A stretch of DNA of 64,000 nt from Pseudodonghicola xiamenensis DSM 18339 (GTDB lineage: Bacteria; Pseudomonadota; Alphaproteobacteria; Rhodobacterales; Rhodobacteraceae): assembly GCF_000429365.1 (NCBI RefSeq), contig NZ_AUBS01000014.1, forward strand, positions 1-64,000, in the 5' to 3' direction. The notes beneath the pieces are model-generated. The model did no database searches. It was not told the DNA's origin and saw only the letters and a program-made list of their open reading frames with translations. Every line of letters starts with the position of its first letter. Within the stretch, counting starts at the first letter, position 1. Shown here piece after piece: positions 1 through 64,000 of this stretch. The position numbers and the translations under genes were made by a program.

Positions 1-65
1 GGCCCATCGGGCCAAGAGGGGGCAGACAGCCCCCTCCCCTCAACGCGCGCTCTCGCGTTGAGGGG
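1..65. repeat. Structured intergenic repeat, copy 1 (truncated by window edge)
   Basis: Bases 1-34 are identical to 27250-27283. The copy holds three consecutive inverted repeats: GGCCC/GGGCC at the left edge, GGGGGC/GCCCCC, and a perfect 12-bp stem at 36-47/54-65 with a 6-nt loop. The third stem differs in sequence from that of copy 2 but is still a hairpin, so structure seems to be kept. It lies just past the stop codon of the minus-strand acyltransferase and may end that transcript. The left part is cut off by the window. Confidence 0.7.
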
Positions 66-92
66 CAGCAGGCGCCGGAGCGGTCTCCCCGA

Positions 93-809
93 TCAGCTGC
101 GGGGGGCTTTGTCCGGGCGGGGCGTGAGAGTGCGGCCCGTGGCGCTGTCGCTGGAGTCGGTGACCCGGTCGAGCGTAGTTTCGAAATCCTGGCGCAGCAT
201 TTCAAGCTCGGCGTCGCTGATCTGGCGCTGGACGGTTCCATCCCATTCCTCGCAGAGGAACACGCCGCGGGAGAATGGCGCCGGCAACCACATCCGGTCC
301 CAGGTGGGGAATTCCACCACCCGGTTGGCTGAGAAGGAGACGGCAAAGACCCGTTTGCCCGAACTGCGGGCCCAGACCAGCGGCACGGTGGCGCTGATAC
401 GCGCGGGTCCGCGCGGGCCGTCGGCGGCGATCCCGACCGAGATGCCCTGTTTCATCCGGCGCAGCACCTCGCGCGACAGCGCGACATGGCGCTTGTGGCT
501 GGACATGGAGATATTTTCCCAGCCGAAGCGGTTCAGCAGCTTGCCCACCATGCTGCCGGCGCGGGCAGAGGAGGTCAGCGAGCAGATCGGTCCGAGCCTG
601 ATGTCGAACATGAAGGGCGCCATCATAAGCCGCTGGTGCCAGACCACGAAGATGACCGGCTCTCCGGCGCGGAGGGCATCGTCCATCTGTTCGAACCCCT
701 CTCGGCGCCAGCGCGAGGTGGCGTAAGCGAAGCGGATATAGCCCGAGAACAGCCCGGTCACGATCCGGGAAAACATCTGGCTGTCGGCGATCTTCTTCCG
801 CAGGCTCAC
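93..809 (-). CDS. Lysophospholipid acyltransferase family protein (DUF374)
   Basis: The 238-residue product resembles DUF374 proteins, relatives of the LpxL/PlsC acyltransferases. Visible family features are the VVWHQRLMM segment near residue 55, which supplies the catalytic-type His, and the AADGPRGPAR segment near residue 130, typical of DUF374. The start is a GTG at 809 preceded by AGGAT with 8-nt spacing. It reads away from tRNA-Trp. Family knowledge suggests acyl transfer to a lipid at the inner membrane; the substrate is not known. No signal peptide is evident, though the N-terminus has a hydrophobic patch around residues 12-30. Confidence 0.82.
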   Translation of the reverse strand: MSLRKKIADSQMFSRIVTGLFSGYIRFAYATSRWRREGFEQMDDALRAGEPVIFVVWHQRLMMAPFMFDIRLGPICSLTSSARAGSMVGKLLNRFGWENISMSSHKRHVALSREVLRRMKQGISVGIAADGPRGPARISATVPLVWARSSGKRVFAVSFSANRVVEFPTWDRMWLPAPFSRGVFLCEEWDGTVQRQISDAELEMLRQDFETTLDRVTDSSDSATGRTLTPRPDKAPRS

Positions 810-901
810 GGGTGGGATCCTTTCGTTTCCTGTTTGGGGTTGTCATAGCCGAACCGGCGCGGGGGACAATGGATTGATGCCCGTGGGTGCCGAGATTCTG
901 C

Positions 902-930
902 TTGTGTCCGGGCTCAGCCTGTCATAGAGG
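902..930 (+). promoter_or_regulatory. Predicted sigma70 promoter of tRNA-Trp
   Basis: TTGTGT at 902-907 and TAGAGG at 925-930 are separated by exactly 17 nt. The -10 box ends 13 nt before the mature tRNA. This is a pattern match only. Confidence 0.45.
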
Positions 931-943
931 AAGGCCCGGCCTT

Positions 944-1019
944 AGGGGTATAGCTCAGCTGGTAGAGCGACGGTCTCCAAAACCGTAGGTCGCGGGTTCG
1001 AACCCTGCTGCCCCTGCCA
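944..1019 (+). tRNA. trnW: tRNA-Trp (anticodon CCA)
   Basis: This is a 76-nt cloverleaf with a 7-bp acceptor stem (AGGGGTA/TGCCCCT), the anticodon loop CTCCAAA, the TTCGAA T-loop signature and an encoded 3' CCA. tRNA-Trp lies just upstream of secE-nusG in many alphaproteobacteria. Here about 5.3 kb of accessory genes separates it from secE. Confidence 0.97.
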
Positions 1020-1331
1020 TCCTTCCAACAGACTTTGTTTTTATCAGCTTCGATTGCGGTCTGTCGTGGGCTGCGCGTCAAAGCAGTTCCGGCCTGCGGT
1101 CATGTCTGTCTCCGGCCATGTCGGCGAAAGGGGCGTGCGATGGCGACGCGCCCGTTGATCAATGCTCGGTCATGATTGCGCTCCGCCCGGGCCCGTTCGT
1201 TGAGCGTATCGCCGCTGGTGTAGAGCCAAGCTGCCCCTGTGGCCCCCGGCGCCGCGGGGTGCTTTTCGGGATGCATTGGATTTGCACATTGTATACACAG
1301 TGGCTCAGAGTAGCTGACCGGAGAACGGATC
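1020..1331. other. Intergenic region between tRNA-Trp and the GntR gene
   Basis: No convincing gene was seen; the short overlapping reading frames on both strands have no recognisable domain. A T-rich stretch near 1033-1045 may help end the tRNA transcript. The only clear signal is the TGTATACA palindrome near 1290. No integrase fragment or repeat of the tRNA 3' end was found. Confidence 0.6.
1289..1298. promoter_or_regulatory. Predicted GntR operator upstream of the regulator gene
   Basis: TTGTATACAC contains the perfect palindrome TGTATACA (1290-1297). It lies about 35 nt upstream of the GntR start. The same core occurs before the exporter gene (2765-2772) and in the transporter/hydrolase divergent promoter (5496-5503). 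TATACA could also serve as a -10 box, so binding would block RNA polymerase. Autoregulation is inferred. Confidence 0.65.
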
Positions 1332-2027
1332 ATGGCCCCGAAAAAAACGACCCAGCGATTGGGGGCTGCGCATAATGCGCTATTTCTGCAAATCCATGAA
1401 GAGATGCGTCGCCGGATTCAGAACGGCGATTTCAAGCCGGGCGACCGACTTGTCGAGGATCGTCTGGCCGAGGAGTTCGGGGTGTCACGCAACCCGGTGC
1501 GGGAGGCGATTCGCCTGCTGAGCTCTGATGGTCTGGTCGAGGTGAACGCGCGACGCGGGGTCTATGTCAGCGTGCCGGAAGTCGAGAAAGCGCGTGAGCT
1601 GGTCGAGATCCGCGCGGTGCTTGAGGGGCATAACGCCCGACTGGCGGCGCGGCGGGGTAATCCCAAGCTGTTGGCCGAGGCGGGAAAGATCCTGGAAAAG
1701 GGGCAGGCGGCGCTGGCGGGCAAGCGAACCTCGGCGCTGGCTCAGCTCAATGATGATTTCCACAGGGCGCTGTCGCGGGCGTCGGAGAACGAAACCCTGG
1801 CCGAGATGCTGGCGACGCTGCGCCTGCGTAGTTCGCTGGTTTTCGCAATGGCGGATCCTGAGGTGCAGGGGCAGTCCTGGCAGGAGCACGCCGATATTCT
1901 GCGCGCGATCCTCGATGCGGACGAGGACAAGGCCGCGGCCTTGTCGACGGATCACGTGTTGCGCGCGGGGGAGCGGGCCCGCGCGCGCAGAGAGCGTCTG
2001 GCATCAGACGGTGAGCTGACGCAATAG
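1332..2027 (+). CDS. GntR family transcriptional regulator, FCD (FadR-like) subfamily
   Basis: The 231-residue protein has an N-terminal winged helix (about residues 14-78, with GDRLVEDRLAEEFGVSRNPVREAIRLL matching the GntR signature in pieces such as GVSRNPVREA). A C-terminal all-helical FCD ligand-binding domain follows (about 85-215, with the EIRAVLEGHNARLAA helix). The ATG at 1332 has GGAG 8 nt upstream. It is probably a repressor that senses a small carboxylate or related metabolite and controls the neighbouring transporter, exporter and hydrolase through the TGTATACA sites. Its 3' end overlaps the convergent exporter gene by 24 nt. The ligand is unknown. Confidence 0.9.
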   Translation: MAPKKTTQRLGAAHNALFLQIHEEMRRRIQNGDFKPGDRLVEDRLAEEFGVSRNPVREAIRLLSSDGLVEVNARRGVYVSVPEVEKARELVEIRAVLEGHNARLAARRGNPKLLAEAGKILEKGQAALAGKRTSALAQLNDDFHRALSRASENETLAEMLATLRLRSSLVFAMADPEVQGQSWQEHADILRAILDADEDKAAALSTDHVLRAGERARARRERLASDGELTQ

Positions 2028-2753
2028 CAGTACGATCGCGCTGAGTGCCGAAACCCCGAGCACGATGCCGCGCATCCGGCGGGCCGAGACCAGCGCGTGC
2101 AGGCGCCCGGATACGGAAAAGCCCAGCAGCAATGGCGCCAGCATTGCGAGACCCAGAACGATTTCATGCATGCCGAAGCGGCCGACCCAGCTCAGCGCCC
2201 CGATCGAGATCAATGTGCCGATGGCCAGAAAGCCGCCGATCGAGGCACGCAATTGTGCCGGGGGAACTGACTGGTAGACCAGCGCGATCGGCGGCAGACC
2301 GACCGAGGTCAGGGTGCCCATGACGCCGGAGAGGCAGCCGGCGGCGAACAGCGTTCCCGGTCGCGGCCGCAGCGGAACCCTTAGCAGGCTGACCGCAATG
2401 GCAAGCAGGATGGTCAGGGAGAAGGCGATGGCTAGCGCCCGGACCGGCAGCATTCCCATCAGCAGTGCGGCTGGGATCGAGGCGACCAGTCGCCCCGCCA
2501 GGGCATAGCCCAGCCCGCCGGTGTCGAGCGCGCCACGCTCGCGCAGGACGGACATGACCGCCAGCACGAAGGAAATCATCAGCAGGGGGCCGGGGACCAG
2601 CTCAGGGTTGAGGACGGCCAGTACCGGTGAGGCCACCATGCCCAAGCCGACGCCGCTTAGCCCCTGCAGGCAGGCGCCGGCGAAGATTATCAGTCCGATC
2701 CAGAGCCAGTGCCCGTCGATCAGCCAGGTGGCGAGAGCAGTCATCATGTGCAT
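2004..2753 (-). CDS. TauE/SafE family sulfite/organic-anion exporter
   Basis: The 249-residue, very hydrophobic protein has about eight predicted membrane segments. The N-terminal GACLQGLSGVGLG segment and the internal GTLTSVGLPPIALVY segment match the two TauE/SafE half-repeats. Family members move sulfite, sulfonates or other small anions across the inner membrane. ATGs at 2753, 2747 and 2744 are possible starts. It is read toward the GntR gene and overlaps its end. A GntR operator lies only 11-20 nt upstream, so it appears to have its own regulated promoter with a very short leader, separate from the ABC operon. The substrate is unknown. Confidence 0.85.
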   Translation of the reverse strand: MHMMTALATWLIDGHWLWIGLIIFAGACLQGLSGVGLGMVASPVLAVLNPELVPGPLLMISFVLAVMSVLRERGALDTGGLGYALAGRLVASIPAALLMGMLPVRALAIAFSLTILLAIAVSLLRVPLRPRPGTLFAAGCLSGVMGTLTSVGLPPIALVYQSVPPAQLRASIGGFLAIGTLISIGALSWVGRFGMHEIVLGLAMLAPLLLGFSVSGRLHALVSARRMRGIVLGVSALSAIVLLLRQLTV

Positions 2754-2763
2754 TTCTTGTCTA

Positions 2764-2773
2764 TTGTATACAT
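2764..2773. promoter_or_regulatory. Predicted GntR operator upstream of the TauE-type exporter
   Basis: TTGTATACAT carries the same TGTATACA core (2765-2772) as the sites near 1290 and 5496. On the minus strand it overlaps a TATACA -10-like box immediately upstream of the exporter start. This is consistent with repression by the adjacent FCD regulator. Confidence 0.65.
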
Positions 2774-2817
2774 AATTTTCAACCGGATCGCGGCATCTAG
2801 CGCCGCGATCCGCCGGG

Positions 2818-3627
2818 TCAGCGTCGGAACAGTCGTTCGGTGCTCTGGATCAGCAGATAGATCGCCACCGAGATCAGGCCGAGGATGACGATGGCCGCCA
2901 TTACCATGTCCATGCGGAAGATCTGGCTGCCGTAGACGATCAGATAGCCAAGCCCGGCCTTGGAGGCCTGGAATTCACCGACGATCACCCCAACCAGGCT
3001 GAGCCCGACATTGGCCTTCAGCGTTGCCATGAAGGTATGGAGGTTACCGGGCAGCACCACCTTGCCGAGGATTTGCCGTCGGGTTGCGCCAAGTGTGCGC
3101 GCCAGTTTGATCTTGTTCGGGTCGGTCTGGCTGAAGCCTGTGTACAGCATCAGGATGGTGATGAAGAGCGCCACCGCGATGGCCACCGCATAGATCGAGC
3201 CCATCGGGCCAAGCCAGATATAGAAGATCGGGACCAGGGCGATCTTCGGCAGCGCGTTCAGCACCACAAGAAACGGGTCGAGGATGCGTTCGAGCATCGG
3301 CGACAGCCACAGGACGACGGCGATCAGCGTGCCGAGCGCCATGGCGATGGCAAAGCTGATCAGAACCTCGAGCAGGGTAACGCCGATATGCATCGCCAGG
3401 TTGCCCTGGGCCACCAGTTCGAAAAAGCCCCTCCAGACCGCGCTGGGGTAGCTGGTGAGCATCGGATTGACGAGCCCGGCGCGGGGCGCGACTTCCCAGA
3501 TGGCGAGGAAGCCGATCAGCAGCAGCAGCCGACCGATCTGGATCTTGCGTCGTTCGATACCCTGGCGTTTCAGCCAGTTCTGATAGGCGATGCTGGGGGC
3601 GGGGGTTTCTGGGGCTTGATCAGACAT
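2818..3627 (-). CDS. ABC transporter permease, NitT/TauT type (SsuC-like)
   Basis: The 269-residue inner-membrane protein has about six membrane segments and a BPD_transp_1 domain. The EAA-type loop that contacts the ATPase is visible as ARTLGATRRQILGKVVLPG near residues 175-195. It is the third gene of a minus-strand operon after the binding protein and the ATPase, and its start overlaps the ATPase end by 8 nt. NitT/TauT family members import sulfonates, nitrate, or pyrimidine/thiamine precursors. The context (FCD regulator, cysteine hydrolase, TauE) does not fix the substrate. Confidence 0.88.
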   Translation of the reverse strand: MSDQAPETPAPSIAYQNWLKRQGIERRKIQIGRLLLLIGFLAIWEVAPRAGLVNPMLTSYPSAVWRGFFELVAQGNLAMHIGVTLLEVLISFAIAMALGTLIAVVLWLSPMLERILDPFLVVLNALPKIALVPIFYIWLGPMGSIYAVAIAVALFITILMLYTGFSQTDPNKIKLARTLGATRRQILGKVVLPGNLHTFMATLKANVGLSLVGVIVGEFQASKAGLGYLIVYGSQIFRMDMVMAAIVILGLISVAIYLLIQSTERLFRR

Positions 3628-4429
3628 GTGAGTCCATCTCCGTCCACACCTTGTGAAAGTAGTCTTTGAATTCCTCCGCGTCGCGGCAGGCCATGGTGCT
3701 GGGGCGCTCTGGGCCGACGCTGGGAAAGTGGATTTCGTGAATGTTGTGGATGCGGCCGGGGCGGGCGCTCAGCACGATCACGCGGTCGGCCATGGCGATG
3801 GCCTCGGGGATGTCATGGGTGACCAGGACGGCGGTCTTGCCTTCGCGCCGGATGATGGTGCCGATCTCGTCCGAAATCGCCAGCCGGGTCTGGAAATCGA
3901 GCGCTGAGAAGGGTTCGTCCAGCAACAGGATATCCGGTTCCATGCACATGGTGCGCCCCAGCGCGGCGCGCTGGCGCATGCCGCCGGAAAGCTGGGTCGG
4001 CTTGTGGTGCAGGAATTGCCCCAATCCGTAGTTGGTCAGGATCCGGGTTGCCCGTTCGCGGGCGGCCTGCATGTCCATGCCGCGAATTTCCGGTCCGAGC
4101 AGCGCATTCTCGAGGATCGTGCGCCATTCGAACAAGCTGTCCTGTTGCAACATGAAGCCGACCTGCGGCGACGGGCCCTTGACCGGCGCGCCGTCGATCA
4201 GCACCTGCCCTGCGCTGGGGCCCAGAAGTCCCGACAGAAGCGACAGCAGGGTGGATTTGCCGCAGCCGGACTGCCCGACGATCGAGATGAATTCCCCTTT
4301 GGCGACTGAAAAGTTGATATCCTTCAGCGCGTGGGTTTCCCCCTCTTTCGAGAAATAGTGCAGGTTCACGTCCCGGAATTCGATCTTGGGCGGCACGATG
4401 TCGTGCCGCCCGGTGGTCGCAGATGTCAT
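3620..4429 (-). CDS. ABC transporter ATP-binding protein, NitT/TauT type (SsuB-like)
   Basis: This 269-residue ATPase is complete. It shows Walker [10 protein letters not shown] (52-60), Q-loop LQQDS (94-98), signature LSGGMRQ (147-153), Walker B ILLLDEP (167-173) and switch His in THD (205). The N-terminus extends about 15 residues before the first strand. It overlaps the binding-protein gene by 4 nt upstream and the permease by 8 nt downstream, so the three are translationally coupled. It powers import of the ligand bound by the preceding periplasmic protein. Confidence 0.92.
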
Positions 4430-5433
4430 TGTTGGTCCTTTGTGAAGAACGTGGGGTCAACGACTGCCGCATAGGGCAGGCGGTTGTCATTGGGCAGAAG
4501 CCCGTTGGCGATCAGCAGATCCTGCAGCCGATCAATGGCTTCCGGGCTGACGGCGGGAGAGGACTTCCAAACACCGGCGGCGCGATGGCGTTCGACGCTG
4601 CTGGCCAGTTCCTCCGGGCTTACGCCGGGAAAATACGGGGCGAGCGCAGTGGCGGCCTCCGCCGGTGTCGCGGTGTCCAGCCAGGCCTGGGCCTTGGCGA
4701 TCGCGCGGGTAAAGCCGCTGACGATCTCGGGGTGATCCGCAATATAGGATTCCCGCGCGATAAAGACGGTATAGTCGATCTGCCCCACCGCCTGGCCGAC
4801 ATTGGTCAGCGCGTGCAGCTTGCCGGTCTCTTCCAGCTTGGTGACGTCGGGTTCAAAGAAGGTGCCGTAGTCTGCCACCCCCGACATGAAGGCGCCGCCG
4901 CGGGCCGGGATCGCCACATTGGTGATGATGTCGACATCCTTGTCCGGGTCCAGCCCGGCGTTTTCCAGGGCCTTGCGCAGAAAGATTGCAGGGGCGGAGC
5001 CTTCGCGCCAGCCGAGGATTTTCTTGCCCTTCAGGGTGGCCCAGTCGAAAGCCTCGCCCGGGGTTTCGCGCCCGACCAGGAAAGAGCCGTCGGTGGCCGT
5101 CAGCCCGGCGAAGATGTGGATCTTTTCCGGCGATTGGCCGTTGCCGACGTAAATCGTGGTCTCCGGGCCGGCGAGGGCGATATCGACCGAGCCGGACAGC
5201 AGGGCGGCGGTCACCTTGTCGCTGCCCTGACCGGCGAGCAGGTCGAAACTGATGCCCTCTTCGGCGAAATATCCGTTCCCGATCGCGACATAGAGCGGGG
5301 AATAGAACAGAGAATGGATCACCTCCATGAAGGCGATTTCAGTGGTGTCCTGAGCCTGGAGTGGGGCGGGGGCGGCGGGCAGCAACCCGAAGGCGAGGCC
5401 GGCCGCAAGCAGCAGATTGCGCGCGTGTTTCAT
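4426..5433 (-). CDS. ABC transporter substrate-binding protein, NMT1/SsuA-like
   Basis: The 335-residue protein has a Sec signal peptide (MKHARNLLLAAG onward, with cleavage likely after LQA near residue 28). An NMT1-type fold follows, with the SPLYVAIGNGYFAEEG segment typical of NrtA/SsuA/ThiY proteins. The ATG at 5433 is preferred over upstream in-frame starts because AGGGA lies 7 nt upstream and the signal peptide begins there. It is first in the importer operon and diverges from the cysteine hydrolase across an operator. The ligand cannot be read from sequence; sulfonate-like or ureido/amide compounds are possible. Confidence 0.88.
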   Translation of the reverse strand: MKHARNLLLAAGLAFGLLPAAPAPLQAQDTTEIAFMEVIHSLFYSPLYVAIGNGYFAEEGISFDLLAGQGSDKVTAALLSGSVDIALAGPETTIYVGNGQSPEKIHIFAGLTATDGSFLVGRETPGEAFDWATLKGKKILGWREGSAPAIFLRKALENAGLDPDKDVDIITNVAIPARGGAFMSGVADYGTFFEPDVTKLEETGKLHALTNVGQAVGQIDYTVFIARESYIADHPEIVSGFTRAIAKAQAWLDTATPAEAATALAPYFPGVSPEELASSVERHRAAGVWKSSPAVSPEAIDRLQDLLIANGLLPNDNRLPYAAVVDPTFFTKDQQ

Positions 5434-5493
5434 GTTGGTCCCTGTGTGTCTGCGATATTGTTTGACGTGTCCTTCTGGTAGGATATGTTGTTC

Positions 5494-5505
5494 ATTGTAT
5501 ACAAT
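5494..5505. promoter_or_regulatory. Predicted GntR operator in the divergent transporter/hydrolase promoter
   Basis: ATTGTATACAAT is a perfect 12-bp palindrome, the best of the three copies. It is almost centred between the divergent starts (about 60 nt from each). The symmetry and length fit FCD-subfamily GntR operators such as the 12-bp VanR-type palindrome. One site could control both directions. Confidence 0.72.
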
Positions 5506-5569
5506 CGTGAAGGCGTGAATGGAAAACGCCAAAAACATGAAATGATCGAAATTTAGGCGAAATCTAACC

Positions 5570-6277
5570 ATGGAAACTGAAAAAGTGAGCACTCCACATC
5601 CGTTTGACATGCCGCAATGGGCGATTGACCGGGTGGTGGCCCGGCAAGGGCAACCGCTGGTGCACCGGGAGGTGCCGGCGGCTGAGACCGCGCTGGTCGT
5701 CGTCGATATGCAGAATTACTTCATGGAGGCGGAAAGCCCGGCCAGTGTGCCGCGCGCACGGGCTATCGTGGACAATATCAATCGGCTGGCGGCGGCATTG
5801 CGGGCCGCGGGTGGCAAGGTGGTTTGGATTCGTACCCTCTTCACCGAAGAGGCGCTCGCGGAGATCGAGCACTTCCATCGGGTCTTGCTGCTGCCGGACC
5901 GGTTCGAGGCGCGCTGCGAGGCGCTGGCGCGCGATGCCGAAGGATCGCAGCTCTGGCCCGGGCTCGACGTGCGGGCAGAGGATCTGATTATCGAGAAAAC
6001 CCGCTATAGCGGCATGATCCAGGGGGCGGGCGATCTCGAGGCGCAGTTGAAGGCGGCCGGGGTGTCGGCGATGCTGGTCGCGGGCACGATGACGAATGCC
6101 TGCTGCGAATCCACTGCGCGCGACGCGATGATGCGGAATTTCCGGACGACCATGGTGCATGATGCCAATGCGACCCTGCGGGATGACGAACACGCGGCGG
6201 CGCTGATCAACTTCTATCTGTTCTTCGGGGATGTCGCCGGGACCGAGGAGTTGGTCGCCCGTTATCCCGCCGGGTGA
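5570..6277 (+). CDS. Isochorismatase-like cysteine hydrolase (RutB/N-carbamoyl amidase type)
   Basis: The 235-residue enzyme has the isochorismatase-like fold with the expected triad: D46 in VVVDMQNYF, K143 in EKTRYSGM and C178 in MTNACCEST. It probably hydrolyses a C-N bond of an amide, ureido or carbamoyl compound; members include RutB, biuret hydrolase and N-carbamoylsarcosine amidase. The catalytic Cys is followed by a second Cys (C179), where many relatives have Val. The ATG at 5570 has only a weak upstream purine stretch, and a GTG at 5585 is an alternative. It is divergent from the importer and presumably acts on its ligand. Confidence 0.88.
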   Translation: METEKVSTPHPFDMPQWAIDRVVARQGQPLVHREVPAAETALVVVDMQNYFMEAESPASVPRARAIVDNINRLAAALRAAGGKVVWIRTLFTEEALAEIEHFHRVLLLPDRFEARCEALARDAEGSQLWPGLDVRAEDLIIEKTRYSGMIQGAGDLEAQLKAAGVSAMLVAGTMTNACCESTARDAMMRNFRTTMVHDANATLRDDEHAAALINFYLFFGDVAGTEELVARYPAG

Positions 6278-6325
6278 GAGGGGGCGGCCCAGGCCGGCCT
6301 TGGGGCGGCGGCTCGTCCATCCGTC

Positions 6326-6354
6326 TTGAAATCGCCGCCTTGTCCCGCTATGTG
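6326..6354 (+). promoter_or_regulatory. Predicted secE promoter
   Basis: TTGAAA (6326-6331) and TATGTG (6349-6354) have a 17-nt spacer, which would start transcription about 25 nt before secE. It lies after the accessory cassette, so secE does not depend on trnW read-through. Confidence 0.5.
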
Positions 6355-6384
6355 CCCCTATCAGGCAGACAGGATTCGCAGCTC

Positions 6385-6582
6385 ATGGCTCTCACCAACC
6401 CGATTCAGTTCATCCAGCAGGTCCGTTCGGAGATCGCCAAGGTCGTCTGGCCGAGCCGGCGCGAGGTGTTCCTGACCACGGTGATGGTATTCGTGATGGC
6501 GGCGTTGACGGCGACCTTCTTCGCCCTGGTCGATCTGGGGATCCGCAGTGGGCTGCATGGTATCCTCAGCCTCTTCGGCTGA
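6385..6582 (+). CDS. secE: Preprotein translocase subunit SecE
   Basis: The 65-residue protein is the short, single-span form of SecE. The cytoplasmic amphipathic part VRSEIAKVVWPSRREV (residues 11-26) precedes one membrane segment (about 30-52). It clamps SecY in the SecYEG channel. The ATG at 6385 is chosen because MALTNPIQF begins the family homology; upstream frame extension has no homology. nusG follows but with its own likely promoter. Confidence 0.95.
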   Translation: MALTNPIQFIQQVRSEIAKVVWPSRREVFLTTVMVFVMAALTATFFALVDLGIRSGLHGILSLFG

Positions 6583-6622
6583 GGCGCGGCGGGCCGGTTC
6601 ATGGGAAATCCTTCCCGCCCCC

Positions 6623-6651
6623 TTGATCATTCGGCCTTTGCCTAGTAGGTG
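6623..6651 (+). promoter_or_regulatory. Predicted nusG promoter
   Basis: TTGATC (6623-6628) and TAGGTG (6646-6651) are 17 nt apart. A hairpin with a T-rich tail follows within about 15 nt of the predicted transcription start. Confidence 0.42.
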
Positions 6652-6671
6652 AGCGGCTACCTTTGGGGTAT

Positions 6672-6708
6672 GGCGTGCGGCGATTCGAGGCGCACGCCGA
6701 TTTTTATT
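6672..6708 (+). terminator. Terminator-like hairpin in the nusG leader
   Basis: A perfect 8-bp stem (GGCGTGCG 6672-6679 / CGCACGCC 6691-6698) with an 11-nt loop is followed by GATTTTTATT. It could end secE transcripts or act as an attenuator for the nusG promoter just upstream. Confidence 0.55.
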
Positions 6709-6799
6709 CCGGGGTTGGCGGGTGAGCCGCCTTAGAGAATTGCAGATACCCGGTCTGCCGCGTGCGGTCGGGACGGACAGGACAAGGACATCAGGGTTC

Positions 6800-7333
6800 A
6801 TGGCGAAGCGGTGGTATTCGGTCAGCGTTCTTTCCAACTTCGAAAAGAAGATCGCAGAGCAGATCAGGACCTCTGTGGTCGAGAATGGGCTTGAAGATCA
6901 GATCGACGAGGTTCTGGTGCCCACCGAAGAGGTGATCGAGGTGCGTCGGGGCAAGAAGGTCAAGGCCGAGCGGCGCTTCATGCCGGGCTATGTTCTGGTC
7001 CATATGGAAATGTCTGATCGGGGCTATCACCTGATCAGCTCGATCAACCGGGTGACCGGTTTCCTTGGGCCGCAGGGGCGGCCGATGCCGATGCGCGATG
7101 CCGAGGTCAATCAGATCCTCAACCGCGTTCAGGAAGGTGAGGAAGCGCCGCGGACCCTGATCAGCTTCGAAGTGGGCGAGCGCGTCAAAGTCAACGACGG
7201 GCCGTTCGAGGATTTCGATGGCATGATCGAGGAAGTCGACGAGGACAACCAGCGCCTGAAGGTGTCGGTGTCGATCTTTGGCCGGGAAACGCCGGTCGAA
7301 CTGGAATTCGCTCAGGTCACCAAACAGGCCTGA
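6800..7333 (+). CDS. nusG: Transcription termination/antitermination protein NusG
   Basis: The 177-residue protein has the NGN domain ([20 protein letters not shown], shown here in part as [14 protein letters not shown], residues 3-16) and a C-terminal KOW motif ([18 protein letters not shown], about 120-140). It binds RNA polymerase and links it to Rho or ribosomal S10. The ATG at 6800 is chosen where homology starts; an upstream in-frame GTG would add 26 unrelated residues. Confidence 0.96.
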
Positions 7334-7493
7334 CGTGTCGCTCATCGCGCCTTTCGGCCGCTCTTCGCTGAGGAGGATGGCCGGTTGGCGGAGGGGCGAA
7401 ATCGTGGAGGGCGGAGAGCGCGCGCGGTCTCACCACACCACGGGCAACCTGGCCTGTCGACGCGTCGGCGGGTGCTAGAAAAGGAGATGGCCA

Positions 7494-7919
7494 ATGGCCA
7501 AGAAACTTATCGGGCAGCTCAAGCTGCAAGTTAAAGCCGGTCAGGCGAACCCGTCGCCGCCGGTTGGTCCGGCGCTGGGTCAGCGCGGCATCAACATCAT
7601 GGAATTCTGCAAGGCGTTCAACGCCAAGACTGCGGATATGGAGCCCGGCGCACCGTGCCCGACCGTGATCAGCTACTATCAGGACAAGTCCTTCACCATG
7701 GACATCAAGACGCCGCCGGCGTCCTATTTCCTGAAAAAGGCTGCCAAGCTGCAATCGGGTTCCAAGACCCCGGGTCGCGCTGTTGCCGGTTCGGTGACCG
7801 TGGCGCAGGTGAAGGAAATCGCCGAAGCCAAGATGAAGGATCTGAACGCCAACGACGTCGAGGCGGCAATGCAGATCATCCTGGGCTCTGCCCGCTCCAT
7901 GGGCATTGAGGTGAAGTAA
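7494..7919 (+). CDS. rplK: 50S ribosomal protein L11
   Basis: L11 is 141 residues, the usual length. The N-terminal [21 protein letters not shown] (visible as [14 protein letters not shown]) is the conserved proline-rich region of the GTPase-associated centre. AAGGAGAT lies upstream. rplA follows after 1 nt. The 160-nt gap after nusG shows no clear promoter. Confidence 0.98.
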
Positions 7920-7920
7920 G

Positions 7921-8619
7921 ATGGCAAAGCTCGGAAAACGTATCCGCGCCGCGCGCGAAAGCTTCGCTGGCAAGGAAGAAGTCTCGATCGAGGAAGCTGT
8001 TGCGCTGATCAAAGGCGCGGCATCGGCCAAATTCGATGAAACCGTCGAAATCGCAATGAACCTGGGTGTTGACCCGCGTTACGCCGATCAGATGGTCCGT
8101 GGCGTTGTCGGTCTGCCGAACGGCACCGGCAAGGACGTGCGTGTCGCCGTCTTCGCTCGTGGCCCGAAGGCTGATGAGGCTACCGCAGCAGGTGCAGACA
8201 TCGTTGGCGCCGAAGACCTGATGGAGACCATCCAGGGCGGCACCATCGAATTCGATCGCTGCATCGCGACCCCGGACATGATGCCGATCGTCGGCCGTCT
8301 GGGTAAGATCCTCGGCCCGCGCAACCTGATGCCGAACCCCAAGGTCGGTACCGTGACCATGGATGTCGCTCAGGCTGTGCAGAACGCCAAGGGCGGTGAA
8401 GTCCAGTTCAAGGTCGAAAAAGCCGGTGTCATCCACGCCGGTGTCGGTAAGGTCTCCTTCGATAACGCCAAGCTGGAAGAAAACATTCGCGCCTTCATCG
8501 GCGCAGTGTCGCGTGCCAAGCCGGCCGGTGCCAAAGGCACCTACATCAAGAAGATCTCGCTGAGCTCGACCATGGGCCCGGGCGTTTCGCTTGATGTGGC
8601 GACCGCTGCCGGCGAATAA
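7921..8619 (+). CDS. rplA: 50S ribosomal protein L1
   Basis: L1 has 232 residues and ends the rplK-rplA pair. It forms the L1 stalk and in many bacteria represses its own operon by binding the mRNA. Conserved segments [12 protein letters not shown] and [10 protein letters not shown] are present. A strong intrinsic terminator follows. Confidence 0.98.
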
Positions 8620-8652
8620 AGCCGGGCGCATTCGCGCAAATTGACATTTCGG

Positions 8653-8687
8653 ACGGGCGGCCCTGATTTGGGCCGCCCGTTTTCTTT
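8653..8687 (+). terminator. Intrinsic terminator after rplA
   Basis: An 11-bp perfect stem (8653-8663 / 8670-8680) with loop TGATTT is followed by TTTCTTT. It separates rplKA from the glycosyltransferase gene. Confidence 0.92.
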
Positions 8688-8794
8688 GGGGGGCGGGTCC
8701 GGGGTGGTGCAGCGGTTTGACCGCTTTGCCGATCTTGGCTAGATCGACGGGAGGGCCCCGGCAGTCGGGCCTGCTGGATGAGAGATGTGAGTGT

Positions 8795-9715
8795 ATGAGT
8801 GGGGAATGGCGGGTCGCCGCGATCCTGAACGAGAGCCTGTCCGATACGATGCGCTTCGCGGCCTGGTATCTGGCCGAGGGGGCGAGCTCTCTGCTGCTGA
8901 TGTTCGACGATCCGCGGGATCCGGCGATGGATGTTCTGGCGGCCCACCCGAAGATAGATTGTATCGGTTGCACCGCGGGTTTCTGGCGCGACCTCGGCAT
9001 GGCGCCGGACGCCAATTTTCCCAAGCGGCAGAATGCGGCGCTGACCTGGGCCTATGGCCGCACTGCAGAGCCGTGGTTTCTGAACGTCGATGCCGATGAG
9101 TTTCTCTATATCGAAGGGCGCTCGATTGCCGAATTGCTGGCGGGCTGCCCCGATGGGGTTGAGGCAATGCGGGTGGTGACGGCCGAGGTTGTCACGCCGG
9201 TTTCGCCAAAGCCGGCGCTGCAATTCCGTCTGCCGATGGAGCGACCGGCGGCAAAGCGGGTCTATCAAGGCGATGCGTCTCTGTTCGGGCCGCGCCGCAT
9301 GGGGCTGATCGGTCATCCGCAGGGCAAATCGGCAACGCGGACCGGTCTTGGCGAGGTGCGCGTGCGCCAGCATTGGGTCGAGCGTCCGGACGGGGCGCGG
9401 GTGAGTGAACGGGAGGTCGGTCGCGAGGCGCGCGCCTTTCTTTTGCACATGATCGGACAGGACTTCGAGGCCTGGCGCCGAAAGCTGGGTTGGCGATCGG
9501 GATCGCGCGGATTTACCACGCCGTTGACCGAGCGGATCGCCGGGATCATGGCGGGGGCGGAGTCGGAGGCGCGGTTGCGCGATCTTTACGATGCGATGCA
9601 CAAGATGGACGATGCGGCCCTGGCGCGGCTGGCGGCAGAGGGCGCCCGGCTTGAGTTGGCTGTCGATCTGGATGCGCCGGCGCGGGCAACGTTCGGCGCG
9701 GACTATCCGGGGTGA
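8795..9715 (+). CDS. Glycosyltransferase, GT2-like (Glyco_tranf_2_4 type)
   Basis: The 306-residue protein resembles GT-A glycosyltransferases of the Glyco_tranf_2_4 group. It has an N-terminal strand (VAAILNES), a nucleotide-binding region and a metal-binding D99-A-D101 in FLNVDADEF. No signal peptide or membrane segment is seen, so it is likely cytosolic and acts in surface polysaccharide or protein glycosylation; donor and acceptor are unknown. The ATG at 8795 is chosen where homology begins. It occupies the gap between rplA and rplJ, normally adjacent in bacteria, and is bounded by a terminator upstream and a hairpin downstream. Confidence 0.8.
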   Translation: MSGEWRVAAILNESLSDTMRFAAWYLAEGASSLLLMFDDPRDPAMDVLAAHPKIDCIGCTAGFWRDLGMAPDANFPKRQNAALTWAYGRTAEPWFLNVDADEFLYIEGRSIAELLAGCPDGVEAMRVVTAEVVTPVSPKPALQFRLPMERPAAKRVYQGDASLFGPRRMGLIGHPQGKSATRTGLGEVRVRQHWVERPDGARVSEREVGREARAFLLHMIGQDFEAWRRKLGWRSGSRGFTTPLTERIAGIMAGAESEARLRDLYDAMHKMDDAALARLAAEGARLELAVDLDAPARATFGADYPG

Positions 9716-9770
9716 ACTCCGGGCGGTTGCCGGGCGCAGGGCTCTATTGAGCGGGTGTGCATTTTACCCC

Positions 9771-9799
9771 TTGGAAACCGGTGCGTTTCGACCTAGTTA
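9771..9799 (+). promoter_or_regulatory. Predicted rplJ promoter
   Basis: TTGGAA (9771-9776) and TAGTTA (9794-9799) are separated by 17 nt. It lies about 235 nt before rplJ, leaving a long leader. Confidence 0.5.
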
Positions 9800-9810
9800 G
9801 GGTGCTGAGG

Positions 9811-9847
9811 TAAAGCGCGCGATTCGTCGGGCGCTTTATTTCGTTTC
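9811..9847 (+). terminator. Terminator-like hairpin in the rplJ leader
   Basis: TAAAGCGC (9811-9818) pairs with GCGCTTTA (9831-9838) around a 12-nt loop and is followed by TTTCGTTTCG. It starts only a few nt after the predicted transcription start. It could also end the glycosyltransferase message. Confidence 0.5.
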
Positions 9848-10033
9848 GTCCAAGACGGCGGGTGGGGCCTTCGGCGCCTTAATATCCTGCCTGAGACGGG
9901 AAAGACCAGATTAGCCGGGGGCTATGCCTTCGGGTGATTTTTTGGCCAACCCGTATTTCGGACCTGAACGCCGGACTATGTCCGGCAAACTTGAGCCGGG
10001 GCGCGGGTAAGCGTCCCAAACTTGGAGAGAACT

Positions 10034-10552
10034 GTGGATAGAGCCCAGAAAGAGAAAGTGGTCGAGGAACTCGGCCAAATCTTCGAAAGCTCTGGCGTTG
10101 TGGTGGTTGCCCACTACACCGGTCTGACAGTTGCCGAGATGCAGGACCTGCGCGCGCGTGCACGCGAAGTGGGTGGGTCCGTGCGTGTTGCCAAGAACAG
10201 GCTCGCCAAAATCGCCCTTGAGGGTAAGCCCTGTGAAAGCATGGCAGACCTGCTGACCGGCATGACCGTTCTGACCTATTCCGAGGATCCCGTGGCTGCG
10301 GCCAAGGTTGCCGAGGACTTCGCCAAGGAGAACAAAAAGTTCGAAATCCTTGGCGGTGCAATGGGTGAGACCGCTCTTGATCGGGCTGGTGTTGAGGCCG
10401 TGTCGAAAATGCCGTCGCGCGAGGAGCTCATTGCTTCCATCGTCGGCTGCATCGGCGCACCCGCTTCCAACATCGCCGGGGCAATTGGCGCACCTGCAAG
10501 CAACATCGCAAGCATCCTTTCGACCATCGAAGAGAGGGCGGAAGCCGCGTAA
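10034..10552 (+). CDS. rplJ: 50S ribosomal protein L10
   Basis: L10 has 172 residues, the usual length. The start is GTG at 10034 with GGAGAG 5 nt upstream; an in-frame TTG at 10022 overlaps that ribosome-binding site and is rejected. L10 anchors L7/L12 dimers and represses its own operon in bacteria studied. Confidence 0.97.
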
Positions 10553-10632
10553 GCGGTACGCGACCTGTACTGACCGGCGTAGGGTTGAACCCCTCACGTT
10601 GGAACACACATCTAAACGGAAAGAGCTGAAAA

Positions 10633-11007
10633 ATGGCTGATCTGAAGAAACTGGCAGAAGAGATCGTCGGTCTGACCCTGCTGGAAGCCCAGGAACTGAA
10701 AACCATCCTGAAAGACGAATACGGCATCGAGCCCGCCGCCGGCGGTGCTGTGATGGTCGCTGGCCCGGCAGATGCCGGCGGTGCTGCCGAAGAAGAAAAA
10801 ACCGAATTCGACGTCATTCTGAAGAATGCCGGCGCTTCGAAAATCAACGTGATCAAAGAAGTTCGCGGCATCACCGGTCTTGGCCTGAAAGAAGCCAAGG
10901 AACTGGTCGAAGCCGGCGGCAAGATCAAAGAAGGCATCGAAAAGGCCGAAGCCGAAGACATCAAAGCCAAGCTGGAAGCAGCTGGCGCCGAAGTCGAAGT
11001 GGCCTAA
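10633..11007 (+). CDS. rplL: 50S ribosomal protein L7/L12
   Basis: L7/L12 has 124 residues: an N-terminal dimerisation helix pair, an Ala/Gly-rich hinge (about 38-55, [16 protein letters not shown] in part) and a C-terminal factor-binding domain with [12 protein letters not shown]. It is part of the rplJL-rpoBC operon. Confidence 0.98.
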
Positions 11008-11047
11008 TTGCCATACACGGTGCGCCCTGCGTGCCGTTGCAAGTTGG

Positions 11048-11076
11048 GGCTGGACCCGGGAAACCCGGGTCCAGCC
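11048..11076 (+). other. 13-bp perfect hairpin between rplL and rpoB
   Basis: Bases 11048-11060 pair perfectly with 11064-11076 around an AAA loop. No T-run follows. The position matches the rplL-rpoB processing/attenuation site known in E. coli (RNase III cleavage and partial termination). The role here is inferred. Confidence 0.75.
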
Positions 11077-11254
11077 GAATCTGTCTTAGAAAGGGCCTCG
11101 TTCGGGGTTTTTCCTAAGGCGTGATTCAAGGATCGGGAAGGTCGCCAGTCGGGACGGCGATCGTGAATTGATCCAGACACGCACTCTCGGATGGGCAAGC
11201 GGCCGGAGCCCGGCGGTCGTCTTGACCAGTGAGACATGAAAGGTGACCACTGAC

Positions 11255-15390
<4,136 letters not shown>

Positions 15391-15391
<1 letters not shown>

Positions 15392-15448
15392 GGGCTCAAG
15401 ATTTTTCGAAAAATCTCGGCAAGTTTCTTCACAGAAACTTGCCGCCCC
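15391..15448. repeat. Palindromic structured element between rpoB and rpoC
   Basis: An 18-bp perfect palindrome (15399-15416, AGATTTTTC/GAAAAATCT) is followed by a 10-bp stem-loop (15418-15427 / 15434-15443). Both are enclosed by GGGGC (15391-15395) pairing with GCCCC (15444-15448). The whole could fold as a three-way junction and overlaps the last base of the rpoB stop codon. It looks like a mobile or repeated intergenic palindrome. Confidence 0.7.
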
Positions 15449-15482
15449 ATTCCTGCCCGTCGCGCGAATTTGAGGTATCAAA

Positions 15483-18400
15483 ATGAACCAGGAACTGACG
15501 AACAACCCGTTCAACCCGCTGACCCCGCCGAAGGTCTTTGACGAAATCAAGGTCTCTCTTGCCAGCCCGGAACGGATCCTCTCGTGGTCCTATGGTGAGA
15601 TCAAGAAGCCGGAAACCATCAACTACCGCACCTTCAAGCCGGAGCGGGACGGGCTGTTCTGTGCCCGTATCTTCGGCCCGATCAAGGACTATGAGTGCCT
15701 GTGCGGCAAGTACAAGCGGATGAAGTATCGCGGCGTCGTCTGCGAGAAATGCGGTGTGGAAGTCACGCTGCAAAAGGTCCGCCGCGAACGGATGGGCCAT
15801 ATCGAGCTGGCCGCCCCTGTCGCCCACATCTGGTTCCTGAAATCGCTGCCGTCCCGCATCGGCCTGATGCTGGACATGACGCTGCGCGATCTGGAACGTG
15901 TGCTCTATTTCGAGAACTACGTGGTGATCGAACCCGGTCTGACAGATCTGACCTATGGCCAGATGCTGACCGAAGAAGAATACATGGATGCGCAGGACGC
16001 CTATGGCATGGACGCCTTCACGGCGAACATCGGTGCCGAAGCGATCCGTGAGATGCTGCAGAACATCGACCTCGAAGCCGAGGCCGAGCAGCTGCGCGCA
16101 GATCTGGCCGAAGCCACGGGCGAGCTGAAGCCGAAGAAGATCATCAAGCGTCTGAAAGTCGTCGAATCCTTCCTGGAGTCGGGCAACCGTCCGGAGTGGA
16201 TGGTGATGACCGTGATCCCGGTCATTCCGCCGGAACTGCGTCCGCTGGTGCCGCTGGACGGTGGCCGCTTCGCGACCTCGGACCTGAACGACCTGTACCG
16301 CCGTGTGATCAACCGGAACAACCGTCTGAAACGGCTGATCGAGCTGCGCGCGCCTGATATCATCGTCCGCAACGAAAAACGGATGCTGCAGGAATCCGTC
16401 GATGCCCTGTTCGACAACGGCCGTCGCGGCCGCGTCATCACCGGCGCCAACAAACGCCCGCTGAAGTCGCTCTCCGACATGCTGAAGGGGAAACAGGGTC
16501 GTTTCCGTCAGAACCTTCTGGGTAAACGCGTCGACTTCTCCGGTCGTTCGGTCATTGTGACCGGTCCGGAGCTGAAGCTGCATCAGTGCGGCCTGCCGAA
16601 GAAAATGGCGCTCGAACTGTTCAAGCCGTTCATCTATTCGCGGCTTGAGGCCAAGGGTCTGTCTTCGACCGTGAAACAGGCGAAGAAGCTGGTTGAAAAG
16701 GAACGGCCGGAAGTCTGGGATATCCTCGACGAGGTGATCCGCGAACACCCGGTGTTCCTGAACCGCGCGCCGACGCTGCACCGTCTGGGTATCCAGGCGT
16801 TCGAACCCACGCTGATCGAAGGCAAGGCGATCCAGCTTCACCCGCTGGTCTGTTCGGCCTTCAACGCCGACTTTGACGGTGACCAGATGGCCGTGCACGT
16901 GCCGCTGAGCCTTGAGGCCCAGCTCGAAGCGCGCGTCCTGATGATGTCGACCAACAACGTTCTGTCGCCCGCCAACGGCGCGCCGATCATCGTTCCGTCG
17001 CAGGATATGATCCTTGGTCTCTACTATGTGACCATGCAGCGCGACGGTATGGTTGGCGAAGGCAAGGTCTTCGGCAACATGGATGAGGTCCAGCACGCGC
17101 TGGACGCGGGCGAGGTGCATCTGCACACCAAGATCATCGCGCGCATCACCCAGATCGACGAAGAGGGCAACGAGGTTCAGAAGCGCTATGAGACCACCCC
17201 GGGCCGCGTGCGGCTGGGTGGGCTGCTGCCGCTGAATGCCAAAGCGCCTTTCGAACTGGTCAACCGTCTGCTGCGGAAGAAAGAGGTGCAGCAGGTCATC
17301 GACACCGTCTATCGCTATTGCGGTCAGAAAGAGTCGGTCATCTTCTGTGACCAGATCATGTCGCTCGGCTTCAAGGAGGCCTTCAAGGCAGGCATCTCCT
17401 TCGGCAAGGACGACATGGTGATCCCGGACAACAAGTGGGACATCGTCGAAGAGACCCGCGACCAGGTGAAGGACTTCGAACAACAGTACATGGACGGCCT
17501 GATCACCCAGGGCGAAAAGTACAACAAGGTTGTCGATGCCTGGTCGAAGTGTAACGACCGCGTCACCGAAGCCATGATGGACTCGATCTCGGCCAGCAAG
17601 AAGGACGAGAACGGCGCCGACATGGAACCGAACTCGGTCTACATGATGGCGCACTCCGGGGCGCGGGGCTCGGTCACGCAGATGAAACAGCTCGGCGGGA
17701 TGCGCGGCCTGATGGCCAAGCCGAACGGCGACATCATCGAGACGCCGATCATCTCGAACTTTAAGGAAGGCCTGACCGTGTTGGAGTACTTCAACTCCAC
17801 CCACGGCGCGCGGAAGGGTCTGTCGGATACCGCTCTGAAGACGGCGAACTCGGGTTACCTGACCCGCCGTCTGGTCGACGTGGCGCAGGACTGCATCGTG
17901 CGGTCGCATGATTGCGGCACCGAAAACGCCATCACTGTCGAACCGGCGGTCAACGACGGTGAGGTGGTTGCCTCGCTGGCCGAGCGGATTCTGGGTCGCG
18001 TCGCGGCCGACGACATCTTGCGCCCGGGCACCGATGAGGTGCTTGTCGCAGCCGGTCAACTGATTGACGAGCGTATGGCGGACGGTCTCGAAGAGGCCGG
18101 CGTCCAGAGCGCCCGTATCCGCAGCCCGCTGACCTGTGAGGCCGAGGAAGGCGTCTGCGCCATGTGCTATGGTCGCGACCTGGCGCGTGGGACGCTGGTG
18201 AACCAGGGCGAAGCCGTGGGCATCATCGCGGCCCAGTCGATCGGCGAACCCGGCACCCAGCTGACGATGCGGACCTTCCACATCGGCGGCGTTGCCCAGG
18301 GTGGTCAGCAGTCGTTCCAGGAAGCCGGGCAGGAAGGCGTCATCGTCTTCGAAAACCCGCAGCTTCTGGAAAACGCCAATGGCGAGATGCTCGTCATGGG

Positions 18401-19724
18401 CCGGAACATGAAGCTGCTGATCCAGGATGAGACCGGCGCCGAACGGGCCAGCTTCAAGCTGGGCTATGGCACCAAGCTGTTCGTCAAGCAGGGCGATCAG
18501 GTCGGTCGCGGCGACAAGCTGTTCGAATGGGACCCCTACACCCTGCCGATCATCGCCGAGAAATCCGGTACGGCGAAATTCGTAGACCTGACCTCTGGTG
18601 TGGCCGTGCGTGAGGAAACCGACGAAGCCACCGGCATGACCCAGAAGATCGTGATCGACTGGCGGACCGCGCCGAAGGGCAACGAGCTGAAGCCGGAAAT
18701 CATCCTGGTCGATGCCGATGGCGAGCCGGTGCGCAACGATGCCGGGAATCCGGTGACCTATCCGATGTCGGTGGACGCGATTCTGTCGACCGAGGACGGT
18801 CAGGAGGTTCAGGCCGGTGACGTTGTTGCGCGTATCCCGCGCGAAGGTGCGAAAACCAAGGACATCACCGGTGGTCTGCCGCGTGTGGCTGAGCTTTTCG
18901 AAGCCCGTCGTCCGAAGGATCACGCCATCATCGCCGAGATCGACGGCTATGTCCGCTTCGGTCGCGACTACAAGAACAAGCGTCGCATCTCGATCGAGCC
19001 GGCAGACGAAAGCCTGGAGCCCGTGGAATACATGGTGCCGAAGGGCAAGCACATCCCGGTGCAGGAAGGCGACTTCGTGCAGAAGGGCGATTACATCATG
19101 GACGGCAACCCGGCGCCGCACGACATCCTCTCCATCATGGGGGTCGAGGCGCTGGCGAACTACATGATCGACGAGGTGCAGGACGTCTATCGACTGCAGG
19201 GCGTGAAGATCAACGACAAGCACATCGAGGTGATCGTTCGCCAGATGCTGCAGAAGTGGGAGATCTCGGAAAGCGGCGATACCACGCTGCTCAAGGGCGA
19301 ACACGTCGACAAGCAGGAGTTCGATCAGGCCAACGAGAAAGCCATTGCCAAGGGCGGTCGCCCGGCGCAGGGCGAGCCGATCCTCTTGGGGATCACCAAG
19401 GCGTCGCTGCAGACCCGCAGCTTCATCTCGGCGGCTTCGTTCCAGGAGACCACCCGCGTGCTTACCGAAGCCTCGGTGCAGGGCAAGCGCGACAAGCTGG
19501 TGGGCCTGAAAGAGAACGTGATCGTCGGCCGTCTGATCCCCGCCGGGACCGGTGGTGCCACCCAGCGGGTTCGCCAGGTTGCGCAGTCGCGTGACAACGT
19601 GGTGATCGAAGCCCGCCGGGAAGAGGCCGAAGCCGCAGCGGCACTTGCCGCGCCGGTGGCCGACGACATCATCGGCGGTGATGCTTTCGACACTCTGGTG
19701 GACACGCCGGAAAGCCGCGATTGA
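15483..19724 (+). CDS. rpoC: DNA-directed RNA polymerase subunit beta'
   Basis: RpoC has 1413 residues. The catalytic NADFDGD motif carries the Mg-binding Asp residues 463, 465 and 467. The N-terminal zinc site is complete (C72, C74, C87, C90), and a second Cys cluster includes C885, C892 and C895. A strong terminator follows, so transcription of rpoBC ends before the glycosyltransferase genes. Confidence 0.99.
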
Positions 19725-19755
19725 TCTCTGATCGTCTTTTCGACTGAAGCTTTCG

Positions 19756-19790
19756 ACCCCCGCGGTGCTGCCGCGGGGGTCTTCTTTTCT
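19756..19790 (+). terminator. Intrinsic terminator after rpoC
   Basis: A 10-bp perfect stem (19756-19765 / 19771-19780) with loop TGCTG is followed by CTTCTTTTCT. Confidence 0.93.
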
Positions 19791-19864
19791 CCGATCGGAA
19801 ATTGCCCTTCCTTTCCGGCCGCCGGCGGTGTCTTCTGGCTTCCGGGCAAGAAGGGTGAAAGCTG

Positions 19865-20671
19865 ATGGACCTGAAGGTCAAGACAGTGGGGTTGGTCCGG
19901 TTTTCGGTGCTGACGCCGACCTACTACTCCGAACGCTTCAAGACGCTGGAGGAGACTGCGGCGCATATCTTCTCACCCGAACGGATGGAGCTGCGCTTTC
20001 GCCTGTTCGAAAAGCTGTGCCTCCCATCGCTGGTGCATCAGTCCGATCCTGATTTCGACATGGTGGTGCTGACAGCCGAATCGATGCCGCCGGTCTATCT
20101 CGAACGGCTGCTGGATCTGGTCGAACCTCTGCCCCATATCCATTGCCTGCCGGTGGGGACCGACAACCACTATAAGCTGTTGCAGAAGGGGTATAATTCG
20201 GTCGGGAGGGAGGGGATCAGCCATCGCATCCTGTTCCGGCTCGATGACGATGACGGGGTGGACAGGGATTTCGTCAGGCGGACCAAGAAATTCGCCCATG
20301 CGCTGCTGAAGATGCAGGGGCCGAAGACCCCTTTCATCATTGCCTATAATCGCGGATTCTACGTTCGCTCTACCGGTGACGAGACCGAGATTTTCGATGC
20401 CTGCGAACGGGCACCATTGTCGACGGGCACCGCGCTTGTGGCGCCGGCGGGCAGCGGGATGAACCCCTATCGGTTCAACCATCGCAAGCTGGCGCAGCAT
20501 TTCAACACCTTCAGCGATATCTCGGTGCCGGCCTTCATTCGAACCATCCACGGTGACAACAAGTCTAACCCGGCGCAGATGGGGCTGACCCACAAGATGG
20601 ACGAGGCCGGGATCGCTCGCGCGCTCGACCGCCACTTCGGTATGACCCTCGGTGATCTGCGAGCGCTCTGA
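19865..20671 (+). CDS. Putative rhamnosyl transferase family protein, copy 1
   Basis: The 268-residue protein matches the pattern of the putative rhamnosyltransferase family (Pfam Rhamno_transf). It has RFSVLT near the N-terminus, ERMELRFRLFEKLCLPSL (40-57 region), SDPDFDMVVLT and the metal-binding type FRLDDDD motif (D127-D130). It is a paralogue of the protein encoded at 21511-22365: both share the order SPERME/APERME, DPDF, NSV and R(L/M)DDDD. No signal peptide is seen. The true sugar and acceptor are unknown. It is followed 3 nt later by an EamA transporter, probably in one transcript. Confidence 0.78.
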   Translation: MDLKVKTVGLVRFSVLTPTYYSERFKTLEETAAHIFSPERMELRFRLFEKLCLPSLVHQSDPDFDMVVLTAESMPPVYLERLLDLVEPLPHIHCLPVGTDNHYKLLQKGYNSVGREGISHRILFRLDDDDGVDRDFVRRTKKFAHALLKMQGPKTPFIIAYNRGFYVRSTGDETEIFDACERAPLSTGTALVAPAGSGMNPYRFNHRKLAQHFNTFSDISVPAFIRTIHGDNKSNPAQMGLTHKMDEAGIARALDRHFGMTLGDLRAL

Positions 20672-20674
20672 GCC

Positions 20675-21586
20675 ATGAGCCCGAATATGCGCGGCGCGCT
20701 GCTGATGATGGGCAGCATGGTGGCTTTCACTGTGAACGACACCTGTATCAAGGCGACGCATGGCATGATGCCGCTGTTGCAGGTGCTGACATTGCGCGGC
20801 GCGGTCAGCACGCTGCTGCTTTATCTTCTGGCTCTGTATCTGGGAGCGTTCCGACTGCGGATGAACCGGCACGACGCCGGGTTGATCGGGCTGCGTTGTC
20901 TGGCCGAGATCGTGGCAGCCTATTTCTATCTGACCGCATTGATGAACATGCCGCTGGCCAATGTGACGGCGGTGTTGCAGATGCTGCCGTTGACTATGAC
21001 GCTGGGCGCGGCCCTGGTGTTCGGTGAATATGTCGGGTGGCGGCGGTTGCTGGCGATCGGGATCGGGTTCGTCGGCATGTTGCTGATCGTGCGCCCGGGG
21101 CCGGAGGGGTTCAGTCCGGACGCGGGCTATGCGCTGGCATCGGTGGGCTGCGTCACGCTGCGCGACCTGGCGACGCGGCGGATGTCGCCGGGCGTGTCCA
21201 GCATGACGGTCACCGTGCTGTCGGCGTTGTCCGTCTTTGTCGCGGCGGGGCTGGCGGCGATCTGGGTCGACTGGGCGCCGATGGATCGGACCAGCCTGGC
21301 GTTGATCGGCGGCTCTGGCGTCTTCGTGATGCTGGGGTATCTGCTCAGCGTTATGGTGATGCGGGTGGGAGAGGTCTCTTTCGTGTCGCCGTTTCGCTAT
21401 ACCGGCCTGCTTTGGGCGCTGCTGCTGGGCTGGCTGGTGTTCGGAGACTGGCCGCAGCCGCTGACCCTGCTGGGCGCCGCGATCATCGCGGCGGCGGGGC
21501 TGTTCACGCTCTATCGTAGCCGCAAGCTGGCCGAGGCCGGGGCGGAACCCGGTGTGGCGCTGCCGGCAAAGATCCGTCGCACCTGA
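20675..21586 (+). CDS. EamA/DMT family transporter
   Basis: The 303-residue protein has ten predicted membrane segments in two EamA repeats (about 5-135 and 150-290). The drug/metabolite transporter superfamily exports or imports metabolites; the substrate cannot be told. The first repeat keeps the SMVAFTVNDTCIKA start seen in bacterial S-adenosylmethionine- and riboflavin-type members, which is not specific enough for a call. Its 3' end overlaps the convergent rhamnosyltransferase gene by 76 nt. Confidence 0.85.
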   Translation: MSPNMRGALLMMGSMVAFTVNDTCIKATHGMMPLLQVLTLRGAVSTLLLYLLALYLGAFRLRMNRHDAGLIGLRCLAEIVAAYFYLTALMNMPLANVTAVLQMLPLTMTLGAALVFGEYVGWRRLLAIGIGFVGMLLIVRPGPEGFSPDAGYALASVGCVTLRDLATRRMSPGVSSMTVTVLSALSVFVAAGLAAIWVDWAPMDRTSLALIGGSGVFVMLGYLLSVMVMRVGEVSFVSPFRYTGLLWALLLGWLVFGDWPQPLTLLGAAIIAAAGLFTLYRSRKLAEAGAEPGVALPAKIRRT

Positions 21587-22365
21587 TCCGCGTCGATATT
21601 GTAGGTCTGGCGGAAATGCGCTTCTTCCCCGGCATCCAGGGGGCGCAGCGTGATCGGCTTGATCCCGGGCTTCTGCCGGGAATCGTTGTAATCGTTATGG
21701 CCGCGCAGCAGCATGTCCTCGCCGGTGAAACTGATGGCGGGCATCATTTGCGGCAGCTTCTCATGGGCGAAATTCATCACGCTCAACTTGACTGAGGGTT
21801 TGAACATGACCGCGAGCGCGGCGGTCGTGAACGGCCGTTGGGTGGCGGTCGCAGCCAGGCCATCGGGGCCGGGGCGGACGACATAGCCCTGGTTGAAGTC
21901 GATCGCGATATGGCGGTGTTTTCGACTGAGCTTGCGCAGATCCTCGGCTGCGGCCCGCAGCCGTTCGACATAGACGCGGGCAACGGCGTCGTCGTCGTCC
22001 ATGCGGAATTGCAGACAGGGTTGCTTTTCGGCGCGACGGACCGAATTGATTGCCGCCTGCATCACCTGCCGGTGCAGACCCGGCGGATGGGTCTGGATCA
22101 CCGCCTGGGGCAGGTCGGCCAACAGGGCCTGAAGGCGGGTCATGTAGGTGGCGGGCAGGCTGTCGCCGGTCACCACGAGAAAGGTGAAATCGGGATCGGT
22201 CTGCGCCCGCAGCGGGGGCAGGGTGAGGGCTTCGAAGGTGCGGAACCGTTCCTCCATCCGCTCGGGGGCATAAAGATAGGCGGCGCGATCTTCGAGCGTG
22301 TCATGTTCGACCTGAAAGCCGCCATGACCGAGATAGGAAAACCGGCAAATCCCGATGACCTGCAT
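21511..22365 (-). CDS. Putative rhamnosyl transferase family protein, copy 2
   Basis: The 284-residue protein is a paralogue of the one at 19865-20671, with shared RFS, (A/S)PERM, DPDF, INSV and RMDDDD (D123-D126) blocks and a conserved FNQGYVVR segment. The ATG at 22365 is preferred because GGGAG lies 8 nt upstream; an ATG at 22371 is too close to that site. The ribosome-binding site sits in a 6-bp hairpin (22372-22377/22382-22387). The C-terminal tail overlaps the EamA gene by 76 nt and is low in complexity (Ala/Ser/Pro). Confidence 0.76.
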   Translation of the reverse strand: MQVIGICRFSYLGHGGFQVEHDTLEDRAAYLYAPERMEERFRTFEALTLPPLRAQTDPDFTFLVVTGDSLPATYMTRLQALLADLPQAVIQTHPPGLHRQVMQAAINSVRRAEKQPCLQFRMDDDDAVARVYVERLRAAAEDLRKLSRKHRHIAIDFNQGYVVRPGPDGLAATATQRPFTTAALAVMFKPSVKLSVMNFAHEKLPQMMPAISFTGEDMLLRGHNDYNDSRQKPGIKPITLRPLDAGEEAHFRQTYNIDADQVRRIFAGSATPGSAPASASLRLR

Positions 22366-22757
22366 GCGCATCGCTCCCTTCGGAGCGCACGATCCGGGCG
22401 CGCCCCGTTGCACCTTCGCAGCGGAGAGGATAGATGACAAGCGGCGCAGCCGGCCCCGGTCCCGCCCTTTGCTGGCAGGCCTGCCGGGGCCACTGGTGTT
22501 GACAGCGGGGGCGACTCCGCCTATACGCCGCGCTATCTCGGCACCCGGGGGGCGCCCCAACCGCCGATTTCATATTGTAGTGGTCAAGATCCGGGCAATT
22601 TTGCAGCCCCGATCCTCTGATAACCCACCGCGTCGTTCACCTCGGAATGGGAACGATTGCGGTTTTTGCGCTTGCGGACGCGTATGGCGCACGAGATTGG
22701 AACCGCACGCACATGCGTGCATAGACACATGTGTTGCGAAACGGGGAAAGAACCGGA
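22366..22757. other. Divergent intergenic region before rpsL
   Basis: No gene was seen in these 392 nt. It contains the rpsL promoter (22499-22527), a GGGGCGCCCC palindrome around 22549-22558, and a leader of about 220 nt ending in GGGGAAAG, the rpsL ribosome-binding site. The Ala/Arg-rich frames crossing it look like chance reading frames. Confidence 0.55.
22499..22527 (+). promoter_or_regulatory. Predicted str operon (rpsL) promoter
   Basis: A consensus TTGACA (22499-22504), a 17-nt spacer and TATACG (22522-22527) make this the best promoter match in the window. The leader to rpsL is about 225 nt. Confidence 0.65.
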
Positions 22758-23129
22758 ATGCCAACGATCCAACAGCTGATCCGCAAGCCGCGGCAGCCGA
22801 AAGTTAAACGCTCGAAATCCATGCACCTGGAACAGTGCCCGCAGAAACGCGGCGTCTGCACCCGGGTTTACACCACGACTCCGAAGAAACCGAACTCCGC
22901 TATGCGGAAGGTTGCCAAGGTCCGTCTGACCAATGGCTTCGAAGTCATCAGCTATATCCCCGGTGAAAGCCACAACCTTCAGGAGCACTCGGTGGTCCTG
23001 ATCCGCGGCGGCCGGGTAAAGGACCTTCCGGGTGTCCGTTACCACATCCTTCGCGGTGTTCTGGATACCCAGGGCGTCAAAGACCGTAAGCAGCGCCGCT
23101 CGAAATACGGCGCGAAGCGTCCCAAGTAA
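22758..23129 (+). CDS. rpsL: 30S ribosomal protein S12
   Basis: S12 has 123 residues. The streptomycin-sensitive type lysines are present in TTPKKPNSA and [13 protein letters not shown]. The ATG at 22758 follows GGGGAAAG. It heads rpsL-rpsG-fusA-tuf. Confidence 0.98.
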
Positions 23130-23612
<483 letters not shown>

Positions 23613-23628
23613 GTAGGAGCGCCCTTCA

Positions 23629-25746
<2,118 letters not shown>

Positions 25747-25818
25747 CGCTTGTGACCAAATATGCAGCCTGCGCGGGATCGAGCCCCGCGCAGTGCTCCA
25801 ACCGAAAAGGAGGCCATC

Positions 25819-26994
<1,176 letters not shown>

Positions 26995-27079
26995 TCGCGG
27001 CGGGTTTTCCCGCCGGGTGGGCGGCAGTCGCTTTTCATGGAAAAACGACGAGAGCCCGGAGCGATGAATGTTCAAATGG

Positions 27080-27108
27080 AAAGGGCCTCCTTCGGGAGGC
27101 CCTTTTCC
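27080..27108 (+). terminator. Intrinsic terminator after tuf
   Basis: A 10-bp perfect stem (27081-27090 / 27095-27104) with a TTCG tetraloop is followed by TT then CCC. Confidence 0.85.
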
Positions 27109-27249
27109 CATGCTGAGCGCAGCCGACAGCTTTCCTCCCCCCCCCTGCGCCACGGTCACGTGCGTCCGATCTGCCGCCCGCGACTGCCCGAATGCGGCCC
27201 ATGCGCCCTTCGGCCTTTTTCTGGCTGCCAATATCCTCGGGGGTGAATT

Positions 27250-27306
27250 GGCCCATCGGGCCAAGAGGGGGCAGACAGCCCCCCAAAAAAACGCGCGTTC
27301 TCGCGC
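27250..27306. repeat. Structured intergenic repeat, copy 2
   Basis: Bases 27250-27283 equal 1-34. Stem one is GGCCC/GGGCC, stem two is GGGGGC/GCCCCC, and stem three is ACGCGCG/CGCGCGT around TTCT, after a run of A. A further conserved-looking stretch (27235-27249, ending in GGGGGTGAATT) precedes it, but copy 1 is cut there. It lies between the tuf terminator and the rpsJ promoter. Confidence 0.72.
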
Positions 27307-27346
27307 GTGGCAGGCATGGTTTTCCGCGCGGGTTTGCAGTTCCTTC

Positions 27347-27375
27347 TTGTCCCATGCCGTTTTGCCGTGTATGTG
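27347..27375 (+). promoter_or_regulatory. Predicted S10 operon (rpsJ) promoter
   Basis: TTGTCC (27347-27352), a 17-nt spacer and TATGTG (27370-27375). The predicted transcript starts near 27382. Confidence 0.5.
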
Positions 27376-27397
27376 GCGCGGGTTCGCAACTGCGAAT

Positions 27398-27424
27398 AAA
27401 GGCGGGATGATTCCCGCCTTTTGG
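27398..27424 (+). terminator. Terminator-like hairpin in the S10 leader (attenuator candidate)
   Basis: A 10-bp perfect stem (27398-27407 / 27412-27421) with loop TGAT runs into TTTT. It lies about 16 nt after the predicted start of the rpsJ transcript and 70 nt before the gene, so it is placed as a leader attenuator. L4-controlled attenuation of S10 is known in E. coli. Confidence 0.65.
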
Positions 27425-27494
27425 GTTCGAAGAGGGGTTGCGATGAGCGCGGGCCCTCCTCTCAACCCCAACGCCTGGATAAAAAGGCAATACG

Positions 27495-27809
27495 ATGCAA
27501 AGCCAAAACATCCGTATCCGGCTTAAGGCGTTCGATTACCGCGTGCTCGATGCCAGCACGCAGGAAATCGTCAACACCGCCAAGCGGACCGGTGCCAACG
27601 TGCGTGGCCCGATTCCGCTGCCGAACAAGATCGAGAAGTTCACCGTTCTGCGTGGGCCTCACGTCGACAAGAAATCCCGCGACCAGTTCGAAATCCGCAC
27701 CCACAAGCGGCTGCTCGACATCGTTGATCCGACTCCGCAGACGGTGGACGCGCTGATGAAGCTCGACCTCGCCGCTGGCGTGGACGTCGAGATCAAGCTG
27801 CAGTCGTAA
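27495..27809 (+). CDS. rpsJ: 30S ribosomal protein S10
   Basis: S10 has 104 residues; it also acts as NusE in antitermination with NusB/Nus[15 protein letters not shown] starts the family homology. First gene of the S10 cluster here. Confidence 0.98.
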
Positions 27810-27827
27810 GTTCGGAGGGTAGTGAAG

Positions 27828-28547
27828 ATGCGCTCTGGAATTATCGCAAAGAAAGTCGGCATGACCCGGCTGTTTATGGAAGACGGCAAGCAGATCCCTG
27901 TGACCGTCCTGCATCTGGACAACCTGCAGGTCATCGCTCAACGCACCACCGAGAAAGACGGCTACACCGCCGTTCAGCTTGGCGCGGGCAGCCCCAAGAT
28001 CAAGCGTGTGAGCAAGGCCATGCGCGGCCATTATGCCGCCGCCAAGGTCGAGCCCAAGCGCAAGCTGGCCGAATTCCGCGTTGACCCGGAAAACCTGATC
28101 GAAGTCGGTGCCGAAATCTCGGCTGAGCACTTCCTGACCGGTCAGAAGGTTGACGTCTCCGGGACCTCGATCGGTAAGGGTTTCGCCGGTGCCATGAAAC
28201 GGCACAACTTCGGCGGTCTGCGCGCCTCGCACGGTGTGTCGATCTCACACCGTTCGCATGGTTCGACCGGCCAGTGTCAAGAACCCGGCAAGGTGTTCAA
28301 AGGCAAGAAGATGGCCGGCCACATGGGCGCGGCCCGTGTGACGACCCAGAACCTGGAAGTGGTTCGCACCGACGCCGATCGTGGCCTGGTCTTCGTCAAG
28401 GGCGCCGTTCCCGGCTCCAAGGGCGGCTGGGTCACCGTGAAGGACGCGGTCAAGAAGAAGCTGCCCGAAGGCGTGCCGTTCCCGGCCGGTCTGAAGGCCG
28501 CAGCGACCGAAGCAGCGGAAGCCCCCGCGGAAGGTGGTGAAGCATGA
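27828..28547 (+). CDS. rplC: 50S ribosomal protein L3
   Basis: L3 has 239 residues. The ATG at 27828 has GGAGGG 8 nt upstream, so it is preferred to the in-frame GTG at 27822. The C-terminal tail is Ala/Glu-rich. rplD overlaps by 4 nt. Confidence 0.98.
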
Positions 28548-29161
28548 AACTTGACGTGATCAAACTGGACGGCGGCAAGGCCGGCGACATCGAGCTGTCG
28601 GAAGAGCTGTTCGGCCTGGAGCCGCGCGCGGACATCCTGCACCGCGTCGTTCGCTGGCAGCGTGCTGCCGCACAGGCCGGCACCCACAAGGTGAAGACCC
28701 GTTCGGAAACCAGCTACTCGACCAAGAAGATCTATCGCCAAAAAGGCACCGGCGGCGCCCGCCACGGTGACAAGAATGCGCCGATCTTCCGTCACGGCGG
28801 CACCTACAAGGGCCCGACCCCGCGGAGCCATGCCCACGAGCTGCCGAAGAAATTCCGCAAGCTGGGTCTGCGTCACGCGCTGTCGGCCAAGGCGAAAGCC
28901 GGTGAGCTGGTGGTGATCGAATCTGCCGAGTCGGAAGGCAAAACCGCCGCCCTGGCCAAGCAGGTCAAGAACCTGGGCTGGAAGCGCGCACTGGTCATCG
29001 ATGGCGCCGCGGTGAACGAGGGCTTTGCCCGCGCCGCCCGCAACATCGAAGGGCTGGACGTGCTGCCGACCATCGGCGCAAACGTGTATGACATCCTCAA
29101 GCGTGACACCCTGGTGATCACCAAGGCGGGTGTCGAAGCTCTGGAGGCCCGACTGAAATGA
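28544..29161 (+). CDS. rplD: 50S ribosomal protein L4
   Basis: L4 has 205 residues with the basic loop [12 protein letters not shown] around residue 66. In E. coli it represses the S10 operon by attenuation and translation control. It overlaps rplC and rplW by 4 nt each. Confidence 0.98.
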
Positions 29162-29454
29162 GCGCGAAAGCAGAACACTACGACGTGATCCGCAAGCCGG
29201 TCATCACCGAGAAGGCAACCATGGCGTCCGAAAACGGCGCTGTCGTCTTCGAAGTGGCCATCGACAGCAACAAACCGCAGATCAAGGAAGCGGTCGAAGC
29301 GCTGTTCGGTGTCAAGGTGAAGGCGGTCAACACCACCGTCACCAAGGGCAAGGTCAAGCGCTTCCGCGGCCAGATGGGCAAGCGGAAAGACGTGAAGAAG
29401 GCCTATGTCACCCTCGAAGAGGGCAACACGATCGACGTGTCGACCGGCCTCTGA
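29158..29454 (+). CDS. rplW: 50S ribosomal protein L23
   Basis: L23 has 98 residues and lies at the peptide-exit site, docking SRP and trigger factor. The gene is followed by a strong terminator, which is unusual because rplB normally follows directly. Confidence 0.98.
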
Positions 29455-29480
29455 TCTGACCTCAGGTCTGACAGAATTGG

Positions 29481-29525
29481 AAAGCCCCTCGCCGGAAGGC
29501 GGGGGGCTTTTTGCTGGTTTTTTTG
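29481..29525 (+). terminator. Intrinsic terminator after rplW
   Basis: A 13-bp stem with one T-G wobble (29481-29493 / 29498-29510) and GGAA loop ends in TTTTT, with a second run of T at 29518-29524. It cuts the S10 cluster after rplW. Confidence 0.93.
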
Positions 29526-29651
29526 TTGCAATGAGCGGACTCTTTTGCAGGCTGTCAGAGTCGTGGTTCCGTTGTGATCTTCACGTCTGGCTTAGTACAT
29601 GTGGTGTCGGGTGCATTTGGACCTATATTGATACACGTGACACCGCGTTAA

Positions 29652-29668
29652 TGGTGTGATAAACACCA
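29652..29668. promoter_or_regulatory. Inverted repeat upstream of the toxin-antitoxin-like genes
   Basis: TGGTGT and ACACCA flank GATAA. The site is about 60 nt before the small upstream gene, where a toxin-antitoxin autoregulatory operator would be expected. The surrounding DNA is visibly richer in A+T than the ribosomal genes. No protein is assigned. Confidence 0.4.
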
Positions 29669-29727
29669 CCAGCTAGAGGGCGGTCTGCATTGAGCTGACT
29701 TTGCCTTCTCCGAGTAGGATCAGGTTG

Positions 29728-29919
29728 ATGACATGCCGCGTCGGCAAATGTGAAAAGTGCACGTGTGGCTTTCTGCAAGCGAGTTCGATTCGCATGTCTG
29801 TCGCGAATGCTAACTTTGCACCAGTGAAGCGTCCTGAGAAGCTTGTTCGCCGGTCCGCCAAAGAAGCGGCGCTGCGTAACCGAGAGCGCTTTAAGGAGAC
29901 GCTCGATATTCTTTCGTGA
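29728..29919 (+). CDS. Small protein upstream of Doc-like toxin, possible antitoxin
   Basis: The 63-residue product is not recognised. It has a Cys-rich N-terminus (C3, C8, C11, C13) and a charged C-terminal helix (RSAKEAALRNRERFKETLDIL). The ATG at 29728 has AGGA 8 nt upstream; an ATG at 29794 would give 41 residues. Its stop overlaps the GTG of the toxin frame by 4 nt (GTGA), the coupling usual for type II antitoxin-toxin pairs. The antitoxin role is inferred only from this position and size. Confidence 0.5.
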   Translation: MTCRVGKCEKCTCGFLQASSIRMSVANANFAPVKRPEKLVRRSAKEAALRNRERFKETLDILS

Positions 29920-30346
29920 CCTTTAGAGTTGAAGAGCAAGACGGCGAAGAAATTAGCTTTCTTGGCTTCGATGATCCTGAGTTCTGCCATGAACAAGCGT
30001 TGCTTGCCTATCCGGAACATCGCCGAGGGATGCTAGCCGGGGCGGGCTCGAAGGCGCACTGCATCGCCCGGTGGCGCATCACCTGTACGAAGGTGAATGT
30101 GACATTGTGAGACTGGCGGCCCTGCTGTGGCGCGCGGTTTCGATGGCGCACGGGTACGAGGACGGCAACAAACGCTCAGCGTTTCTCTTGATGACAGTCT
30201 TCTTGGAAGTCAACGGCGTCGAGCTCGTCGAGGATAGCGCCTATCCCGGGCATTTCATAAATCGATGTTTCGACTGCGGGGACTTTACGGTGGAGACCCT
30301 TGATACGTTTCTGAGATCTAGATGCCGGTGGGTCGCCGGGAGTTGA
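29916..30346 (+). pseudogene. Frameshifted Doc/Fic family toxin (death-on-curing type)
   Basis: Two frames together make one Doc-like protein of about 143 residues. The first part (from GTG 29916) reads ISFLGFDDPEFCHEQALLAYPEH, cited here as FDDPEFCHEQALLAYP. The second part, one frame behind, reads GLEGALHRPVAHHLYEGE and then the Fic motif HGYEDGNKRSA (Doc family: HxFx(D/N)xNKR). Adding one G to the G-rich run at 30039-30046 restores a single frame (MLAGAGLEGALHRP). Fic/Doc enzymes transfer AMP or phosphate to targets such as EF-Tu. As sequenced, the gene is broken. A sequencing slip in the homopolymer is possible. It sits between rplW and rplB. Confidence 0.72.
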
Positions 30347-30562
30347 GGTGGCTGCAAGGTAGCCCAGTCATCCCCCTAGACACCTTCCCCCAACCCTGCT
30401 ACACGCCACCAATCCTGCGGCCTCGGATTCGTTCCGGGGCCCAAGATTTTTGTAACCGGGGACCTTCGGGGCCCTTCAACTGGCCACCTTCGGGGGGCTT
30501 TAACATAGCGGGTCCAAAGACAAGAACCTAAGGACCCGTGTGCTAGACGGAAGACAGAAAGC
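30347..30562 (+). other. rplB leader region
   Basis: This non-coding stretch carries the rplB promoter (30377-30405). Two TTCG-capped GC hairpins follow around 30458-30474 and 30483-30499, the latter followed by TTTAA. A 7-bp inverted repeat CGGGTCC/GGACCCG lies at 30509-30538. Confidence 0.55.
30377..30405 (+). promoter_or_regulatory. Predicted rplB promoter
   Basis: TAGACA (30377-30382), a 17-nt spacer and TACACG (30400-30405). It would restart transcription after the terminator and the toxin-like genes. Confidence 0.42.
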
Positions 30563-31405
30563 ATGGCACTCAAGTCGTATAAGCCGACGACGCCGGGCCA
30601 GCGCGGGCTGGTGCTGATCGACCGTTCGGAGCTGTGGAAAGGACGTCCGGTCAAATCCCTTACCGAGGGTTTGACCAAGTCGGGCGGCCGTAACAACACC
30701 GGACGGATTACCTCGCGTCGTCGTGGCGGCGGGGCAAAACGCCTCTACCGGATCGTTGATTTCAAGCGCAACAAATTCGATGTTGCCGCGACCGTTGAGC
30801 GGATCGAATACGACCCGAACCGGACCGCCTTCATCGCGCTGATCAAATATGAAGATGGCGAACAGGCCTATATCCTGGCGCCGCAGCGTCTGGCTGTTGG
30901 TGACAAGGTTGTCGCCGGCGCCAAGGTCGACATCAAGCCGGGCAACGCAATGCCGTTCTCGGGCATGCCGATCGGGACGATTGTCCATAATATCGAAATG
31001 AAGCCCGGCAAAGGCGGTCAGATCGCCCGTGCCGCAGGCACCTATGCCCAGTTCGTCGGTCGTGACGGCGGCTACGCCCAGATCCGCCTGTCCTCGGGCG
31101 AACTGCGCTTGGTGCGTCAGGAATGCATGGCCACCGTCGGTGCCGTGTCGAACCCCGACAACAGCAACCAGAACTACGGTAAAGCGGGCCGCATGCGTCA
31201 CAAGGGCATCCGCCCGAGCGTTCGCGGCGTCGTGATGAACCCGATCGACCACCCTCACGGTGGTGGTGAAGGCCGGACTTCGGGTGGTCGTCACCCGGTG
31301 ACCCCCTGGGGTAAGCCGACCAAGGGTGCCCGTACCCGCAACAAGAACAAGGCGTCGCAGAAGCTGATCATCCGCTCGCGTCACGCCAAGAAGAAAGGCC
31401 GCTGA
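30563..31405 (+). CDS. rplB: 50S ribosomal protein L2
   Basis: L2 has 280 residues and is needed for subunit joining and peptidyl transfer. The [17 protein letters not shown] segment contains the conserved functional His. It starts the rplB-rpsS-rplV-rpsC-rplP block. Confidence 0.98.
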
Positions 31406-31408
31406 TCC

Positions 31409-31687
31409 ATGGCTCGTTCTGTTTGGAAAGGCCCCTTTGTTGACGCTTACGTCCTGAAAAAGGCGGAAGCGGCACGCGAAAGCGGGCGCAATGAAGTCAT
31501 CAAAATCTGGTCGCGTCGGTCCACCATTCTGCCTCAGTTCGTCGGGCTGACCTTTGGTGTCTACAACGGCCACAAGCACATTCCCGTCAACGTCTCGGAA
31601 GACATGATCGGTCAGAAGTTCGGTGAGTATTCGCCGACCCGGACCTATTACGGTCATGCCGCGGACAAGAAAGCGAAGCGGAAGTAA
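31409..31687 (+). CDS. rpsS: 30S ribosomal protein S19
   Basis: S19 has 92 residues, contacts the A-site finger region and lies 3 nt after rplB. Confidence 0.98.
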
Positions 31688-31690
31688 GTC

Positions 31691-32071
31691 ATGGGCAAGG
31701 AAAAGAACCCCCGCCGCGTGGCCGAGAACGAAGCGATGGCCAAGGCCCGCATGCTTCGCACCAGCCCGCAGAAACTGAACCTGGTTGCGGCCATGATCCG
31801 TGGCAAGAAGGTCGAGAAGGCGCTGACCGATCTCACCTTCTCGAACAAGCGGATCGCGCAGGACGTGAAGAAATGCCTTCAGTCCGCCATCGCCAACGCC
31901 GAGAACAACCATAACCTGGATGTCGACGAGCTGATCGTCGCTGAGGCCTATGTCGGCAAGAACCTGACCATGAAGCGCGGTCGCCCGCGTGCCCGTGGCC
32001 GGTTCGGCAAGATCATCAAGCCGTTCTCGGAACTCACGATCAAGGTGCGTCAAGTCGAGGAGCAAGCCTAA
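31691..32071 (+). CDS. rplV: 50S ribosomal protein L22
   Basis: L22 has 126 residues, with the beta-hairpin tip region ([13 protein letters not shown]) that lines the exit tunnel. Its stop shares a base with the rpsC start. Confidence 0.98.
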
Positions 32072-32787
32072 TGGGACATAAAGTCAATCCGGTCGGCATG
32101 CGCCTCCAGGTCAACCGTACCTGGGACAGCCGTTGGTACGCTGACACCAAGGATTATGGTGATCTTCTGCTCGAGGACATCAAGCTGCGCGACTTCATCA
32201 AGGATGAGTGCAAGCAAGCTGGTGTTGCCCGTGTGATCATCGAACGCCCCCACAAGAAGTGCCGTGTGACCATTCACACCGCGCGTCCGGGCGTGATCAT
32301 CGGCAAGAAAGGCGCCGACATCGAGGTGCTGCGCAAGAAACTGTCGACCATGACCGACAGCGAACTGCACCTGAACATCGTCGAAGTTCGCAAGCCCGAG
32401 CTGGACGCCGCCCTGGTGGGTGAATCCATCGCTCAGCAGCTGGAACGTCGGGTGTCCTTCCGTCGTGCCATGAAGCGTGCCGTGCAAAACGCCATGCGTA
32501 TGGGCGCCCTGGGTATCCGGGTCAACGTTGCCGGCCGTCTCGGCGGCGCGGAAATCGCCCGGACCGAGTGGTATCGTGAGGGCCGTGTGCCGCTTCACAC
32601 CCTGCGTGCGGATATTGATTACGCGCATGCCGAAGCGATGACGCCCTATGGCATCATCGGGATCAAGGTCTGGATCTTCAAAGGCGAGATCATGGAGCAT
32701 GATCCGGCGGCGCGGGATCGCAAGGCACAAGAGATTCAGGATGGCCCGGCCCCCCGTGGGGCAACCGGCGGCCGTCGTGATCGCTAA
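32071..32787 (+). CDS. rpsC: 30S ribosomal protein S3
   Basis: S3 has 238 residues. The KH-domain GxxG appears as [11 protein letters not shown]. It is at the mRNA entry site and has helicase activity. Starts within TAATG of rplV. Confidence 0.98.
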
Positions 32788-32800
32788 GGAGTAATGAGAA

Positions 32801-33214
32801 ATGCTTCAGCCTAAGCGTACGAAATTCCGCAAGATGCACAAAGGCCGGATCAAGGGCGAAGCCAAAGGTGGCTCCGACCTGAACTTCGGTCACTACGGCC
32901 TCAAGGCGCTGGAACCTGAGCGGGTCACCGCCCGTCAGATCGAAGCCGCCCGTCGTGCCATGACGCGCCACATGAAGCGTCAAGGCCGCGTCTGGATCCG
33001 CATCTTCCCCGACACTCCGGTGACGTCGAAACCGACCGAAGTCCGGATGGGTAAAGGTAAGGGTTCAGTCGACTATTGGGCCGCCAAGGTCAAACCCGGT
33101 CGGATCATGTTCGAGCTGGAAGGTGTCAGCGAAGACATCGCCCGCGAGGCTCTGCGCCTTGCCGCGATGAAGCTGCCGATCAAAACCCGGGTTGTGGTCC
33201 GCGAGGACTGGTAA
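32801..33214 (+). CDS. rplP: 50S ribosomal protein L16
   Basis: L16 has 137 residues and organises the A-site tRNA region. [22 protein letters not shown] is conserved (cited in part: [15 protein letters not shown]). rpmC, which normally follows, is 2.6 kb away here. Confidence 0.98.
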
Positions 33215-33248
33215 TCCGGGCGCCGGGCAATCCCGGTCCCTGACAAAG

Positions 33249-33281
33249 AAACCCCCGTCGAGCGATCGGCGGGGGTTTTTC
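33249..33281 (+). terminator. Intrinsic terminator after rplP
   Basis: A 13-bp stem with one T-G wobble (33249-33261 / 33266-33278) and GCGA loop ends in TTTTT. It separates rplP from the accessory genes before rpmC. Confidence 0.93.
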
Positions 33282-33301
33282 CTTTCCCGATCCCGCCTTG
33301 A

Positions 33302-34261
33302 TTAGGTGAGGGGGAGCAGCTCTGCTCCCTCGGGGTCAAGCAGCTCGATATCCTTTAAGGTCACGCCGGTCGCATGCAGGCTGATTACGACATGACGGGT
33401 GATCTGATCATCGCTTTCATAGGTAAGCGTGACGTCTGTGCCGGTTTCTCCGTCGTCTTTCTCAACTTCCGAGAGCGAGAGGCCGCTCAGCGCATAGCCG
33501 TCATTTTGTGGTGTGGCATCCAGGACGAGCTTGTCGATCCCAGGCTCGAAATCCGGGATCGTGAGCGTCTCGATCCTGAGCGAACCGTCGTCCAGCAGCG
33601 TCGCATTCGGGTGGTCATGGCCTGAGCCGATCTCTGTCCCGATCTCGGCCGCGCCTTTATCGACCGAGACCTCGAAGATATCCGCGCCGGCACCGCCGTA
33701 GGCAAGCTGCATTTCGATGCCGAGATCGTTGACTGCCGTCATGGCATCAAAGCGGATGATGTCATCCCTGTCACCGCCCGACGGGACTGCGACATAGCCG
33801 ATCCCGTTCGGTCCGCCACCGCCTTCGACGATGATCAGATCGTTGCCGGCGCCGCGGTTCAGCCGACCGTCCTCGACGGCGGAGGCGTCTATGATGTCGT
33901 CGCCCTCGCCGCCTTCGACCAGTAGACCATTGCTGTCAGAGGAGGTGACGGTGATCGGGTCGTCGCCATCCCCGCCATAGACTTGAGGGGCGAAGCTGTA
34001 GACCGTTAGGGTGTCATCGTCCTCGCCGCCGTGAACCTCACCGTCTTCCGTCTCCAAGGTGATCACATCATCGCCACTGCCGCCGTCAACCAGGTCGAGG
34101 TTGTTCAGGTCTTGCCCCATCCATGCGGTCGGCGCGTCGGAGCCGTTGGCATCGAAAAGGTCAATGACATCGTCGCCGTCCCGGGCATCATTGTCATCAT
34201 CGTCGAGCGGGACGGTGGAGAGCAGCCCGAAACCGATCAGGGCAGTAATCGCAAATATCAT
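33302..34261 (-). CDS. RTX-like calcium-binding repeat protein with N-terminal membrane segment
   Basis: The 319-residue acidic protein begins with a short hydrophobic segment (MIFAITALIGFGLLSTV, 1-17) and then DDDDND. Imperfect RTX nonapeptide repeats follow (GGSGDDVI, GGDGDDPI, GGEGDDII, RGAGNDLI; about 58-145). A C-terminal region ends in a beta-rich part. Such repeats fold as a Ca2+-bound beta-roll on proteins leaving by type I secretion. The single N-terminal span suggests an anchored or Sec-exported protein. The ATG at 34261 has GGAA 5 nt upstream; an upstream in-frame start would add 38 residues without homology. Function unknown. Confidence 0.78.
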   Translation of the reverse strand: MIFAITALIGFGLLSTVPLDDDDNDARDGDDVIDLFDANGSDAPTAWMGQDLNNLDLVDGGSGDDVITLETEDGEVHGGEDDDTLTVYSFAPQVYGGDGDDPITVTSSDSNGLLVEGGEGDDIIDASAVEDGRLNRGAGNDLIIVEGGGGPNGIGYVAVPSGGDRDDIIRFDAMTAVNDLGIEMQLAYGGAGADIFEVSVDKGAAEIGTEIGSGHDHPNATLLDDGSLRIETLTIPDFEPGIDKLVLDATPQNDGYALSGLSLSEVEKDDGETGTDVTLTYESDDQITRHVVISLHATGVTLKDIELLDPEGAELLPLT

Positions 34262-34431
34262 CACAGTTCCATTCCCGTGTTGGAGGAAATGGTAATTAGG
34301 GTGATAACCAGTATTACATTTCGAACAATCTTGCGCCGTTGATTGCCGGGCTTCCAAACTGGATGGAAAACACAAAGCCTGTGCAAATTCCGCCTCTCGC
34401 GCAGTTGCACCGGGCGCGGTAAGACAGCCTC

Positions 34432-35052
34432 ATGTCACAGATCGAATCGCTCTTTGTCACCCGCCTCTATCGCGCTGCGCTGCGTGAACAGGGCCCTGTC
34501 ATCGACCCCTCCGAACTGGAGGTGTCCTGCTATTCCATCGCCGAGGATGATGAGGCGGGGCAGGAGTGGTGCGAGGAGAACGGCTATCCCGGCTATACCT
34601 CTTATGCCTCGCTGACCGATTTGCCCTGGCGGTTCCCGATCTTCGCCGATCTGGTGAAGTCGCTCGATGCTCATGTGGCGGCTTTTGTCGAGGACCTGGA
34701 ATTCGATCTCGACGGGCGCGCGCTGAAGCTGGAAGATCTTTGGATCAACATCCTGCCCGAGGGCGGCACTCATGCGTCGCATATCCACCCGCACAGCGTG
34801 ATCAGTGGCACCACCTATGTGTCGATGCCGACAGGTGCCAGCGCGATCAAATATGAAGATCCGCGCTCGGCCATGCTGATGGCGGCACCGCCGCGGCGCA
34901 AGGATGCCCGGCGCGAGCTGCAGACCTTTGTCTATGTCGCCCCGGAGGTGGGGGAGGTCCTGTTGTGGGAAAGCTGGCTGCGTCATGAGGTGCCGTTGAA
35001 CCAGGCCGAGGATGAGCGGATAAGCGTCAGCTTCAACTATAGCTGGGCGTGA
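34432..35052 (+). CDS. TIGR02466 family protein, putative 2OG-Fe(II) oxygenase
   Basis: The 206-residue protein has the TIGR02466 pattern: THASHIHPHSVISGTTYV (about 113-130, with H117, H119 and H121) and WLRHEVPLN...DERISVSFNY (H185, R196). These would supply the iron-binding His residues and the 2-oxoglutarate Arg of a double-stranded beta-helix oxygenase. The substrate is not known. A 7-bp hairpin (35078-35096) follows. It is divergent from the RTX-like gene. Confidence 0.82.
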   Translation: MSQIESLFVTRLYRAALREQGPVIDPSELEVSCYSIAEDDEAGQEWCEENGYPGYTSYASLTDLPWRFPIFADLVKSLDAHVAAFVEDLEFDLDGRALKLEDLWINILPEGGTHASHIHPHSVISGTTYVSMPTGASAIKYEDPRSAMLMAAPPRRKDARRELQTFVYVAPEVGEVLLWESWLRHEVPLNQAEDERISVSFNYSWA

Positions 35053-35119
35053 TGGCCCGAAGAGGGAGGGGGCGCAGTGGGCCGCGGTTCGGCCCATCAT
35101 TCTATTGGGGAAAGGTTGA

Positions 35120-35593
35120 ATGGATCCTCGCAAGCTTGAAATGACCGTTCTGATGACGCCGGACATGGCGAATTTCAGCGGTAAGGTGCATGGTGGTGCG
35201 CTGCTGAACCTGCTGGACCGGGTTGCATTTTCCTGTGCTTCGCGGTTTTCCAAGCAATATGCCGTGACACTTTCCGTAGATCAGGTAACCTTCAAGCAGC
35301 CGATCAATGTTGGGGAGCTGGTGACCTTCCGCGCCAGCGTCAACCTGGCCGGTCGGACGTCGATGGAAATCGGCATTCGGGTCGAGGCGCAGGATATTCG
35401 CGCCGGCACCACGCGGCATACCAATTCGTGTTATTTCACCATGGTCGCGGTGGACGAGCATGGTACGCCGACCGAAGTGCCCACCCTTGCGGTGCTGGAC
35501 GAGACCGAGGCCCGGCGTCAGCGCGCTGCTGAAACGCGCAAGAAGCTGCGCCGCCAATTCTCGGAAGAGATGAAAAAGGCCGCCCAGGGCTGA
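35120..35593 (+). CDS. Acyl-CoA thioesterase, hotdog fold (YciA/cytosolic type)
   Basis: The 157-residue protein has the hotdog thioesterase pattern: MANFSGKVHGGALLNLLDRVAF (visible as KVHGGALLNLLDRVA, about 21-35), with the active-site-type Asp in that helix, and VDQVTFKQPINVGE. It hydrolyses acyl-CoA. A basic C-terminal helix (RRQRAAETRKKLRRQ) is an extension. GGGGAAAGG precedes the ATG. It lies just before the rpmC promoter. Confidence 0.88.
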   Translation: MDPRKLEMTVLMTPDMANFSGKVHGGALLNLLDRVAFSCASRFSKQYAVTLSVDQVTFKQPINVGELVTFRASVNLAGRTSMEIGIRVEAQDIRAGTTRHTNSCYFTMVAVDEHGTPTEVPTLAVLDETEARRQRAAETRKKLRRQFSEEMKKAAQG

Positions 35594-35648
35594 AGCACGC
35601 GGGTCTGTCGCCGGGGCAGGGCGTATCGCGAAAAGGCCAAGTAATTGC

Positions 35649-35677
35649 TTGCCCCGCAGGTGATCCTCCCCTATAGA
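35649..35677 (+). promoter_or_regulatory. Predicted spc operon (rpmC) promoter
   Basis: TTGCCC (35649-35654), a 17-nt spacer and TATAGA (35672-35677). The transcript should begin near 35684. Confidence 0.6.
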
Positions 35678-35684
35678 ACGCCAT

Positions 35685-35722
35685 CTCACGGATTCCCGCT
35701 TTGGCGGGATTCGTGTGTTTGC
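35685..35722 (+). terminator. Promoter-proximal hairpin in the rpmC leader
   Basis: TCCCGC and GCGGGA around TTTG form the top of a longer stem (outer pairs CAC/GTG with one bulge and one T-T mismatch), then GTGTTTG. It begins at or just after the predicted start of transcription. Confidence 0.45.
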
Positions 35723-35792
35723 AATTCATCCACCAGGTCAAGGGTGACCCGATCGACGGGGCCTTCTGGTGTTTTGAGAGAAGGAAAAGGCG

Positions 35793-35999
35793 ATGAACGC
35801 CAAAGAACTGCGTGACAAGACGCCGGATCAGCTCCGGGAAGAGCTTGCCAACCTGAAGAAAGAAAGCTTCAACCTGCGCTTTCAACAGGCAACCGGTCAG
35901 CTGGAAAACACGGCAGGCATCAAGGCGGCTCGTCGCAATGCTGCCCGCGTGAAAACCATCCTGAACGAAAAAGCTGCTGCTGCAGCCGGCGACGCATAA
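35793..35999 (+). CDS. rpmC: 50S ribosomal protein L29
   Basis: L29 has 68 residues, two long helices near the exit tunnel. AGGAAAAGG is upstream. It starts the rpmC-rpsQ-rplN-...-rpmD block. Confidence 0.97.
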
Positions 36000-36011
36000 G
36001 GAGCCTGCAAG

Positions 36012-36242
36012 ATGCCCAAACGTATCCTTTCCGGCACCGTGACCAGCGACGCCAACGCTCAGACCGTCACCGTTCTGGTGGAGCGCCGCTTCACCCATCC
36101 GGTTCTGAAGAAGACCATCCGTAAGTCCAAGAAATACCGGGCTCACGACGAGAAGAACGCCTACAAAGTGGGTGATACGGTTCGCATCATCGAATGCGCG
36201 CCGAAGTCGAAGACGAAACGCTGGGAGGTTCTGGAGGCGTAA
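36012..36242 (+). CDS. rpsQ: 30S ribosomal protein S17
   Basis: S17 has 76 residues; an OB-fold protein binding 16S h11. It lies 12 nt after rpmC with AAGGAG upstream. Confidence 0.98.
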
Positions 36243-36319
36243 GCCTTCCGGACCTTTCGGCCTGATCGAAACCCTGGGGGACAAAATATGACACGCCCCC
36301 ACAGGTCGGGAGAAACCAC

Positions 36320-36688
36320 ATGATCCAGATGCAGACCAATCTGGATGTCGCTGACAACTCCGGCGCTCGCCGGGTGCAGTGCATCAAGGTCCTGGGTGGT
36401 TCCAAGCGGAAATACGCGTCGGTGGGTGATATCATCGTCGTATCCGTGAAAGAGGCCATCCCGCGCGGCCGCGTGAAGAAAGGTGACGTCCGTAAGGCCG
36501 TCGTCGTGCGCACCGCCAAGGAAGTCCGTCGCGAAGACGGCACCGCGATCCGCTTCGATCGCAACGCTGCCGTGATTCTTAACAACAACAACGAGCCCGT
36601 CGGCACCCGTATCTTCGGCCCGGTTGTTCGCGAACTGCGCGCGAAGAACTTCATGAAGATCATCTCGCTGGCTCCGGAGGTGCTGTAA
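36320..36688 (+). CDS. rplN: 50S ribosomal protein L14
   Basis: L14 has 122 residues at the subunit interface. [15 protein letters not shown] starts the family signature. The 77-nt gap before it shows no clear promoter. Confidence 0.98.
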
Positions 36689-36690
36689 TC

Positions 36691-37002
36691 ATGGCTGCGA
36701 AGCTCCGCAAAGGCGACAAAGTCGTCGTGCTGGCCGGCAAGGACAAGGGCAAGGAAGGCACCATCGCCTCCGTTGACCCGAAAGCCGGCAAAGCCGTTGT
36801 CGATGGCGTGAACATGGCCATCCGTCACACCCGTCAAAGCCAAACCAGCCAGGGCGGCCGCCTGCCGAAGGCAGTGCCGATCGACCTGAGCAACCTGGCG
36901 CTGCTGGACAAGAACGGCAAAGCCACCCGCGTCGGCTTCCGCATGGAAGGTGACAAGAAGGTGCGTTTCGCCAAGACCACGGGAGACGTGATCGATGCTT
37001 GA
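36691..37002 (+). CDS. rplX: 50S ribosomal protein L24
   Basis: L24 has 103 residues with a KOW motif ([18 protein letters not shown], about 6-23). It is an early assembly protein. rplE overlaps by 8 nt. Confidence 0.98.
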
Positions 37003-37555
37003 TGCCGCAACCTACACCCCGCGTCTCAAGGCGCTGTACAAAGACAGCATCCGCGCCGCTCTGAAAGAAGAGTTCGGCTATAAGAACGACATGCAGATCC
37101 CCGGTCTGGACAAAATCGTTCTGAACATCGGCTGTGGTGCCGAGGCGGTCAAAGACAGCAAGAAGGCGAAATCGGCTCAGGAAGACCTGACTTCGATCGC
37201 CGGCCAGAAGGCTGTCGTCACCAAGGCAAAGAAATCCATCGCCGGCTTCCGCGTGCGTGAAGACATGGCTCTGGGTGCCAAGGTGACCCTGCGCAGTGAC
37301 CGGATGTATGAATTCCTCGATCGTCTGATCACTGTTGCGATGCCGCGCGTGCGCGACTTCCGCGGTGTGAAGCCCTCGTTCGATGGCCGTGGCAACTTCG
37401 CGATGGGCCTGAAAGAGCACATCGTGTTCCCGGAAATCGACTTCGACAAGGTCGACGAGGTCTGGGGCATGGATATCATCATCGCCACCACTGCGAAAAC
37501 CGACGCGGAAGCCAAAGCGCTGTTGAAGCTGTTCAACATGCCGTTCAACAGCTGA
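36995..37555 (+). CDS. rplE: 50S ribosomal protein L5
   Basis: L5 has 186 residues and binds 5S rRNA. The start lies inside the end of rplX. Confidence 0.98.
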
Positions 37556-37573
37556 TCGCGGGAAGGATAAGAC

Positions 37574-37879
37574 ATGGCTAAGAAAGCAATGATCGAACGC
37601 GAAAAGAAGCGTGAACGGCTGGTGGCGAAATACGCCGAAAAGCGTGCCGCGCTGAAAGAGATCGCGAATGACGAAGCCCGCCCGATGGAAGAGCGTTTCA
37701 AAGCGCGTCTGAAACTGGCGAAACTGCCGCGCAACGGTTCGGCCACCCGGCTGCACAACCGCTGCCAGCTGACCGGTCGTCCCCATGCTTACTATCGTAA
37801 GCTGAAGGTCAGCCGGATCATGCTGCGGGAACTGGGCTCGAATGGCCAGATCCCCGGTCTGGTGAAGTCGAGCTGGTAA
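37574..37879 (+). CDS. rpsN: 30S ribosomal protein S14
   Basis: S14 has 101 residues, the long zinc-free type: only one Cys (NRCQLTGR) is present instead of the CxxC pairs of the short form. Confidence 0.98.
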
Positions 37880-37892
37880 GGAGGGCATAGAG

Positions 37893-38285
37893 ATGAACGA
37901 TCCTATCGGCGATATGCTCACCCGTATCCGCAACGCGCAAATGCGCGGCAAAAGCACCGTGCTGACTCCGGCGTCGAAACTGCGCGCCTGGGTTCTGGAT
38001 GTGCTGGCGGACGAAGGCTATATCCGTGGCTATGACAAGCTGACTGGCGAAAATGGCCATCCGGCTCTGGAAATCAGCCTGAAATACTTCGAAGGCGAAC
38101 CTGTTATTCGCGAACTGAAGCGGGTCTCCAAACCCGGTCGTCGCGTGTACATGGGCGTCAAGGACATCCCGCAGGTCCGTCAGGGTCTGGGCGTGTCGAT
38201 TGTCTCCACCCCCAAGGGTGTGATGTCGGATGCAAACGCACGTAGCGCCAATGTCGGCGGCGAAGTGCTCTGCACCGTCTTCTAA
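37893..38285 (+). CDS. rpsH: 30S ribosomal protein S8
   Basis: S8 has 130 residues; it represses the spc operon in E. coli by binding near rplE. AAGGAGGG precedes the start. Confidence 0.98.
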
Positions 38286-38296
38286 GGAGGTCAGAC

Positions 38297-38830
38297 ATGT
38301 CTCGTATTGGTAAGAAACCGGTCGAACTGCCCAGCGGCGTTACCGCCTCTGTGTCGGGTCAGACCGTGGAAGTGAAGGGGCCGAAAGGCACCCGGACCTT
38401 TACCGCCACCGACGATGTCACCATCGTTGTCGAAGACAACACCGTGAAGGTCGAACCGCGTGGCAAGTCCAAGCGCGCCCGCCAGCAATGGGGGATGTCG
38501 CGGACTCAGGTTGCCAATCTGGTGGCCGGTGTGACCGCAGGCTTCAAGAAAGAGCTCGAAATCCAAGGTGTGGGTTACCGCGCCGCGGTGCAGGGCAACG
38601 TCCTGAAGCTGAACCTGGGCTATAGCCACGATGTGGACTTTGATATCCCGGCCGGCGTGACGGTGACTGCACCCAAGCAAACGGAAATCGTTGTCGAAGG
38701 CATCGACCAGCAACTGGTCGGCCAGGTTGCCGCGAACATCCGTGAATGGCGCGCGCCCGAGCCCTATAAGGGCAAAGGCATCCGCTACAAGGGTGAGTAC
38801 ATCTTCCGCAAGGAAGGCAAGAAGAAGTAA
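38297..38830 (+). CDS. rplF: 50S ribosomal protein L6
   Basis: L6 has 177 residues, two related domains, ending in [12 protein letters not shown] conserved near the GTPase centre. Confidence 0.98.
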
Positions 38831-38841
38831 GGACGCTCAAG

Positions 38842-39201
38842 ATGGCACACAGCAAACGGACCCTGTTTCTGAAACGTCGCCTGCGCGTTCGGAACAAACT
38901 TCGCAAGGTCAATGCCGGGCGGCTTCGCCTCTCGGTTCACCGTTCGAACAAGAACATCAGCGTGCAGCTGATCGACGACGTTCGCGGCGTGACCCTGGCT
39001 TCGGCCTCCAGCCTGGAAAAAGATCTGGGCGTTGTCGGCAAGAACAACATCGAAGCGGCCGCCAAGGTGGGCGCAGCGATTGCCGAACGCGCCAAGAAAG
39101 CCGGCGTGGAAGAAGCCTATTTCGATCGTGGCGGCTTCCTGTTTCATGGCAAGGTGAAGGCTCTGGCCGACGCCGCGCGTGAAGGCGGTCTCAAGATCTA
39201 A
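38842..39201 (+). CDS. rplR: 50S ribosomal protein L18
   Basis: L18 has 119 residues and binds 5S rRNA together with L5 and L25. A 111-nt structured spacer separates it from rpsE. Confidence 0.98.
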
Positions 39202-39207
39202 ACGTGT

Positions 39208-39260
39208 GGGCGGTGTTCTGCACCGCCCCGATGATCCGGGAGAGCGCCCCATCGGGGCGC
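39208..39260 (+). other. Two hairpins between rplR and rpsE
   Basis: GGGCGGTG/CACCGCCC (39208-39228, loop TTCTG) and GCGCCCC/GGGGCGC (39244-39260, loop ATC). Neither has a T-run. rplR and rpsE are usually only a few bases apart, so this leader-like insertion may set expression of rpsE-rpmD. Confidence 0.6.
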
Positions 39261-39312
39261 CTCACCAGGATTGCAAAAACGGCGCCTGGCGCCAGGATGA
39301 AAGGAATGCCGC

Positions 39313-39891
39313 ATGGCAGAACGTGAAAACCGTCGGGGCAATCGCCGCGAACGCGAGGAAACCCCGGAATTCGCCGATCGTCTGGTTGCGATCAACCGGG
39401 TGTCGAAAACCGTCAAGGGTGGTAAGCGCTTTGGCTTCGCCGCTCTGGTTGTCGTCGGTGACCAAAAGGGCCGTGTCGGCTTCGGCAAGGGCAAGGCCAA
39501 GGAAGTTCCCGAGGCAATCCGCAAGGCCACTGAGCAAGCGAAGCGTCAGATGATCCGCGTGCCGCTGCGCGAAGGCCGTACCCTGCACCACGACATGCAC
39601 GGCCGCTGGGGCGCCGGCAAGGTCGTCATGCGCGCCGCACCGGAAGGGACCGGGATCATCGCCGGTGGTCCGATGCGCGCCGTGTTTGAAATGCTGGGCC
39701 TGAAGGACGTTGTTTCGAAGTCCATCGGCTCGCAAAACCCCTACAACATGATCCGTGCCACGCTCGACGGTCTCAAGAAAGAGCAGTCGCCGCGTCTGGT
39801 CGCACAGCGCCGGGGCAAGAAGGTCGCTGACATTCTGCCCAAGCACGAGCATCACGCACCGGCAGCTCAGCCGGTCGCAGAGGAGGCTTAA
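39313..39891 (+). CDS. rpsE: 30S ribosomal protein S5
   Basis: S5 has 192 residues with the N-terminal dsRNA-binding-like domain and [12 protein letters not shown]. It affects decoding accuracy. The ATG follows AAAGGAA. Confidence 0.98.
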
Positions 39892-39894
39892 TCC

Positions 39895-40083
39895 ATGGCC
39901 AAGACCATCGTTGTCAAACAGATCGGTTCGCCGATCCGTCGCCCCGCCGAACAGCGCGCAACGCTGATCGGTCTGGGTCTGAACAAGATGCACAAGACCC
40001 GCGAGCTTGAGGATACCCCCTCGGTGCGTGGCATGATCAACAAGATCCCGCATCTGGTCGAGATCGTCGAAGAACGCGGCTGA
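39895..40083 (+). CDS. rpmD: 50S ribosomal protein L30
   Basis: L30 has 62 residues. Last gene of this block; a terminator follows and rplO is 1.5 kb away. Confidence 0.97.
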
Positions 40084-40116
40084 GCCCGTCTTTCTCGATC
40101 CGAGACGCAGGTTTTG

Positions 40117-40146
40117 AACGGCGCCCTTCCTGAGGGCGCCGTTTTT
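40117..40146 (+). terminator. Intrinsic terminator after rpmD
   Basis: An 11-bp stem (40117-40127 / 40133-40143) with a 5-nt loop ends in TTTTT. Confidence 0.93.
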
Positions 40147-40240
40147 GCATTTAGCCCCCGCACAGCGTCTGTGCGCTGGCGGCCTCTAGGCGGGGGCGGC
40201 CCTTCGGCATAACTTCGCAGCGAATTTTGAGGAGACGGCC

Positions 40241-41269
40241 ATGGAAGTGGGGCTTTATACCTTTGGCGACGTGGGCACCGACCCGGTGACCGGCGCGCGG
40301 GTTGATGCGCGGCAGCGGCTGAACAATCTGATGGAAGAGATCGAGCTGGCCGATCAGGTGGGGCTCGATGTCTTCGGGGTGGGCGAACACCACCGTCCCA
40401 ATTACGCCGTGACCGCACCTGCGGTGGCGCTGGCGGGTGCGGCGCGCACGACCAAGTCAATCCGGCTGAGTTCTGCTGTCTCGGTGCTCAGCTCCGACAA
40501 TCCGGTGCGTGTGTTCGAGGAGTTTTCGACGCTCGACAGTCTCAGTAACGGCCGGGCCGAGCTGATGGTCGGGCGCGGCAGCTTTATCGAGAGCTTCCCG
40601 CTCTTCGGCTACGATCTGGAGGATTACGACGATCTCTTCGAGGAAAAGCTGCAGATGCTGCTGGCGATCAACGAAGAGGAAAAGCTGCGCTGGCGCGGTT
40701 CGAAGCACACCCCGCGGGTCGAGGGACTGGGCGTCTATCCGCGCCCGGTGAACGGAAAGCTGCCGGTCTGGATCGCTGCCGGGGGCACGCCTGACAGCAT
40801 GATTCGCGCCGGCGTCCTGGGCTGCCCATTGGCGTTGGCCATCATCGGCGGGGCGCCGCGCCGGTTCAAGGCGCTGGCCGATCTCTATCGTCGTGCGGCA
40901 GAGCAGGCTGGCAATACCGACAAGACGCGGGTGTCGCTGAATGTCCATGGTTTCGTGGGGGAGGATGGCAAGGCCGCAGCAGACCTGTTCTTCCCGGCGC
41001 AAAAGGCGGTGATGGACCAGCTTGGTCGCGAACGCGGCTGGCCGCCGCAGAGCCGGGCGCAATACGATGCCGCCATGGGGCCGGAAGGGGCGATGTTCGT
41101 AGGCTCGCCGGCGCAGGTGGTCGACAAGATTCTCGGCCTGAAGGAGGATCTGGGCTTTGATCGGGTGTCGATCCAGATGGCGATCGGGGTGATCGAGCAC
41201 AAGGAGATACTCAAGGCGATCGAGGTGCTGGGCACCAAGGTGGCGCCGGAGCTGCGGAAGGCCGGGTAG
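40241..41269 (+). CDS. LLM class flavin-dependent oxidoreductase (luciferase-like)
   Basis: The 342-residue protein has the luciferase-like TIM-barrel pattern: GVGEHHRPNYAVTAPAVALA (visible as FGVGEHHRPNYAV near 48-60), SAVSVLSSDNPVRVFEEF and MVGRGSFIESFPLFGYD. It uses reduced flavin; some family members are monooxygenases. The substrate is unknown. GGAGACGG precedes the ATG. It is inserted between rpmD and rplO. Confidence 0.88.
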   Translation: MEVGLYTFGDVGTDPVTGARVDARQRLNNLMEEIELADQVGLDVFGVGEHHRPNYAVTAPAVALAGAARTTKSIRLSSAVSVLSSDNPVRVFEEFSTLDSLSNGRAELMVGRGSFIESFPLFGYDLEDYDDLFEEKLQMLLAINEEEKLRWRGSKHTPRVEGLGVYPRPVNGKLPVWIAAGGTPDSMIRAGVLGCPLALAIIGGAPRRFKALADLYRRAAEQAGNTDKTRVSLNVHGFVGEDGKAAADLFFPAQKAVMDQLGRERGWPPQSRAQYDAAMGPEGAMFVGSPAQVVDKILGLKEDLGFDRVSIQMAIGVIEHKEILKAIEVLGTKVAPELRKAG

Positions 41270-41324
41270 GGGTGAAACGCGTCTTCTAGATCGCTTGCGA
41301 TCCTGTTCGCGCCCGGGGTACGTT

Positions 41325-41346
41325 CTCCAGGCGGACTCCAGGCGGG
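41325..41346. repeat. Short tandem repeat before rplO
   Basis: Two near-identical 11-nt units, CTCCAGGCGGA and CTCCAGGCGGG. GATCGC/GCGATC also lies at 41289-41302. The 293-nt gap between the LLM gene and rplO otherwise holds only the rplO promoter. Confidence 0.5.
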
Positions 41347-41439
41347 TGCGAACTCGCTCCCGACCGCGTGCCGGGCGCGGCTCTGTGTGGTGAGGGGGCG
41401 TCGTGGCTCGGGATGGGGAGGTCTCTGACCACCAAATCC

Positions 41440-41468
41440 TTGCAACGTGCCGCGCCGCCGTCTATACG
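41440..41468 (+). promoter_or_regulatory. Predicted rplO promoter
   Basis: TTGCAA (41440-41445), a 17-nt spacer and TATACG (41463-41468). A GGCCC/GGGCC hairpin (41477-41489) falls right at the expected transcript start. Confidence 0.55.
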
Positions 41469-41562
41469 CCCACGGTGGCCCTGTGGGCCCGACTCACCAA
41501 AACCAAGAAACGCCGTGGTCGTCCCATCCGCTTCGGGGGCGCATCCGGCAAGGAGAAGCGAC

Positions 41563-42036
41563 ATGAAACTCAACGAACTGCGCGACAATCCCGGCGCCGC
41601 CCCGAAACGCAAACGTGTTGCCCGTGGTCCGGGCTCGGGCAAAGGCAAGACCGCGGGCCGCGGTATCAAAGGTCAGAAATCCCGTTCGGGTGTGGCCATC
41701 AACGGCTATGAAGGCGGCCAGATGCCGCTGTACCAACGGCTTCCGAAGCGCGGCTTTAACAAGCCGAACCGCAAAGAATTCGCCGTTGTGAACCTGGGCC
41801 TGATCCAGAAATTCATCGAAGCCGGCAAGCTGGACGCAAGCGCCGCGATCACCGAGGACGCGCTGGTCGCCTCCGGTCTGGTTCGCCGCAAGCTGGACGG
41901 CATCCGGGTTCTGGCCAAGGGCGAATTCAGCACCAAGGCGACCATCGAAGTCACCGGCGCCTCGAAATCGGCAGTTGCTGCCGTCGAGGCAGCGGGCGGC
42001 GCCCTGAAGGTCGCAACCGTTGAAGCTGACGCCTAA
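41563..42036 (+). CDS. rplO: 50S ribosomal protein L15
   Basis: L15 has 157 residues; the Gly/Lys/Arg-rich N-terminal tail ([17 protein letters not shown]) is typical. The ATG at 41563 follows AAGGAGAAG; upstream in-frame codons show no homology. Confidence 0.98.
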
Positions 42037-42087
42037 GCGGTTGTGGGCGGCCTCCGGGCCGCTTAAATAGACCTCAGTTTTCCATGA

Positions 42088-42120
42088 CGCCGCCCGAGCC
42101 GGAAAACGGCCCGGGCGGCG
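42088..42120 (+). other. GC-rich hairpin between rplO and secY
   Basis: CGCCGCCCG (42088-42096) pairs with CGGGCGGCG (42112-42120), with inner GCC/GGC pairing. No T-run follows. Possible leader structure for secY. Confidence 0.6.
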
Positions 42121-42142
42121 CAGTCATAAGAGAGACCTCTTC

Positions 42143-43513
42143 ATGGTATCAGCAGCGGAACAAATGGCGGCGAACACGAGCTGGGCTGCGCTTGGCAAAG
42201 CCACCGATCTGCGCAACCGAATTCTCTTCACCCTGGGCCTGCTGATCGTCTACCGGCTGGGCACCTTCATTCCCGTTCCGGGAATCGACGGCGCCGCGCT
42301 GCGTCAGTTCATGGAGGGTGCGGGGCAGGGCATCGGCGGCATGGTGTCTATGTTCACCGGTGGCGCATTGGGCCGCATGGGGATCTTCGCCTTAGGCATC
42401 ATGCCCTATATTTCCGCCTCGATCATCGTTCAGCTGCTGACGGCCATGGTGCCCTCGCTCGAACAGCTGAAGAAAGAGGGCGAGCAGGGCCGAAAGAAGA
42501 TCAACCAGTACATGCGCTTCGGGACCGTGGCGCTGGCCACCGTTCAGGCCTATGGCCTCGCGGTCTCGCTCGAGGCCGGCGGTCTGGCGACCGATCCGGG
42601 GCTCTATTTCCGCTTCTCGACCATGATCACCTTGGTGGGTGGCACCATGTTCCTGATGTGGCTGGGCGAACAGATCACTTCGCGCGGGATCGGCAACGGT
42701 ATCTCTCTTATCATCTTCGTCGGCATCATTGCCGAGGTTCCGGCCGCACTGGCGCAATTCCTTGCCTCGGGGCGTTCCGGCGCGATCAGCCCGGCGGTGA
42801 TCATCGGCGCGATTATCCTGGTTATCGCGGTGATCACCTTCGTGGTCTTCATGGAACGCGCCTTGCGCAAGATTCATATCCAGTACCCGCGCCGTCAGGT
42901 CGGGATGAAGGTCTATGATGGTGGCTCCAGCCACCTGCCGATCAAGGTGAACCCGGCCGGTGTGATCCCGGCGATCTTCGCCTCGTCGCTGCTGCTGCTG
43001 CCGACCACGATCTCGACCTTCTCCTCCAGCGCGGCAAGCGGTCCGGTGATGTCGTGGCTGCTGGCGAACTTCGGGCCGGGGCAGCCGCTGTATCTGCTGT
43101 TCTTCTGCGCGATGATCGTCTTCTTCGCCTATTTCTATACCTTCAACGTGTCGTTCAAGCCGGACGATGTGGCGGACAACCTGAAGAACCAGAATGGTTT
43201 CGTTCCCGGTATCCGCCCGGGCAAGAAGACGGCAGAATATTTTGAATATGTGGTGAACCGTATCCTGGTGCTGGGCGCGGCCTATCTGGCCTTCGTCTGC
43301 CTGATGCCGGAAATCCTGCGCGGACAGTTCCATGTGCCCTTCTATTTCGGCGGCACCTCGGTTCTGATCATCGTGTCAGTGACCATGGACACCATCCAGC
43401 AGGTGCAAAGCCATCTGCTTGCCCATCAATATGAAGGGCTGATTGAGAAATCCCAACTGCGCGGGCGCAGTGGCAACAAGAAACGAGCAAAACGAGGGCC
43501 GGCACGGCGATGA
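42143..43513 (+). CDS. secY: Preprotein translocase subunit SecY
   Basis: SecY has 456 residues and ten membrane segments, the channel of Sec[15 protein letters not shown] starts TM1-loop homology. Overlaps adk by 4 nt (ATGA). Confidence 0.98.
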
Positions 43514-44100
43514 AAACCGCGATGAATATCATTCTCTTGGGCCCGCCGGGGGCGGGCAAAGGAACTCAGGCAGCCAGGCTCGTGGCTGAACGCGGCATGG
43601 TGCAACTGTCAACTGGGGACATGCTGCGCGCGGCCCGGACGTCGGGCACGGAAATGGGGCAGAAGGTCGCCGCGATCATGGATGCCGGCCAGCTCGTCAC
43701 CGACGAGATCGTGATCGGCCTGATCGCCGAGCAGTTGGAAAAAGGCTCGGAAGGTGGGTTCATCTTCGACGGTTTCCCCCGCACCCTGCCGCAGGCCGAT
43801 GCTTTGGCCGCGCTGCTGGCGGAAAAGGGGCAGACGCTTGGTGCCGTGATCCAGCTTGAAGTCGATGATGAAACGCTGGTCCAGCGCATCGTCAACCGCG
43901 CCAAGGAAGCGGCAGCCGCTGGCCAGCCGGTGCGCGCGGACGACAACGAGGAAAGCGTCAAGATCCGTTTGATGGAATATTACAAGAAGACTGCGCCACT
44001 GATCGGCTACTACTATGCCGGTGGCAATTTGACCAAGGTGGACGGTCTTGCCGAAATCGACACGGTACATGACGCGATCGCGGCTGTGCTGGACGCCTGA
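43510..44100 (+). CDS. adk: Adenylate kinase
   Basis: Adk has 196 residues. The P-loop GPPGAGKGT spans residues 11-19. The LID is the short form without a zinc site. It converts ATP + AMP to two ADP. The start at 43510 is coupled to the secY stop; an ATG at 43522 (MNIILLGPP) is the usual family start and is a real alternative. Confidence 0.96.
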
Positions 44101-44133
44101 TCAGGCTTTAGCCGAGGGATTCGGCGTCAGGGG

Positions 44134-44162
44134 TTGACCCGGGGGTCAAAAGCCCATATCGA
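44134..44162 (+). promoter_or_regulatory. Predicted alpha operon (rpsM) promoter with palindrome over -35
   Basis: TTGACC (44134-44139), a 17-nt spacer and TATCGA (44157-44162). TTGACCC and GGGTCAA form a 16-nt palindrome (44134-44149) that covers the -35 box and could be an operator. Confidence 0.6.
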
Positions 44163-44189
44163 CCCGCATCCCTCATGGGAATCACACGC

Positions 44190-44215
44190 GCGGCGGGATT
44201 CGCCCGGCGCGCGGA
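44190..44215 (+). other. Hairpin in the rpsM leader
   Basis: A GC-rich stem of about ten pairs with one G-G mismatch, loop ATTCG, about 20 nt after the predicted start. No T-run. It may be the S4/S13 leader control region, which is known for the alpha operon elsewhere. Confidence 0.5.
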
Positions 44216-44315
44216 TCACCTCGCAAAAGTGCTGGCCATCCGGGGCAACTCGACGGTCGCGCGTTGTGAAAAAAGGTTCTGGAGCTACGGAACCGCAACG
44301 AAAGGAAAGTGACAC

Positions 44316-44684
44316 GTGGCACGTATTGCCGGCGTAAACATCCCGACCTCTAAACGGGTCCCGATCGCCCTGACCTATATCACCGGTATCGGCCATACTT
44401 CGGCCAAAGCCATCTGCGACGCAGTCGGTATCGACCAGACCCGCCGCGTCAACGAGCTGAGCGATGCCGAAGTCCTGCAGATTCGCGAACATATCGACGC
44501 CAACTACACCGTCGAAGGCGACCTGCGCCGCGAAACCCAAATGAACATCAAGCGCCTGATGGACCTGGGCTGCTACCGTGGCCTGCGCCATCGTCGCAAC
44601 CTGCCCGTCCGTGGTCAGCGCACGCATACCAACGCGCGCACCCGCAAAGGCCCGGCGAAGCCGATCGCCGGCAAGAAGAAATAA
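44316..44684 (+). CDS. rpsM: 30S ribosomal protein S13
   Basis: S13 has 122 residues; GTG start at 44316 with AAAGGAAAG upstream. [25 protein letters not shown] is the conserved basic tail (cited in part: [14 protein letters not shown]). rpsD is not in this window. Confidence 0.98.
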
Positions 44685-44698
44685 GGGGGGCTTGATCC

Positions 44699-45088
44699 AT
44701 GGCACGTGATAAGACTCGCACCAAGCGTAAAGAGCGTAAGAACATCGCCGCCGGTGTGGCGCATGTGAACAGCTCGTTCAACAACACCAAGATCCTGATC
44801 TCGGATGTGCAAGGCAACGCGATCTCCTGGTCGTCCGCTGGCACCATGGGCTTCAAGGGGTCGCGGAAATCGACCCCCTATGCCGCTCAGATGGCCGCCG
44901 AAGATGCTGGCCGTAAGGCGCAGGAACATGGCGTGAAAACCCTGGAAGTCGAAGTGCAGGGCCCCGGTTCGGGCCGTGAATCGGCGCTGCGTGCGCTGGC
45001 TGCCGTTGGCTTCAACATCACCTCGATCCGGGATGTCACCCCGATCGCCCACAACGGCTGCCGCCCTCCGAAGCGTCGCCGCGTCTAA
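44699..45088 (+). CDS. rpsK: 30S ribosomal protein S11
   Basis: S11 has 129 residues, ending in [13 protein letters not shown]-like sequence; binds the platform near the E-site mRNA. Confidence 0.98.
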
Positions 45089-45105
45089 GGGCAGAACGAT
45101 TTGAA

Positions 45106-45131
45106 CGGGGCTGTGCCAGTGCACGGCCCCG
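45106..45131 (+). other. Hairpin between rpsK and rpoA
   Basis: An 11-bp stem with one T-G pair (45106-45116 / 45121-45131) and loop CAGT. No T-run follows, so a processing or stability element is more likely than a terminator. Confidence 0.6.
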
Positions 45132-45200
45132 ATCCGTCATTTGAAACCTCGGGCGTCTGGGCTTTAGGACATGGAGCGCAGACAGGAATGGAGGGACCGC

Positions 45201-46217
45201 ATGATCCATAAGAACTGGGCCGAACTGATCAAGCCGACTCAGCTTGACGTGAAGCCGGGCAACGATCCCGCGCGCCAGGCCACTCTGGTCGCTGAACCGC
45301 TGGAACGCGGCTTTGGTCTGACTTTGGGCAACGCGCTGCGCCGGATCCTGATGTCGTCGCTGCAAGGCGCCGCCATTTCCAGCGTTCAGATCGACAACGT
45401 CCTGCACGAGTTTTCGTCGGTCGCCGGCGTGCGCGAGGATGTAACCGACATCATCCTGAACCTCAAGGGCGTGTCGCTGAAGATGGACGTCGAAGGGCCC
45501 AAGCGCCTGTCGATTTCCGCCAAGGGGCCGGCAGTGGTCACCGCTGGTGATATCAGCGAAACCGCCGGGATCGAGGTTCTGAACCGCGATCACGTGATCT
45601 GCCACCTGGACGATGGTGCCGATCTGTTCATGGAACTGACCGTGAACACTGGCAAGGGCTATGTCTCCGCCGACAAGAACAAGCCGGAAGATGCGCCTAT
45701 CGGCCTTATCCCGATCGACGCGATCTATTCGCCGATCAAGCGCGTCAGCTATGACGTTCAGCCGACCCGTGAAGGCCAGGTTCTGGACTATGACAAGCTG
45801 ACGATGAAGATCGAAACCGATGGGTCCATCACGCCGGACGACGCCGTGGCCTTCGCCGCGCGCATCCTGCAGGACCAGCTGTCGATCTTCGTGAACTTCG
45901 ACGAACCTGAGGCCGCCGGCCGCCAGGACGAAGACGACGGGCTGGAATTCAATCCGCTGCTTCTGAAGAAGGTGGACGAGCTGGAACTGTCGGTTCGTTC
46001 GGCAAACTGCCTGAAGAACGACAACATCGTCTATATCGGCGACCTGATCCTGAAGACCGAAGCCGAGATGCTGCGCACCCCGAACTTCGGCCGTAAGTCG
46101 CTGAACGAGATCAAGGAAGTGCTGTCGGGCATGGGTCTGCACCTTGGCATGGATGTCGAGGACTGGCCGCCGGACAACATCGAGGATCTGGCGAAGAAGT
46201 TCGAAGACAGCTTCTGA
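45201..46217 (+). CDS. rpoA: DNA-directed RNA polymerase subunit alpha
   Basis: RpoA has 338 residues. The N-terminal assembly domain and the C-terminal domain ([21 protein letters not shown], cited as [11 protein letters not shown]) are complete. The ATG at 45201 follows GGAGGGACC; an in-frame ATG at 45171 adds ten unrelated residues. Confidence 0.98.
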
Positions 46218-46235
46218 TCTTCGAAAACTGATCGG

Positions 46236-46253
46236 GGAGGGCTCAGGCCCTCC
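46236..46253 (+). other. Hairpin between rpoA and rplQ
   Basis: GGAGGGC and GCCCTCC pair around TCAG. The T-run is poor. The 158-nt spacer has other GC-rich segments but no clear promoter. Confidence 0.5.
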
Positions 46254-46375
46254 TCTGAATTCCCGGGTCTTGCCGGGGACAATATGGGCATCCCGCCCCA
46301 AGGAGAGTTGGCGACACTTTAGCCGGCCGGACAAAGCAAAATCGCCCCGAGAGGGCGCAAATCGGAGATAGTAAA

Positions 46376-46795
46376 ATGCGTCACGCACGTGGTTACCGCC
46401 GCCTGAACCGCACCCATGAGCACCGCAAGGCGCTGTTCGCCAACATGGCCGGCTCGCTGATCGAGCACGAGCAGATCAAGACCACCCTGCCGAAGGCCAA
46501 GGAACTGCGCCCGATCATCGAAAAGATGATCACGCTGGCCAAACGCGGCGATCTGCACGCCCGCCGTCAGGCGGCTGCCCGCCTGAAGCAGGACCAGCAT
46601 GTTGCCAAGCTGTTCGAAGTGCTGGGCCCGCGCTACAAGGACCGTCAGGGCGGCTATGTTCGCGTCCTGAAAGCCGGCTTCCGCTATGGCGACATGGCAC
46701 CGATGGCGATCATCGAATTCGTCGACCGTGATGTCGACGCCAAAGGCGCAGCCGACAAGGCCCGCGTCGCCGCCGAGGAAGCTGCCGAGGATTGA
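46376..46795 (+). CDS. rplQ: 50S ribosomal protein L17
   Basis: L17 has 139 residues. [19 protein letters not shown]-type N-terminus (cited as [11 protein letters not shown]). The acidic/Ala-rich C-terminus is normal for alphaproteobacteria. Last ribosomal gene of the cluster. Confidence 0.98.
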
Positions 46796-46820
46796 TCCTC
46801 GGCCTGTTCGGCAGAATTTC

Positions 46821-46848
46821 AGGGGCGTCCTTTGGGGGCGCCCCTTTT
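46821..46848 (+). terminator. Intrinsic terminator after rplQ
   Basis: A 10-bp stem with one T-G pair (46821-46830 / 46836-46845) ends in TTTT. It lies between two convergent genes and may work in both directions. Confidence 0.85.
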
Positions 46849-46853
46849 GCATT

Positions 46854-47306
46854 TCAGTCGTCCATCGCGTCCAGGGCCGCTTTCACCTCGGTCTCGATCC
46901 TGTCGCGGGGATGATGGGTCAGATCCTTGTCGATCTCGGCCACGAGCCTGGCTTTGACCTCGGGGTGCAGCGCCTCGCGGATCGCGCCCAGAACCTTCGG
47001 GCCGGCGGCGATCACGACATGCTGAAAGTCGCCGCGATGGGCATGTTCATAAAGGATGTCGGACAGCTCAGTGGCAAAACGGTCGCGGGCCAGGGTGCGC
47101 CAGTCAGTCGCCTCCAGTGCGGACATCTGGTTGGGGCCGGGATCAGGCATTCGTCCGGGCCGGTCGGCATTCTCGGGCTCTTGCGGTTGCTCCTCGCGGG
47201 CGATGACTTGAAAATTCGGGTCTTGATGATCGGTCAGGTTCCGCATCAGCAGCGCCTTTTCCCCATCCGCCACGACGACCCAGGTTCCGTTTGTCAGTTT
47301 CGGCAT
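46854..47306 (-). CDS. Host attachment family protein
   Basis: The 150-residue protein resembles the host-attachment family found next to unrelated genes in alphaproteobacteria (named after an Agrobacterium locus). WVVVADGEKALLMRN and VVIAAGPKVLGAIREAL are visible. The fold is related to the eRF1-domain 3-like / baeRF group. Its biochemical role is not known; the name should not be read as proof of attachment. Confidence 0.8.
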   Translation of the reverse strand: MPKLTNGTWVVVADGEKALLMRNLTDHQDPNFQVIAREEQPQEPENADRPGRMPDPGPNQMSALEATDWRTLARDRFATELSDILYEHAHRGDFQHVVIAAGPKVLGAIREALHPEVKARLVAEIDKDLTHHPRDRIETEVKAALDAMDD

Positions 47307-47450
47307 TTTAGACTCTCTTCCTTGGGTGATGGGCCAGCCTAACCCGTTTCTCCGCCGCAGCTCAAGAAACCGTCACCGCCCCGCGAGGAGCTCCGGCTTG
47401 CAATCGCAGGGCCCGGGGCGCATATCCGAAACCAACCGAAAGGAGGCCCA

Positions 47451-48833
47451 ATGTTCCGTATTCTCCTGATTGTTCTGGGGCTGTCGATGGCGCAGCCGGT
47501 GCTGGCCGATACGCGGGTGCCGCAGTCGCAGGCCGAAATCTCGCTGGGATTTGCGCCCTTGGTCAAGTCGGCGGCGCCGGCTGTCGTCAATATCTACGCC
47601 AAGATCGTGACCAAAGGGTATGATAGCCCCTTTGCCGGGGATCCCTTCTTTCGCAATTTCTTCCAGGGCTTCGGGACACCGCGGCAGCGGGTGCAGAATT
47701 CTCTGGGCTCTGGGGTGATCCTGTCGGCTGATGGGATTGTGGTGTCGAACTATCATGTGGTGGCCGAGGCCAGCGAGATTCGCGTGGTGACCACGGATCG
47801 CAAGGAATATGACGCCAAGGTCGTGCTGGCCGACAAGGATGCCGATCTGGCGGTGTTGCAGCTTCAGGATGCGCAGGGGCTGCCGTTTCTGAAACTGCGC
47901 AATTCTGATCGGGTCGAGGTGGGGGAGCTGGTGCTGGCCATCGGGAATCCCTTCGGCGTCGGCCAGACGGTCAGCAGCGGCATCGTGTCGGGGCTGGCGC
48001 GGACCGGTGGTGCCAGCGGTGGCGGCCTGGGCTATTTCATCCAGACCGACGCGCCGATCAACCCGGGCAATTCCGGTGGGGCGCTGATCGACGTGAATGG
48101 CGATCTGATCGGGATCAACTCGCGGATCCTGACCCGGTCGGGTGGCTCGAACGGCATTGGCTTCGCCATACCGGCCAATCTGGTGGCACAATTCATGCGT
48201 CAGGCGCAGGAGGGCAACGACCGTTTCGAACGCCCCTGGGCCGGGATGGGCGGGCAATCGGTCGATGCCGATCTGGCGCATTCTCTGGGGCTCGATATGC
48301 CCGAGGGCATCGTGATCTCGGATCTGCATCCCGACAGCCCCTTCGCCAAGGCCGGTTTCAAGGTCGGTGATGTAATCACCCGGGTCGACGGGTTGCCGGT
48401 AAACTCGCCGCCCGAGATGATCTTTCGGATGACTGTCACCGGGATCGGCGAAACCGCAAGCTTTACCCGTGTCCGCGACGGCAAGGCCAAGGAGATCGAG
48501 GTGACGATGATCGCCGCACCGGACTCCCCGGCTTCGGACCCGGTGACATTGGGGGACAAGACCATGTTGCCGGGGTTGAGCGTTGCACTGGCCAACCCCG
48601 CGGTTGTGGCGCGGCTTGGGCTGCCGCTGTCGACCGAGGGCGTGGTGGTCACCGACGCCGGCCCCTTTGGCGCGCGGGCCGGGCTGCAGCCGGGTGATGT
48701 GATCCTTACCATCAACGATGAGGCGATCACCCGCACGCGGGACGTGAAAAAGGCACTGACCGATACCGGCCGTTGGCTGACCATGGAGCTGGAGCGGCGC
48801 GGCCAGAAGCTCAACCTCCGGATCAGGCTGTAA
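47451..48833 (+). CDS. DegP/DegQ (Do) family periplasmic serine protease
   Basis: The 460-residue protease has a signal peptide (about 1-19, VLA cleavage). The trypsin-like domain carries H102 (SNYHVV), D132 (DADLAVL) and S208 (NPGNSGG). Two PDZ domains follow (about 255-345 and 370-458). It degrades or chaperones misfolded periplasmic proteins. AAAGGAGG precedes the ATG. rarA follows after 5 nt. Confidence 0.95.
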   Translation: MFRILLIVLGLSMAQPVLADTRVPQSQAEISLGFAPLVKSAAPAVVNIYAKIVTKGYDSPFAGDPFFRNFFQGFGTPRQRVQNSLGSGVILSADGIVVSNYHVVAEASEIRVVTTDRKEYDAKVVLADKDADLAVLQLQDAQGLPFLKLRNSDRVEVGELVLAIGNPFGVGQTVSSGIVSGLARTGGASGGGLGYFIQTDAPINPGNSGGALIDVNGDLIGINSRILTRSGGSNGIGFAIPANLVAQFMRQAQEGNDRFERPWAGMGGQSVDADLAHSLGLDMPEGIVISDLHPDSPFAKAGFKVGDVITRVDGLPVNSPPEMIFRMTVTGIGETASFTRVRDGKAKEIEVTMIAAPDSPASDPVTLGDKTMLPGLSVALANPAVVARLGLPLSTEGVVVTDAGPFGARAGLQPGDVILTINDEAITRTRDVKKALTDTGRWLTMELERRGQKLNLRIRL

Positions 48834-48838
48834 TCTTC

Positions 48839-50155
48839 GTGGCCGATCTTTTCGACAGCCCGGGCGGGGGGGGCGAGGCTCCCGCCCCGAACAGGCCGCT
48901 GGCGGATCGCCTGCGGCCTCAATCGCTTGGCGAGGTGATCGGCCAGGCGCAGATCCTTGGTCCCGACGGGCCTCTGGGCGCGATGCTGGCGGCGCATTCG
49001 CTGTCCTCGCTGATCCTGTGGGGACCGCCGGGGGTGGGCAAGACCACGATTGCCCGGCTGCTGGCAGAAGAGAGCGATCTGCATTTCGTCCAGATCAGCG
49101 CCATCTTCACCGGTGTTGCCGATCTGAAGAAGGTGTTCGAGGCCGCCAAGCTGCACCGCAAGGCCGGTAAGGGCACCTTGCTCTTCGTTGACGAAATCCA
49201 CCGCTTCAACAAGGCGCAGCAGGACGGCTTTCTGCCCTATATGGAGGATGGCACCATCCTGCTGATCGGGGCGACCACCGAGAACCCGTCATTCGAACTG
49301 AACGCGGCGCTTCTGTCGCGTTCGCAGGTGCTGGTGCTGGAACGGCTCAGCCTTGCCGATCTGGAACGTCTCGCCCAACGGGCGGAGAAGGAGATGGGCC
49401 GCCCGCTACCGCTGGATGGTCCGGCGCGCGAGGCGCTGCTGGAAATGGCCGATGGCGACGGGCGGACGCTGTTGAACCTGATCGAACAGGCGATGGCCTG
49501 GAAGGTCGACGGCAAGCTGACGCCCGATCAGCTTGCCACCCGGCTGATGCGGCGGGCGGCGAAATACGACAAATCGGGGGACGAGCATTACAACCTGATC
49601 TCGGCCCTGCATAAATCGGTGCGCGGATCGGATCCGGATGCGGCGATCTACTGGTTCGCGCGGATGCTGGAGGGCGGCGAGGATCCCCGCTATCTCGCCC
49701 GCCGGCTGGTGCGCATGGCGGTCGAGGACATCGGCCTCGCCGATCCGCAGGCACAGACCCATTGCCTGCACGCCTGGGAGACTTACGAGCGCATCGGCTC
49801 GCCCGAAGGGGAGCTGGCGCTGGGGCAGGCGGTGATCTATCTGGCGCTCGCTCCGAAATCCAATGCCGGCTATGTCGCCTACAAGGCCGCGCGCAAACTG
49901 GCCAAGCAAAGCGGCAGTGCGCCGCCGCCCAAGCATATCCTGAATGCGCCGACCTCGATGATGAAGGATCAGGGTTATGGGGCCGGCTATGCCTATGATC
50001 ACGATGCCGAGGACGGATTTTCGGGGCAGAACTATTTCCCCGAAGGCATGCGCCGCCCGGTGATCTATGCCCCGGTCGAACGCGGTTTCGAGCGCGAGCT
50101 GAAGAAACGGCTGGATTTCTTCACCCGGCTCAGGCTGCAGCGGCAGGGGAATTAG
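48839..50155 (+). CDS. rarA: Replication-associated recombination protein A (RarA/MgsA)
   Basis: The 438-residue AAA+ ATPase has Walker A GPPGVGKT (62-69), Walker B DEIHRFNK (118-125) and a C-terminal tetramerisation/MgsA domain (YVAYKAARKLAKQSG). It acts at stalled replication forks. The GTG at 48839 (MADLFDS) is chosen because family proteins start so; the ribosome-binding site is weak and translation may be coupled to the protease gene. Confidence 0.93.
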   Translation: MADLFDSPGGGGEAPAPNRPLADRLRPQSLGEVIGQAQILGPDGPLGAMLAAHSLSSLILWGPPGVGKTTIARLLAEESDLHFVQISAIFTGVADLKKVFEAAKLHRKAGKGTLLFVDEIHRFNKAQQDGFLPYMEDGTILLIGATTENPSFELNAALLSRSQVLVLERLSLADLERLAQRAEKEMGRPLPLDGPAREALLEMADGDGRTLLNLIEQAMAWKVDGKLTPDQLATRLMRRAAKYDKSGDEHYNLISALHKSVRGSDPDAAIYWFARMLEGGEDPRYLARRLVRMAVEDIGLADPQAQTHCLHAWETYERIGSPEGELALGQAVIYLALAPKSNAGYVAYKAARKLAKQSGSAPPPKHILNAPTSMMKDQGYGAGYAYDHDAEDGFSGQNYFPEGMRRPVIYAPVERGFERELKKRLDFFTRLRLQRQGN

Positions 50156-50197
50156 GCCACGCTTGACTCTGATGCGCCCCCGCGCGACAGACCGGCC

Positions 50198-50578
50198 ATG
50201 ATTTATTCGGTTTCACTTGTGGCGGTGGGCGGCGCGATCGGCGCCTCCCTGCGCTATTTGACGGGGCTTCTGGTGACCTGGCTGCTGGATCATCCGGCGT
50301 TTCCCATGGCGATCCTTACCGTCAATATCCTTGGCTCCTTCATCATGGGGCTTTTCGTGGTGGCGGCGGCCCACAAGGGGCTGACACATCTCAGCCCACT
50401 GGTGGTGACCGGCTTCCTGGGTGGGTTCACCACCTTTTCCTCTTTCTCGCTGGAGACGGTGACCTTGATCGAACGGGGCGACATGGCGCAGGCGGCACTT
50501 TATGTGGGTCTGTCGGTCGGGGTTTCGATTGCGGCACTGGCCGGCGGCATGATGCTGGCACGCGGGGTTTTCGCATGA
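50198..50578 (+). CDS. crcB: Fluoride channel CrcB/Fluc
   Basis: The 126-residue protein has four membrane segments. GAIGASLRY, NILGSFIMG and GFLGGFTTFSSFS are the conserved Fluc motifs. It exports fluoride as a dimer. No fluoride riboswitch was recognised upstream. Overlaps the next gene by 4 nt. Confidence 0.95.
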   Translation: MIYSVSLVAVGGAIGASLRYLTGLLVTWLLDHPAFPMAILTVNILGSFIMGLFVVAAAHKGLTHLSPLVVTGFLGGFTTFSSFSLETVTLIERGDMAQAALYVGLSVGVSIAALAGGMMLARGVFA

Positions 50579-51624
50579 GCAAGGTTCAGACCATCACAGT
50601 GGCCGAGGGCGACGGGGATCAGCGGCTGGATCGCTGGCTGAAACGGCAGTTTCCCCATATCAGCCAGGGCCGGATCGAAAAGATGTGCCGCAAGGGCGAA
50701 CTGCGGGTCGATGGTGGCCGGGTCAAGGCCTCGACCCGGCTGGAAGTCGGCCAGCAGGTGCGGGTGCCGCCGCTGACCGAGGCTGACCAGAGACCGGCGC
50801 CGGCAGTCAGCCGCAGCCGCGTCAGCGATGCGGACGCCAGGATGATCCAGTCCTGCGTGATCTATCGAGACGACGATATCATCGCGCTGAACAAGCCACC
50901 GGGGCTTGCGGTGCAGGGCGGCTCTGGCATGGCCAAGCATGTGGATGGGCTGGGCGAGGCGCTGCGCTTCGGGCTGGAGGAAAATCCGCGGCTGGTGCAC
51001 CGGCTCGATAAGGACACATCGGGGGTGTTGCTGCTGGCGCGTCGGCGCGAGGTGGCCAGCACCCTGACGGCGAGCTTCCGCCATCACGCCACCCGCAAGA
51101 TCTATTGGGCGGTGGTCGCTGGCGTGCCGACCCCCTATTTGGGTGAGATCAAGGCCGGGCTGGTCAAGGCCGGTGGTCATGGCGCCAAGGGCGAGGGCGA
51201 AAAGATGATCGCCGTTCACCCGCGCGATATCGACGATACCCCCGGTGCCAAGCGGGCGCATACGCTTTATGCCACGCTCTACCGCGTTGGCAGCCGCGCC
51301 GCCTGGGTGGCGCTGGAGCCGCTGACCGGGCGCACCCACCAGTTGCGCGTGCATATGGCCGAGATGGGCCACCCGATCGTGGGGGATGGCAAATACGGTG
51401 GGTCCGGCCAGGAGAATCTGGGCGACGGCTGGGGTGCGCAGTTGGGCGGCATCATCAGCAAGAAGCTGCACCTGCATGCCCGCAGCCTGACGTTCGAACA
51501 TCCGGTGACCAAGAAACAGATGATGATCACCGCCGATCTGCCCGAGCATATGAAGCACACCTTCGACACTTTCGGCTGGACCGAGGATCTGGCCGAAGAT
51601 GATCCGTTCGAGGCACTGCGGTGA
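50575..51624 (+). CDS. RluA-family 23S rRNA pseudouridine synthase (RluC-like)
   Basis: The 349-residue enzyme has an N-terminal S4 domain (about 15-70) and the RluA catalytic domain with HRLDKDTSG (D145 catalytic). RluC modifies U955/U2504/U2580 in E. coli; the exact sites here are inferred from overall likeness. Overlaps crcB and the HAD gene by 4 nt. Confidence 0.92.
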   Translation: MSKVQTITVAEGDGDQRLDRWLKRQFPHISQGRIEKMCRKGELRVDGGRVKASTRLEVGQQVRVPPLTEADQRPAPAVSRSRVSDADARMIQSCVIYRDDDIIALNKPPGLAVQGGSGMAKHVDGLGEALRFGLEENPRLVHRLDKDTSGVLLLARRREVASTLTASFRHHATRKIYWAVVAGVPTPYLGEIKAGLVKAGGHGAKGEGEKMIAVHPRDIDDTPGAKRAHTLYATLYRVGSRAAWVALEPLTGRTHQLRVHMAEMGHPIVGDGKYGGSGQENLGDGWGAQLGGIISKKLHLHARSLTFEHPVTKKQMMITADLPEHMKHTFDTFGWTEDLAEDDPFEALR

Positions 51625-52298
51625 GCCTGCGACTGGTAATTTTCGACGTCGACGGCACCCTGGTCGACAGCCAGGCGGCAATCGTCGCGGCGATGGAGGC
51701 GGCATTCGCCGCGCAGCGGATGGCGGTGCCGCCCCGGGCGGCGATCCTGTCGATTGTCGGCCTGTCGCTGGATCATGCCATGCTGCGATTGGTGCCTGAG
51801 GCCGGCGCTGACACTCGTGCCCGGCTGGTCGAAGGCTACAAGCAAGCCTATCACGATCAGCGCCTGGCCCAGGGCGCGGCGCATTCGCCGCTGTTTCCGG
51901 GCGCGTTGGGGCTGTTGGAGACGCTGCATGCCCAGCCGGAGACGCTGCTGGCGGTGGCCACGGGAAAATCGCGCCGCGGCCTTGATGCGCTGATCGAATC
52001 GCATGGGCTCGGTCGTTTTTTCGTGTCCCGGCAGGTGGCCGACGATCACCCGTCCAAGCCGCATCCCTCGATGATCCATGCCGCGCTTGCCGATACCGGG
52101 GTCGAGGCTGTCGATGCGGCGATGATCGGTGATACCAGTTTCGACATGGAGATGGCACGTGCCGCCGGGGTTGCCGGGGTCGGCGTCGGCTGGGGCTATC
52201 ACCCGGTGTCGGCACTGGAGCCGGTGGCGCGCCGGGTCGTGCTGCGGTTTGACGAGGTGACCCCCGCCCTCGATGCAATCTGGAAGGAGCGGACATGA
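51621..52298 (+). CDS. HAD-superfamily phosphatase, subfamily IA (phosphoglycolate phosphatase-like)
   Basis: The 225-residue protein has motif I DVDGTLVDS (catalytic Asp residues 9 and 11 by position), motif III K in DDHPSKPHPSM and motif IV MIGDTSFDMEMA. It probably removes phosphate from a small metabolite. GTG start at 51621 in the end of the pseudouridine synthase gene. Confidence 0.9.
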   Translation: MSLRLVIFDVDGTLVDSQAAIVAAMEAAFAAQRMAVPPRAAILSIVGLSLDHAMLRLVPEAGADTRARLVEGYKQAYHDQRLAQGAAHSPLFPGALGLLETLHAQPETLLAVATGKSRRGLDALIESHGLGRFFVSRQVADDHPSKPHPSMIHAALADTGVEAVDAAMIGDTSFDMEMARAAGVAGVGVGWGYHPVSALEPVARRVVLRFDEVTPALDAIWKERT

Positions 52299-52999
52299 GC
52301 GAGTGGAAGCGCAAGCGGTTTTGGGATGAGACGAGTGTTGCCGAGTGCGATGGAGGGTTTCAGGTCCTGCTGGATGGCCGGGTGCTGAAGACACCGGCCA
52401 AGTCGGCGCTGATTCTGCCCACGCGCGCAATGGCCGAGGCCGTGGCCGCCGAATGGGCTGCCCAGGATGGGGAAATCGACCCGGGCAGCATGCCTTTCAC
52501 ACGTTCGGCCAACGCGGCGATCGACAAGGTTCGCCCGCAGCGGGCCGAGGTCGCCGACATGCTGGCGGACTATGGCGATAGCGATCTCCTGTGTTATCGC
52601 GCCGATGCGCCGCAGGAGCTTGCCGACCGGCAGGCCGCGCAATGGGAGCCGGCGCTCGACTGGGCGGCCGAGACGTTGGGCGCCAGGCTGGAAGCGCGCG
52701 AAGGGGTCATGCATCGTCCGCAGGATCCCGAAGGGCAGGCACGGTTGCGGGCACATGTTCACCAACTTGATCCGTTCCAGCTTGCCGGCTTTCACGATCT
52801 GGTGAGCTTGACCGGTTCTTTGATCCTTGGCTTTGCCGCGGCGCGGGACTGGCGCGACGCCGATACGATCTGGACGCTCTCGCGGCTTGACGAGCTTTGG
52901 CAGGAAGAACAGTGGGGCGAGGATGACGAGGCGCAGGAGGCCGCGAATATCAAGCGCGACGCTTTCCTGCACGCCAAGAAATTCTTTGATATCGCCTGA
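52295..52999 (+). CDS. ATP12 family F1-ATPase assembly chaperone
   Basis: The 234-residue protein matches ATP12: KRFWDETSV at the start, PFTRSANAAIDKV and the DLLCYRADAPQEL region. In mitochondria and alphaproteobacteria it helps build F1 by binding the alpha subunit. It overlaps the HAD gene by 4 nt. Last gene of the rluC-HAD-atp12 run. Confidence 0.92.
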   Translation: MSEWKRKRFWDETSVAECDGGFQVLLDGRVLKTPAKSALILPTRAMAEAVAAEWAAQDGEIDPGSMPFTRSANAAIDKVRPQRAEVADMLADYGDSDLLCYRADAPQELADRQAAQWEPALDWAAETLGARLEAREGVMHRPQDPEGQARLRAHVHQLDPFQLAGFHDLVSLTGSLILGFAAARDWRDADTIWTLSRLDELWQEEQWGEDDEAQEAANIKRDAFLHAKKFFDIA

Positions 53000-53155
53000 T
53001 TGTTCACGGACTGGGCGGGCTGACATTCTCCCGGCGGCGGCTTGGGGGCGACCCATTCAATTGTCTGATCCCGCCCTTGACGTAGCTTGATGAATCCGCC
53101 CACACTTAAGCATGCTGAAGGGGAGATATCCATTTCGGTGTCCGAACCGGTGCAA

Positions 53156-53170
53156 ATTTACCGGGTAAAT
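53156..53170. promoter_or_regulatory. 15-nt palindrome upstream of aapJ
   Basis: ATTTACC and GGTAAAT flank a single G, about 40 nt before the aapJ start. It may be an operator. No regulator gene is adjacent and no clear promoter was placed in this 210-nt gap. Confidence 0.4.
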
Positions 53171-53209
53171 CCGCCAACGCAGGTGGCGGTAACTCAGGAA
53201 GAGGTGAAA

Positions 53210-54226
53210 ATGAAAAAAACCGTATTTTGGGGTGTGCTTACCGTTGCCGGACTGGCTGCGGGCGCAGCCGCTGCGGGGACGATGGATGACGTCAAGGCCC
53301 GTGGCAAGCTGAACTGCGGCGTGTCGACCGGCCTGGTGGGATTTTCTGCACCCGATGCGAATGGTGAGTGGGGTGGCTTCGATGTGGCTGTCTGCCGCGC
53401 CGTCGCGGCTGCCGTGCTGGGGGATCCTTCCGCAGTCGAATTCGTTCCGACAACCGGCAAGACCCGTTTTACCGCGCTGGCCTCGGGTGAGATCGACGTT
53501 CTGGCGCGCAACACCACCTGGACGTTCTCGCGCGATGTCGATCTGAAGTTCGAATTCGTCGGCGTTAACTACTATGACGGTCAGGGCTTCATGGTTCCGA
53601 AATCGCTGGGCGTCAGCTCGGCCAAGGAACTGGATGGCGCCACCGTCTGCATCCAGACCGGCACCACCACCGAGCTGAACCTCGCGGATTTCTTCCGCGC
53701 CAACAACATCAGCTATGAACCGGTGCCGATTGAAACCAACGCCGAGGCGCAGCAGCAATATCTGGCCGGTGCCTGTGACGTTTACACCACCGATGCGTCC
53801 GGCCTGGCCGCGACCCGCGCCACTTTCGAGAACCCGGGCGATCACGTGATCCTGCCCGAGATCATCTCGAAAGAGCCGCTGGGGCCGCTGGTTCGTCATG
53901 GTGACAGCGAATGGGGCGATGTGGTCCGCTGGACCCTGAACGCGCTGATCGCGGCCGAGGAATACGGCATTACCTCCGCCAATATCGAAGAGCTGTCCAA
54001 GGGCACCAACAACCCGGAAATCAACCGGATGCTGGGGACCGAAGGCACGCTGGGCGAAATGCTGGGCCTGGACAAGGAATGGGCCAAGCGGGCGATTTCC
54101 GCCGGCGGCAACTATGGCGAAATCTTTGCCAAGACCATCGGTGAAAACACTCCGGTCGGTCTGGCACGCGGGCTGAACGCCCAGTGGACCGATGGTGGCC
54201 TGATGTATTCGCCGCCGTTCCGGTAA
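53210..54226 (+). CDS. aapJ: General L-amino-acid ABC transporter, substrate-binding protein
   Basis: The 338-residue periplasmic protein has a signal peptide (1-22, AAAA-G) and the family 3 binding fold (CGVSTGLVGFSAPDANGEWGGFDV, cited as GLVGFSAPD). AapJ/BztA bind Glu, Gln, Asp, Asn and other L-amino acids. The ATG at 53210 has GAGGTG upstream. A terminator follows that may lower expression of the downstream permeases. Confidence 0.92.
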   Translation: MKKTVFWGVLTVAGLAAGAAAAGTMDDVKARGKLNCGVSTGLVGFSAPDANGEWGGFDVAVCRAVAAAVLGDPSAVEFVPTTGKTRFTALASGEIDVLARNTTWTFSRDVDLKFEFVGVNYYDGQGFMVPKSLGVSSAKELDGATVCIQTGTTTELNLADFFRANNISYEPVPIETNAEAQQQYLAGACDVYTTDASGLAATRATFENPGDHVILPEIISKEPLGPLVRHGDSEWGDVVRWTLNALIAAEEYGITSANIEELSKGTNNPEINRMLGTEGTLGEMLGLDKEWAKRAISAGGNYGEIFAKTIGENTPVGLARGLNAQWTDGGLMYSPPFR

Positions 54227-54240
54227 CATGATCTGCAATC

Positions 54241-54271
54241 AGGGCGCGGGCATTTCCCGCGCCCTTTTTGT
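54241..54271 (+). terminator. Intrinsic terminator after aapJ
   Basis: A 10-bp perfect stem (54241-54250 / 54256-54265) with loop CATTT ends in TTTTG. Partial read-through would give more binding protein than permease. Confidence 0.9.
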
Positions 54272-54359
54272 ATTTGAAAGATAACAGGTCCTGTCTTCAC
54301 GGAGCGGGGAAAAACCCCGCCGGAGGAAAAGACTGCGACGCACGGGGATTGCAACGGTC

Positions 54360-55628
54360 ATGACAACTATTACCGACCCGCCGAAACAACAATTTCGGCT
54401 GTCTATGTTGATTTACGACACGCGATATCGGTCAGCCACCATCCAAGTGGTCGCACTGATCGCCTTCATGCTTTTGGCCGCCTGGCTGATTGATAATACC
54501 GCCCGGAACATGATGCTGCTGGGTAAAACGATCAATTTCGGTTTTTTCGGCGAGCCGGCCAGTTATGACATCAATCAGCGGCTGCTGGATTACACCTCTC
54601 GGGACACGCACCTCAGGGCGGCGCTGATCGGGCTGCTGAACACGCTGGTGGTGGCAATTCTGGGCTGTGCCACCGCCACGGCGGTGGGCGTTCTGGTTGG
54701 GGTGCTGAGATTGTCGCACAACTGGCTGATCGCCCGGCTGATGACAATCTATGTAGAAATGTTCCGCAACGTGCCGGTGCTTTTGTGGATTGTCTTCATC
54801 ATGGCCATCATGATCGAGACGTTGCCGGCCCCGAGTGCCTTTCGGGGGGACAATGCCACCGCCAGTATGCTGCTGGGCGATACCGTGGCACTGACCAACC
54901 GGGGCATCTATATCCCGGAGGCGCTGTTTTCCCGCAGTCTGGGCGATATCCATTTCTTCGGGGCCAGCAGCCTGCGGTTCGATGTCAGTCTCGATCTGAT
55001 CGCCTTTCTGATCGTGCTGGGGGCCGGGCTTTGGGCATCGCATCGCATCAAGCGGCGGGCTGATCGTATGCAGGAGGAGACCGGGAACCGTCCGACCACC
55101 TGGTATCTGCGGGTCGGCGTGGTGCTGGTTCCGGTGGTCATCCTGCTGGTGGCGCTGGGGTTTCACCTCGGATACCCTGAGCTGAAGGGCTTCAACTTTT
55201 CGGGTGGCACCCATCTGCGCAATTCGCTGATCGCGCTCTGGTTGGCACTGTCGCTTTATACCGCCGCGTTCATTGCGGAAATCGTGCGCGCGGGGATCCT
55301 GGCGATCTCGAACGGCCAGACCGAAGCCGCCGCCGCGCTGGGGCTGCGACCGGGCCGGGTCATGCGGCTGGTGATCCTGCCGCAGGCGCTGCGTGTCATC
55401 GTGCCGCCGCTGATCTCGCAATATCTGAACCTGACCAAGAACTCCTCTCTGGCGATCGCGGTGGGCTATATGGACATCACCGGCACGCTGGGCGGCATCA
55501 CCATGAACCAGACCGGGAAAGAGCTGGAATGCGTTCTGCTGCTGATGCTGATCTATCTGATCATTTCTCTGAGCATTTCGGGGGTGATGAACTGGTACAA
55601 TGAATCCGTGAAGCTGAAGGAGCGCTGA
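54360..55628 (+). CDS. aapQ: General L-amino-acid ABC transporter, permease AapQ
   Basis: The 422-residue permease has about eight membrane segments, with the large loop between the first and second halves typical of AapQ/BztB. The EAA loop reads TEAAAALGLRPGRVMRLVILPQALR in part (EAAAALGLRPG). It pairs with AapM. The next gene starts 1 nt after its stop. Confidence 0.93.
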   Translation: MTTITDPPKQQFRLSMLIYDTRYRSATIQVVALIAFMLLAAWLIDNTARNMMLLGKTINFGFFGEPASYDINQRLLDYTSRDTHLRAALIGLLNTLVVAILGCATATAVGVLVGVLRLSHNWLIARLMTIYVEMFRNVPVLLWIVFIMAIMIETLPAPSAFRGDNATASMLLGDTVALTNRGIYIPEALFSRSLGDIHFFGASSLRFDVSLDLIAFLIVLGAGLWASHRIKRRADRMQEETGNRPTTWYLRVGVVLVPVVILLVALGFHLGYPELKGFNFSGGTHLRNSLIALWLALSLYTAAFIAEIVRAGILAISNGQTEAAAALGLRPGRVMRLVILPQALRVIVPPLISQYLNLTKNSSLAIAVGYMDITGTLGGITMNQTGKELECVLLLMLIYLIISLSISGVMNWYNESVKLKER

Positions 55629-55629
55629 G

Positions 55630-57471
55630 ATGAGCAAGCAACTCGCCTATGTCCGCACCGAAATGCTTCCGCAGCAAACACCGCCGGTGACCTCGGTCGG
55701 GATGCTCGGCTGGCTGCGCGGAAATCTGTTTTCCGGCTGGCTCAATACGGGGCTGACACTGATTTCGCTGGTGGCAATCATCATGGTGCTTTCGGCGGTG
55801 GTGCCTTGGGTCCTGTCGCCGACGTGGCAGGCCACCTCGCTGACCGAATGTCGTGGGATCCTGCATGAACTGGGCCGCGATGGCCATTTCTCCGGCGCCT
55901 GCTGGGGGGTGATCCGTGACCGCTGGGTCCAGCTTTTCTTTGGCTTCTATCCCGCCGATCTTTATTGGCGGCCAATCTTGGCCTTCCTTCTGCTGGCCGT
56001 GGCCCTGGCCCCGATCCTGTTTTCGGACAAGGTGCCGGCAAAGCTTCTGTGGTTCTCGGCGGCCTTTCCGCTCCTCTTTCCCTGGTTGCTCTGGGGCGGG
56101 GCCTTCTGGGGGCCGCTTCTGATCCTTGCCGGGTTGGTTCTGGCCTATCTGGTGTTTCTGCAGGTCAGCCGGGCCAGCAGCACCTTGCCCGGGCTTATCG
56201 CTGCGGTGATCTTTGCCGCGGCCTGGTTCCTCTGGGGAATGGGGCTGATAACCGGCGCGATCAACTACGGGCTGGGCTCTGCCCGGATGGAGGGCACGCG
56301 GGCCGCTCTGGAGCTTCGCGTTGACGGGCTCGAAACCCGGGAGGCTGAGATCGACCAGGCCATTGCCTCCGCTCAGGATGCCGTGAGGGAGGTGATGAGC
56401 GGCGAGGCCGAGGCCGTTGCGTCGGGGGATGGGGCTTATCGTGCCCTGATCGCCCGTGCCGCCGCTCCGCGTGACAGGCTCAATACGCTGCAGTCCGAAA
56501 AGGCGCTGCTCGATGAAGCCCTGTTTTCCGCGCAGTCCCTGCTGGGCCGGATCGAGGTGCTGAAGGGGCAGGAAGAGGCGTTGCCGCGGCTGAAGCAAGA
56601 GGCCGAGGCCGCGCGCGCGGCCCTGCCCAGGACTGTCAGGAAGATTGATACCGATATCGGCCTCGAGGCGCTGAAACAGCGGATTCTGAGCGGCGAGGCC
56701 AAGGTTCCGGCGGAAGATATGGCCCAGCTTGACCGGGTCCTGGGGCTCGAGACCAACCTGCGCTCGGTCATCCTCGCAATCGACAGAACCTATGCGGATG
56801 TCGCGATGATCGGTCTCAGGCCGGTCACCAGCCGTGATTTCGGCGGCATGATGCTGTCGATCACCATCGGGGTGGTGGCGATCGCCTGTTCGCTGCCGCT
56901 GGGCATCCTGCTGGCGCTGGGGCGGCGATCTGACATGATGATCGTCAAATACCTCTGCGTCGGTTTTATCGAGTTCATCCGCGGTGTGCCGCTGATTACC
57001 CTTCTGTTCGTGGCCTCGACGCTTTTGAACATTTTCATGCCGCCAGATACCAAGTTCGACATCATCTTGCGGGTGCTGATCATGGTCACGCTGTTCGCGT
57101 CGGCCTATATGGCCGAGGTGATCCGGGGCGGCCTGGCCGCCTTGCCGAAGGGGCAGTACGAAGGCGCCGATTCGCTCGGGCTGAACTACTGGCAGGCGCA
57201 GCGGCTGGTGATCATGCCGCAGGCGCTGAAGATCTCGATCCCCGGGATCGTCTCGACCTTCATCGGGGTGTTCAAGGACACCACGCTGGTGTCGATCATC
57301 GGGTTGCTCGATCCGCTGGGCCTGTCGAACTCGATCCGCGCCGATGCCAACTGGAACGGTATCGTGTGGGAGCTTTACGGCTTTATCGCGCTGATCTTCT
57401 TCCTCTTCTGCTTCGGCATGTCCCGGTATTCCATGTATCTGGAGCGCAAGCTTCAGACCGGCCACAGGTAA
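55630..57471 (+). CDS. aapM: General L-amino-acid ABC transporter, permease AapM with coiled-coil insertion
   Basis: The protein has 613 residues, while AapM/BztC proteins are usually about 380-440. Residues 1-215 hold extra membrane segments. Residues about 218-395 are hydrophilic and heptad-like, rich in Ala/Glu/Leu/Arg (for example ELRVDGLETREAEIDQAI and EALPRLKQEAEAARAAL), and look like a coiled coil. Residues about 400-613 are the normal permease domain, with the EAA loop QYEGADSLGLNYWQAQRLVIMPQ (cited as GADSLGLNYWQAQRL). The reading frame is open throughout, so this is an inserted domain, not a fusion error that can be seen. Confidence 0.88.
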   Translation: MSKQLAYVRTEMLPQQTPPVTSVGMLGWLRGNLFSGWLNTGLTLISLVAIIMVLSAVVPWVLSPTWQATSLTECRGILHELGRDGHFSGACWGVIRDRWVQLFFGFYPADLYWRPILAFLLLAVALAPILFSDKVPAKLLWFSAAFPLLFPWLLWGGAFWGPLLILAGLVLAYLVFLQVSRASSTLPGLIAAVIFAAAWFLWGMGLITGAINYGLGSARMEGTRAALELRVDGLETREAEIDQAIASAQDAVREVMSGEAEAVASGDGAYRALIARAAAPRDRLNTLQSEKALLDEALFSAQSLLGRIEVLKGQEEALPRLKQEAEAARAALPRTVRKIDTDIGLEALKQRILSGEAKVPAEDMAQLDRVLGLETNLRSVILAIDRTYADVAMIGLRPVTSRDFGGMMLSITIGVVAIACSLPLGILLALGRRSDMMIVKYLCVGFIEFIRGVPLITLLFVASTLLNIFMPPDTKFDIILRVLIMVTLFASAYMAEVIRGGLAALPKGQYEGADSLGLNYWQAQRLVIMPQALKISIPGIVSTFIGVFKDTTLVSIIGLLDPLGLSNSIRADANWNGIVWELYGFIALIFFLFCFGMSRYSMYLERKLQTGHR

Positions 57472-57480
57472 GGAAACGCT

Positions 57481-58272
<792 letters not shown>

Positions 58273-58296
58273 AGACTGTGGAAGCGACAGGGACGG

Positions 58297-58323
58297 GGCC
58301 GGGCCATGCGCCCGGCCTTTCTC
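58297..58323 (+). terminator. Intrinsic terminator after aapP
   Basis: An 8-bp stem (GGCCGGGC / GCCCGGCC, 58297-58317) with loop CATGC is followed by TTTCTC. Confidence 0.82.
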
Positions 58324-58819
58324 ATGCCTCGGTCAGCTCGCGCGGGACGATGAAATCCACCACTGTTGCCCCGCGCCAGGCGATGCGGGACCAGTCGTCA
58401 ATGTCGAAATCGACAACCAGGGTCGCCCCGGTGGGATAGCTGGCGAACTTGGGGTGATCCGGCGGTTCCGGCAGAATCTCGGCTGCGAACTGGCCCAGGC
58501 CGGGATTGTGTCCCACCAGCAACACGGTGTTTCCCTTCGCCTGTGACAACAGCCGCAGGATCTGGTTGGCGGTCACCAGATACAGATGTTCGCTGACCTC
58601 GGCGGGTAGATCGAATCCCATGCGCGCATAGGTATCTTGCGTGCGCCGGGCCGAGGAGGTCAACACCTGGTCGGGGACATAGCCCTTGCGGCGCAGCCAG
58701 TCGCCCAGGGCTTCGGCCGCGCGTTTGCCGCGTTTGTTCAGTGGCCGGTCTGGGTCTGACAGTTCGGGATTGTCCCAGGCGGATTTGGCGTGACGGGTCA
58801 GGATCAGGCGGCGGGTCAT
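58322..58819 (-). CDS. Histidine phosphatase family protein (SixA-like)
   Basis: The 165-residue protein is the short, SixA-type histidine phosphatase. H10 in LTRHAKSAW would be the phospho-accepting residue, and GHNPGLGQF supplies the second His. SixA acts on phosphohistidine of signalling proteins; the target here is unknown. The ATG at 58819 overlaps the stop of the ferredoxin-like gene by 4 nt, so the pair is co-translated. Confidence 0.88.
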   Translation of the reverse strand: MTRRLILTRHAKSAWDNPELSDPDRPLNKRGKRAAEALGDWLRRKGYVPDQVLTSSARRTQDTYARMGFDLPAEVSEHLYLVTANQILRLLSQAKGNTVLLVGHNPGLGQFAAEILPEPPDHPKFASYPTGATLVVDFDIDDWSRIAWRGATVVDFIVPRELTEA

Positions 58820-59475
58820 CGGTGAAAAGACCTCATATGATGGGCAGATTGTGCCGGGGCACGGTTTGCGCCCCGACTGACCGGGCAGGCGCGGCGCACC
58901 GCGCACCCTTCCATCATACAGGATTTTCCCGCCGCGCGGTCGAGAAAGGCGTGGCATCTTGGCACATCATAGGGATGGTCCGGGCCGAGGGCCCCGACCG
59001 GGCAGGCCGACAGGCAGGGTTTACCGCTACAGCTTTCGCAGGGGGAGAGCGCCTGTGGTGCGGGAAAGGCCATGGCATCTGCAAAATGCAGCGCCCCGCG
59101 ATAAGAGATCATCATTCCGACCTGATCATGCACCAGCATGCCGGTGGGGCTGGAAAAGGCACGACCGGATTTTTGTGCCCAGTCGATGAAGGGCGCATAG
59201 GGCGGGCCGCCGAAGGGATAATACGCGACCGCGCCGAAGCGGTCTGACAATCCGCCCACCACACGGGTGGACCAGCGATCAATCGGGTCTGGGGTGCCAT
59301 CGACCCATTCGGGCGCCGCGGTCAGGATATTCCAGAACCCGGGGCCGGCGCCCAGCAGGATTAGCGTGCCACCGGACAGCCCTTTGGCCCCGCTGGCGGC
59401 AACGTCAAGCGCCCCCATGACGATCATCCCGGCCGCCTCAGTCGCCTGGCGAATCGCGTCATAGGGGGCTGTCAT
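58816..59475 (-). CDS. Ferredoxin-like [4Fe-4S] protein (QueG-like cysteine motif)
   Basis: The 219-residue protein has a C-terminal cluster region: C146, C149, C154, C158 (CxxCxxxxCxxxC) and C174, C186, C191, C197, fitting two [4Fe-4S] sites as in epoxyqueuosine-reductase-like proteins. The N-terminal part (1-140) has no recognised cofactor motif. It lacks the cobalamin-binding features of true QueG as far as can be seen, so the reaction is unknown. It is encoded between argB and a SixA-like phosphatase on the same strand. Confidence 0.78.
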   Translation of the reverse strand: MTAPYDAIRQATEAAGMIVMGALDVAASGAKGLSGGTLILLGAGPGFWNILTAAPEWVDGTPDPIDRWSTRVVGGLSDRFGAVAYYPFGGPPYAPFIDWAQKSGRAFSSPTGMLVHDQVGMMISYRGALHFADAMAFPAPQALSPCESCSGKPCLSACPVGALGPDHPYDVPRCHAFLDRAAGKSCMMEGCAVRRACPVSRGANRAPAQSAHHMRSFHR

Positions 59476-59479
59476 GGGC

Positions 59480-60343
59480 TCAGCCCTTACGGATTAAAGA
59501 CCCCGCACCGTGTTCGGTGAAGAGTTCTAGCAGTACGGCATTGGGGGCGCGGCCGTCCAGGATCACCACGGCCCGTACGCCGCCCTCGATGGCGTCCAGC
59601 GCGGTTTCGGTCTTGGGGATCATGCCGCCGGCGATCACGCCCTCTTCGGTCATCTCTTTGATCTGCGCGGCGGTCAGCTCGGTCAGCACCTCGCCGGCGG
59701 CGTTCTTCACGCCCGACACATCGGTCAGCAGCAGCAGCCGGTCGGCCTTGAGCCCCGCGGCGATGGCGCCGGCGGCGGTATCGCCGTTGACGTTAAAGGT
59801 TTCGCCATTTCGACCGGCGCCGATCGGGGCGATCACCGGGATGATGTCATGGGCGAAGAGATCGCGCAGGATGGTCGGGTTCATCTCGGCAGGGGTGCCG
59901 ACGAACCCCAGCGCCGGATCGGTCTGGTCACAGACCATCAGATTGGCGTCCTTGCCCGACAGGCCCACGGCCTTGCCGCCCTGCCGGTTCACCGCCTGCA
60001 CGATCCGCTTGTTGACGAGACCGGAGAGCACCATTTCGACGACTTCGACAGTAAGCTGGTCAGTCACCCGCTTGCCGTTGACGAATTCCGACTTGGCACC
60101 CAGCTTGTCGAGCATGGCATTGATCATCGGACCGCCGCCATGGACGATTACCGGGTTCACCCCCACCTGTCGCATCAGCACCACATCGCGGGCAAAGCTT
60201 TCCATAGCTTCGTCGCTGCCCATGGCGTGGCCGCCCAGCTTGATCACGACAATGGCATCGTCGTAGCGCTGCAGATAGGGCAGGGCGCTCGACAAGGTGG
60301 CGGCGGTGGCAATCCAGTCGCGGTTCATATCCTGTGTCTTCAT
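59480..60343 (-). CDS. argB: Acetylglutamate kinase
   Basis: The 287-residue kinase phosphorylates N-acetylglutamate, step two of arginine synthesis. [20 protein letters not shown] and the C-terminal [10 protein letters not shown] motif (arginine-inhibited long form with an N-terminal helix) are visible. The ATG at 60343 is chosen; ATGs at 60364 and 60328 are alternatives with no better ribosome-binding site. Confidence 0.95.
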
Positions 60344-60468
60344 TCGAGGCTCGATGGGTTCCATTGCTGCATGGTGTTACGCGCTTCCGCCCTCTCTGCC
60401 AAGTGTCCGTTGCCGCCGTCGTCACGGCTGCTAGAATCCGCTCGGATAACTTCGTCGGAGGGGCGATC

Positions 60469-61188
60469 ATGACACAGAAGACGCTGCTGTTGACCGGCGC
60501 CAGCCGGGGCATTGGCCACGCCACCGTTCGCCGCTTCAGTGATGAGGGCTGGCGGGTGATCACCTGTTCGCGACAGCCGTTTTCCGACAGGTGCCCCTGG
60601 CCCGGCGGGCGGGAGAATCATGTCCAGCTCGATCTTTCCGATCCGGCAGAGACGATCAACGCCGTGGGCGTGATACAAGAGATGCTCGAGGGCCGGCTCG
60701 ATGCGCTGGTGAATAATGCCGGTATCTCGCCGAAAGGGCCCGATGGCGAACGGCTCAACACGATCGACACCGATCTTCTGACCTGGGGCAAGGTGTTCCA
60801 CGTGAATTTCTTCGCCTCGGTCGTGCTGGCGCGCGGCCTGCGGGAGGAACTGGCCGCAGCTAGGGGATCGGTGGTCAATGTCACCTCGATCGCCGGCAGC
60901 CGGGTGCATCCTTTCGCGGGGGCCGCTTATGCGACCTCAAAGGCGGCGCTGACCCGAGAGATGGCGCATGATTTCGGCCCGCTCGGGGTGCGGGTCAACG
61001 CCATCGCTCCGGGAGAGGTCGAAACCTCGATCCTCAGCCCCGGCACGGAAAAGATCGTCGAAAACCTGCCGTTGCGCCGTCTCGGTCAGCCCGAGGAGGT
61101 CGCTGCGGCGATCTATTTCCTCTGTTCGCAGGAAAGCTCCTATATCTCCGGCACGGAGATCGAGGTGAACGGCGCCCAGCACGTCTGA
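60469..61188 (+). CDS. SDR family oxidoreductase (classical)
   Basis: The 239-residue enzyme has the NAD(P)-binding TGASRGIG (9-16) and the active-site order N-A-G (NNAG), S (VVNVTS), Y-x-x-x-K (AYATSKAA). The substrate is not known. GGAGGGG precedes the ATG. It is divergent from argB. Confidence 0.92.
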   Translation: MTQKTLLLTGASRGIGHATVRRFSDEGWRVITCSRQPFSDRCPWPGGRENHVQLDLSDPAETINAVGVIQEMLEGRLDALVNNAGISPKGPDGERLNTIDTDLLTWGKVFHVNFFASVVLARGLREELAAARGSVVNVTSIAGSRVHPFAGAAYATSKAALTREMAHDFGPLGVRVNAIAPGEVETSILSPGTEKIVENLPLRRLGQPEEVAAAIYFLCSQESSYISGTEIEVNGAQHV

Positions 61189-61209
61189 GCCGGGCAGCCG
61201 GGGGCGGGA

Positions 61210-61860
61210 TCAGAGCAGACTGTTAATGATCGCTCGCAGGGTGGCGATGCCATCGCCCTTTTCGGAAGAGGTCAGGACAATCTCGGGATAGGCGGCGGGG
61301 TGTTTCGCCAGCGCCCCGCGCACTTGGGCCAGCACCTTGTCGCGGTCCACAGCCTTGACCTTGTCGGCCTTGGTCAGCACGCATTGGAAAGTGACCGCCG
61401 AACTGTCGAGCAGCTTCATGATCTCGTCATCGACGGATTTGACCCCGTGGCGCGCGTCGATCAGCACGAAGGCGCGGCGCAGGGTCTGACGGCCGGAAAG
61501 ATACTGTTTCAGAAGCTTTTGCCATTTCTCCACCACCTTGAGCGGCGCGTTGGCATAGCCATAGCCGGGCAGGTCGACCAGATAGAGGTCGGGACCCTGG
61601 GTGAAGAAGTTGATCTCTTGGGTGCGACCGGGGGTGTTCGACGCGCGCGCCAACCCCTTGGTGCCGGTCAGCGCGTTGATCAGGCTGGATTTACCGACGT
61701 TGGAGCGACCGGCAAAGCAGACCTCGACCCGGTCGGCGGGCGGCAGGCCGGACATGGCGACCACGCCCTTGACGAATTCCGACGGGCCGGCGAACAGCAG
61801 CCTGCCGTTTTCGGCGGTCTGGGCATCGGGCTCTTCAGCTTGGGGAAAGGGCAGTTGCAT
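61210..61860 (-). CDS. engB: Ribosome biogenesis GTPase EngB/YihA (YsxC)
   Basis: The 216-residue GTPase has G1 GRSNVGKSS (51-59), G3 DLPGYG, G4 TKAD and the N-terminal FAGPSEFVKG segment. It acts in 50S assembly. The ATG at 61860 shares its A with the TGA stop of the MOSC gene; a TTG one codon upstream is less likely. Confidence 0.95.
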   Translation of the reverse strand: MQLPFPQAEEPDAQTAENGRLLFAGPSEFVKGVVAMSGLPPADRVEVCFAGRSNVGKSSLINALTGTKGLARASNTPGRTQEINFFTQGPDLYLVDLPGYGYANAPLKVVEKWQKLLKQYLSGRQTLRRAFVLIDARHGVKSVDDEIMKLLDSSAVTFQCVLTKADKVKAVDRDKVLAQVRGALAKHPAAYPEIVLTSSEKGDGIATLRAIINSLL

Positions 61861-62621
61861 CAATCCAGAACCTCGATTGTAGAGCCTTCGCTCAGGCGAC
61901 CGCCGCGGGTCACCCGGGCGTAGACGCCGCAGATTTGATGACCCCAGCCGGATTTCAGCGCACCGAGCGTGTCGGCATCGCGCTCTCCGGTCTCGGGATT
62001 GGCAGTGGTGGCCATGCAGCGCACGATCGGCTCGACCACTTCCAGTTCGACCTCACCCAGACGCAGGGTCTTGCCGGGCCAATCCATCTCGGCCCAGGGG
62101 GCCAGGCCGTCGATCAGCAGGTTGCCGCGCCACCTGAGCGGCGACAGCACCTGACCCAACTCCGCTTCGACGGCGGCATGGCTGGCCAGGTTGATCAACG
62201 AGACCGAGGCGAAATCGGTGTCCGTCATCGCCTGATCCGGTGCGCGCACCAGCCGGGCCGGTTGTGGACGGCCGGGGTTGGTGATGGGGCCGGCCCAGGC
62301 GATGAAGCGCTTGGCATCCTCCGCGTCGGTCGGGTCTATGGTGATGTCGGGCCGGGCCGGGTGGGTCAGGCTGATCCGGCCGGCGGCCTCATCCACCTGC
62401 GCTTCGATTGCCATCAGCGACGGCGATCCGGCGGCCCGGGTGAAGTTGCGGCAATGCGCCCAGGCGGGCGCGGCCTCGTCAAAGCGCGCCGCCTCATGTG
62501 CCACCGCCCAGGCCCTGTCCCAGGGCAGGGCGGCGCCTGCGGTCAGATCGACCTGCGCCAGCCGCTCCCGCCCGTGGGCCTTGATCGGATGGCGCCAGAT
62601 TTCCCTGACCGCTGCCGTCAC
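61860..62621 (-). CDS. MOSC domain-containing protein
   Basis: The 253-residue protein has an N-terminal beta-barrel-like part (REIWRHPIKAHGRE) and a C-terminal MOSC domain with C in EPIVRCMATTANPETGERD (cited as EPIVRCMATT). MOSC domains bind molybdenum cofactor or sulfur and act in cofactor or detoxification chemistry. The reaction is not known. It overlaps yidC by 4 nt and engB by 1 nt. Confidence 0.9.
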   Translation of the reverse strand: MTAAVREIWRHPIKAHGRERLAQVDLTAGAALPWDRAWAVAHEAARFDEAAPAWAHCRNFTRAAGSPSLMAIEAQVDEAAGRISLTHPARPDITIDPTDAEDAKRFIAWAGPITNPGRPQPARLVRAPDQAMTDTDFASVSLINLASHAAVEAELGQVLSPLRWRGNLLIDGLAPWAEMDWPGKTLRLGEVELEVVEPIVRCMATTANPETGERDADTLGALKSGWGHQICGVYARVTRGGRLSEGSTIEVLD

Positions 62622-64000
62622 TTCTTGTCCTCGGGCGGAGCCTTCTTGAAGGTCTGTTTGATGTTGCCGAAGACGTCGGGCTTATAGCCCTGCATCCGCA
62701 TGATCAGATACTGCTGGGTGAAGGTGATCGTGTTGTTGGTGATCCAGTAGACCACCAGACCGCTGGCGAAGCCGCCCAGCATGAACATGAAGACCCAGGG
62801 CATCCAGGCAAAGATCATTTTTTGCGTCGGATCGGTCGGCGCCGGGTTCAGCTTTTGCTGCAGGAACATCGAAATCCCCAGCAGCAGCGGCAGGATGCCG
62901 ATCAGAACCGTCGCCATCAGGCTGCCCGCCTCGGGACCAGGCCAGGGGGCCCAGCCGAAGAAGTTCATGATCGAGGTCGGATCGGGGGCGCTCAGGTCCT
63001 GGAACGGGCCGAACCAGGCGGCGTGGCGCAGTTCCATCGTGACCGAGATCACCTTGTAGAGTGAGAAGAAGATCGGGATCTGCAGCAGGATCGGCAGACA
63101 GCCGGCGGCGGGGTTCACCTTCTCCTTCTTGTAAAGCTCCATCATGCCCTGCTGCAGCTTCTGGCGGTCGTCGCCGGCAGCCTCTTTCAGTGCTTCCATC
63201 TGCGGCTGCAGTTCCTTCATCTTCGCCATCGAGACGTAGGATTTGAACGCCAGCGGGAACAGGATCGCCTTCAGGATCAGGGTCAGGGCGATGATCGACC
63301 AGCCCATGTTGCCGATCAGGGTGTGAATGTTGTGCAGCAGCCAGAAAATCGGCTTGGTCAGGAAGAAGAACCAGCCCCAGTCGATCGAATCGATGAACCG
63401 GTCGATCCCCGACCGCTCATAGGCGCGGATGGTTTCCCACTTCTTGGCGCCGGCGAACAGCCGCGTGGTGACCGAGGCGGTTTGCCCATCGCCAAGCGTT
63501 TCGGTCGGCAGCACCGCTTCGGTCTGATAGATGTCGCGGCGGTCGTCGTATTTCGCCACCTGCTTGAAGGCGCTGCCCGGCGAGGGGATCAGCGTGGTCA
63601 TCCAATAGTGGTCGGTGAAACCGATCCAGCCGTTTTCCTGCACCTGCTGAACTTCGGCCCGGGCGCCTTCGCGCTCCTGATAGTCGAAGTCCTTCATCTT
63701 CTTGTATTTGGTTTCGGTCAGCGTGCCGTCGGCCATTTCGATCACGCCCTCATGCACGACCGAAAAGCCTTTCGGGCCAACCGGCAGGCCATGACGGGCC
63801 AGCACCCCATAGGGGGCCAGGCCGACGGTGGAGCCGCTGGCGTTCTCGACCGACTGGGTGACGGTGAACATGTAATTGTTGTCCACCGAAATTTCGCGCT
63901 TGAATGTCAGGCCCTTGCCGTTCTGCCAACCCAGCGTCACCGGAGAGCCGACGCTCAGCGTATCGCCGGACAGAAGGGACCAGCGGGTATTCGGCCCCGG
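62618..64000 (-). CDS. yidC: Membrane protein insertase YidC, C-terminal part (5' end outside window)
   Basis: The visible 460 residues run without a stop to the window edge. They hold part of the periplasmic domain and the five-helix insertase core (FAFKSYVSM-type region, QKLNPAPTDPTQKMIF). The frame continues upstream of the first visible in-frame GTG at 63940, so that codon is not the start. YidC inserts inner-membrane proteins alone or with SecYEG. Confidence 0.95.
   Translation of the reverse strand, partial: PGPNTRWSLLSGDTLSVGSPVTLGWQNGKGLTFKREISVDNNYMFTVTQSVENASGSTVGLAPYGVLARHGLPVGPKGFSVVHEGVIEMADGTLTETKYKKMKDFDYQEREGARAEVQQVQENGWIGFTDHYWMTTLIPSPGSAFKQVAKYDDRRDIYQTEAVLPTETLGDGQTASVTTRLFAGAKKWETIRAYERSGIDRFIDSIDWGWFFFLTKPIFWLLHNIHTLIGNMGWSIIALTLILKAILFPLAFKSYVSMAKMKELQPQMEALKEAAGDDRQKLQQGMMELYKKEKVNPAAGCLPILLQIPIFFSLYKVISVTMELRHAAWFGPFQDLSAPDPTSIMNFFGWAPWPGPEAGSLMATVLIGILPLLLGISMFLQQKLNPAPTDPTQKMIFAWMPWVFMFMLGGFASGLVVYWITNNTITFTQQYLIMRMQGYKPDVFGNIKQTFKKAPPEDKK

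Follow-up and report, generated by a model that had tools for sequence, protein, structure and literature searches.

The closest described systems to the locus presented here are the local regulons of FadR-subfamily GntR regulators, for which the operator consensus TKGT-(2 or 3 nt)-ACMA includes the site found in this cassette and in which regulators with Asn at position 39 tend to have A/T at the operator centre (PMC4494728). A local GntR/FCD regulon with a conserved predicted operator and a mobile import-hydrolysis cassette is, by sequence comparison, well supported for six genes of the window (the whole 64 kb stretch of DNA that was analysed). Genes, sites, the conservation of the sites, a predicted fold and a conserved triad were computed here, with the genes and sites as follows.

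1289..1297, no strand: predicted operator 1 (TTGTATACA), ~35 nt before the GntR start codon
1332..2027, + strand: GntR-family regulator with FCD domain (Pfam PF00392, PF07729; recognition helix GVSRNPVREA)
2004..2753, - strand: TauE/SafE-family membrane transporter (Pfam PF01925)
2764..2773, no strand: predicted operator 2 (TTGTATACAT), between the permease stop and the TauE start
2818..3627, - strand: NitT/TauT-type ABC permease (Pfam PF00528; 72-85% identical in orthologous cassettes)
3620..4429, - strand: NitT/TauT-type ABC ATPase (Pfam PF00005; 71-82% identical in orthologous cassettes)
4426..5433, - strand: periplasmic binding protein, NMT1/THI5 type (Pfam PF09084; model with pLDDT 86; fold matches below)
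5494..5505, no strand: predicted operator 3 (perfect palindrome ATTGTATACAAT), between the divergent binding-protein and hydrolase genes
5570..6277, + strand: isochorismatase-fold cysteine hydrolase with predicted Asp46-Lys143-Cys178 triad (Pfam PF00857; model with pLDDT 93)

The genes named in the first-pass annotation (GntR, TauE-type, NitT/TauT importer and cysteine hydrolase) are upheld by Pfam. The regulator scored over the cut-offs for both PF00392 (72.8 bits) and PF07729 (90.2 bits), making it a winged-helix protein with an FCD domain, and the TauE protein scored 64.9 bits for PF01925 (cut-off, 32.6), placing it in the TauE/SafE family. None of the specific NCBIfam models among those listed reached its cut-off for any of the six genes. 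The start of the binding protein is best placed at 5433; its longest ORF, reaching 5610, would span predicted operator 3.

The hydrolase model matched an unassigned cysteine hydrolase, RutB, BiuH, maleamate amidase and TrtA. D46, K143 and C178 are invariant in 21 homologues (at least 40% identity), match the equivalent Asp, Lys and Cys in an alignment with RutB and correspond to the triad of BiuH (PMC5806882), and this predicted triad in an isochorismatase fold places the protein among the isochorismatase-like cysteine hydrolases. All of the matches are at 17-28% identity, so the natural prediction from the model is cleavage of a C-N bond in an amide or ureido group, and nothing finer is justified. 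RutB (ureidoacrylate amidohydrolase) shares the fold, the triad and ~26% identity with the cassette hydrolase, but the cassette is without any other rut gene and the hydrolase was rejected as a RutB at 79.5 bits, far under the TIGR03614 cut-off (377.95 bits). BiuH (biuret hydrolase) and TrtA (triuret hydrolase) likewise share the fold and triad and both act on small ureido compounds, but their identity to the cassette hydrolase is 22-25%, and assignment as BiuH was rejected at 45.7 bits against the NF050097 cut-off of 370. Distant hydrolase homologues adjoin TRAP, oligopeptide, branched-chain-type and tripartite transporters, which offered no specific clue to the substrate. In Paenirhodobacter (locus L042, 7959-10949), the surroundings of the cassette include an amidase, a further hydrolase of this subfamily (40%) and a GntR/UTRA-like regulator, and it is possible that these neighbours hint at the substrate class.

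The word TGTATACA occupies 1290-1297, 2765-2772 and 5496-5503, as had been claimed from the letters alone, with the third copy contained in the perfect 12-mer palindrome ATTGTATACAAT at 5494-5505. All three sites are intergenic and are the only copies in the window, where 0.03 would be expected, and three copies were reached in none of 100 shuffles of the window. Pattern searches of the whole genome (4,728,486 bases), a count that the first-pass annotation had proposed as a check, found the word at six places, three of them within the 4.2 kb of this cassette, which supports the regulon; if the other three copies represent the background rate, ~0.003 copies would be calculated for 4.2 kb. The reversed word has 11 occurrences; the 8-mer is thus not generally over-represented, and base composition does not explain the cluster. 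Going by their translations, the copies outside the window lie upstream of a SAM-methyltransferase-like ORF (C2:12970), upstream of a small multidrug-resistance-type ORF (C15:17267) and before a GntR-type gene with a divergent ABC-transporter ATPase (C23:51879).

With the hydrolase as query, species genomes yielded nine loci that carry these importer genes (59-85% identity), and three further cassette loci came from plasmids, giving 13 with the window; locus L041 is apparently from the same genome as the same-genus relative and was counted once. The six-gene set is found in Rhodobacterales, Hyphomicrobiales and Tistrella amid unrelated neighbours, with the full gene order retained in most loci. 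An adjacent GntR gene is absent in Oceanibium (within the stretch examined) and Tistrella, and in Paenirhodobacter the GntR gene comes after TauE in the same direction. No gene beyond the six is common to the nine genome loci, plasmid neighbours also differ, and no downstream enzyme is conserved with the cassette loci; the attempt to read the substrate from conserved neighbours was given up for this reason. Among 101 genomes, a close regulator was present only in the window's genome and one relative of it. The few genomes with a close regulator and the lack of shared neighbours mark the cassette as a self-contained accessory unit of sporadic occurrence, which has probably spread horizontally. 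The regulator also has a Caballeronia homologue, which is not part of any such cassette, and a Cupriavidus one, next to which the six-gene set was not found.

In the window the cassette is flanked by a tRNA gene (944-1016; Trp anticodon read from sequence) and secE-nusG (6385-6582). In 17 of 30 related loci a tRNA-Trp gene precedes secE on the same strand by no more than 1.5 kb, often by <150 nt, and for this reason the cassette probably arrived by insertion at the tRNA-Trp/secE junction. Farther on, a 332-aa ORF (8717-9715) whose translation looks like that of a glycosyltransferase separates the normally neighbouring rplA and rplJ.

Phylogenetic footprinting of the cassette loci, another of the checks proposed in the first-pass annotation, supports the regulon. 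The binding-protein/hydrolase site was recovered at all 13 loci, 11 of them exact and two with one mismatch (TGTATACG), against expectations of 0.006 exact and 0.42 within one mismatch from resampled sequence of the same dinucleotide make-up. TGTATACAA is the only word widely common to these intergenic regions, and no unrelated word of at least eight letters was shared so widely across the 13 loci. A site before the GntR gene with at most one mismatch (TGTATACA, TGTATACG or TGTAGACA) is present in 8/11 loci with an adjacent GntR and weak or absent in the other three, while a site before TauE occurs in 6/12 loci (exact in the window, L044, L046 and L061; one mismatch in L043 and in L062, the Tistrella locus). 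Of the three promoters originally proposed, the hydrolase/binding-protein and GntR sites thus hold up broadly, and the TauE site in only half of the loci. Judged on these alignments, the three-promoter layout is real but variable, with an optional TauE site, and it is not special to the window's genome, since Rhodoplanes and Allorhizobium also show three sites. At three loci (L061 ~9070-9084, L062 ~11914-11928 and L042 ~4369-4383) an extra imperfect site overlaps the core with a 7-nt shift (e.g., CCGTATACTGTATACAA), and this arrangement could perhaps accommodate a second dimer.

Because it fits the FadR-subfamily consensus and adjoins other FCD-like GntR genes, TGTATACA is, as far as its letters indicate, a generic FadR/FCD-type operator word. 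The first-pass annotation had treated a motif equally common at unrelated promoters, or not conserved beside orthologous GntR genes, as counting against the regulon, and one of these objections is partly true: a perfect TTGTATACAA precedes the C23 GntR-type gene in the window's genome, and in the same-genus genome two perfect copies, 106 nt apart (G001 C9:20558 and 20664), adjoin another FCD-like GntR gene. With the same 10-mer at such genes, the motif alone cannot identify the bound regulator, and its link to the cassette GntR would thus come from linkage and conservation rather than from the letters. These copies favor the view that a paralogous FCD regulator, such as that of C23, is the main or an additional protein at the sites, which would then be a piece of a wider, overlapping FCD network. 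Against it, the sites are exclusive to the cassette in three plasmid records that also carry the cassette GntR orthologue. All YTGTATACRA sites on these plasmids (189-690 kb), those of Salipiger abyssi and Martelella among them, are confined to the cassette; on the 690 kb Tistrella plasmid, where the regulator orthologue (51% identical) lies 360 kb from the cassette, the motif occurs exactly twice, before the hydrolase and before TauE, and the reversed control is absent. The same-genus genome (5.3 Mb) has 2/5 of its YTGTATACRA sites in the cassette. Further, the recognition helix GVSRNP(V/I)REA is constant across the cassette regulator orthologues, but that of the C23 paralogue is GISRTIVRAAL, and binding by a paralogue is considered unlikely, if still worth keeping in mind.

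Repression is the commoner mode among catabolic FCD regulators, which counts against the GntR binding these sites as an activator. This possibility, or that of the TauE site blocking transcription internally instead of serving as a promoter operator, gains from the position of predicted operator 2, 12 nt from the called TauE start and within a co-directional operon, and from some FCD regulators being activators, such as CitO (PMC4746285). Predicted operator 3 is instead 66-70 nt from both the hydrolase and binding-protein starts in the window, as in a shared divergon operator, and either variant appears distinctly unlikely. That the 8-mer is a promoter element (TATACAAT resembling a -10 box) or a chance word is very improbable: the core does contain TACAAT, with 5/6 letters of the -10 box, but conservation is palindromic on both sides, the location is tied to the cassette in other genomes and the promoter scan put no -10 box on the core. 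Together with the shuffles, the genome rarity and the 13-locus conservation, these led to rejection of a chance or promoter-box origin.

The proposal that a compound is imported and then hydrolysed at a C-N bond fits the protein families, while anion export and a sulfonate substrate, raised alongside it, are suggested by family names only. It is doubtful that the cassette specifically handles an amide- or ureido-linked sulfonate, with TauE exporting sulfite or sulfonate. The TauE, SsuC and SsuA/TauA family resemblances suggest it, and the importer shares its families of binding protein, permease and ATPase with SsuABC/TauABC and with thiamin-precursor NitT/TauT importers, but it is far under all of their equivalog cut-offs, including those for SsuA, TauA, SsuC and TauC. 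On subfamily or equivalog models of SsuA/TauA sulfonate binding proteins, the binding protein scored 78.1 bits against a cut-off of 163.5 and 43.9 against 304, which places it outside that group. Its model, built on ten sequences and the one good model of five, matched an unassigned Bordetella protein and a thiamin binder at the head of the list, together with thiamin-precursor proteins, TauA and SsuA; such predicted fold matches do not choose among thiamin, thiamin-precursor and sulfonate binders. Nor is any desulfonating enzyme conserved in the cassette.

The reading preferred here, and a likely one on the sequence evidence, is of a self-contained catabolic cassette of sporadic occurrence, probably spread by horizontal transfer and controlled by a single local FCD-type GntR regulator, operating by import, repression and hydrolysis. 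Binding, repression, the substrate class and export are what we infer. The regulator, presumably as a dimer, would bind TTGTATACAA-type palindromes, with the single site that separates the importer operon from the divergent hydrolase gene controlling both directions, the site before gntR probably providing autoregulation and a third site, before tauE inside the importer operon, contributing in some lineages, including that of the window. By analogy with the family, the ligand-free regulator most likely represses and would release the DNA once the FCD pocket is occupied by the imported compound or by the product of hydrolysis. The binding protein and ABC importer would take up a small polar compound, the hydrolase would cut an amide or ureido C-N bond via the Asp-Lys-Cys triad, probably freeing ammonia or carbamate, and TauE may export the product or surplus substrate.

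Nothing relevant to the six-gene combination was found in the literature searched, and the libraries searched assign no substrate to the hydrolase subfamily or to this importer. The system is judged to be an ordinary local catabolic regulon of a common bacterial kind, not described in the papers searched. Tentatively, it could be a mobile unit of import, hydrolysis and export that gives alphaproteobacteria access to an unrecognised nitrogen source, the exporter disposing of the leftover acid; in that case the substrate would be new to NitT/TauT binding proteins as well as to isochorismatase-fold hydrolases. One small molecule, or its product, should be recognised by the FCD regulator, the binding protein and the hydrolase alike, so that identifying the ligand of any of the three would assign the other two.

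Compared with the described FadR/FCD-subfamily local regulons (PMC4494728; AlkR, PMC12042122), the cassette differs in its regulated gene set, which was not found described in the papers searched, and in the 2-nt GT-AC spacing of its predicted operator, a spacing listed for GntR, HpxS, UxuR and others (PMC4494728). It resembles them in having an FCD regulator, a predicted palindromic operator of the TKGT-ACMA type, a single such site shared across a divergon and probable autoregulation.
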